34,309 nt of DNA from a virus. Location of the stretch: the IMG/VR virus record IMGVR_UViG_3300048908_000475, positions 1-34,309 of that record; one strand, written 5' to 3'. The position numbers and the translations under genes are program-made. Shown piece after piece: positions 1 to 34,309 of the stretch. Within the stretch, counting starts at the first letter, position 1. The number at the start of each line of letters is the position of its first letter. The notes under the pieces are model-generated. The model searched no databases and was not told the origin of the DNA. It saw only the letters and a list, made by a program, of their open reading frames with translations.

Positions 1-831
1 TCACGGCCCGCAGACGATGATTTCCTTGACGGCCTTGGCCTCATCGGCGCCGCCCACCTGATAGGTCAGATCGACGCTTTCGATGTGGAAGGCTGCATAG
101 ATTTCCCGTGTTTCCGGCAAATCGTTTATTGTCAGGATGAACCGGCCGCCAATCGTCCCGAGCGCCGCCGCCATGGCGGCATGGTCCGCCGGCGGAAACA
201 GATCGCGGCCGTAATAATCCTCCGTCCCGAAATATGGCGGGTCGCAGAAAAACAGCGCGCCCGGCCGATCCCACCTGGTGAGAAAATCACGCCAGTCGAG
301 GCATTCGATCGTCACGCCGGCGAGACGGTCGTGGATCGCCTCAAGCAGAACCCCGAGCTTCGTCGTGTCGAATCGCGCCGGGCCCGAAAGCGAATAGCCA
401 AAATTCCGGCCGGCGACCTTCCCGCCAAAAGCGAGCCGCTGCAGATAGAGGAACCGCGCGGCCCGCTCCAGATCGGTCAGCGTGGCAGGATCCTGCGCCA
501 GAAGCCTTTCGAATTCGGCCCGGCTGGTCAGCCGCCATTTGAGCAGATCAAAGAACGGCTCGTAATGGCGTTGCAGGATCCGAAAGAAATTAGCGACGTC
601 GCGCGAGCGGTCATTGATGACCTCGACGTCCGGGGCCCGTTCCCGGCGCAGGAACACGCCACCCATGCCGACGAACGGCTCGCCATAAAGCACATGCGGC
701 GTCGCGTCGATCAGGCGCGACAGGCGCTGCGCGAGCTGCTTCTTGCCCCCGATATACCCCGCGGCAGGGCGCGCGGGTGTGACGACGCGCAGCCGCGATT
801 GGCTGTCGCCCAGATCCATTTCTGATTGCAT
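1..831 (-). CDS. D12-class adenine-N6 DNA methyltransferase (Dam-like)
   Basis: 276 residues from the ATG at 831. It should transfer a methyl group from S-adenosylmethionine to adenine N6 in a short DNA site. Visible family motifs are GYIGGKK near residues 25-31 and EPFVGMGG near 51-58 (together the SAM-binding part), NDRS at 73-76, and catalytic DPPY at 197-200 followed by FGTEDYYG. The length fits the Dam/D12 family. The frame stays open upstream to 1020, but that stretch is Arg-rich, unlike the family, and contains a strong terminator, so I chose 831; ATG 819 is the alternative. No good ribosome site is seen before either. It lies alone beyond the terminators at the end of the leftward late operon, a usual place for an accessory gene. 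In phages such enzymes often mask sites from host restriction or affect gene control; which applies here is unknown. Confidence 0.9.
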   Translation of the reverse strand: MQSEMDLGDSQSRLRVVTPARPAAGYIGGKKQLAQRLSRLIDATPHVLYGEPFVGMGGVFLRRERAPDVEVINDRSRDVANFFRILQRHYEPFFDLLKWRLTSRAEFERLLAQDPATLTDLERAARFLYLQRLAFGGKVAGRNFGYSLSGPARFDTTKLGVLLEAIHDRLAGVTIECLDWRDFLTRWDRPGALFFCDPPYFGTEDYYGRDLFPPADHAAMAAALGTIGGRFILTINDLPETREIYAAFHIESVDLTYQVGGADEAKAVKEIIVCGP

Positions 832-862
832 TTTGGTAACCCGGAGTCGGCTACCCTGCGCG

Positions 863-876
863 CGCCGTCGACGGCG
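863..876. promoter_or_regulatory. 14-bp perfect palindrome upstream of the methyltransferase
   Basis: CGCCGTCGACGGCG is a perfect 14-bp palindrome about 32 bases before the methyltransferase start, inside the non-coding stretch between terminator and gene. Its place suits an operator, but no convincing -10/-35 pair is seen nearby, so the role is only a suggestion. Confidence 0.25.
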
Positions 877-974
877 GCGGGGGAGCGTTATCCTTTGGCG
901 CGCTGCGCGGGTCGGCCGCCAAGCATGGCCCGCGTCCGGTATTGCCGGCCCCCGTTTCTGGAGACTGGCCCTCC

Positions 975-1013
975 AAAAAAAGCCCCGGCCCCGCCGAAGC
1001 AGGAACCGGGGCC
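975..1013 (-). terminator. Rho-independent terminator, leftward
   Basis: Read on the minus strand, GCCCCGG-type arms (1006-1012 with 982-988) enclose a second inner stem closed by a TTCG tetraloop, and the outer arm is followed directly by seven T (981-975). This is a textbook intrinsic terminator. It closes the leftward transcription unit before the methyltransferase, so that gene probably has its own promoter or depends on antitermination. Confidence 0.8.
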
Positions 1014-1047
1014 AAGTCAAGGGAGGAAACGCCCAAGGAGGGCCGTC

Positions 1048-1076
1048 CGTCCGGCAGAGGCTATAACTGCCGGACG
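1048..1076. repeat. Perfect 10-bp inverted repeat
   Basis: CGTCCGGCAG (1048-1057) and CTGCCGGACG (1067-1076) are perfect inverted copies around a 9-base AT-rich loop (1058-1066). No T run follows on either strand, so it is not a simple intrinsic terminator. It lies in the 160-base gap between the plus-strand ORF and the terminator. A short stem AGGGC/GCCCT follows at 1087-1100. It may be an operator or an RNA hairpin. Confidence 0.5.
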
Positions 1077-1196
1077 AACCTCTTGAAGGGCCGAAGCCCT
1101 AAATCGGGTGGTGTCTCAGTTTGAAATTCGCCGCCCTTGACGCGCGCTCGCCAGCGCCCATTTCCGTGATATTCTTAGCGGAAAGCAGGGGGACAG

Positions 1197-1433
1197 ATGG
1201 CAAAGCCGAAATATCCACCAGAGACCTGTCGGGATTGCGGCTCCGCAATCTGGACCTGGTCTGACAAACTGTTTCTTGAAGGCAAGCGTCGAATTATCGT
1301 GCAGCGCCCTGGGCGCTGCGTCTCAGAAGACCCTGCGAAGCGCGCCACCGCTCAGGAACTGCTTATGGCTATGGAGCCTTATACTGATTGCGCCGCGTGG
1401 CGCCCAATCACGCCTTCGTCCGACCCTCGATGA
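1197..1433 (+). CDS. small hypothetical protein with four cysteines
   Basis: 78 residues, the only plausible gene on the plus strand. A purine-rich ribosome site (AGCAGGGGG) ends five bases or so before the ATG. The protein has C11-x-x-C14 and further cysteines at 41 and 65, which could bind a metal. Composition looks natural rather than like a shadow: many Lys, Trp, Glu and Ile, and less G/C-biased third positions than its neighbours. Its last 26 bases overlap the end of the leftward membrane gene tail to tail. No family is recognised and no convincing promoter is seen. Against the leftward late operon, its orientation suggests an independently expressed accessory gene. Confidence 0.5.
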   Translation: MAKPKYPPETCRDCGSAIWTWSDKLFLEGKRRIIVQRPGRCVSEDPAKRATAQELLMAMEPYTDCAAWRPITPSSDPR

Positions 1434-1758
1434 TGCGGTCAAGGCGCTCGGCGATCCCGCGCAAAGAGGCGTCGGACCGCTCGTCTTGCGTATCCATCCG
1501 TTTCAGGATGCGATTTTCCATCTGGTCGAGGTGCGCGCGCGGGACGAATTTCTCAACGGCCTCGACCTTATAGGCGGCGAGGTCATCGGCTACGGCCTTG
1601 GCCTCAGTCTTGGCTTCCTTGGCCTTTTCAGCGATGTTCTCTGCGCTCTTGGTCTGCCGTCCGTGCAAGTGGAACAACCCTCCGACTGTAATCAGGAATG
1701 TTCCCCATCCGCCAAGTGAGCTTAAATCTGCAATTGTCCAGCCGCCTTCCGCCGCCAT
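1408..1758 (-). CDS. membrane-anchored coiled-coil protein
   Basis: 116 residues from the second of two adjacent ATGs (1758; 1761 is the other). AGGGGA lies about seven bases before the chosen start. One hydrophobic segment spans about residues 12-30, followed by a charged, Ala/Glu/Lys-rich helix to the end that looks like a coiled coil. Expected topology is one membrane anchor with a long soluble helix. Small proteins of this shape are common near phage lysis genes and are often annotated as holin-associated or spanin-like, but no specific family is recognised. It sits between two leftward terminators (1804-1827 and 975-1013), so it needs readthrough or its own promoter. Confidence 0.65.
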   Translation of the reverse strand: MAAEGGWTIADLSSLGGWGTFLITVGGLFHLHGRQTKSAENIAEKAKEAKTEAKAVADDLAAYKVEAVEKFVPRAHLDQMENRILKRMDTQDERSDASLRGIAERLDRIIEGRTKA

Positions 1759-1803
1759 CATTCATTCCCCTGGCGACACGCATGGCCGCTCTCTCGATTG
1801 CAG

Positions 1804-1827
1804 AAAACCGGGGCGCGTTGGCCCCGG
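1804..1827 (-). terminator. Rho-independent terminator after the lysis genes
   Basis: On the minus strand CCGGGGC (1827-1821) and GCCCCGG (1814-1808) form a 7-bp GC stem with a 6-base loop, followed by TTTT (1807-1804). It starts eight bases after the stop codon at 1835. The T run is short, so termination may be partial. Confidence 0.6.
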
Positions 1828-1834
1828 CGCGAGA

Positions 1835-2065
1835 TCATTCGTTTGACCATTCCTCGATCTTCGGCCCTTCGCTCCGGTCCAAAGCGATGGGCCTGGGCGC
1901 CTCGCCCTGCGAAGCGGCCTCGCGCGGGATATCCAGCACATCGCCGCGCGCGATCAGGATCTGATCGATCGCGTCATGCAATTGCGCCGCTTCCCTCGCG
2001 GAAACAGCCCGCAGCAGCCCGATACGGCAGAGAACGGCCGAAAGGGTGTGAAAGCGCGCGCTCAT
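1835..2065 (-). CDS. hypothetical protein, 76 residues
   Basis: The ATG at 2065 overlaps the stop of the spanin-like lipoprotein gene as ATGA, which fixes the start although the frame stays open further upstream. The protein begins with a mildly hydrophobic helix and is acidic toward its C terminus; no membrane span or known motif is seen. Translational coupling puts it in the lysis operon as its last gene, directly before a terminator. Function unknown. Confidence 0.6.
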   Translation of the reverse strand: MSARFHTLSAVLCRIGLLRAVSAREAAQLHDAIDQILIARGDVLDIPREAASQGEAPRPIALDRSEGPKIEEWSNE

Positions 2066-2331
2066 TGGCCCTCGCCCTCGATAAGGGTGCCGACCGAATG
2101 CAGCTTTTGCCGGCAATCCCGGCCCGCGCGCTTGAGATCAATCACGTAATTCGCGGCCTGGCGATTGGTCGCGACCTTGGCGCCGTTCGGCTCGTCGAGG
2201 CAGGCCAGCAGGCTTTGCGGGACGCTATCGCGCAACAGCGGGCGCGCGACTTGCGGCGGCGCGGTGAGAACGACGGGCGAGTTGGCGCAGCCGGACAGGG
2301 CCAGCGCGGCGAGAAGGGCAAGAGCGCGCAT
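2062..2331 (-). CDS. outer-spanin-like (Rz1-type) lipoprotein
   Basis: 89 residues. The N terminus is a lipoprotein signal peptide: one Arg, a Leu/Ala core, then the lipobox L-S-G-C with the acylated Cys at 15. The mature part starts with a Pro-containing stretch (residues about 24-38) and has the VPxxLLxCLDEP pattern often seen in Rz1-like outer spanins. Its ATG overlaps the stop of the preceding inner-spanin-like gene by one base (TAATG). Outer spanins sit in the outer membrane and, with the inner spanin, fuse the two membranes in the last step of lysis. Confidence comes mainly from the lipobox and context; Rz1 sequences are poorly conserved. Confidence 0.7.
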   Translation of the reverse strand: MRALALLAALALSGCANSPVVLTAPPQVARPLLRDSVPQSLLACLDEPNGAKVATNRQAANYVIDLKRAGRDCRQKLHSVGTLIEGEGQ

Positions 2332-2789
2332 TATTTCCCCCGGATGGCGTCGAGAATGACGGCATGAGCCTGGGCGTCCGGGCCATCCGGCTTGGCGTCC
2401 TGCGGCGCGGCGTCGATCAGTGCTTGCGCGGCGGCGAGATCGGCGTCGCTCGCCGCCTTCTGCCGGGCGAGATCGTCAAGCTGCGCCTTCAGGTTCGCGG
2501 CGTTGGCGGCGGCTTCGGCCCGCGCCTTCTGTTCGGCGGCGATCACGGCTTTTTCGTTATCGTCATTGATCGCGGCGATCTGCCGATCGTAACGGGCCTG
2601 CCATCCAGCGTCAGCGTTATGATAGCCCTCGGCGTAGATCTGGCTGGCGAGCGCGGCGCAGAGAGAGGCCGCCACGGCATAATGCTTGAGGGGCGAAGGC
2701 ACGTAGATAAGGCTCGCCACAGCCGCCGCCACGGCGAGGATGGAAACCAGAGTGCCCGCATGGCCGACCACATCAAAAAGAGAGAGCAT
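2331..2789 (-). CDS. inner-spanin-like (Rz-type) membrane/coiled-coil protein
   Basis: 152 residues from ATG 2789, two bases after the previous stop; the frame is open upstream but would run into the Cys/His-rich gene. Hydrophobic segments lie at about 10-30 and 36-50, then a long Ala/Lys/Glu/Asp-rich helix (about 60-130) that should be a periplasmic coiled coil. This matches the Rz partner role next to the lipoprotein gene. The odd point is two hydrophobic segments where classical Rz has one. Either the first is not a true span or the topology differs, so a holin-like or other membrane role cannot be excluded. Confidence 0.55.
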   Translation of the reverse strand: MLSLFDVVGHAGTLVSILAVAAAVASLIYVPSPLKHYAVAASLCAALASQIYAEGYHNADAGWQARYDRQIAAINDDNEKAVIAAEQKARAEAAANAANLKAQLDDLARQKAASDADLAAAQALIDAAPQDAKPDGPDAQAHAVILDAIRGK

Positions 2790-2791
2790 GG

Positions 2792-3388
2792 TCAACACCC
2801 GTCGGTCAGAAAGCCGTTGTGCAGGAAGCCGTGATAGGAACCAGCCACAATTGAACCGGCGCCGGCTGCGCAGGTGTGGCCGTTCTTGTCGACGTGAAGG
2901 GTCCCGTCTTCCGGCCGCCCATGGCGCACCCAGCAACGATGCCCATTGTCGTTAGGCATCGTGCAATTGCTGGCGCGGTGGTCGATCATCCACAAACCGC
3001 CAGGCGTCATGCAGCATAGCGAGCGGCCGTCCGGACCTTTGCGATTGTCCCAGTGCGCCTCGTACACGGCGCCAACCGGAAGGTCGCGCGTATAGACTAT
3101 CTCGCCGGTGTCTTGCCGGCGATATTGGCGGTCGTAAAACAGCTGGTACACGGCCTTCTCGGTGAAGGCTGCTCCGCACGCCTCGCACGCGGCCGGCCAC
3201 TCGCCGGGATAGATTGTCTCGGGGCGCACCTGGACGCAGGCGTGGTCGCCCTCGATGATCGAGTGGTGCATCGACGCGTCGCAGCACGAATACACGCCGG
3301 GCCTAGCCGCGCACGACCGGCTTTCGTAAACGCGTAGACGCAGCCGCTCTGTCGGCAACGGCTCGCAAAAGAATACTTTCGTCGGCAT
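2792..3388 (-). CDS. conserved-looking Cys/His-rich phage protein, unknown function
   Basis: 198 residues, ATG 3388, with AGGGGAAAAGG upstream. It is rich in Cys, His and Trp, with CEAC at 68-71 and many more single Cys. Distinct blocks are the GEIVYTRDLPVGAVYEA region (95-111), KGPDGRSL (118-125), WMIDHRASNCTMPNDNGHRC (133-152) and a Gly-rich tail with HGFL (186-189). I recall similar proteins with the NCTMPxDxxHRCW signature in unrelated tailed phages, where they have no assigned job; this is memory, not a search. The CxxC and His pattern suggests metal binding. It lies between endolysin and spanin-like genes, so a role in lysis or a late virion function is possible. Confidence 0.75.
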   Translation of the reverse strand: MPTKVFFCEPLPTERLRLRVYESRSCAARPGVYSCCDASMHHSIIEGDHACVQVRPETIYPGEWPAACEACGAAFTEKAVYQLFYDRQYRRQDTGEIVYTRDLPVGAVYEAHWDNRKGPDGRSLCCMTPGGLWMIDHRASNCTMPNDNGHRCWVRHGRPEDGTLHVDKNGHTCAAGAGSIVAGSYHGFLHNGFLTDGC

Positions 3389-3399
3389 GACCTTTTCCC

Positions 3400-3882
3400 C
3401 TATTCCTGCAGGCAGAGCGCGCGTTCTTTTTCACGCCGACGGGTGAGGCCTGGCATGACGAATCCGGCGGCGCGGTTGAAATGCAGCAGGGCGTCGCAGC
3501 CGCCCCGGATGTCGCCCGCGTTGAGCTTGGCGACGACGCTCGAGCGGCAGACGCCGCCGACGCCGATGTTGTGGGCGAGGCTGAGGACCGCGACATAGCG
3601 CGCGTCGGTCATGGGCGCGTGGATGCACTTCTCAATTCCGTCGGCCTCGCGGTCGAGATCGGCCAGCAGCAGCGCCTTGCATTCGGCCAGGCTGGCGCGC
3701 TCCCCGGGCGTGACGTCCGGCCCGGTGTGGCCATAGCAGATTGTGAACGGGCGGCCGCGCGTCGCCGGATCAGGATAGGCGTTCTGGCGCAGGCCCTCGA
3801 AGCCGCCGACGACGGAGACGGCCAGCGCCGCCGCGATGCCGCTCTTGTGCAGGCGGTTGCGTTTCTTCGGCGCGTCAGTCAT
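3400..3882 (-). CDS. SAR-type endolysin, GH24 lysozyme (muramidase)
   Basis: 160 residues; ATG 3882 overlaps the holin-like gene by eight bases. It should cleave the glycan beta-1,4 bond of peptidoglycan. The catalytic triad is visible: E29 in GGFEGLR, D38 in AYPDPAT and T47 in FTICYGHTG, followed by a normal GH24 core. The D-to-T spacing is three residues longer than in phage 21 or T4 lysozyme, a variant seen in the PDPATxGxP subgroup. The N terminus has basic residues (6-13), then a short Ala/Val/Gly-rich weakly hydrophobic segment (15-28) right before the catalytic Glu. That is the pattern of a signal-arrest-release domain: Sec export, membrane-tethered inactive form, and activation on release. 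Confidence 0.9.
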   Translation of the reverse strand: MTDAPKKRNRLHKSGIAAALAVSVVGGFEGLRQNAYPDPATRGRPFTICYGHTGPDVTPGERASLAECKALLLADLDREADGIEKCIHAPMTDARYVAVLSLAHNIGVGGVCRSSVVAKLNAGDIRGGCDALLHFNRAAGFVMPGLTRRREKERALCLQE

Positions 3883-4132
3883 TGGCGCCCGTCCCCGGCT
3901 GCTTGAAATAGCGAGCGATGCCGAACGAGACCGACGCGAGCAGCAGACCCCCGGCAAAGGGCCATGCGCCAATCAGTGCTTTGGCCTCATCCGAGACAAA
4001 CGGCGCGGCGAAAATGACGCCCCCGACCGTGGTCCAGAGAAAAACGACCCTGAAAGACCAAAGCCGCCAGATTTCCGTGCGCCAGCCGTCGATCAGCCGC
4101 TTGTCTGCGGCCGCCAAAACTTTTTCAAGCAT
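3875..4132 (-). CDS. holin-like two-span membrane protein
   Basis: 85 residues from ATG 4132. A charged N-terminal helix (LEKVLAAADKRL) is followed by the WRLWSFRV block (about 23-30) and two hydrophobic segments (about 30-48 and 55-73), ending with a polar tail. The aromatic-basic WSxR motif before the first span is typical of a small phage family that is often called holin and sits beside the endolysin. Its end overlaps the endolysin start by eight bases, so translation is coupled. With a SAR endolysin it would act as a pinholin-type or classical holin; the sequence cannot say which. The same frame is open upstream into a second hydrophobic stretch (to 4315), treated separately. Confidence 0.7.
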   Translation of the reverse strand: MLEKVLAAADKRLIDGWRTEIWRLWSFRVVFLWTTVGGVIFAAPFVSDEAKALIGAWPFAGGLLLASVSFGIARYFKQPGTGAND

Positions 4133-4142
4133 GGGAAGTCTT

Positions 4143-4315
4143 TCAGTTTCGAAGAGCGGAGAGGAAAAGCCAGAGCGCGCCGCCAAACAGCGCCGCGAGC
4201 AACCCGCCAGAGCGGCCGAAGCCAGCGCGAACGCCAGCGACGCCGCGACAAGACGGACGAGCATGGGGATAATCCCGATTATGAAGGAGAAGACTCGGCG
4301 CGAGCCGCCGAACAT
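4143..4315 (-). pseudogene. small hydrophobic ORF split over two frames
   Basis: From ATG 4315 one frame encodes basic residues then a hydrophobic helix ending near SAALAG. Close to 4203 the hydrophobic character moves to the -1 frame, which gives GLLAALFGGALW and then a stop at 4143, while the original frame turns Arg/Cys/Ser-rich and runs on without a stop into the holin-like gene. Joined by a -1 shift, the product would be about 57 residues with two membrane spans, right for a second holin or antiholin. No standard slippery heptamer and no good ribosome site are seen. It may be a broken gene, a base error in the sequence, or chance. Confidence 0.3.
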
Positions 4316-4358
4316 GATGACGATTGTCGCGGAGGGCGTGTTATTGCAGCACAGCCGG

Positions 4359-4370
4359 CCCGCGCGCGGG
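4359..4370. repeat. 12-bp GC palindrome after a stop codon
   Basis: CCCGCGCGCGGG is a perfect palindrome that directly follows the TAA of the gene ending at 4371. No T run follows, so it is not an intrinsic terminator by itself. It marks the junction between fibre genes and the lysis module and could be a weak pause or processing hairpin. Confidence 0.35.
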
Positions 4371-4760
4371 TTAAGGCAGGTTTTCCATGATGACGGTCGG
4401 GATCACGGTGACCGCGCCGGACATCCCGGTCGACCGCGCGCCCGAGGCTTCGATGACCGCAGCTTCGTGATAGAGCGCAGGCTGCGAATTGCCGGTCGGC
4501 GGAAGCGATTTCGTGTCGGCCGCCGTCAGCGGCGCCCACAGTTCCCATTCCCCCGTCGCCGAATTGAGGTTGAAGCTGGCGCTTCCGTCGCTGGTCTTCT
4601 TCGTCAGGTAGATTGTCGCGCCGGAAGCATTGGACGCCGCGATGACATAGAAGCCCTGCGCGGTCGAGCCGTCGAACGGCGAGCTGTCAGAGGTGCTTAT
4701 CGGCGACACGACCGTCGGGGTATCGCCTTGCGGAATCTCAATATTGATCTTCTTATTCAT
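4371..4760 (-). CDS. probable virion accessory protein, beta-rich, 129 residues
   Basis: ATG 4760 overlaps the previous gene by eight bases. It begins with a short KKINIEI strand and a QGDTPTV segment. An IxxSNASGATIYLTKKTSDG-like block (about 42-60) then looks like an immunoglobulin-like or baseplate beta domain, followed by a SATGEWELWAPLTAADT segment. The first 70 residues resemble the N-terminal domain of phage baseplate/upper fibre proteins, where a field is described as QG(D/N)TxxxxV. That comparison is by eye and weak. Its place at the end of the fibre gene run supports a tail-surface role. No catalytic motif is seen. Confidence 0.65.
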   Translation of the reverse strand: MNKKINIEIPQGDTPTVVSPISTSDSSPFDGSTAQGFYVIAASNASGATIYLTKKTSDGSASFNLNSATGEWELWAPLTAADTKSLPPTGNSQPALYHEAAVIEASGARSTGMSGAVTVIPTVIMENLP

Positions 4761-6132
4761 CGAGCAGCCCCGTTTCTTCTGCCGGCAATTCGCTTGGCGC
4801 GCCGCGTGTGCGATCGATCTCGCTCGACGCGGTTTGGGTTCGCGCGATCACGCCGCCGGCGGCGAGCGAACGGGTGATCACGCCGGGCGCCAACAGGATG
4901 CGCGCCGCGACCCAGCGTCGCAGTTGCAACGTGCCGCGCGCCGCCGCAAAGGCGAGGGCCGACCCCTGCAAGATGGTCCGGCCGCTGGCGGAGGCCGCTG
5001 ACGCCGCGAAGGCGGAGGCCGCGCCGATGAGATGTGCGGCGCCGGCGGCAGTTCCCTGCGCCGCCGTGAATGCGGCAGCCGCGCCCGAAATCGTAGCCGC
5101 ACCGATCGCCTGCGCCGTCGCCGCGGCAGTGGCGCAGGCGTGGCCGAAGATCGTAATGGCCCCGCGCGCCGCCGCTGCGCTCGCCGCCTGCGCCCTGGCG
5201 GCGCCGTAAGCCACCAGCGAGCCGAGCGCGACGCCGCGTGACGACGCCTTGGCGTTGCCCGAGCCGGCGATGACGTTCGCGCCGAGCGCCTTGGCCGAAG
5301 ACCGGGCGAAGGCTGCCGCAGCGGCAAAGATCTGTCCGACCTCACCCGCGAGCGCGACGCCCGATGACATGGCGGCGCCGCGAGCCGCGCCAGCGATCTT
5401 CGCGGCGCCAATCGCCGCGCCGCGCGCCCTGGCGGAGGATGACGCCGCTCCATGCGCAACGAGAGACGCAGCGGCGGCCGCGCGCGCCTTGGCGAAGGCG
5501 GAGGCCGCGCCGGACATGGCGAGACCGCCGATGGCCTGTGCTCGCGTCATCGCGGTCGCCTTGGCGGCGCCGACTATAGCCAGCGCAGCAATTCCGCGCG
5601 CCGTCGAGCTCGCCGTTCCCTTCGCGGCGGCCACGATCGTCAGGACGGCCGTCGCGGATGCGACCGACTTGCCGAAGCCATTCGCCGCGCCGATGACGGA
5701 AAGCGAGCCGGAAGATCGCGCGCTGGACGCCGCTGCGGCTCGCGCCGAGCCACTCGCCGTCCCGGCACCCAAGGCACGCGCCGATGATGCGGAGAAAGCG
5801 GCGGCCAAACCCGACACGGTCGAAGTGACCGCCGTGAACAGCGCCGCGCCAGGCCTTTTCTTTTCCCGCCGCGGCGCCGCGACGATCGCCGAGGATGCGA
5901 AATAAGCCCCCGGCGCGCCCCAGGTCAGCGCCTGCTTGACCTGCCCCGGCGCATTGCCCTTGCCCTTGCCATTGTTGCCGGGCCCGCTCCCACTGGTCGG
6001 CGGCGGCGGAACATAGATCGTATTGCCGCCGGTCTGATCGATAAACGCGCCGGGAATCGCTTCCTGCCGGTTGGTGGCGTCCCCCAAAAAGGTCGGGAAG
6101 GGAAAGCCGGCGACGAGATAGTTGCGCGCCAT
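4753..6132 (-). CDS. alanine-rich 20-residue-repeat virion protein
   Basis: 459 residues. The N-terminal part (1-100) is ordinary: an aromatic FPFPTFLGD segment, a Pro-run/Gly-Asn-Lys linker (41-62), and QALTWGAPGAYF. From about 110 to 405 it is a degenerate tandem repeat of exactly 20 residues. The most constant point is a Gly-Ala-Ala (or close variant) at 148, 168, 188, 208, 228, 248, then with a two-residue insertion at 290, 310, 330, 350, 370 and 390. Ala recurs at alternating places and small hydrophobics a few residues before each GAA. The C-terminal 55 residues are non-repeat and acidic. No family is recognised. Position among fibre genes, repeat design and a capping C terminus suggest an elongated surface fibre or sheath-like decoration. 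Confidence 0.8.
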   Translation of the reverse strand: MARNYLVAGFPFPTFLGDATNRQEAIPGAFIDQTGGNTIYVPPPPTSGSGPGNNGKGKGNAPGQVKQALTWGAPGAYFASSAIVAAPRREKKRPGAALFTAVTSTVSGLAAAFSASSARALGAGTASGSARAAAASSARSSGSLSVIGAANGFGKSVASATAVLTIVAAAKGTASSTARGIAALAIVGAAKATAMTRAQAIGGLAMSGAASAFAKARAAAAASLVAHGAASSSARARGAAIGAAKIAGAARGAAMSSGVALAGEVGQIFAAAAAFARSSAKALGANVIAGSGNAKASSRGVALGSLVAYGAARAQAASAAAARGAITIFGHACATAAATAQAIGAATISGAAAAFTAAQGTAAGAAHLIGAASAFAASAASASGRTILQGSALAFAAARGTLQLRRWVAARILLAPGVITRSLAAGGVIARTQTASSEIDRTRGAPSELPAEETGLLDE

Positions 6133-6135
6133 GGC

Positions 6136-8073
6136 TCAGCCCAATGTCATCAGAGGGTCGACCCAGAAGGCGGCCGACGCCTTGGCCGCGCGGATATAGG
6201 AGTAGATCAGGCCGGGATATTGCGGCTGCGGGCTGGAAAGCGTTGCCGTCAACTTGAACCGCACACCAGCGCGGAAAACAGCCGTCCCATCGGTCACAGA
6301 GCCGCCGTCAACCGCCGAGGCATAGCCGCCAGGCTCTGACCCCGCCGACGTTCCCGCCGTGGTGCAGAAAAACACACGTCCAGCATTGTCAGAAACCTTG
6401 ATCGCTGCGCCGAGCGCATAGGCCTGCGAATTGGCGCGCGTCGCGGCTTGCGAATCCCAGCCCTGCGTCGAGGCCGTCAAGGCCGAATTGGCCGAAATCG
6501 GCGTCGCCTTGGAGCCATAATTCCAGACGCCGAGCGGGTTGCCGGATGTCCCCATATATTCGAGGTCCATCCAGATATCGTCATTATTCGGGACGGCGGC
6601 CGCGTTCCAGACGCACTCGATCGTAACGGCGACATTGGCGCCGGTGGTGACATTCCACAGCCCGACGGCGTTGGCCTCGAAAGGCAGCGGCCAGAGCGCG
6701 TTCGCCGTCGTCGCGATTTTCCACGCTTGCGGCGTCGTCCCGTCGGAAGCCCCGCCGGTGCGGACAATGGATGTGTCAACCGTTTGCGTCCCCGCGAAAT
6801 CGTAAAGTTCATTGCGATAGCTCGCGCCACCGGAATCGCTATTGATGACAGAAACTTGCCCGGTGGTCGCCGGTGTGCCGAAGGTCGCGGAGGCGTTCAG
6901 TTTGCAATTCTTGAACACCAGCGTTCCGGCATTGTTGGTTCCGGTCAAGGCCCCTGTCACCGCCGACCAGTCGCAACCCTCAAGCCAATTGACGCCGGCT
7001 CCCGCCGTGCCGCCATTGAACAAGGTCGTCGGGATGGTCGCCCCGGTCAGGCTGCAATTGCGCATCAGCACGCCGCCCGAAAGGTTGATGACGTGGGAGG
7101 TGGCGGCGAAGCCGAAATTACAGGCGTTCAGTTCATAATAGCCATAAGCGCCCGCGGCTGGCCCGACTAGAATGCTATTCGATGAGGCCGTCGCCCCGGT
7201 CTTGAAGGTGCAGGAATCATAACGTTGCGATGCGGAGGTCGCGGTTCCAAGGCTGACCGTCGCTGCGCTGGATGAATTTCCGGCTGTAAAGGTGACGCCA
7301 TAGCAATAGAGCGAGCCGCCGAGCTGGATGCTATTCGCGCCGGTAGTCGCAATCGTCGCCGTGGTCTTGAGATTGCTTACGGTCGGAGCCGCGACGGTAT
7401 GATCCATGCAAAGGACGAAGCAAGGAGCCCCGAGCGTCCCGACCGACGTGATCGCGGTCGCGCTGGCCGCCGTCTCGGCGTGGTTGTCGCCGACAAAGAT
7501 GGTATTGCCGGCCGCCGCCCAGCTCGTGCCGAACACGTTTTTCAAACGGCCGTGCGGCGCGCCCCAGACCGTGAACGACGAAATCAGGCCAAGATAGGTC
7601 CATGTCGCGGAGGTGTCGGTCGTGGTGTTGCCGACCGCCGACGTATTCCACGCCGGCTCAGACGCGCTGATCGTCCCCGCCGTGGTGCAGATAAAGGCGT
7701 GCGTCCCGGCCGCGTCCTTGACGATCTGGCCCAGCACCGCCGCCGCTGTCGCGGCCTTGAGCGCCACCCATGACACGGTATTGGCGGCGTCGCCGCACAG
7801 CGCCGGCTGGCCTGAGCACTCCATCCAGGTCGGGCCGGCCGCCTCCGCCGTTTTGGCGCCGCGCGTCAGAACCCAAGTCGGCTCTGACGACAGCGTTGTG
7901 CCGGCGATGATGCAGACAAAAATGCGCTCGCTGCCGACCGCCGGCGCGGCGTTCTGGCGAACCAGATTTCCGACCGTCTTGGCTGTCGTCGCCGCCCATT
8001 TGGTGGAAGCGTAATAGCCAGTGGTCGAGCCGTCGCCGTAGTTGACGTACCAGGTCGTGTCGAGCAGGGCCAT
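6136..8073 (-). CDS. large tail spike/fibre-like protein with terminal beta modules
   Basis: 645 residues, start ATG 8073 three bases after the previous stop. The centre (about 180-430) is rich in Asn, Thr, Ser and Gly with CxxF/LxNC-type rungs such as LMRNCSL, VFKNCKL and YDSCTF. This is the look of a right-handed parallel beta-helix, common in tail spikes and pectate-lyase-like proteins. Flanking it are three copies of a short module with a vC-TAGT-xxSEP-W core: residues about 33-85, 113-162 and 552-602. No catalytic residues can be assigned. It probably binds, and may degrade, surface polysaccharide, but that is inferred from fold and place. Confidence 0.75.
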   Translation of the reverse strand: MALLDTTWYVNYGDGSTTGYYASTKWAATTAKTVGNLVRQNAAPAVGSERIFVCIIAGTTLSSEPTWVLTRGAKTAEAAGPTWMECSGQPALCGDAANTVSWVALKAATAAAVLGQIVKDAAGTHAFICTTAGTISASEPAWNTSAVGNTTTDTSATWTYLGLISSFTVWGAPHGRLKNVFGTSWAAAGNTIFVGDNHAETAASATAITSVGTLGAPCFVLCMDHTVAAPTVSNLKTTATIATTGANSIQLGGSLYCYGVTFTAGNSSSAATVSLGTATSASQRYDSCTFKTGATASSNSILVGPAAGAYGYYELNACNFGFAATSHVINLSGGVLMRNCSLTGATIPTTLFNGGTAGAGVNWLEGCDWSAVTGALTGTNNAGTLVFKNCKLNASATFGTPATTGQVSVINSDSGGASYRNELYDFAGTQTVDTSIVRTGGASDGTTPQAWKIATTANALWPLPFEANAVGLWNVTTGANVAVTIECVWNAAAVPNNDDIWMDLEYMGTSGNPLGVWNYGSKATPISANSALTASTQGWDSQAATRANSQAYALGAAIKVSDNAGRVFFCTTAGTSAGSEPGGYASAVDGGSVTDGTAVFRAGVRFKLTATLSSPQPQYPGLIYSYIRAAKASAAFWVDPLMTLG

Positions 8074-8076
8074 GGA

Positions 8077-8547
8077 TTAGCCGCCGATCTCTTCGACCAG
8101 CACGCTGCCGGAAAAATGCGCTGTGCCGGAAACGGTCGAGAGCAGTTCGAACACATAGGCCTGGTTCGGCCCGATCACCGGCGGGACGTCGAATTCATCG
8201 TCATAACCGTTGTAGATATGGCAGCCGGTTTCGAACAGAACCGCCGCCGTCCCGGTGGTGGTCGCTTTGGAGGCGTTGTTGACCAAAGCGGTGAAACTGG
8301 CGGCAGCGTCGCCAGAATCGGTCTTGTAGATGGTCGGCGTCGTGCCGCCTGAGCCATTCGAGACCGAGGATGGCAACAGCCGCTCGCGCAGCGCCAAGCT
8401 CTGCGCCGTGACCAAGGTGGTGTCGGTCGCGCCGATGTTGCGATGCAGGATGCGCAACATTTTCCCGCTGGCGCCATTGATCTGGAAAAGATCCTGCGCA
8501 GCGGAAATCAGCACTTGTTCGAAGGTGACGCGGTAAAGCCGGCTCAT
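8077..8547 (-). CDS. minor virion protein, beta-rich, 156 residues
   Basis: ATG 8547 has a strong ribosome site (GGAGGG) eight or so bases upstream. The protein begins MSRLYRVTFEQVLISAAQDLFQI, a form met in short phage structural proteins of otherwise unknown role, and continues with alternating strand-like segments and a Gly-Pro-Asn-Gln turn near 124-127. No membrane span or enzyme motif. The intergenic spaces to both fibre neighbours are short, so it is one of the tail fibre/tip set. A jelly-roll-like fold is plausible but not shown. Confidence 0.7.
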   Translation of the reverse strand: MSRLYRVTFEQVLISAAQDLFQINGASGKMLRILHRNIGATDTTLVTAQSLALRERLLPSSVSNGSGGTTPTIYKTDSGDAAASFTALVNNASKATTTGTAAVLFETGCHIYNGYDDEFDVPPVIGPNQAYVFELLSTVSGTAHFSGSVLVEEIGG

Positions 8548-8572
8548 ATCAATGCCCTCCGTTCACGCGGGA

Positions 8573-9466
8573 TTAAGCGCTGACCAGCGACAGATTGCCG
8601 GCCGAGAACGTGTAAGTCGTGTTGATCGGGATGGGCTGTTTCGTGACCTTGCGCACCATGCCGGACCCCGTCGAGGAGGTGTTGACCGCCGTGCCGCCGT
8701 TGGTGACGGTGAAAGTGTCGGTCGCCGGCGAGACCACCGCGAGGACGCCCGTCAGGTTCGATTGCGAGAAGGTAGGCGCGGTGCCGCCGTATTCAGTCGA
8801 GAACACGATACTGTCGTTCGCCGCATAGCCGTGCGCCTTGGCGGTGAGGACGCCCGGCGAGGCCGACGAGATTTCGCACGGCAGCCAGGGATAATTGCCG
8901 AGGTAATCAGAATACAACAGATTGCCCGACGAGGCCGCGTCGAAGACGCCCCAGCCGAGCACCGGCGACGCGCCGTTCGCGGTCCAATCGGCGGTCGATT
9001 GCGGTAATTTGGCGTCGGCGACCGAGACGATCGAAGACGGCGACGTTCCGGTCGACGCGCTGTAGGCCGAGAAGCCGATCGAATCGGCGCCGCCGACGCC
9101 GGCGCCGCTCGCATTCGCCGACATGGTCACAGTGGTCGAGGTGGTGGAGAGGATCGTCGTTCCGGCCGGGATCACGGACCCAGACGTCAGATCGACGATG
9201 GTCATGCCCGCGACAACCCACGACGGGACTGAGGCGAAATGCAGCGTAGCGTTGCCGGACGCCGTCGTGCCGTTGGTCGTCACGGAGCCAGAGATTTGAA
9301 CGCGAGCGTAGCCGCCGGCGGAGATTTCGGTAAAGCCGGAATTGGCGTCGGTGCCCATCGCCGTGAACAGGGCCAGCCAGGTTCCCCCGGTCAGCGAGGG
9401 CTCGGCGCCGAGACCCGCGAGATAATTGAGGTGATTCTTGGCGACGTAATCCGAAAAGCCGGTCAT
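8573..9466 (-). CDS. tail fibre-type protein with inserted beta module
   Basis: 297 residues. The start MTGFSDYVAKNHLNYLAG and the following TWLALFTAMGTDANSG...EISAGGYARV block are characteristic of a widespread group of short phage tail/fibre proteins (the pattern is YLxxLxG...LyvaLftt.....G.....GYaRv). Residues about 72-132 are a separate module (xPAGTTIxSxTSTTVTMSAxAxGxG pattern) that also occurs in the tail-hub protein. The C-terminal half has a second beta domain containing AKAHGYAANDSIVFS, a motif frequent in phage tail proteins. No enzyme function visible. It probably contributes to the tail tip or host contact. Confidence 0.75.
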   Translation of the reverse strand: MTGFSDYVAKNHLNYLAGLGAEPSLTGGTWLALFTAMGTDANSGFTEISAGGYARVQISGSVTTNGTTASGNATLHFASVPSWVVAGMTIVDLTSGSVIPAGTTILSTTSTTVTMSANASGAGVGGADSIGFSAYSASTGTSPSSIVSVADAKLPQSTADWTANGASPVLGWGVFDAASSGNLLYSDYLGNYPWLPCEISSASPGVLTAKAHGYAANDSIVFSTEYGGTAPTFSQSNLTGVLAVVSPATDTFTVTNGGTAVNTSSTGSGMVRKVTKQPIPINTTYTFSAGNLSLVSA

Positions 9467-9496
9467 GGGAGTGTCCTGCGGTGGGTGGAGGTGGGA

Positions 9497-10855
9497 TTAG
9501 GAAAGCGCGCCAGACCTGCTGGCTTCGTAATAGTTCGTGCCGTCGCCCTTGAAGACGATGACGAAGGTCTTGCCGGACACCGTGCCCGTCGCCAGCGTGC
9601 CGCTCGCGTGGAGATAGCCGCTGAAGGTGACGGTGTAGGAGGTGGTGCCGCTGGTCTTGATGACGATCGTCACCTCGCCGACGTGACAACGGGACGGCGA
9701 GATGTCGAGCGTTCCGGTCGGCGTCACCTCGATGACGTCGCCCTGCGTCTGGCGGTCGAAGGTCGCGGTGCCGGTGCTGGCCGAGGCCGTTCCGAGTGCG
9801 TGATCGAGGTCGCCGAGCAAATCCCATGTATTTGCGGCGACCTTGACCAGCCAGACGATCGAGCCCGGCTGCGATGCGGTCAGCGCCTTGCCCGCCGGCG
9901 GCGTCACCGTGACGCCGGAAGCCGCCGCAAAGGAGGCGGCGGCGTTGGTCTGAGACAAAACGAAGAAGATCTGGCTGCCGATCGGGAAGGCGGTGGTGCT
10001 GTTATCCGGCACCGTGATTGTCGTCGTCCCTGACGTGTTGACGTCGATCAGGCTCCAAGCGTCGCCCAGCGCCAGCGTGCCAGACCACGAGCCGTTATAG
10101 GTTGGCGCTCCACCTCCGCCGCCGCCGGCCGCCCAGACCGGCAATCCGGAAGCGAGCGTCAGCACATAGCCGTCGGTGGTCGCCGCCGGCAGCGGATCGG
10201 CCCATGTCCCGTCGCCACGCCAGAAGGTCGAGCCCGTGGCGCCGGAGCCCCCGTCGAGATTGGCAACGGGCAGGTCGAACGTCCCGCCCAGCGTCAGGAA
10301 GCCGCCGGTCGCGTTGGCGACGGCTGCGAGCGCGGTTTTGACGCCAGCGCCGAGGCCGGAGATGTTCGCGAGCGCGGCGGCGATCGTCGCCCAGACGACG
10401 TCGAAGTCCGTATTGCTGTTCTTGACGAGCGCCTGGCCGGTCGTGCCGCCTGTCGGGAGCGCGTTCGACGGCGAACCGAGGAGCGCCTGATAATAGTCGT
10501 GGCCCGCGCCATCATTGGCGCCCGCGACGAACGTCGACGCCGAGGTGTGCGCCCAGATCACCGCATAGAGCGTGCCGTTGATCTGGAAGGTGTCGTTGAC
10601 CGCGTAGGCCGTCGTCGGCGCCCATGCGCCGCGATAATTGTAGCTGCCCATCGGCAGCGTGAAGGCCGCCGTGCTGGCGTCCGAAAAAGTGATCAGCAGT
10701 GTGTTTGACGTCGGCTGCGTGATCGACGCGATGCTGAGCCCCGGCGTCGCCGCGAGCAGGCCGTTGACGGCGGTCTGGATCGCGGTCCAGTTGGCGTCGA
10801 CCTCGGCCCACGTCAGCATGCGCCCAAGGAGTGAGCGGATATTCAGCGAAAGCAT
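9497..10855 (-). CDS. tail fibre protein
   Basis: 452 residues. An N-terminal helix (1-35, LSLNIRSLLGRMLTWAEVDANW) is typical of fibre attachment segments in which a pair of W/D-x-N-W motifs follow the start. Next is a YRGAWAPTTAYAVNDTF...GTLYAVIWAHTS module (73-125), the usual small Trp/Tyr-rich carbohydrate-binding-like unit of phage fibres. It is followed by the TTGQALVKNSNTDFDVVW segment (138-156), a repeated fibre shaft motif, then a Gly-rich hinge (243-248) and C-terminal beta domains. No chaperone or protease domain is visible at the end. Likely a trimeric receptor-binding or side fibre; the receptor is not predictable. Confidence 0.8.
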   Translation of the reverse strand: MLSLNIRSLLGRMLTWAEVDANWTAIQTAVNGLLAATPGLSIASITQPTSNTLLITFSDASTAAFTLPMGSYNYRGAWAPTTAYAVNDTFQINGTLYAVIWAHTSASTFVAGANDGAGHDYYQALLGSPSNALPTGGTTGQALVKNSNTDFDVVWATIAAALANISGLGAGVKTALAAVANATGGFLTLGGTFDLPVANLDGGSGATGSTFWRGDGTWADPLPAATTDGYVLTLASGLPVWAAGGGGGGAPTYNGSWSGTLALGDAWSLIDVNTSGTTTITVPDNSTTAFPIGSQIFFVLSQTNAAASFAAASGVTVTPPAGKALTASQPGSIVWLVKVAANTWDLLGDLDHALGTASASTGTATFDRQTQGDVIEVTPTGTLDISPSRCHVGEVTIVIKTSGTTSYTVTFSGYLHASGTLATGTVSGKTFVIVFKGDGTNYYEASRSGALS

Positions 10856-10871
10856 GGCGCCTCGTCAGATT

Positions 10872-13157
10872 TTAGGTGAGCCGCTTGACGTCGCCGAGCG
10901 GGACGTCCATCAGCAGGCAGTCGATTTGGCTCAAGGAGACGCCGACGGCTGCGGCCAGCCGCGCGCCCCAATTTTTGCCGTCGAGATAGAGCAGAGGATC
11001 AGCGCCGCCGTATCCCGCGGCGCCTTGGATGACGTGCTTGCCGTTGGAGATGTGCAGCCAGGGCGTAATCTGCCCAGAAGCGCCCCCGATCGTCTGCGAG
11101 GCCGTGTAATTCGTGAAGTGGCCGCTGTCGTCTGCCGTCGCCCCCCAGACGCCGTTCCCCATCTTGGTCCCAAGCGCATAAGGGAAGTAAAAAACGCTCA
11201 GGTGGTTGGCGCTGGATGTGATGGTGTCCGTCGTCGAGCCGCTAGGCGGGCTGGCGGCTGGGTGAAAGCCGGGGTTGCCGCCGCTAATAACTAGGCCCGG
11301 GCTTGACGCGCTGGTGGTCTGGACGTCGCTATATGACCCAGAGACGCCGAGGAAGCTGTATGACCCTGCGCCGCTGGCGAACCCGCTAAGCGTTGATACC
11401 TGCACCCCATCGCCGCCAACCACGTCCGTCTCGACGCGAGACCCGGCGGTCTTCGCCCTGGCGCTCTCGCTGCCGATGAAGGGGGCTTCCGTCAGTGTGA
11501 GGCGGTCATAGCCGCCAGACTGAGAGTACACGAGCAGATGGCTGCCCGCGTCGTAACTGCCGCTGCCCGTCGCCGTGTCGACAAAGCTCATCTGCGGATC
11601 CCACAGAATGTAGAGCGGGGCAAGCCCGGTGCCGACATGAATGTCCTGCACGGAGGCTCCATAAGACCATGTGCTGGCGGAGGAGCCGCTGCCGAGCGTC
11701 AATGTATAGCCGGAGCCCTCGACGACCATCGAATAGCCGATGCCGTTCGATGTGAGGCTTGACGAGCCTGAATAGGCGGTCGTCCCTGCGCCCGTCGTGC
11801 CGTCAATGAACCAGAGCGACGAATCCGGCGGGGTGCTTGAGCCGCCGGACCCAGCTGTCCTGTCGTTGATCGCCGCTTGCGCCGCGTCCGACCAAGCGCT
11901 GAAGCTGGATCCAGACACTACGGAGATCCCGCTGTAGCTTGCGGCGACGCCCCAATAATAGGCCCCAGCGCTTGTCACCATGTCCGGCGTCTGGATCGAG
12001 CGCGTGCCGTCCCCGCTGAGCCATGTGCAAAACAGCGACGAGTTCGGGGCGGCGCTGACGTCCTTGCTGCTGTTGACCGAGAAGACGTCGCCGTTGAAAT
12101 AGGCCTTGCTGCCCGCGCCATTGATCATCGGATAGGCCGGGAGCACGTAGAGGCCGCCGGACGTGGTGTTTTGCGCGGGATCGGACCAGTTCGAGATGGT
12201 CGACGTCGCAAACCCTTTGAGCAGGGAATGGCCCTTCGACAGATTGTAGCAGCGCCATTTCGGGTCGAGCGCGATCGTGAAGGTGGTCTTGCCCGTGACG
12301 GGGTCAACGGCCCCCTCCGTCAGCTTGAACGGCGTCAGGACAGGGGAGAAAACGTCGGACAGCTTGAGCTGGCACGCATCCATGCGCGTCCGTGAATTAT
12401 AGCTGTCGTACCAACTGCTGGAGGCCAGCGTCTTGGCATACATGGCGTCGCCGCTCGTGAGCGTCGCCAGCTTCGACATCGGGAACGCTTTGATCTTGTT
12501 GCCGTCGTAGAAGACCAGCAGGCAACCCCCGAATTGCACGTCGATCACGTTTTGATAGGGGTCAAACCGCCACGGGGGATTGATGGTCGTGCCGTCCCAA
12601 TCCGTCGTGGGCGGGTCGAGATTGGTCGGCGCGGGATCGCCGGCGTCGAGATCCTTGTTGTCGAGAGTGAACGTGGTTTCCTGATAGCGGTCCTTCGGGT
12701 CCGTGACCGAGAAGGAGTCCGTGCGCCTCATCACCAGCCAGGACGACCCGTCCTTCGAGTAGATCTTGACGTCGTGGGTGGTTCGCGAGTCGGCGCCGGT
12801 CGGCGCGTAATCGATGGCGAAGCGCGCCTCGCTGGCGTTGTCCAGCGTCGTCCTCGTCTCCTGATAGTGGTCCTTCGGGTCGAGCGCGTCATATTGGTCG
12901 ATGCGCTCGACGCTCAGCTTTGAGGCGCCGTCCGAGCCTGTGATCGTGAACGCGTGCACGTCGCGCGACGAGGCGTTGCTGTTGTCGAGGCTCCACGTCG
13001 TTTGCTGATATTTGTCCTTCGGATCGATGAAGGTGATTTCGTCGATGACGAGGACGATGATGTCGGAGTCGGAGGGCGCAGGCGGCGTCCCGTCTGCCGC
13101 CGCGCTGGCCGGGTCGAAGATGCGGCGCGTCGAGGTCTTGCGGTCGATCTCCTGCAT
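10872..13157 (-). CDS. large uncharacterised virion protein with DPKD repeats
   Basis: 761 residues. The N-terminal 170 residues carry three related segments with DPKD at 45, 93 and 153, each followed by (K/H/R)YQ-(E/Q)-T and then a TLDN-like turn; they look like tandem copies of one small domain. The rest is Ser/Gly/Tyr/Trp-rich with no recognisable enzyme motif and is likely all-beta. It lies between the fibre and the hub genes and is close in size to a fibre or tip protein, so a tail-tip or fibre role is the best guess. Cysteines are few. No family is recognised. Confidence 0.7.
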   Translation of the reverse strand: MQEIDRKTSTRRIFDPASAAADGTPPAPSDSDIIVLVIDEITFIDPKDKYQQTTWSLDNSNASSRDVHAFTITGSDGASKLSVERIDQYDALDPKDHYQETRTTLDNASEARFAIDYAPTGADSRTTHDVKIYSKDGSSWLVMRRTDSFSVTDPKDRYQETTFTLDNKDLDAGDPAPTNLDPPTTDWDGTTINPPWRFDPYQNVIDVQFGGCLLVFYDGNKIKAFPMSKLATLTSGDAMYAKTLASSSWYDSYNSRTRMDACQLKLSDVFSPVLTPFKLTEGAVDPVTGKTTFTIALDPKWRCYNLSKGHSLLKGFATSTISNWSDPAQNTTSGGLYVLPAYPMINGAGSKAYFNGDVFSVNSSKDVSAAPNSSLFCTWLSGDGTRSIQTPDMVTSAGAYYWGVAASYSGISVVSGSSFSAWSDAAQAAINDRTAGSGGSSTPPDSSLWFIDGTTGAGTTAYSGSSSLTSNGIGYSMVVEGSGYTLTLGSGSSASTWSYGASVQDIHVGTGLAPLYILWDPQMSFVDTATGSGSYDAGSHLLVYSQSGGYDRLTLTEAPFIGSESARAKTAGSRVETDVVGGDGVQVSTLSGFASGAGSYSFLGVSGSYSDVQTTSASSPGLVISGGNPGFHPAASPPSGSTTDTITSSANHLSVFYFPYALGTKMGNGVWGATADDSGHFTNYTASQTIGGASGQITPWLHISNGKHVIQGAAGYGGADPLLYLDGKNWGARLAAAVGVSLSQIDCLLMDVPLGDVKRLT

Positions 13158-13158
13158 G

Positions 13159-13362
13159 TCAGCTTTGCGTCTCTTTCGGCTTCTTGACCGCGTAGACGTT
13201 CACGGTTGACGAATAGTGCGCCTGATAGGTCTTGCCGCGGCCATTGCGCCCTGGGAGGAGCCGGACAGGCGCCGCGCTTTCGGCAAAGCCGCCCTCGGCG
13301 CTCGTCGCCCCCTTGGCGTAATCCGGCGTTTGATAAGGGCGGACGATCGATTCGAAGGCCAT
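13159..13362 (-). CDS. small hypothetical protein, 67 residues
   Basis: ATG 13362 is chosen because GAGAGGAG ends about six bases upstream; a TTG two codons earlier would also keep the frame. The protein is polar, with a Gly-Arg-Lys segment (RNGRGKTYQAHYSS) in its second half and no hydrophobic span. It is separated from the hub gene by 15 bases and from the next gene by one base, so it is in the same translated string. Function unknown. Confidence 0.6.
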   Translation of the reverse strand: MAFESIVRPYQTPDYAKGATSAEGGFAESAAPVRLLPGRNGRGKTYQAHYSSTVNVYAVKKPKETQS

Positions 13363-13377
13363 GCTCAACTCCTCTCG

Positions 13378-16212
13378 TCACGCGGCCGCGAGATCGACCT
13401 GTTTCGGGATCTGCAGCAGCGTCGTGTTGATGGTGTACGAGGTGATGAAGCTCGATCCCGTGACGGGCTTCAGCTGCAAGTCGAGATAGACGCTGTTGCC
13501 AGCCTCGGCGAGAACGCTTTCGACCGAAACATTCCCCAGCGCCGCGATCGCCCTCTGCGTTGCCATCGCCGAGTCCGCCTCGTTCAGCCCGGGCACGCCC
13601 TGTTGTTGCAGGATGCTCTCGCGCTGGATGATGGGGATGGCAGCCTGTAGCGCTGCGAGCTGCGTCGCCGGGTCGCCGTAGAGCTGGTTCACCAGCACGA
13701 CCTGGTCCGCGGTCAGCGGGAACGTGAGCCCGTCGTCGTTGGGGCTGTCGAGGGGAGGCCCATAGCCGACGTCGCTCGGAGCCGTCAGCACGGTTGAGCC
13801 GACCGCCTCCCAATAGCCGTCGGCGACATAGCCCTCGACCGAATACCAATCCGTCGGTGCCACCGCATAGGCTGTCCCGCCGTTGCCGACCGCGCAGCCG
13901 ATCCTGATCTTGCAGATCGCCTCGCCGTTGTCGCCATTGCAGGACATGGCGTAAGAGATGATCTTGCCGCTGGCGGAGCCGCCGAACAGCGCGAGCTGCT
14001 CGGTGTCCTCGATCACCGCGTTCATCCGGCAGGACAAGGGCGCGCCGAGCGCGAACGGCACCTCGAAGTCGATCTCGACGCAGCGCGCCTTTTTGCGCAG
14101 ATGCGCGCGCGCCTTCATGATCGCGTATTGCAGGCTTTGGGCGCCGCGATCGCTGGTGATGTAGGAGCGGGTCGGCACATTGCCGACCTGGCCGCCAGCC
14201 GGGATCGAGATCGACGGGCCGCCAGCGCCGAGCGAAACCCATCTGATTGTGTTGTCGGAGACGACCGTGCCGGCGATGTTGGAGAACACCGGCGGCAATT
14301 GCAGAGCCGAGACGCCGGCCTGCACGCACATCTGGATGGCGCCGGAGGGCAGCGTCGGCCCAAGCGACGTCCATTGCACCGAGCCGTCGTTCGTCGTGAC
14401 GCCATAGACCGGCGAAAAGGCCGGAACCGTCTGATAGCCAGTCGTGCCGCCGATCGTGCAGACCTGATAGGACAGGTTGTTGTCCGTGCGGATGACGGTG
14501 CCTTCCGAGACCGACGCGCCCGCGCTGCGGAACGGGACGATAGGAGGCAGCAGCGCCGAGTAATAAATCCAGATCGGCGTCTGCGGCGCGATCAGCGTGC
14601 CGAGCACCGCCGCGGTCGAGGGCTGCCAATCATTGGTGGCCGCAGGAAGGCTGCCGCCGAGGCTCGCCCATGTCACGGTGCCGTCCGTCGTCGTGGCGCC
14701 GATGGTGTCCGAGAAGGTCGGCTCAGTCGAGCCAGCCGTGCCGGCGACGACGCAGATCTGGAACGACGTCCCGCCTGGCGTGGTCGGATTGTTGGGCAGG
14801 CAGATTTGGCCGAGCGCGATCGCGTGGCCAGCCAGAGTGGTCCACGCCGTCGGGACCAGAAGCGGATCGGACAGCGAGACGCTATCCAGCTTCAGCACCT
14901 CGGAATCCTGCGGGACGGTTGGATCGGTCAGCGCCGCCTGCACGTCGCTCTGCAGCGTGAACGTGATTTGCTCGGTGCGCTTGCGATCTGCTTTGTATTG
15001 CAAGTACAGATAAGCAATGATCGAGTATTCCGGCACCCAGATGAACTGCTGATCGACGGAGGCGTCCACAAGGCCGGCGGCGCCGCTGGTGAGCTTTTCC
15101 GAGACGAGGATCGACAGATATTGGCCGGAGAAGACCGGGTACGTGTAATTGACCGAGACCGACATCGTGTCGCCCTCAAGGTGCTTGGTCTCCTGATTTT
15201 GCCAATGATAGCTATAAGTGGCGGTCGGAGCGTTGTCGGCGCCGCCGGTGTCGATGGCGTCTGACAGCTGCACAAACCAGCCTCCGCCAATCGACGAGCC
15301 CGCTTTGGGCCAATCGGCGATGAAGCCCGATCCCGAATAGCTCTTGAACGTCCATTTGCCGAGATTGACGCAGCCGCCGGTCTGGGTTTGCGACCATTTC
15401 AGCGTCATGTCGACGTGAACGGCGGTGAATGGCGGCTCGCCGATGCGCGGATCGACGCTGTCGTAGAGGATCTGGCTGTCCGAGAAGGTCGCCGTGCCGT
15501 CCTCGCCGATCAGAATGTCGGAGGCGCTCCATGCGAGCGTGGTGCGGTCGATATGCAGGACCGACGACCACGCCTCAAGGATGGCGTCGACGTCGGCGCG
15601 GTGGGCGTCGTCGAGGAAGACGGGGTCGTAATAGGGCGCGATCTTGAGGCTCTCGCCGACAGCCTGGCGATCGCGGACATAAGTCGGCGAGCGGGCGATG
15701 AACTGGATCTTGATGACCTGTTTGCGCAACCCAGAAGGGACGCCGATCATTCGGCCAAGGAACAGCGGGACGACAAACCGGATGACGTCGCCGGCGCCCA
15801 CGCCGGTCACGGCGGCCGACAGCGTCACCGTCGTCGAGGTGAACGACACCACCGTCGTTCCGGACGGGATCGCGCCTGACGCCGTCAGGTCGGAGACGAG
15901 CGCGCCGGCCTTCAGGCCGTCAGGTGTTGACGTAAAAGTCAACACGTTGCCGGACGAAGCCGCGACCGACGTGGCGACGGGCGCGCACGCCCACGAATGC
16001 CAGACCCATTGCATCCGGCCAGCCGAAAGCAGGCCGACGCCAGGGTTGAGGATCTCCGCTTCGAGGATCGGCATCTGGCCCTCCTCGTGCTTCAGTTCGA
16101 ACGAGAACAGCGTCTCGTCCATCGTGAGGCAGGCCGGCGAAAACGCGACCGTGGAATCGGTCACGTAATGCAGGAAGAAGGGGCCGTTCTGGTCGGTATC
16201 GGGGCCGCTCAT
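13378..16212 (-). CDS. tail-tip/hub protein (functionally J-like)
   Basis: 944 residues; start overlaps the previous stop by one base (TGATG). The first 75 residues (FFLHYV... DETLFSFELKHEEGQMPILEAEI.NPGVGLL... W) are typical of the large hub protein in phages with this gene order, where a DExxFxFxxxHxEGxxPxLxI signature opens the protein. The end of the protein (about 700-780, GKIISYAMSCNGDNGEAICKIRIG) is also characteristic, as I remember it. Inserted are one PSGTTVxSxTSTTV module (88-147) and three copies of the TAGTxGSxEPxF...TDGTVTWxSLG module (463-518, 565-618, 622-662). As a tip hub it would close the tail tube, carry the fibres and open on host contact. Family assignment is by position and motif, not a search. 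Confidence 0.7.
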   Translation of the reverse strand: MSGPDTDQNGPFFLHYVTDSTVAFSPACLTMDETLFSFELKHEEGQMPILEAEILNPGVGLLSAGRMQWVWHSWACAPVATSVAASSGNVLTFTSTPDGLKAGALVSDLTASGAIPSGTTVVSFTSTTVTLSAAVTGVGAGDVIRFVVPLFLGRMIGVPSGLRKQVIKIQFIARSPTYVRDRQAVGESLKIAPYYDPVFLDDAHRADVDAILEAWSSVLHIDRTTLAWSASDILIGEDGTATFSDSQILYDSVDPRIGEPPFTAVHVDMTLKWSQTQTGGCVNLGKWTFKSYSGSGFIADWPKAGSSIGGGWFVQLSDAIDTGGADNAPTATYSYHWQNQETKHLEGDTMSVSVNYTYPVFSGQYLSILVSEKLTSGAAGLVDASVDQQFIWVPEYSIIAYLYLQYKADRKRTEQITFTLQSDVQAALTDPTVPQDSEVLKLDSVSLSDPLLVPTAWTTLAGHAIALGQICLPNNPTTPGGTSFQICVVAGTAGSTEPTFSDTIGATTTDGTVTWASLGGSLPAATNDWQPSTAAVLGTLIAPQTPIWIYYSALLPPIVPFRSAGASVSEGTVIRTDNNLSYQVCTIGGTTGYQTVPAFSPVYGVTTNDGSVQWTSLGPTLPSGAIQMCVQAGVSALQLPPVFSNIAGTVVSDNTIRWVSLGAGGPSISIPAGGQVGNVPTRSYITSDRGAQSLQYAIMKARAHLRKKARCVEIDFEVPFALGAPLSCRMNAVIEDTEQLALFGGSASGKIISYAMSCNGDNGEAICKIRIGCAVGNGGTAYAVAPTDWYSVEGYVADGYWEAVGSTVLTAPSDVGYGPPLDSPNDDGLTFPLTADQVVLVNQLYGDPATQLAALQAAIPIIQRESILQQQGVPGLNEADSAMATQRAIAALGNVSVESVLAEAGNSVYLDLQLKPVTGSSFITSYTINTTLLQIPKQVDLAAA

Positions 16213-16658
16213 CAGCGCTCAACCAGATCCAGCGACCATCCGACGCCGGCCTTCCATTCGTCCTCGTCCTGCTTGAAGTCCGCGATCAGCATCGTGAGCT
16301 GCGGGCGGTAGAAGATGTTGCCGCTTTCGGTGAAGGGCGAGCCCGAGACGACGGTGCGCTGGGGCGTGCCGCCGACCGGATAGGACAATTCCGCAATACA
16401 GGAGACGATCAGCTCCATGCCGGGGAACCAGCCGTCGAACGCGGGCGGCCGCTGGTCGTTGCAGGAGATCGTCGACTTGTATTTCCGGAATTGCGGCAGC
16501 AGCAGATTGATCGCCGTGCCGTTGACCGTGCGCCTGACCTGGCTCGCGACCGGGGCCAAGGTCTGCTTGAGCCCGCGCGACGAGTAATAGGTGACGAGGT
16601 TGCCGCCGCCGACTGGCGCGAGGACAAGGAAGGTGCCGATGTCAGGAGGGAACGCCAT
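16212..16658 (-). CDS. conserved tail protein, distal-tail-like
   Basis: 148 residues, ATG 16658, three bases after the tape-measure stop. It has a compact mixed beta pattern with PDIGTF, VTYYSSRGLKQTL, TVNG and a CNDQRPPAFDGWFPGMEL block (66-83), and ends in a Trp-containing strand. The gene just downstream of the tape measure in siphoviruses usually encodes a distal tail or tail-tip adaptor, and the length and fold-like pattern fit. No catalytic motif seen. Identity rests mostly on position. Confidence 0.65.
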   Translation of the reverse strand: MAFPPDIGTFLVLAPVGGGNLVTYYSSRGLKQTLAPVASQVRRTVNGTAINLLLPQFRKYKSTISCNDQRPPAFDGWFPGMELIVSCIAELSYPVGGTPQRTVVSGSPFTESGNIFYRPQLTMLIADFKQDEDEWKAGVGWSLDLVER

Positions 16659-16661
16659 CGA

Positions 16662-19600
16662 TCAGCCCCGATCCCAAGACGACTTGACCTTGTTCGCCGA
16701 GGAGACGCGCTTGATGATGGAGTCGCGCTGCATCTGGCGAACGATGTCTTTGTGGCCCATCAGTTCATATTCCTTGCCGTCGACCGGCAGCGTGAAGGCG
16801 ATGACGCCCGCGTGACGCATGGGCGAGAACGAGTTGCCGGTTGAGAAGGCCGGCGTCATCGAATGGCCAACCGAGCCGCCGAGCGCGAAGGCTGGCAGCG
16901 TGTCGCCGAACGCTCCTCCCAGCGCGCTGAGCACGCCGCGAAGATCGAGCGACTTGACGGCGTCCATGAACGGCGTGCCCCAACCGCGCGTGGCGCGCGC
17001 CGTCTGGATGTATTCGCCGTTGGAGACCCGGGCGAGCATCGAATCCGACGTCCCGGTGCCGGCCCCGCTGAGCAAGCCGCCGCCAGCGAAGCCGGGAGCG
17101 TCAGCGCCCTTGTCGCCGCTCTTGTCGCCCTTGCCGGTCGCCGCGCGCGCCGCGTCCCCAAGCTTCTCAAGCCCAGAGACGGCCGCCGCAGCGGCGTCGC
17201 GGAAGCCGCTGAAGCTGTCGACGACGGACTTGACCGCGTTTCCCGCGTCCTGCGCCTGCGTGTCCAGCTCCTCAATGGATTTGGCCGCCTTGCCCGCAGG
17301 GGCGCCGAGAACGTCCTGCCCGAATTGGGAGTTGACGCGATCCCGCTGCGCCGCTTCGTCATCGGATTCGTGCGGCAAGTTGGGTGACGCCCTCGACCCA
17401 TCAGGAGCCTGGCGGAAATTATCCGGCCGATCGCCAGAAATCTGGCGGAACGCATCGGCGGCCCGGCGCTTGGCATGGGCGATTTTCTGTGCCGCCTGGT
17501 CGGAAGCGGTCGCGGCATCTTTGATCGACGTTCCGACCGTCTTGGACTTGCCGATCAGGTCGTCGAACAGCTTCGAAAGCGCCGTGGGGCCCTTGTCCAG
17601 CGATTGAACGCCGTCGAAGATGCCCTTCCAGTTGTCCTTGAGCTTGCCCCATGCCGGAAGGATCGCCATATCGCCCAGCGATTTGGCGGCCTTTTCTTTC
17701 AGGTCGGTCCAAGTGTCGGAGCCCTTACGGTCGATCTGGTCAAGCGACCCAAAGACCGCCCTTTTCGACTGTTCCCACTCCTGCGAGGAACCGAGCGTCG
17801 CCCCGCCGGCGGCTGCGGCCCCGCCCGTGCCTTGGTCCGCCCTCGTGAAAGTCGGAGCCGCCTCGGGTCCGCCCGGCCCGGTGCCGCGGTCAAGCCCGAT
17901 CAGCTGTTTGAAGTCGCCAATCTTTTCCGCCAGCTTGTCGACTTTGCCATTCACCCAATCGACGGTCTCGCCGATCGAGCGGGTGAACTCGCGCCAGTCG
18001 TCGGCGGTCTTGTGTAGCTCCTCGCGGATCACGCCGAAAACGGAGCGGTCCTTTTCGGCAAGGTTGTCCCAATCGCGCATCAGCAGGTAAATGGCGCCGC
18101 CGATCAGCGCCATCGCGGCGACGATAGCCGTGACCGGATTGGCGGCCATGAACAGGAACGCCGTGACTGCCGCGCGGCCGAGCGCGAGGAAGGCGGGGAC
18201 GACAAGGGACGTGATCAAGGTCACGAGGCCGGTGAACAGATGCCCGATGCCGTTGATCGCGAAGCCCAGAAAGCCGACGACATGCCCGAAGATCGGCAAC
18301 AGGCCCGTCACCCGCAGGCCGACCAGCAGAAGGATGCTTTCCCATGCGTTGAGACGAATCTGCCCCAGCGAGAGCAGCGCGAGAAAGCCGCCAAACTCCG
18401 CGCCGAGCACGGTGATCGCCGTGCCGAGCGCGCGCGCCGACAGGCCGAGGCCGTTGAAAAACCGCTGCGTGCCGGGGAGCGCCTCCTCGATCACGGTGCG
18501 CAGCGCTTGAACGCCGGCGCTGAAGATCTGCTTGATCCTCGCCCACGCCACAGTCGCAGCCGTCCGCATCCCGGCGAAAACCTCGGCGCTCTCGGCGCTG
18601 GACGGAGCGATGCCGCCAGCAGACGGGCTGTAGAGCGCGCGCCAGAAATTCGACCACATCGCGCGCAAGCCGCCGAGCAGGCCGTCGAGCGCCGCATAGA
18701 CCGGCGTGAGATAACGGGCGAGCCCGGGCGCGAGGCGAGCCGCGCCAGAGAGGATCTCCTCCCAGAACGGGGCCACGCCGAGCGTGAGGGCGATGAAATT
18801 GCCGCGCCAGATCAGGATGGCGGCGGCGAGGCCAGCGCCGATCGCGGCCCAAGTGCCGAGCGAAATATCGCCAACGGAGCCGAACGCATTCGCGGCCATG
18901 CCGACGAAGTTGGCCCAAGGCGCCGCAAGCGCCGGAAGCACCGCTTGCGCGCCGGCCTTGATGGTCTCGAAAGCGTCAAGCGCGACGCTGCCGAGCGCGC
19001 GCAGAGCCGATCCCGTGATCGAGGTGAATGTCGCCCAGACCTCGCCCCAATCGATGCTGGCGACCGTCTGGCGCAGCTGTGCGAGCGCGCCCTTGGCGGA
19101 CTCGGCCATGTCGGCAAAAGCCGTCCGAGCCGCCGAGCGCCAGCCGTCGAAGGTCGAAAGGTCGAAGCGGCCGACGATCTGGCGGACTTCAGCCATCGCC
19201 GCCAGAGCGGTGTCCTTGAGGCGAGAGCCGAACGCCACCGCCGCGACGCCAGCCGCAGCCAGGGCCACCCCTGCGCCAGCGCCGATGCCGCCGAACGCCA
19301 CGCCGAGCGCGCCCGCGGCGATCGCGGTGATGCCGAAGGCGTGATCGAGCCGACCGAGCCATTGCACGACCGGCGCGACGACAGAGTCGCCGAACCCCCT
19401 GATCGCTTCCTTGTTGTTCTGCAGGAAGCTGATCAGCGCATTGTTGCGGTCGACCGTCACCGGCGTCGCCAGCGAGCGGAAATATTCGATCCATTGCGCC
19501 TTGACGGAGGACAGCACGGCGCCGGTGCGGCGCGCCTCGTCGGCGGACTTGATCTGGCCTTCCGTGAAATTGGCGGCCGCCTTGGCGTGGCTGGCGGCGA

Positions 19601-20612
19601 GCTGCTCCACGACCTCGCGGTTGTCGGCGATCTTGATCGCGTTCTGGCCCTGCGCCTCGCCAAAGGCGCGGACGGAGAGATCGGTGCGGCGCGAGCCGTC
19701 CTCCATCTGCGACAGCGCCAAAACGAGGTCGCGGATGATTTCGATGCCAGGGCGCGCCTTGCCGTACATATCGCGCAGCGAGACGCCAAGCTCGTTTGCC
19801 GCCTCGGCGAACCCGCCGCTGCCGTTGCCGCCCTTAAGGCCTCCGCTGATCTGCTTGAGCTCGCCGTTGACGGCCGTATAGACCTTCGGCAGATTGCTGA
19901 TCTCGCGCTCGGCGCCAAGAACCGACGTCTTGACGGACTCCGCCTGGTCGGCGATGCCGGAAAGTGGGAGCTCGACGTCGTTGTCTTTCGACGCCGCGCG
20001 CCAGCCCGAGATGGCCTCCGCCGGAGATGCCGACTCCTCGCCGCCGCCCTCGGTCTGAGGTGCGCGGCGGAAACGGCTCGGCTTGCCATTGACCTCGGCG
20101 CCGCGCGCCGCCTTGTCGGCCGAACTGACTAAGCTGTCGAGCGCGTTGCCCTCAATGCCGACGCCTTGCAGGGCCGCGCGCAGATCGTTGTATTTGTCGA
20201 CCGTCAGGCCGACAGCGGCCGCCGCGTCATGCAGCTTGGCGACTGCGTTGGCGGAGTCCTGTCCGATCTTGCCGAGTGCGGCCGAGATCGCAGCCGCGCC
20301 GCCGGCGATCGCGCCGAGGCCCGCGCCAGTCTTGGCGGCTGCGTCAAGCGCGCCTTTGGCGGCAGCGACAAACGGGTCGAAGGCGCGGCCCATCGCGGAG
20401 CCGGCGCCAGACATGCTCTGCACGGCCTGGCGGAAGCCGGAAGCGAGGTCCGTCAGAATTGAATTTGCGCGCCCGATGCTCTGGGTTGCTGTGGCCGCGG
20501 CGGAGCTGGCTTGCGCGAAAGCGTCGCGGCCGCTCTGCCCGATCGCCTTGAACTGGCGTGCGACCTCGTCGCCGCCCTCAAGCTGGATTTTGGCCTTCAG
20601 TGTGTCAGCCAT
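16662..20612 (-). CDS. tape measure protein
   Basis: 1316 residues, the longest gene, start ATG 20612. It begins with MADTLKAKIQLEGGDEVARQFKAIGQSG, the usual strand-then-helix opening, and is mostly Ala/Ser/Lys/Asp-rich helix. Hydrophobic stretches lie at about residues 427-464 and 764-842 (several membrane-length segments), as expected for the part that may enter the host membrane on injection. The C-terminal 150 residues carry a GFAGGGLLSGAGTGTSD segment common at the end of tape measures. By the usual 0.15 nm per residue, the tail would be about 200 nm long. It defines a long-tailed phage. Confidence 0.93.
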   Translation of the reverse strand: MADTLKAKIQLEGGDEVARQFKAIGQSGRDAFAQASSAAATATQSIGRANSILTDLASGFRQAVQSMSGAGSAMGRAFDPFVAAAKGALDAAAKTGAGLGAIAGGAAAISAALGKIGQDSANAVAKLHDAAAAVGLTVDKYNDLRAALQGVGIEGNALDSLVSSADKAARGAEVNGKPSRFRRAPQTEGGGEESASPAEAISGWRAASKDNDVELPLSGIADQAESVKTSVLGAEREISNLPKVYTAVNGELKQISGGLKGGNGSGGFAEAANELGVSLRDMYGKARPGIEIIRDLVLALSQMEDGSRRTDLSVRAFGEAQGQNAIKIADNREVVEQLAASHAKAAANFTEGQIKSADEARRTGAVLSSVKAQWIEYFRSLATPVTVDRNNALISFLQNNKEAIRGFGDSVVAPVVQWLGRLDHAFGITAIAAGALGVAFGGIGAGAGVALAAAGVAAVAFGSRLKDTALAAMAEVRQIVGRFDLSTFDGWRSAARTAFADMAESAKGALAQLRQTVASIDWGEVWATFTSITGSALRALGSVALDAFETIKAGAQAVLPALAAPWANFVGMAANAFGSVGDISLGTWAAIGAGLAAAILIWRGNFIALTLGVAPFWEEILSGAARLAPGLARYLTPVYAALDGLLGGLRAMWSNFWRALYSPSAGGIAPSSAESAEVFAGMRTAATVAWARIKQIFSAGVQALRTVIEEALPGTQRFFNGLGLSARALGTAITVLGAEFGGFLALLSLGQIRLNAWESILLLVGLRVTGLLPIFGHVVGFLGFAINGIGHLFTGLVTLITSLVVPAFLALGRAAVTAFLFMAANPVTAIVAAMALIGGAIYLLMRDWDNLAEKDRSVFGVIREELHKTADDWREFTRSIGETVDWVNGKVDKLAEKIGDFKQLIGLDRGTGPGGPEAAPTFTRADQGTGGAAAAGGATLGSSQEWEQSKRAVFGSLDQIDRKGSDTWTDLKEKAAKSLGDMAILPAWGKLKDNWKGIFDGVQSLDKGPTALSKLFDDLIGKSKTVGTSIKDAATASDQAAQKIAHAKRRAADAFRQISGDRPDNFRQAPDGSRASPNLPHESDDEAAQRDRVNSQFGQDVLGAPAGKAAKSIEELDTQAQDAGNAVKSVVDSFSGFRDAAAAAVSGLEKLGDAARAATGKGDKSGDKGADAPGFAGGGLLSGAGTGTSDSMLARVSNGEYIQTARATRGWGTPFMDAVKSLDLRGVLSALGGAFGDTLPAFALGGSVGHSMTPAFSTGNSFSPMRHAGVIAFTLPVDGKEYELMGHKDIVRQMQRDSIIKRVSSANKVKSSWDRG

Positions 20613-20615
20613 TGG

Positions 20616-21236
20616 TCAGCCTTCGCTCAAACCGGCGGAGAAGTTGCGGGACAATTCGGCGTAGGCACGCTCAACGGCGCCCAACACGTCGAATTTCTTG
20701 CCGATGGTCACGGACGACAGGCCGACGAATAACGGGACTTCGGCGTTGGCGCTGGCGCGCGGGATGCCGTGAGCGCCCCACGTGCGCGCCGACTGAACGC
20801 CGGTCGCGGCCGCCTTGCCGACGAGAAAGGGAACGCCGCGCGCCACCATGTAGCGCAGCGGGCCGATATTGGCGCGATAGGCCTTTGGCGTAGCGTGCTT
20901 GCCGGCGATCTTGGCTGGGCAGGACGGCAGCGGCAGCCACAGCAGCGGACGGCCGGTGATAGTCGCGCCCTTCTCGAAGACGGAGGCGTAAGGGATCGAG
21001 TCGCTGACGGTGATCGTCCCGCCGCGATGCCCTGGAAACAGGCGCACGCCCACCGAGTCCTGCCAGAGCTGGGAGAAGCCGGCGTCCGCGATCGAGGCGC
21101 GGGCGTCATGCGCGATCTGTTCCGCAGCCAGCGCAAGAGCGGCTTGGGCCGCGCCAAAGACGCGGCCCTCCTGCGAGGCGAGGACTTTGTTGAGCTCGCC
21201 GGGATCGGCGTTGAAGCTGAAACCGACGGTGCTCAT
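20616..21236 (-). CDS. phage tail protein of the pre-tape-measure region
   Basis: 206 residues; ATG 21236 overlaps the previous stop as ATGA. The block SIPYASVFEKGATITGRPLLWLPLPS (about residues 79-104) and a downstream GVPFLVGKAA region are reminiscent of a widespread uncharacterised phage family (I recall it as DUF6441) in which IPYAxxFExGATIxGxPxLWLPL is the hallmark. Members sit next to the tape measure or head-tail genes. Probable role in tail assembly or the tail adaptor. Identification by memory of the motif, not by search. Confidence 0.7.
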   Translation of the reverse strand: MSTVGFSFNADPGELNKVLASQEGRVFGAAQAALALAAEQIAHDARASIADAGFSQLWQDSVGVRLFPGHRGGTITVSDSIPYASVFEKGATITGRPLLWLPLPSCPAKIAGKHATPKAYRANIGPLRYMVARGVPFLVGKAAATGVQSARTWGAHGIPRASANAEVPLFVGLSSVTIGKKFDVLGAVERAYAELSRNFSAGLSEG

Positions 21237-21505
21237 TGCAACAGCTTTTTCGTCTTGTCGTTGATGTCTTTGCCGGCGCCCTGCGCGGCGAGCGCGACGA
21301 TCTGGAGCTGGTCGGCAAGCTGGCGGCGATAGCGCTGCTGGGCGACTTTGATCCGAGCCTGCATCTGGCCTGGCGTCATCGCCCAGAGATCGTCCTCGCG
21401 ATAGCCGTAGCCGACGAGGGCGTCGAATGTCATCGCGAGGTCGGCGAGGACTGATTTTTTCGGGCCAGCGACGGCGGCCAACTCCTTGCGCTTGTAATAT
21501 CCCAT
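21233..21505 (-). CDS. tail assembly chaperone, downstream (T-like) part
   Basis: 90 residues from ATG 21505; helix-rich, acidic/basic (DDLWAMTPGQMQARIKVAQQR near 38-58, a typical chaperone T-part pattern of a Trp-x-M-T helix). There is no purine-rich ribosome site before the ATG; the frame is open upstream and in the -1 frame relative to the preceding gene, which ends only six bases before. This is the arrangement of lambda G/GT-type chaperones, where a small share of ribosomes shift to make a G-T fusion. Whether it is made from its own ATG or by shifting is not decided here. Confidence 0.7.
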   Translation of the reverse strand: MGYYKRKELAAVAGPKKSVLADLAMTFDALVGYGYREDDLWAMTPGQMQARIKVAQQRYRRQLADQLQIVALAAQGAGKDINDKTKKLLQ

Positions 21506-21510
21506 CCGTT

Positions 21511-21903
21511 CTAGGAGGGGGTCGCGCCAGTCGTCAGCATCGCGATCGCCGGGGCCAAAGGGCCATCGGCCAGCTTCGGAAATGTCATTGCGAGAATATG
21601 GCCGATCAATTCCATCTGATCGCCGATGATGAGGTGCGAGAACGCCTGCGCGGCCTCAGCGGCGGAAGCGTCAAAGCCGCATCCCTGCGCCAGCACGCTG
21701 CCAATATCGGACCGGGCGATGGCGCCGATCAGCTGGCCTGGCTCTGGGCTCTCGCCGGCGTCGATGATCGCCGCGAGTTTCGGATTGGCTTCGAGGACGT
21801 CGGATAGCACGCCCATCTGCCAGCCGGAGACTTCGACCTCGACCTCGGCGATCGTGACAATCTTGCTCTTGCGGCGAAATTCCGGAATTTTGGGGGTCGT
21901 CAT
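21511..21903 (-). CDS. tail assembly chaperone, upstream (G-like) part
   Basis: 130 residues; ATG 21903 with AGGAG about seven bases upstream, chosen over an upstream extension to 22023 that would run into the tail tube gene. Compact alpha/beta look, with a VEVEVSGWQMGVLSDVLEANPKL block (24-46). It lies between the tail tube and tape-measure genes, the fixed place of the chaperone. It ends GCG ACC CCC TCC TAG, with a C5 run two codons before the stop; the next ORF is in the -1 frame. Function: holding the tape measure during tail assembly, inferred from place and pairing. Confidence 0.7.
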   Translation of the reverse strand: MTTPKIPEFRRKSKIVTIAEVEVEVSGWQMGVLSDVLEANPKLAAIIDAGESPEPGQLIGAIARSDIGSVLAQGCGFDASAAEAAQAFSHLIIGDQMELIGHILAMTFPKLADGPLAPAIAMLTTGATPS

Positions 21904-21932
21904 GCAGGCTCCTGGGTGGGCCGGACGCTTTT

Positions 21933-21962
21933 GGCGCCCGGCATGGCGTGAGGGCGGGCGCC
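21933..21962. repeat. 8-bp GC hairpin between tail tube and chaperone genes
   Basis: GGCGCCCG (21933-21940) pairs with CGGGCGCC (21955-21962) around a 14-base loop. Leftward RNA would form a stable hairpin, but AAAA rather than T follows, so it is not an intrinsic terminator. A weaker ACGC/GCGT pairing overlaps it. It may lower expression of downstream genes or protect the tail tube mRNA end. Confidence 0.5.
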
Positions 21963-21970
21963 CCCAGCGA

Positions 21971-22675
21971 TTACGCGATTTCGGCCACGTAATAGAAGGC
22001 GTAGTTGTCCGACGGCATGGCATAGATGTTGCCCTTGCAGTCGAACGTCGCGATCTTTTCGGAGATGTAGCCGACGTTGTCGGGCGGGTTGATCTGCGCG
22101 CGCGGCAGAATCACCTGATAGTGGTTGCCGTAGGTGCCCGCGCCGACGAACTGCCACAGCATGTTCTTGCGGCCTTGGTTGCCCATCTTGGCGAGCCGGT
22201 TCGGTGCGGTGCCGGTGATGACGCCGTAATTCACCAGAGCCAGGTTTTCCATCGTGAACTCGGTCATCTTGACCGAGAAGCCGCCGCCCAGCTTGGTCAT
22301 CGCCGAGAAGTCCTCGACGACCGCGCCGGTGCGCGAGGTGTAATGGTCCTCGATCTCGGGCTTCAGGTTGACCTGGAAGTCCTCGACGTTACCGACATCG
22401 CTCGGGGCGACATAAGCCCACGTCACGGTGCCGTCGGTGATCGACGAGGTGGTGCCGGTCGGGCCACCGCTCGAGGCCGAAGCGCCGCCCGTGGTGCAAT
22501 GATAGACCTTGATCGGCAGCACCGGCGCGACGGCGGCCGGGTCGAAGTTGATCACCGCGTCGCCGATGGCGTAGGTCGTCAGCGGCTGCCACATATTGAT
22601 GAGGGAGTAGCCGGTGAGGGCGCTGACGACGCCCTTGCCGATCATATAGTTCTGAGGACCGACGATCATCGTCAT
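21971..22675 (-). CDS. major tail tube protein with an inserted beta module
   Basis: 234 residues, ATG 22675, GGAG about eight bases upstream. Residues 1-26 and about 95-234 look like one tail tube domain; GVISVKMTEFTMENLALVNYGVITGT-like helical/strand sections near 134-158 are typical. Between them (about 27-90) sits a Trp-Q-P-L-T-T-Y-A-I-G-D-A opening and a YHCTTGGASA...TDGTVTWAYV block, matching the module repeated in the spike and hub proteins. The gene follows the tail terminator and precedes the chaperones, the normal place of the tube subunit. The insert would hang off the outside of the tube. Confidence 0.8.
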   Translation of the reverse strand: MTMIVGPQNYMIGKGVVSALTGYSLINMWQPLTTYAIGDAVINFDPAAVAPVLPIKVYHCTTGGASASSGGPTGTTSSITDGTVTWAYVAPSDVGNVEDFQVNLKPEIEDHYTSRTGAVVEDFSAMTKLGGGFSVKMTEFTMENLALVNYGVITGTAPNRLAKMGNQGRKNMLWQFVGAGTYGNHYQVILPRAQINPPDNVGYISEKIATFDCKGNIYAMPSDNYAFYYVAEIA

Positions 22676-22695
22676 TTTTAGGCTCCATCTGGGGG

Positions 22696-22740
22696 AAGGG
22701 CGCGTCTCACGACGGGCCGGACGCCCTTGCCGAAGGGGCG
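22696..22740 (-). promoter_or_regulatory. three-arm hairpin element before the tail tube gene
   Basis: In leftward RNA three segments can pair in two exclusive ways: CGCCCCTT (22740-22733), AAGGGCG (22728-22722) and CGCCCTT (22702-22696). The middle arm can pair with the first (short loop) or with the third (19-base loop, 7 bp). It ends about 20 bases before the tail tube start. The same design lies before the major capsid gene. Looks like an attenuator or translation control; untested. Confidence 0.5.
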
Positions 22741-22780
22741 AATCTCAAAGGCGGCGCCCATCAGGACGACGGACGCAAGG

Positions 22781-23227
22781 TCAAAGCTTGCTGGGATCGA
22801 AGTGATAGAGAATCGTAACCGCGAGGCCCATTTCGCCCTCGCTCGAAGCCAGCGTTGTGAGGTCCGTGGCGCAGCCTTTGTAGCGAACCGTGCCGTTGCG
22901 GCCGATGATCCCGGGCAGCACCGTGTCGGCAAAGAGCGCCTTCAGGAAAGCGGCGCGCAGCGTGTTGAGGCTAGTGCCGATGTCCTCTGGCGTCGCGCCG
23001 AGCGAAATGACGATCTCTGGTCGCGCCTCCATCATGGCGTGGCCGAGCTGCTTCCAGACATTCTCGGTCTCGGCGCCCTCGCTTTCGTGAGCGTCGAGAA
23101 TGTAAAGCGCCGGGCGCAGGTCGGCGTCCGGCTGGATCGATCTGTTGCGGTAGACTTGCTTGAAGACGCCGGCGTTTGCGGCGATTTCGACGAGCTGGGC
23201 GAGGAGCTGTTCGCGAATGTCGGTCAT
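22781..23227 (-). CDS. tail terminator-like protein
   Basis: 148 residues from ATG 23227, which overlaps the previous stop as ATGA (a GTG three codons earlier is less likely). N-terminal helix MTDIREQLLAQLVEIAANAG followed by VFKQVYRNRSIQPDADLRPALYILDAHE, the layout of lambda gpU/SPP1 gp17-type tail terminators. The end, EMGLAVTILYHFDP, is a strand as in that family. It lies directly before the tail tube. Identity by pattern and place. Confidence 0.7.
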   Translation of the reverse strand: MTDIREQLLAQLVEIAANAGVFKQVYRNRSIQPDADLRPALYILDAHESEGAETENVWKQLGHAMMEARPEIVISLGATPEDIGTSLNTLRAAFLKALFADTVLPGIIGRNGTVRYKGCATDLTTLASSEGEMGLAVTILYHFDPSKL

Positions 23228-23415
23228 GAGACACACACCCCGCCTTCAGCGACGCAGATCAATTTTCGTACGCGACGACGCCCTCGCTTGCAGAAGCGTG
23301 AGAATTCACGCCAGGACATCCCCTTCGGCCGAACGAGTTTTTGTCGTTCGACAGTTTCGATGACGTCGCCGACGCGATAATTCGCGCACCGCGTCCATGG
23401 TGAGGGTTCGATCAT
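23224..23415 (-). CDS. small basic hypothetical protein, 63 residues
   Basis: ATGA overlaps at both ends (start 23415 with the previous stop, end with the next start) show it is translated as part of the head-tail joining set. It is Arg/Lys-rich (RGRRRVRK near 44-51) with three Cys, and no membrane span. Function unknown. Confidence 0.6.
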   Translation of the reverse strand: MIEPSPWTRCANYRVGDVIETVERQKLVRPKGMSWREFSRFCKRGRRRVRKLICVAEGGVCVS

Positions 23416-23804
23416 GACTGTGGAATCAGCTCGAGCAGGATTTCGCCTGCGGCGGTCCGCCAGGACGGGACCGGCTTGAACTCGCCGAGATTGGACTTCC
23501 AGGATGGATCCGGCTTGTCATGGGGCACGGCAATGCGCAGGGGCGCGCCATTGAAGATAACGTTGAGGTCGACCAGATCGGAGCGCTCCAGGCCAAGCGC
23601 AGCGACGGCGGTTTGCATCACGGTCGCCATGATCTTCACTTTGCCGAGCACCGTGGGGCCGTCTTTGATGGCGATCTGTGCGCTGCGGTCGAGCGCCGCG
23701 AGCGAAACCATTTGGCGCGTTTTCGGGTGGCGAAAGGTCAAGGGCGAGGATGACGCGGCATAGAGCCGCGCCAGCATCCGCGTGACGCCGTCGGCGAGGT
23801 TCAT
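23412..23804 (-). CDS. head-tail joining protein candidate, 130 residues
   Basis: Start ATG 23804 overlaps the connector stop (ATGA) and its end overlaps the next start. Helix-rich N terminus, then SLAALDRSAQIAIKDGPTVLGKVKIM and a C-terminal beta part with many Pro/Trp. In HK97-type order, connector, stopper and terminator follow one another, so this is in the stopper slot. The sequence is not distinctive enough to name the family. Confidence 0.6.
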   Translation of the reverse strand: MNLADGVTRMLARLYAASSSPLTFRHPKTRQMVSLAALDRSAQIAIKDGPTVLGKVKIMATVMQTAVAALGLERSDLVDLNVIFNGAPLRIAVPHDKPDPSWKSNLGEFKPVPSWRTAAGEILLELIPQS

Positions 23805-24478
23805 GCGATCACCGGCACGCGATAGTTGTCGAGCAGATCCGCGACGTCGGGCGAAAGATTGCCGTCGCCGGATGGAACGAGATATTCGACGCTGTAAACG
23901 CCTTCGGCCTTTTCGGCTTTGATCAGCGGATCGCGCTTGCGCTCAGAATAGCGGGTGTAAACCATGCGCCCTACCGCATCCTCGATATCGAATGGCAGAG
24001 TCGGTATGCCGGGAAATTGCGTCGCGTCCCAAGCAGGAAGCACGAAACCCGCCGCATAGACCACGATGACCAGAGCGCCACACCAGGTCCGGGTTCGGCC
24101 GTCGCTGTCGAGGCGCAACAGGCGCCCGTTGGCGGCGTCCTTGATAAAATCCGTTCCCTCGATCAGCGCGGTTCCGTCGACCGTGACGCTAGTCACGGCG
24201 GCGAGGGGCCAGCGCGAAAGCTGGATTGCCTGCAGATCGCGCACGATCATATGCGGCCAGCCTTCGCAGCTCAGCGAAACGCGATCCTGCACCGTTTCAT
24301 AGGCGAAGATGCGGTTGCAATATTGTTCGGCGGCGGCAGAGCATCGGCCGATGGCGCGGCCGAGAAAGGCGTCGTCCGCAGTTCCGGAGATGCCCCAATC
24401 GTCTTTCAACGTCGCGACATTGGCAAGCACATGATCGGCCGCCGGGGTAACGACGGTCGTGACGACGGCGCGACGCAT
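23801..24478 (-). CDS. head-tail connector (gp6-like)
   Basis: 225 residues, ATG 24478. The helical DDAFLGRAIGRCSAAAEQYCNRIFAYETVQDRV block (about 35-67) is the standard opening of HK97 gp6/phage connector proteins, followed by the region with LSRWPLAAVTSVTVDG (87-102) and a FxxDIEDAVGRMVYTRYSERKRDP helix (about 163-186), all characteristic of this family. It forms the ring below the portal. At 225 residues it is in the long-version range of the family. Confidence 0.85.
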   Translation of the reverse strand: MRRAVVTTVVTPAADHVLANVATLKDDWGISGTADDAFLGRAIGRCSAAAEQYCNRIFAYETVQDRVSLSCEGWPHMIVRDLQAIQLSRWPLAAVTSVTVDGTALIEGTDFIKDAANGRLLRLDSDGRTRTWCGALVIVVYAAGFVLPAWDATQFPGIPTLPFDIEDAVGRMVYTRYSERKRDPLIKAEKAEGVYSVEYLVPSGDGNLSPDVADLLDNYRVPVIA

Positions 24479-24482
24479 CGGG

Positions 24483-24629
24483 TTAGCCCTTGCTCTTGCC
24501 CGACGCCGGCGCGGCGGGTTTCGTCACCGGCGCCGGGGCCGGCTTGATGACGGCGGCGGGCTTGCCAATGGAGGCGGCCTGGCGCTCCGCCGGCTTGACG
24601 TCGCGCGTCAGATAGTCGCGCGCGCTCAT
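24483..24629 (-). CDS. small Pro/Ala/Lys-rich protein, 48 residues
   Basis: ATG 24629 overlaps the previous stop as ATGA; TAA at 24483, four bases before the connector start. After MSARDYLTRDVKPAERQAA it consists of Lys-Pro-Ala-rich low-complexity sequence to the end. Such short basic tails are seen in small connector-region proteins. Function unknown; the ATGA coupling at one end and tight spacing at the other argue that it is real. Confidence 0.6.
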   Translation of the reverse strand: MSARDYLTRDVKPAERQAASIGKPAAVIKPAPAPVTKPAAPASGKSKG

Positions 24630-24946
24630 TCGGCGGCTTTCGCCTGCAAGGCGGCTGCGAGCTCGCGCAGTTTTTCGGGCTTGGCGTTGGCGGGGATGTC
24701 GTCGCCCTGGCCGAGGATGAAGGCGCGGACTTCCTCGATTTCGGATTTTGCAGGGTCGAAGGTCAGCCCACGCGACGCGGGTTCGGCAGCGTCAGCGCCG
24801 CTGAGAATTTCGAGCGCGCCGGAGGCGCCCAGCATCTTGGCGCGGCCGGCGTGAAGCGTCGTCTTGTCGCCCGGCATGAAGGGCGGAACGTGCTTTTTGA
24901 ACTTGACGTTCAGAAGGTCGGGCATTTTGTTTTCTCGCGCGGACAT
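24626..24946 (-). CDS. hypothetical head-region protein with HeH/SAP-like end
   Basis: 106 residues from ATG 24946; ATG 24925 (MPDLLNVKF) is an equally good alternative. The N-terminal part is a small strand/turn unit, FKKHVPPFMPGDKTTL. The C-terminal IPANAKPEKLRELAAALQA (about 84-102) has the helix-extension-helix pattern that phages often use for nucleic-acid or protein contact. It lies between the capsid-side genes and the connector. No finer role can be given. Confidence 0.6.
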   Translation of the reverse strand: MSARENKMPDLLNVKFKKHVPPFMPGDKTTLHAGRAKMLGASGALEILSGADAAEPASRGLTFDPAKSEIEEVRAFILGQGDDIPANAKPEKLRELAAALQAKAAE

Positions 24947-24966
24947 GGGGCTCTTTCGCGATCAAT

Positions 24967-24995
24967 CGCCGGCGCGAGTCAGACTCGCGCCGGCG
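24967..24995. repeat. 13-bp perfect hairpin between head genes
   Basis: CGCCGGCGCGAGT (24967-24979) and ACTCGCGCCGGCG (24983-24995) are perfect inverted copies with a three-base loop. This is the strongest hairpin in the window. No T run follows on either strand. It lies seven bases after one gene and 21 before the next, in the middle of the head operon, and could be an RNA processing or stabilising element, a pause, or a transcription block that needs an antiterminator. Confidence 0.75.
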
Positions 24996-25002
24996 GGGAT
25001 CA

Positions 25003-25473
25003 TCAGGCGAGTTCGGGGATCGCGGCGAAGCCGGCGAACACGATCGACGCCAGCGTTTTGGACGTGTCGGTATTGGCGGCCGACAGGTCCGGCGTATGGG
25101 TGACGCGGATGTAGCGATAGGCGCTCGACAGATTGACGCCGGCGACCGTCGTGGCACGCACCGTGCCGCCGCCGCCGGGGCCGGTGGCGACGACGCCGGG
25201 CGCCGTGAACACCAGATAATCTGACCAGGTCGAGCCATCCGTCGAATGCTCGATCTTGAGCGCGGTGATCGACAACGTATTGGCCGCGCCGAGCACGGAT
25301 TCGGACAGGATGGCGACCTCGCCGCACTGCGGCATGTTGAGGGCGGCGCGATCGAGCGTGAGGCCGACGACAGAGGTGGCGTCGCCGGTCCCACCGGCGG
25401 TCAGGGAGGTGAAAGCCGAGGCGATGCGCTCGGCGACGACCGACGCGATGTCGGTCATGATGACGCGATTCAT
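25003..25473 (-). CDS. head protein candidate after the major capsid gene
   Basis: 156 residues, ATG 25473. The region AFTSLTAGGTGDATSVVGLTLDRAALNMPQCG (20-51) and HSTDGSTWSDY (77-87) form a pattern known from small proteins downstream of capsid genes in alphaproteobacterial phages and GTA-like clusters. It is beta-rich, with no enzyme motif. A head decoration or stabilising role is the obvious guess but is not shown by sequence. Confidence 0.65.
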   Translation of the reverse strand: MNRVIMTDIASVVAERIASAFTSLTAGGTGDATSVVGLTLDRAALNMPQCGEVAILSESVLGAANTLSITALKIEHSTDGSTWSDYLVFTAPGVVATGPGGGGTVRATTVAGVNLSSAYRYIRVTHTPDLSAANTDTSKTLASIVFAGFAAIPELA

Positions 25474-25501
25474 TTGGTGTCTCCGGAAAGGGGAATGTGA
25501 A

Positions 25502-25533
25502 GACGGCCAGGCCTTTTGCCGGGCCGCGCCGTC
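25502..25533. repeat. 6-bp hairpin between capsid and next gene
   Basis: GACGGC (25502-25507) pairs with GCCGTC (25528-25533), with further G/C pairing inside. On the leftward RNA it follows the capsid stop by nine bases. No T run directly after. Perhaps a protective 3' hairpin of the capsid message. Confidence 0.4.
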
Positions 25534-25542
25534 AGCTCAGGC

Positions 25543-26808
25543 TCACGCCCATTTGACGCCGGTGATGACGGCGGTCGCCTCATCGTGGCGGAGATGGAAA
25601 TCATGCTCCGCGATGGCGCGGATCAGGGTTTCATCGCGCTCATAGGCGTTGCGCTGGTTGCCGCCGGCGTCGGTATAGGAGCCGTCCTGCGACATGCCGA
25701 GCGACAGCGCGAGGGCGTCGAAGATGATCGCCTGCGACATGTCGGTCAGATAGATTTCGGTCTGGGTTCCGTCCGTCAGCGTGGTCGGAATCTGGGTCGT
25801 GGTCTTGAACGGATAGCCGCGCAGCGTGCCGTTGTTCACCATCTCGTCGCGATAGACGTAGAAGCCGTTCGAGTTCTTGAGGGTCAATAGGAACTGCTTG
25901 ATGCGCGGCGCGAAGAACCAGACCGGGCGCAGCATCGGCACATTGGCGTTTTCGAGCGCCAGGATGGCGTTGCCGAGTTCCTGATCGACCGTCGTCAGCG
26001 TAAAGCTGGCGTTGGACGCGATCAGATTGCCAGACAGCGCGATATTGCGCAGGCCGAGCGGCCAATCAGCAGTGCCGTCGCCGCGAATGAAGGCCAGATC
26101 CTCGGTTCGGGCGAGGCCGAGCACAACATCGTTCTGCACCAGGCCGTCCGTCGCCGGGCTGGCGTAGCGCAGGAAGTCGTTCGAGACCGGGACCAGCACC
26201 GTCAGCTTCTTGAAGGTCGCGACGATGTTGCCGACGGTCGGCTGCTGGGCTCCGGCCTTGGCGCCTTCCGCACCATAGGAGCCGGTCACGCCGCCGGTCT
26301 GCTTGCCCATGCGCATCGTGCCGCGCGGCATCGGGACCACGATCGGCTCCGAGGAACGCACCACGGTCGCCGGGCGCAGCAGTTCGACGATCTGATTGGC
26401 GAAGTCTTCCGGAACCATCGCGCCGCCGGCGGCGGCGGTCGAGGTGTTCAGCGCCTTGGTGATCGGGTGCTGCTCGCCATAGTTCTTTTCCGCCCATTGC
26501 GCGGCGAGCATGATGTTGCCCTGCGCGTGGTGCAGCGCCTTGACGAAGGATCCGACCGGATAGGTCTTTTCCTTGGCCTGCGGCTCGACAGTTGCGGCCT
26601 GACCTTCGGCCGGGAGAGCGCCGGCGGCGGCGGCAGCCTCGGCGCGCTTCATGACGCCGATCTGGGCGTCGACGCTTTTGACTTCGGTCTCGGCCGCGTC
26701 GAACTCGGCGATCTGCTCCGCCGTCATGGCGTCGGCGCCAGCGAGGACGGTCATTTTTTCAGTCAACTGCGCGCGCTTGGCGAGCAGGTCAGTCATCTTG
26801 ACTGCCAT
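25543..26808 (-). CDS. HK97-fold major capsid protein
   Basis: 421 residues. N-terminal helix with heptad character (about 5-60, LLAKRAQLTEKM..., EAAAAAGALPAEG) corresponds to the delta domain, which acts as an internal scaffold and is removed by the protease; the cut is probably somewhere around 105-125. Then the mature part: ALNTSTAAAGGAMVPEDFANQIVELLRPATVVRSSEPIVVPMPRGTMRMG (about 120-170) and the classic GDGTADWPLGLRN loop. Full length and gene order (portal, protease, capsid) fit this family. It has a control-like hairpin upstream at 26834-26876. Confidence 0.95.
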   Translation of the reverse strand: MAVKMTDLLAKRAQLTEKMTVLAGADAMTAEQIAEFDAAETEVKSVDAQIGVMKRAEAAAAAGALPAEGQAATVEPQAKEKTYPVGSFVKALHHAQGNIMLAAQWAEKNYGEQHPITKALNTSTAAAGGAMVPEDFANQIVELLRPATVVRSSEPIVVPMPRGTMRMGKQTGGVTGSYGAEGAKAGAQQPTVGNIVATFKKLTVLVPVSNDFLRYASPATDGLVQNDVVLGLARTEDLAFIRGDGTADWPLGLRNIALSGNLIASNASFTLTTVDQELGNAILALENANVPMLRPVWFFAPRIKQFLLTLKNSNGFYVYRDEMVNNGTLRGYPFKTTTQIPTTLTDGTQTEIYLTDMSQAIIFDALALSLGMSQDGSYTDAGGNQRNAYERDETLIRAIAEHDFHLRHDEATAVITGVKWA

Positions 26809-26833
26809 TTGAAGGCTCCTGATTTTAGAGGAA

Positions 26834-26876
26834 AAGGCGCGTCAACCCGACGAGCCGAAGCGCCTTGCCAAAGGGC
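26834..26876 (-). promoter_or_regulatory. three-arm hairpin element before the capsid gene
   Basis: In leftward RNA GCCCTT (26876-26871), AAGGCGC (26866-26860) and GCGCCTT (26840-26834) give two exclusive stems: first with middle (4 bp, CCTT/AAGG with a TGGC loop), or middle with third (7 bp, 19-base loop). The second one is followed by TTCC, a poor T run. It ends about 25 bases before the capsid ATG. The same design and partly the same words occur before the tail tube gene. Confidence 0.5.
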
Positions 26877-26909
26877 TATTGTGGCGGGCCGGCGCGAGCC
26901 GGTATGGGG

Positions 26910-27875
26910 TCAGGCATTCGCCCGAATTGCGGCGAGACGCGCGCGGCGGCGGTAATGCTCGATATTGGCGGATTTCTCGGCGCCACCGTCCGAACTGCCT
27001 TCGTCTCCGTCGTCATCGGATGCGACAGTTCCGAGCACGCTGGCCAGCTTGCCGCCGGCGCCTTCGATCAATTCGCAGGCGGCCATGATGTCGGCTTCAT
27101 TGGCGGCCGACAGGGCGCGGCCGGCCTTGGCGATGCGCGCAAAGCTCTTGAGTTTGATCGCCGTCGCCGCCTTGTCGGTTCCGCCGAGGCTGCTGAGCAT
27201 TTCGCCGACTTCCTCGGCGGTCATCGCGATCAGCGCCGCGCCAAGCTGATTGGCGGCTTCCGCGAGCATCGCCGGAACCTTCGACCCGTCGCCCTCGGCG
27301 TCGGCCTCCCATTCGGCCCATGACGCCATATAGCCGAGGCTCGACAGCAGCGAGGCGAGTTGGCCGACGTCGTAAAGGTCTTTGACCTGCATGGGCTTGG
27401 CGTCCTTGGTCACGGATTTCGCAGAACGCGCGACGATCAGCGCCTCGGCGTTGGCGGGGACCGATACGAAGGAGAATTCCATCAGTTCGGCCGCGAGATA
27501 TTTCAGGCCGCCGCCCTTGATCGGCTCGGCCTGCGTCGGATCGAAGCCGATCGAGGCCGCGTTGACGACTCCGTTCTTGATCCGCTTGTAAAGCTTGTCA
27601 GCGTCCGGGTCGTCGCCTTCGGGCGGGAATTGCACCAAAGCCTCGACGGAGTCGCCCTTGACGGCGATCTCGGCGCAGCGCGCCACCGGCGTTTTCGGGT
27701 CGTGATTCCACAGCACGATCGGATTGGCCTTATAGGCCGACAGATCGATGCCGCCAGGAATGACGATATCGCCGGCGCGATCGACGCTTGCGGTCGAGAC
27801 GACGACGCGAACCTGACGATCGCCGAGCCCTTCGGAATTTGCCGAAGCCTGGAAAAATTTGCGCTTGAGGGTCAT
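26910..27875 (-). CDS. prohead protease, HK97 family, with C-terminal extension
   Basis: 321 residues from ATG 27875 (a TTG at 27881 would add two). Protease core: VVSTASVDRAGDIV (26-39), catalytic His 58 in WNHD, KxIKNGVVNAASIGF (98-111), and Ser 135 in the ExSxVxVPAN motif (133-142). The core is about 160 residues as in the family; then comes another 160 residues of Ala/Leu/Asp-rich helix, ending in a short basic segment (HYRRRARLAAIRANA). That half looks like a scaffold, probably a protease-scaffold fusion. Confidence 0.9.
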   Translation of the reverse strand: MTLKRKFFQASANSEGLGDRQVRVVVSTASVDRAGDIVIPGGIDLSAYKANPIVLWNHDPKTPVARCAEIAVKGDSVEALVQFPPEGDDPDADKLYKRIKNGVVNAASIGFDPTQAEPIKGGGLKYLAAELMEFSFVSVPANAEALIVARSAKSVTKDAKPMQVKDLYDVGQLASLLSSLGYMASWAEWEADAEGDGSKVPAMLAEAANQLGAALIAMTAEEVGEMLSSLGGTDKAATAIKLKSFARIAKAGRALSAANEADIMAACELIEGAGGKLASVLGTVASDDDGDEGSSDGGAEKSANIEHYRRRARLAAIRANA

Positions 27876-27877
27876 CG

Positions 27878-29200
27878 TCAAAGCCTTTGGTCTTCGGCCT
27901 GAGGCCGGCCCGCGTCATCGGGCGCGCCACCCGCCGCCTGGCTGCCGGACGCGGCAAGATTGGTCGGCGCCAGCAGCCTGTCGCCATCGGGCTGCATCGG
28001 CAGGTTCGGATCGTAAAGCGACAGCGCCTGATTTTGCGTCAGCACGCCGCCGACGACGCCCTGGCGCGCGATCAGCATGCGGCCTGACGGCGAGGCGCGG
28101 AACAGGTCGGACAGATCGAAATCGACTTCCAGCCCTTCGAGATCGAGGCCGAAATGGAATTCAAGCCGGCGCTCCCATCGCGTGAATTTCGGCGACAGCG
28201 TGTTGTTGGTGTAATCGGCGTCCTGCGCCTCGATATTATTGTTGGTCGATCGGTCGGTTTTGGCGACCTTGTGCGGCGGGACACGGAAAAACCGGCAGAT
28301 GTCCTCGACCTGAAAGCCACGGCTATTCAGAAATTCGAGATCGACCGAGCTTAGGGACAAAGCCTGCGCCTTGAGTCCCTGTTCGAACACGACGGTCTTG
28401 CCGGTATTGGCGAGGCCGGCGTTCATCTCCTCCCATTCCGCCTTCATGCGTTTTGCGGCGTCGTCGGTCAGCTTGCCTTCGGTCGTCAGAACAACGGAAG
28501 GACGCGCGCCGTTCTGCATCCAGGCGCCGGCCTGCTTCTCCTGCCCGAGCGCCAGACCGATCGAATCCGCCGCGAAGCCGATGCGGCTTGACCCCATCAG
28601 CATGTTGAAGCCCAGATCCTGCATGTGGAACACATGCTCGGAGGGGACGCGGAAGCCCGCATAGGTCTGCGGCAATTTGGTCAGAATCGACAGCTCGAAC
28701 AGGCCGGTCGGCGCGAACTGATAGAAGATCGATCCGTCCGCCGCCTCAAGCACCGTGACCTTGTCGGGGTTCATCGGGATCAGCTCGGACGGATCGCCGC
28801 GGCGATCGCGCAGGACGATCGCGTAGGCGTTAGACTTCAGCTCTACCGCACGCTCCATCATGCCGGCGAACTGAAACCAGTCTTGCACCCGGTTGGGGCG
28901 CCGGAACAATTTCGCGAGCGGATGATCCGTAACCTGTTCGCGGCCGCCTGGCGCTTTGCGGCCATCGGAAAGAGTTCTATCCGGCAATGGCCGGTAAAGT
29001 TTCGGCTCGGCGCGCGCGACGTCTTCGGAAATGATGTTGACGCAGGCGAACACCGTCGAGCAGCGCATAGCCGTCGATTGGTTGACCGCGATGCCGCTCG
29101 ACGACTTGACCGAGCCAAGGAACGGAAACCACGCGCCGCCGCCGATATCGCCGGCGCCGCTTTTTCGGCGCGGCGTCATCGAGCCAAAAAGACCGCGCAT
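27878..29200 (-). CDS. HK97-type portal protein
   Basis: 440 residues, ATG 29200 overlapping the previous stop by one base (TGATG); a TTG one codon earlier is also possible. Family features: AVNQSTAMRCSTVFACVNIISEDVARAEPKLYR (about 38-70), HPLAKLF.RPN near 94-104, VFHMQDLGF, LALGQEKQAGAWMQNGARPSVVL in the centre, and DLEFLNSRGFQVEDICRFFRVPPHKV followed by EAQDADYTNNTLSPKFTRWERRLEF near the C terminus. This forms the dodecameric ring at the DNA-entry vertex. The order terminase, portal, protease, capsid is standard. Confidence 0.95.
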   Translation of the reverse strand: MRGLFGSMTPRRKSGAGDIGGGAWFPFLGSVKSSSGIAVNQSTAMRCSTVFACVNIISEDVARAEPKLYRPLPDRTLSDGRKAPGGREQVTDHPLAKLFRRPNRVQDWFQFAGMMERAVELKSNAYAIVLRDRRGDPSELIPMNPDKVTVLEAADGSIFYQFAPTGLFELSILTKLPQTYAGFRVPSEHVFHMQDLGFNMLMGSSRIGFAADSIGLALGQEKQAGAWMQNGARPSVVLTTEGKLTDDAAKRMKAEWEEMNAGLANTGKTVVFEQGLKAQALSLSSVDLEFLNSRGFQVEDICRFFRVPPHKVAKTDRSTNNNIEAQDADYTNNTLSPKFTRWERRLEFHFGLDLEGLEVDFDLSDLFRASPSGRMLIARQGVVGGVLTQNQALSLYDPNLPMQPDGDRLLAPTNLAASGSQAAGGAPDDAGRPQAEDQRL

Positions 29201-29391
29201 CAAGCCGCATCCTCATTTACATCGGACGGATCGTCTGCGCTCGCCTTGGCGAGCACGATGGCGCCGACAAGCGCAAAAGCGCCGCCGACAATGAACCCAG
29301 CGGCCGGCAGCACGAGCCACGCGCCATAGGTGATCGACGCCGCTCCGGCGAGACCGATCAGATCGCGCGCGATGACTGCCAAAACCGACAT
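29200..29391 (-). CDS. small two-span membrane protein
   Basis: 63 residues; stop overlaps the portal start by one base, start ATG 29391 is eight bases after the terminase stop. Two hydrophobic segments (about 3-24 and 26-49), then an acidic tail (SADDPSDVNEDAA). Genes in this spot between large terminase and portal are known in some HK97-type phages and are often unnamed. A holin-like or DNA-packaging-membrane role cannot be chosen from sequence. Confidence 0.65.
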   Translation of the reverse strand: MSVLAVIARDLIGLAGAASITYGAWLVLPAAGFIVGGAFALVGAIVLAKASADDPSDVNEDAA

Positions 29392-29399
29392 GGATGCCC

Positions 29400-31154
29400 T
29401 TACCAAATGCGAAGGCCGCGATCGGCGGTATAGACGGAGGCCTTTGGATCTTCCTCGCGCGGCATAAGATGCGCGGCGTCGAAGATCGCCATGACGGGAT
29501 CGATCTTCGCGGTTCCTGACGCCTGCTTGGTGACCATGTGGGCGTTGTCGCTGCCCTTCAGCATGCAATTGCCGACGCACCAGGACATCAGGGCTTGCGC
29601 GCAATGGATGAGCTCGCCATCGGCCAGCTTGTTCGCGACGCTCTTGATCGTGCCCTGCAGCGTATAACCCTGCTTGACGCCCTCGATGGGGCCGCCCGCC
29701 TCCAGCGAGAAGATGCCGCGATGGCCGAGCTCCTCGACGATTTCCTTGACGCCGACCGGATCGAAACCGATGTGTCGGAGGAGGCCGGTCTCGAAAATCT
29801 GTTCGATTTCGTCGGCGACCTGTTCGACCGCCGTATCCATCCGCTCGACGATCACCAGATCTCCGGTCGCCGCGAGTTCGAGGAACTTCGGCGCCACATC
29901 CTTTTGATGCTCCAGCGCATCCCGATGCAGCCAGGCGCGGCCCCAATGAAGCCAGCGGGTCTTCGCTTTGGGAATATAGACGTCGGGATCAGACTCGCTC
30001 GGGACGAGCTCTTCGTAAGTTTCCCGGCCGAGAACCGCCAGCCCGAGCATGTCGTAAAGACCGCCGCCGTCGACGCCGACGGTGATGAGGTCGCTGCGCT
30101 CGAGGATCTGGCCCAGCGTCAGCGACGAATCCCCGTTTTTCTCCCAATGCTTGGCGCCGGGCCAGTTATCGGTCTTGAGGCCGACGCCGATCTGGATGTT
30201 GAGATGCTGGGAGGCCCAACGAACGACTTCCTCGCGGCCCTTGGTTTCGGCTTCCGCGAGCGATTCCTGCATGCGCGGGACCGTGATCGAGCGCCCGTTG
30301 TTGGGCATGACCATCGGCCAGTTCCGCGGATCCCGCCATTTCACTTCGTCGCGCGCGATCGTATCGGGGAATTCATAGAGGATCGGCAGCGTCTTGCTAG
30401 CCTTGATGCGCCCGTCGCGGATCGCGCGCGCGGCCATCAGGTCCGATTTGAAAATGCCGGTCGGGGCTTCGTCCGACTGGGTCGAGATGATCATTCCGAA
30501 GCTTTCCGGAATGGAGATCATGCCGCCGCGCAACTGGCCGATGGCGCTCGCCGCTTTCGCCTTCTTGCCGATGACGTGGAGCTCGTCGAGCAACCAGAAG
30601 GCCGGGCGCTGGCCCGTGAGCACATTGCTGTCGAAAGTGAAGATTTCCAGCGTTGCGCCGGTGAGCAGGTTCGTCAGCTTCTTGAGGTGGTTTTGAACGT
30701 GGACCCGCTTGTCCTTGATGTTCGGGTTGATCTGCACCATGCCATCCGCCTGGCTGAAAGCGGCGTCGGCGATGTCCTGAGTCGGCGCGACAAGAATGCC
30801 TACCGCCTTCGGGCGTCTGTTGAGCAGCAGCCAGGTCAGGCCCATCGCCGCCGAATAGGTCGTTTTCGAATTCTTCTTGCCCACCAGGGCGAAGATTTCT
30901 CGGATATAGCGTTGCTGGCTTGCGGCGTCCCAGGAGCCGAACGCCGCGCGAACGATATCGCGGAACCAGTCTCCGGCGGCCTCGGCGAGGTATGGGTTGC
31001 CGGTGACGTCCGGCAACTGAAGCCTGTCGAAGACCGCGACCGCCCGATCGCCGGCTTCACGATCAAGCGGAAGATCCGGGACCAGGCTCCGGCCGTCGCG
31101 CAGCCGCTGTTCCCAGTCTGTGCATGACAGGTCCCAGTGCGTAGGTCCGCTCAA
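29400..31154 (-). CDS. terL: terminase large subunit
   Basis: 584 residues. ATPase: Walker A variant GKKNSKTT (92-99), Walker B FWLLDE (186-191); nuclease: D362 in VGVDGGGLYD, D368, and D552 in AKIDPVMA near the end, matching the RNase-H-type cutter. The opening, CTDWEQRLRDGRSLVPDLPL (11-30), is standard for this Terminase_1-type family, so the start must be upstream of it. The only candidate is TTG 31154, which overlaps the small-subunit stop as TTGA. No ATG occurs before Walker A. It would cut and pump DNA into the prohead. Confidence 0.95.
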   Translation of the reverse strand: MSGPTHWDLSCTDWEQRLRDGRSLVPDLPLDREAGDRAVAVFDRLQLPDVTGNPYLAEAAGDWFRDIVRAAFGSWDAASQQRYIREIFALVGKKNSKTTYSAAMGLTWLLLNRRPKAVGILVAPTQDIADAAFSQADGMVQINPNIKDKRVHVQNHLKKLTNLLTGATLEIFTFDSNVLTGQRPAFWLLDELHVIGKKAKAASAIGQLRGGMISIPESFGMIISTQSDEAPTGIFKSDLMAARAIRDGRIKASKTLPILYEFPDTIARDEVKWRDPRNWPMVMPNNGRSITVPRMQESLAEAETKGREEVVRWASQHLNIQIGVGLKTDNWPGAKHWEKNGDSSLTLGQILERSDLITVGVDGGGLYDMLGLAVLGRETYEELVPSESDPDVYIPKAKTRWLHWGRAWLHRDALEHQKDVAPKFLELAATGDLVIVERMDTAVEQVADEIEQIFETGLLRHIGFDPVGVKEIVEELGHRGIFSLEAGGPIEGVKQGYTLQGTIKSVANKLADGELIHCAQALMSWCVGNCMLKGSDNAHMVTKQASGTAKIDPVMAIFDAAHLMPREEDPKASVYTADRGLRIW

Positions 31155-31495
31155 TTCAGCAGGCCGTCGAATTCGTCAGGAACTGCTGAGCCGGGCTTGG
31201 AGGGCCCGGGAGCCGGACGAGGATCGAACAGATCATCTTGCAGCTTCTGGTCGGCATGCCGGGCGCCCTGCTGCGCGAGCGTTGGCATCTTCGGGTGAAC
31301 GTAAGGCGCGAGCCTGGCGCCAATCATGGCGACGGCGGCCCAGTCCCCTTTATCGGCCAGCTTCTCCGCCGCAGTCTTCATCAGATCGATCGGCGACATG
31401 CCGAGGATGTTGACCTTGCTGGGGAGGACGCTGAGACGCTTGTTCACCGAGCCCGGCTTGCGCCCAGCGCCGGGACGTTTTCCGCCTCGCGCCAT
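31151..31495 (-). CDS. terS: terminase small subunit
   Basis: 114 residues. The GGKRPGAGRKPGSVNK opening (4-19) is typical of phage small terminases: an AT-hook-like, Arg/Gly/Pro basic segment before a helical DNA-recognition domain. A helix-rich centre (MSPIDLMKTAAEKLADKGDWAAVAMIGARLAPYVHPK) and a Pro-rich acidic tail follow. It is directly upstream of and overlaps the large subunit. It would bind the packaging site, possibly the nearby 12-bp-spaced repeats. Confidence 0.88.
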   Translation of the reverse strand: MARGGKRPGAGRKPGSVNKRLSVLPSKVNILGMSPIDLMKTAAEKLADKGDWAAVAMIGARLAPYVHPKMPTLAQQGARHADQKLQDDLFDPRPAPGPSKPGSAVPDEFDGLLN

Positions 31496-31509
31496 TGATT
31501 TGCTCGCTC

Positions 31510-31540
31510 TTTGATTGCCTGTTTGATTGTGCGTTTGATT
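31510..31540. repeat. three 12-bp-spaced direct repeats before terS
   Basis: TTTGATT occurs at 31510-31516, 31522-31528 and 31534-31540, each start exactly 12 bases after the last (AATCAAA on the minus strand). They lie in an AT-rich island between the promoter and the small-terminase start. Phased repeats at this place could be the terminase recognition (cos/pac) site, or an operator for a late regulator. Confidence 0.65.
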
Positions 31541-31541
31541 A

Positions 31542-31569
31542 ATTATCTAACGCGAAAACCGAAGGTCAA
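31542..31569 (-). promoter_or_regulatory. sigma70-like promoter for the late operon
   Basis: On the minus strand TTGACC (31569-31564), a 16-base spacer and GATAAT (31547-31542). Both hexamers match the consensus at five of six bases. The start would fall near 31535, within the direct repeats, 40 bases before terS. It is the best promoter-like sequence in the window and lies just after the antiterminator and HNH genes. Confidence 0.6.
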
Positions 31570-31630
31570 AAATCTCCGGCCGGGATTGAGTGCGGTCGCG
31601 TGCTTGCCTTCGCTTGGGGAATTAAACCCC

Positions 31631-32086
31631 CTACCCCTCCGCCGAGATCGGACGAGCCAGACGCTTCGCCTTCTCTTCGTTGGTCTTCAAGGTGTGGCAG
31701 GAGCCGCAGAGGCACTGGCCATTGGCTGGGTCCAGCTTCGCGCCGCCGTCTTTCACCTCGACGATATGATCCGCGAACATGCGACGCTCGGCGCGCCCGC
31801 ATTTCTCGCATCTCCGCCCCGCCCGGCCGATGACGATCTCACGCCAGGCCTTGAACTCCGGCGTAATGTAAAAGTTGTCCCGCACCTTCGGGGGAACGCG
31901 CGCCGCGGACCTGTCGGCGCAAGCCAGCATCGGCGGCCTGCACTTCAGCGCCATGCTGTGAAAGCCTTTCGGGCTGCTCTTTCGCCATTGCTTTCGCACT
32001 TGGGCGGAAACGATCCGCTTGCCTGTTGCTCCGAGCGCAGCGCCTATCGGCTTCCGCGCCATCCGTGCAACCGCACCGCCAGCCAT
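31631..32086 (-). CDS. HNH homing-type endonuclease, packaging-associated
   Basis: 151 residues from ATG 32086, nine bases after the antiterminator stop; ATG 32062 and ATG 31954 are alternatives. Zinc knuckles C93-x2-C96 and C127-x2-C130 frame the ββα-metal core: D106-H107 (catalytic His), N122, and H131. The block ADHIVEVKDGGAxLDPxNGQxLCxxCHxxKT is diagnostic. HNH genes beside the terminase genes are usual in HK97-type cos phages, where they help make the genome ends. A free-standing selfish nuclease is the other possibility. Confidence 0.88.
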   Translation of the reverse strand: MAGGAVARMARKPIGAALGATGKRIVSAQVRKQWRKSSPKGFHSMALKCRPPMLACADRSAARVPPKVRDNFYITPEFKAWREIVIGRAGRRCEKCGRAERRMFADHIVEVKDGGAKLDPANGQCLCGSCHTLKTNEEKAKRLARPISAEG

Positions 32087-32095
32087 ACCCGACGG

Positions 32096-32659
32096 TTACG
32101 CCTCGACCTTCACAAGGTCTTCGGCGGAGGCTTTTAATTCGACTTTCTCGAACCCGGGCCTACACGATTGCAGAATGAATCTGATTCGCGCCCGACCGTC
32201 AAGGCGAGCGACCCGCCAGATCTGGTCTTCGAACGCAGGCCTGTTCACCCGCACGACGTCGCCGCGCTTAAACTCTTCACGCTCGCGAACGTCGCGTTTC
32301 AACGTCAGATCAATCAATTCCCCAACGTTCATCATCGCGGCCATCAGCGCCGGCGGCACGAGCGAAGGCGCCGAAAGTTTTCCACAGCTTCGCAGTAGAT
32401 CGACCACGCCGCGCGCGTCCACGACCGCCGCCCAGTCGTCGCTGCCCGCCGCCCAGCCGACGAAGACATAGCCCCGAAATAGTGGCCGCTCGATCGCCCT
32501 GCGCAGCGCCTTGGCCCGCCCGAAATGCCTAACCTCCGTGGTCCGCACCCTCGGCGCGAACACCGGAAAGCCCATCTCCCGCAATTCGTCGCGCGCCAGC
32601 CCGAAGCCATAGGCCGTGGTATGCGCAACACCCCAAGAAATCTGCTTTTCCGCCGCCAT
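32096..32659 (-). CDS. NusG/RfaH-type transcription antitermination protein
   Basis: 187 residues from ATG 32659, with AGGGCGGG upstream; an upstream TTG (32689) is less likely. NGN domain at about 7-90: WGVAHTTAYGFGLARDELREMG start, PLFRGYVFV (59-67), the W and RGV-x-DLLR (83-90). A KOW-like part runs about 129-165 (FKRGDVVRVN...GRARIRFIL). Such specialised NusG paralogues travel with RNA polymerase on one operon and suppress pausing or termination. It lies directly ahead of the roughly 30-kb late operon, which it probably serves. Confidence 0.85.
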   Translation of the reverse strand: MAAEKQISWGVAHTTAYGFGLARDELREMGFPVFAPRVRTTEVRHFGRAKALRRAIERPLFRGYVFVGWAAGSDDWAAVVDARGVVDLLRSCGKLSAPSLVPPALMAAMMNVGELIDLTLKRDVREREEFKRGDVVRVNRPAFEDQIWRVARLDGRARIRFILQSCRPGFEKVELKASAEDLVKVEA

Positions 32660-32715
32660 TTCGCCCGCCCTGATTTCCGCCAAGCCCAACGCACGCCCTC
32701 ACCCCAGACCGCCCA

Positions 32716-33768
32716 TCACCCGGCCCGCGCGCCATGGCCGCCTCCGCCTGGCGGGTAGAGCGTCGGAAAATCCCAAACATCGCAAAGCCTGCCGTCGACC
32801 AGGTGCTTCCGCGTCGGAAAGCTGCGAACGCCACGGGCCTGCAGCCATGCGGACCAGGCCGGCGAGTTCTTGATCACCGGCACGGTCTTCCCCGGCGAGA
32901 GAGTTGGATGTTTCTTGGCCGCCAGCACGAACGGCTCCCAGCCCTTCCGGCCGATCCAGCTTCGCGCCGACATCGGCTTGCTGCGCTTGCGCTGAACCTC
33001 GGCGCCATAGGCCGGGATATGCTCGATCGCCAGCACCCGCTCTTCGGGCGACAGCTCACGAAACTTGCGCCGCACCGGCTCCAGCAGCTCGCCGTCAGCC
33101 CAGGTCCACGCATCGACGAACCGGTTCCAGTCGGAAAGCCATGAACCTTCGGCCAAGGCCGCGTCCGATGAAGCTGGGGGGGACTTTAGGGGGGAAGATT
33201 TCAGATATGATCTTTCATGACACGGCGCCAGTGACGTATCAGCAGACACGTCATTTTGCAGCGTCTGCGCCCCAGCATCCTGAAGCGTCAAATTGACGTG
33301 TCTGTTTTCATTGGGCTTTTCGCCATCTATTTGATTTTCTTCAGATGCGTTTTCCGCTGACACGTCATTTTGCAGCGTCTGCCGTTCGCTATCGCCATGA
33401 TCCGCTTCGCTTTCTTCATCCGAGAGCGGATTTTCGCGTTTCTTGCCCACTTCGGCGGGGTCGAACCCGAGCGAAAGCGCATATTCGACGCAGTAGGAAT
33501 CGTGCAAAACGACATAGACGCGCGTGCCGGCATGGCCGTTTTTTTTCACCCGCCGCGGGCCGATGTAAATCTTGCCGAGACTCTCCAGCAGCCGCAGGCC
33601 GCGCTGGACGGTCGCGACCGATTGATCGGTCGTCGCGCCCAGCCATTCCTGCGAGGGGAAGCAGGCGCCGGTGACGTCGGCGCACGAGCCCAAAACCGAA
33701 AGCAGGAACTTCGCGCCGGCCGATCCGATATGCTGATCGAGCGCCCATTTGTGCGCGTTGACGCTCAT
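32716..33768 (-). CDS. phage replication initiator (O-like, winged helix)
   Basis: 350 residues; ATG 33768 overlaps the previous stop as ATGA. N-terminal winged helix (about 5-100: KFLLSVLGSCADVTGACFPSQEWLGATTDQSVATVQRGLRLLESLGKI). A long acidic/polar linker (110-200) contains two copies of QTLQNDVSA (130-138 and 168-176), the protein trace of repeated DNA. The C-terminal domain (200-310) has MSARSWIGRKGWEPF (266-280), typical of initiators that call the host or phage helicase. It resembles lambda O in plan, including origin-like repeats in the middle of the gene. Its N terminus is paralogous to the next two genes. Confidence 0.8.
   Translation of the reverse strand: MSVNAHKWALDQHIGSAGAKFLLSVLGSCADVTGACFPSQEWLGATTDQSVATVQRGLRLLESLGKIYIGPRRVKKNGHAGTRVYVVLHDSYCVEYALSLGFDPAEVGKKRENPLSDEESEADHGDSERQTLQNDVSAENASEENQIDGEKPNENRHVNLTLQDAGAQTLQNDVSADTSLAPCHERSYLKSSPLKSPPASSDAALAEGSWLSDWNRFVDAWTWADGELLEPVRRKFRELSPEERVLAIEHIPAYGAEVQRKRSKPMSARSWIGRKGWEPFVLAAKKHPTLSPGKTVPVIKNSPAWSAWLQARGVRSFPTRKHLVDGRLCDVWDFPTLYPPGGGGHGARAG
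33232..33382. other. candidate replication origin: iteron-like repeats
   Basis: GACACGTCA occurs at 33245-33253 and 33359-33367 as part of a 24-base exact direct repeat (33245-33268 and 33359-33382), and inverted as TGACGTGTC at 33294-33302; a partial TGACGT is at 33232-33237. A near palindrome CGTCAAATTGACG fills 33286-33298. Between copies (33301-33355) the DNA is markedly AT-rich for this genome. The cluster is within the initiator gene, as in the lambda origin. This is a prediction from pattern. Confidence 0.6.
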
Positions 33769-34094
33769 GGCGCGCCCCCGACGCTCGCCTGATCACCTCT
33801 CCAGCCGAGCCGGCGCGCATACTCCCAGCACAGCGCATCCGCGAGCACCACGCCCTCCGCCTTCACGCCAATCCGTTTCGGCGGCGCGCGATAAATCAGC
33901 CCCCTGGCTTCCAGTCGATCCAGCGCAAGCGCGATTTCGCCTTCGCTCGCCTCAGCAGATTCAGCCAATTCTTGGCCAACCGGCCAGCACGATCCTCGAC
34001 AATCCGCGAGCCCCGCAAGCGTGACAAGCACGAGCTTTTCGAGCATTCCGCCCGCTTTCGCGCTCCATGCCCATTTTTGTAAGGCCACGCTCAT
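33765..34094 (-). CDS. winged-helix protein, paralogue of the initiator N terminus
   Basis: 109 residues from ATG 34094, which overlaps the previous stop as ATGA; its own stop overlaps the initiator start as ATGA. KWAWSAKAGGMLEKLVLVTLAGLADCRGSCWPVGQELAESAEASEGEIALALDRLEARGLI is a clear winged helix and matches the same section of the initiator (MSV-x-x-KWA start, LAxLAD.G.C.P, recognition helix with LDRLEARGLI). There is no linker or C-terminal domain. It could bind the same DNA, regulate the initiator, or help it; unknown. Confidence 0.75.
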   Translation of the reverse strand: MSVALQKWAWSAKAGGMLEKLVLVTLAGLADCRGSCWPVGQELAESAEASEGEIALALDRLEARGLIYRAPPKRIGVKAEGVVLADALCWEYARRLGWRGDQASVGGAP

Positions 34095-34309
34095 TTTCCG
34101 CCCCCTTCTTCCCGATCCGTCATCAGCCGGATCTCCACAAATTCCGCCGCGACATCGCGGCCAATCAGCCCATTGGCGCGCAGAGTCTGCAGCGCGCGCT
34201 CGACGGCCGAGCGCGACAGCTCCGCCCGCTGCGCCAGATCGGCGCGCGAGACGAGGCAGACGCCCTTGTCGTCGGCGCCCAGCGCCAGATTGAGCAGCAC
34301 GCACTTTTC
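34091..34309 (-). CDS. winged-helix protein, cut by the window edge
   Basis: The frame is open to the end of the window (73 codons), so the true start is outside; the GTG at 34300 is only an internal candidate. VSRADLAQRAELSRSAVERALQTLRANGLIGRD is a helix-turn-helix with the same features as the two genes below (D-x-x-G-x-x-x-VS, S-x-x-V-x-R-AL-x-x-L-x-x-x-GLI). Stop overlaps the next start as ATGA. Third in a row of related genes; function probably DNA binding in replication control. Confidence 0.7.
   Translation of the reverse strand, partial: EKCVLLNLALGADDKGVCLVSRADLAQRAELSRSAVERALQTLRANGLIGRDVAAEFVEIRLMTDREEGGGK

Follow-up and report, generated by a model that had tools for sequence, protein, structure and literature searches.

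The initiator gene and its setting

The window analyzed here, by which we mean the whole stretch of DNA under study, is an IMG/VR virus record of 34,309 bp (IMGVR_UViG_3300048908_000475). At 64.6% GC it belongs to a phage of ~65% GC, and over 31.8 kb it matches a 48-kb contig (G003) at 99.994% identity. The genes and protein domains at the locus are as follows.

32096 to 32659, minus strand: NusG-like transcription antiterminator (phrog_6386), directly downstream of the initiator gene and before the terminase gene
32716 to 33768, minus strand: replication initiator gene, 350 aa, HTH_36/phage O-like by its Pfam PF13730 and PHROG matches
33499 to 33768, minus strand: winged helix-turn-helix (wHTH) DNA-binding domain, codons 1 to 90, from the AF2 model and the HTH_36 match
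33148 to 33498, minus strand: linker, codons 91 to 207, predicted to be disordered (AF2 pLDDT <50 over residues 91 to 207) and containing the candidate origin
32716 to 33147, minus strand: C-terminal domain, codons 208 to 350, defined by alignments, common to relatives L003 and L005 and unrelated in relatives L004 and L017
33765 to 34094 and 34091 to 34309, minus strand: two tandem stand-alone winged-helix genes just upstream of the initiator gene, the latter running off the window

The initiator protein matches Pfam PF13730 (HTH_36) with an E value of 4.7e-8 and 33.2 bits, above the curated cutoff of 25, and its winged helix is joined by the linker to a C-terminal domain, in a phage early region, as is typical of HTH_36 initiators. 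A Pfam search extended to E=1 returned HTH_36 plus a subthreshold HTH_41 only, with no match to a lambda O family, in which the protein differs from lambda O. Its kinship to O-like proteins comes instead from PHROG models, as it matches phrog_1032 (replication initiation protein; E=3e-14) along with several PHROGs described as O-like. An NCBIfam search gave no match, searching PDB sequences turned up no close relative, and Foldseek against the PDB returned generic winged-helix matches only, none at E≤0.001. In the AF2 model, the N terminus comprises helices at residues 3 to 11, 17 to 29, 40 to 46, and 51 to 63, followed by strands at 67 to 76 and 79 to 88, and a second folded domain spans residues 208 to 335. 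The recognition helix corresponds approximately to residues 51 to 63 and includes the sequence DQSVATVQRG. The C-terminal domain presumably recruits the replisome.

Downstream of the initiator gene, the NusG-like antiterminator is followed by terminase, portal, head protease, and capsid genes, and the gene order of the operon looks lambda-like. Upstream, stand-alone winged-helix genes occur three in a row in L003, L005, and G003 and as a pair in L004; the recognition helices of these neighbors differ from that of the initiator. The related 48-kb contig carries an integrase-like open reading frame (ORF) and a possible repressor on the opposite strand, both judged by eye from the sequence (L056, 6682 to 7668, minus strand; L055, 15717 to 16577, plus strand), which suggests a temperate phage.

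Repeated sites in the linker DNA

An earlier note on this DNA had described, within the linker-coding region, a pair of 24-nt direct repeats (33245 to 33268 and 33359 to 33382), an inverted copy of their core (33294 to 33302), a short palindrome (33286 to 33298), an AT-rich stretch, and two copies of the encoded peptide QTLQNDVSA. All of these are present. The direct repeats are identical and extend to 93% identity over 30 nt, the inverted core is exact, and the palindrome, CGTCAAATTGACG, is the center of a third, inverted copy. The peptide is indeed encoded twice, and the AT-rich stretch between the repeats is real: positions 33305 to 33358 are 39% GC, a value within the bottom 0.16% for 54-bp windows. 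The 54-bp stretches where GC is lowest in the window (33%) are at 31496 to 31575, ~1.8 kb from the candidate origin, and adjoin the start of the terminase gene.

The exact core, GACACGTCA, occurs three times in the whole window, each time inside the linker repeats, and a fourth site with one mismatch lies at 33232 to 33240. Three 21-bp imperfect dyads (9-3-9) and a half-site describe these elements better than repeats, core, and palindrome do; where sequence is shown below, it is that of the coding strand.

33359 to 33379, no strand assigned: iteron 1, 21-bp dyad GACGCTGCA-AAA-TGACGTGTC, its position kept in L004 (coding position 390)
33305 to 33358, no strand assigned: AT-rich spacer between iterons 1 and 2, 54 bp, a candidate unwinding element by its GC content
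33282 to 33302, no strand assigned: iteron 2, 21-bp dyad GACACGTCA-ATT-TGACGCTTC, inverted with respect to iterons 1 and 3
33245 to 33265, no strand assigned: iteron 3, 21-bp dyad GACGCTGCA-AAA-TGACGTGTC
33232 to 33240, no strand assigned: iteron half-site GATACGTCA, found at the same position in L004
33176 to 33194, no strand assigned: C-tract pair CCCCCCTAAAGTCCCCCCC, downstream of the iterons and recurrent in the family

Spacing between successive sites is 77, 37, and 25 bp, and in any single dyad of the window only 6 or 7 of the 9 positions match. The 21/21 direct repeat was reached in none of 1,000 Markov sequences and in 6 of 1,000 synonymous-codon shuffles, the latter figure being helped by the repeated peptide itself. 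Taken alone, the inverted copy in the window is not significant, being reached in 168 of 1,000 synonymous shuffles and 53 of 1,000 Markov sequences.

Comparison with relatives separates the DNA from the peptide that it encodes. The initiator of L004 has a winged helix 73% identical to that of the window and an unrelated C-terminal domain, and in it the half-site and each of the three dyads stand at the same coding positions as in the window (390, 467, 504, and 529). The residues over dyad 1 have changed from NDVSA to IAASG, and the dyad itself is more symmetrical in L004 (GACGCTGCA-AAT-TGCAGCATC). Where residues are conserved between the two, identical codons are used for 39 of 42 within the origin versus 62 of 94 elsewhere (Fisher P = 0.0006), although some of this identity may stem from a recent exchange of the block. 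Aligning the linker DNA of related phages had been proposed as a check, with repeats kept while residues drift as the supporting outcome, and this is the pattern seen in L004. The suggestion that DNA rather than protein is the selected feature gains support from both the dyads kept under a changed peptide and the codon identity.

The converse change is seen in L003 and L005. Their C-terminal domains are 92% and 83% identical to that of the window, and they have another winged helix together with other dyads (TACCGCA; half-site CGTACCGCA) at positions 405, 481, 529, and 556. L017, whose wHTH is 45 to 46% identical and whose C terminus is different again, has dyads of the L003 type at 382, 459, 493, and 520. 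Dyads 1 and 2 lie 76 to 77 bp apart in both specificity classes, while the dyad sequences are unrelated. More distant initiators carry further variants. A plasmid of Tardiphaga sp. 709 (NZ_CP135530.1; L023, 2501 to 3181) encodes the recognition helix EQSVDTVQRR and has iterons resembling the TACCGCA class, CCATGCCGCA, in its linker; its initiator is annotated merely as a helix-turn-helix protein, and the plasmid is possibly a phage-plasmid. The helix EQSVDSVDRH (L124) goes with GCCGCAA dyads, and EQSVASVGRG (L129), close to the window's helix, goes with TTCGTCAA sites in which the CGTCA core is kept. From these sequence comparisons, the N-terminal reader and its sites thus appear to form one cassette exchanged between phages, with the C-terminal domain exchanged separately.

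Linker repeats across HTH_36 initiators

The HTH_36 initiators that we gathered came from prokaryote genomes as well as from viral contigs and from records of phages and plasmids, and they yielded 90 nonredundant full-length genes. The search for genome relatives was centered on a Methylorubrum locus; scanning the genome contigs by full-length alignment returned no locus, and scanning with the wHTH alone returned one. Linker repeats were called significant when no more than 1 of 100 synonymous shuffles matched them. By this threshold, 75 of the 90 initiators have significant linker repeats, all of them within 0 to ~110 residues after the wHTH, and a comparable threshold was reached by 5 of 71 other ORFs from three of the phages. 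The remaining 15 (about one in six) fall below the threshold, some by divergence, as in L017, and some because they are genuinely without repeats. Diverged iterons escape a statistic built on exact 8-mers (for L017, it is reached by 60 of 100 shuffles), so that the count of 75 is probably a lower bound. Salmonella phage SI8, which has an HTH_36 gene before its primase/helicase gene, lacks linker repeats, and so the presence of built-in sites is not universal. Judged from these sequences, sites built into the initiator gene nevertheless appear to be the rule in the HTH_36 family, true of most members and following the DNA-reading helix.

Internal DNA repeats above synonymous shuffles were also seen in non-initiator ORFs, all on the minus strand: 23062 to 24327 of G003 and 9110 to 10255 and 27683 to 29146 of G006.

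Successive direct copies are spaced 22 bp in 32 genes and 23 bp in 36, compared with ~4 genes at a typical other spacing. This is approximately two helical turns and is out of codon phase, so that the copies are read in different frames. Near-perfect dyads are in about ninefold excess (57 versus 6.2 expected). The spacing in the window is unusual against the family's 22 to 23 bp and is common to its close relatives. The C-tract pair was present in 20 of 38 relatives, against a mean of 6.7 and a maximum of 17 in 200 synonymous shuffles, and its start falls in each of the three codon positions; it could act as an origin element at the level of DNA. The pair (CCCCC-n-CCCCC on the coding strand) often stands after GAACCNTCA-like repeats.

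The sequence of the repeats varies with the recognition helix. Only 2.7% of gene pairs with recognition helices <25% identical have a repeated 7-mer in common, versus 81% of pairs with helices ≥70% identical (Mantel test, 0 of 2,000 permutations). Homology of the C-terminal domain brought no increase in sharing among pairs with similar helices (36% with and 46% without). When all winged-helix columns were scanned, the best predictors were residues 55 and 52 (z scores of 7.5 and 6.3; next best, 4.5), both of which lie on the recognition helix. In partial Mantel tests, the rest of the wHTH predicted sharing at least as well (r = 0.187 versus 0.129), which indicates that shared ancestry contributes to the signal. 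The co-variation of reader and sites across the family, together with the two residues that stand out on the helix, is the part of this work of most interest. Each HTH_36 initiator gene of phages and prophages would bring its own reader and target, making public sequence a large self-labeled set of winged-helix and DNA-site pairs, and we lean modestly toward a reading in which residues 52 and 55 are main determinants of the iteron sequence and in which a predictive recognition code, with the replication-compatibility groups that follow from it, can be read from such a set.

A candidate replication origin within the initiator gene

What we observe here is the repeats themselves, where they lie, how they are conserved as DNA, and how they co-vary with the recognition helix. 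Considered with the protein matches, these observations make it very probable that the gene encodes an HTH_36/O-like phage replication initiator whose linker-coding DNA is the replication origin of the phage. The earlier proposal of an origin inside the initiator gene is strengthened by the conservation in L004, by the repeats that change with the helix in L003, L005, and L017, and by the pattern over 90 family members. GC skew at ~33300, which had been put forward as a check, does not mark the site, and cumulative skew turns 3 to 4 kb downstream (G003, G006, and G004); we counted a strand-composition switch as a supporting rather than a defining sign of a lambda-type origin.

The window has several dyad-symmetric repeats inside the initiator gene and an A+T-rich region beside them, as lambda-type origins do, and an origin placed in this way would be an arrangement of a kind already known. 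In lambda, O dimers bind 18- to 19-bp inverted-repeat iterons in gene O, and an adjacent 39- to 40-bp AT-rich region opens (PMC5043065, PMC6022878). In both systems the origin, or candidate origin, lies within the initiator gene between a DNA-binding N terminus and a partner-binding C terminus, over a flexible linker, and in both there are multiple imperfect inverted-repeat iterons with an AT-rich region, although binding as a dimer is a feature of lambda (PMC5043065, PMC6022878, PMC7466680). Unlike those of ori-lambda, the dyads of the window are 21 bp long, of unrelated sequence, and three in number with a half-site, and the AT-rich stretch lies between iterons 1 and 2, whereas that of lambda lies beside a compact array.

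Among tested systems, the nearest parallel is offered by pPR9, a staphylococcal plasmid in which an HTH_36 initiator with a reader and origin module is already known to function. Its Rep has an HTH_36 N terminus and its rep region replicates on its own; compared with pSK41, a ~500-bp region (RepA_N domain and origin) differs while the C terminus is >97% identical, and in pSK41 the linker protein is dispensable (PMC5703833). These RepA_N plasmids resemble the window in having an HTH_36 or winged-HTH N terminus and an origin in the linker-coding region, and the difference between L003 and the window is the same kind of swap. They differ in being Firmicutes plasmids with a DnaG-binding C terminus and antisense-RNA control; the C-terminal domain of the window is another. 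In the repABC plasmid p42d, the origin likewise lies within the gene for the initiator, RepC, close to an A+T-rich region, and synonymous changes there abolish replication (PMC3155836). This plasmid is alphaproteobacterial, as are many hosts in the survey, but repC is without iterons, and the likeness is one of published description.

By analogy with lambda and RepA_N plasmids, from which binding, dimerization, unwinding, and helicase loading are extrapolated, the N-terminal winged helix would bind, probably as a dimer, the dyads at 33359 to 33379, 33282 to 33302, and 33245 to 33265 plus the half-site at 33232 to 33240. The assembled complex would stress and open adjacent AT-rich DNA, either 33305 to 33358, the stretch just downstream of the iterons, or both. 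The C-terminal domain, on its flexible linker tether, would then recruit the host helicase machinery.

Alternatively, the dyads may be operators through which the initiator or a neighboring stand-alone wHTH protein represses or attenuates its own gene, with the origin elsewhere. Co-variation with the wHTH shows that the protein probably reads the sites, which would suit an operator as well as an origin, and two stand-alone wHTH genes do lie upstream. However, the recognition helices of these neighbors are unlike that of the initiator, the sites are found ~390 to 540 nt into the gene and include an AT-rich spacer whose length is constant, an arrangement like that of the lambda origin (PMC5043065, PMC6022878), and the block exchanged in the HTH_36 plasmid pPR9 corresponds to the RepA_N domain and origin of pSK41, in a rep region that replicates autonomously (PMC5703833). 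We consider an operator role in place of an origin unlikely; dual use of the sites as origin and autoregulatory operators is possible.

It is less likely still that the repeats reflect a mere repeated linker peptide, such as a small duplication of QTLQNDVSA, with no role for the DNA. As this would predict, the two direct copies in the window stand in codon phase at a distance of 114 nt and specify one and the same peptide, but the third copy runs on the opposite strand and specifies another (HVNLTLQ), the dyads persist in L004 under a changed peptide, and the linker is predicted to be disordered. Across the family, the 22- to 23-bp spacing is not in codon phase, and 75 of 90 genes have more repetition than their synonymous shuffles. 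On the grounds of frame, strand, and the L004 comparison, we rejected a peptide repeat as the cause. Least probable of all is that the linker is mainly a recombination joint, its repeats and conserved DNA maintained because phages exchange domains there: natural chimeras do join at the linker, but the repeats, rather than forming one joint sequence common to all, travel with the wHTH and differ between classes, and they are best predicted by recognition-helix residues 52 and 55.

An origin in the linker-coding DNA gives an uncultured, apparently temperate phage a concrete, testable candidate site for the start of its replication. It also extends an observation on one phage to what looks like a family rule, by which sequence alone may suffice to place the origin of most members, directly behind the winged helix. 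As each gene carries both a reader and its own sites, the family could yield a recognition code for winged helices and could help predict which phages and phage-plasmids compete for replication.
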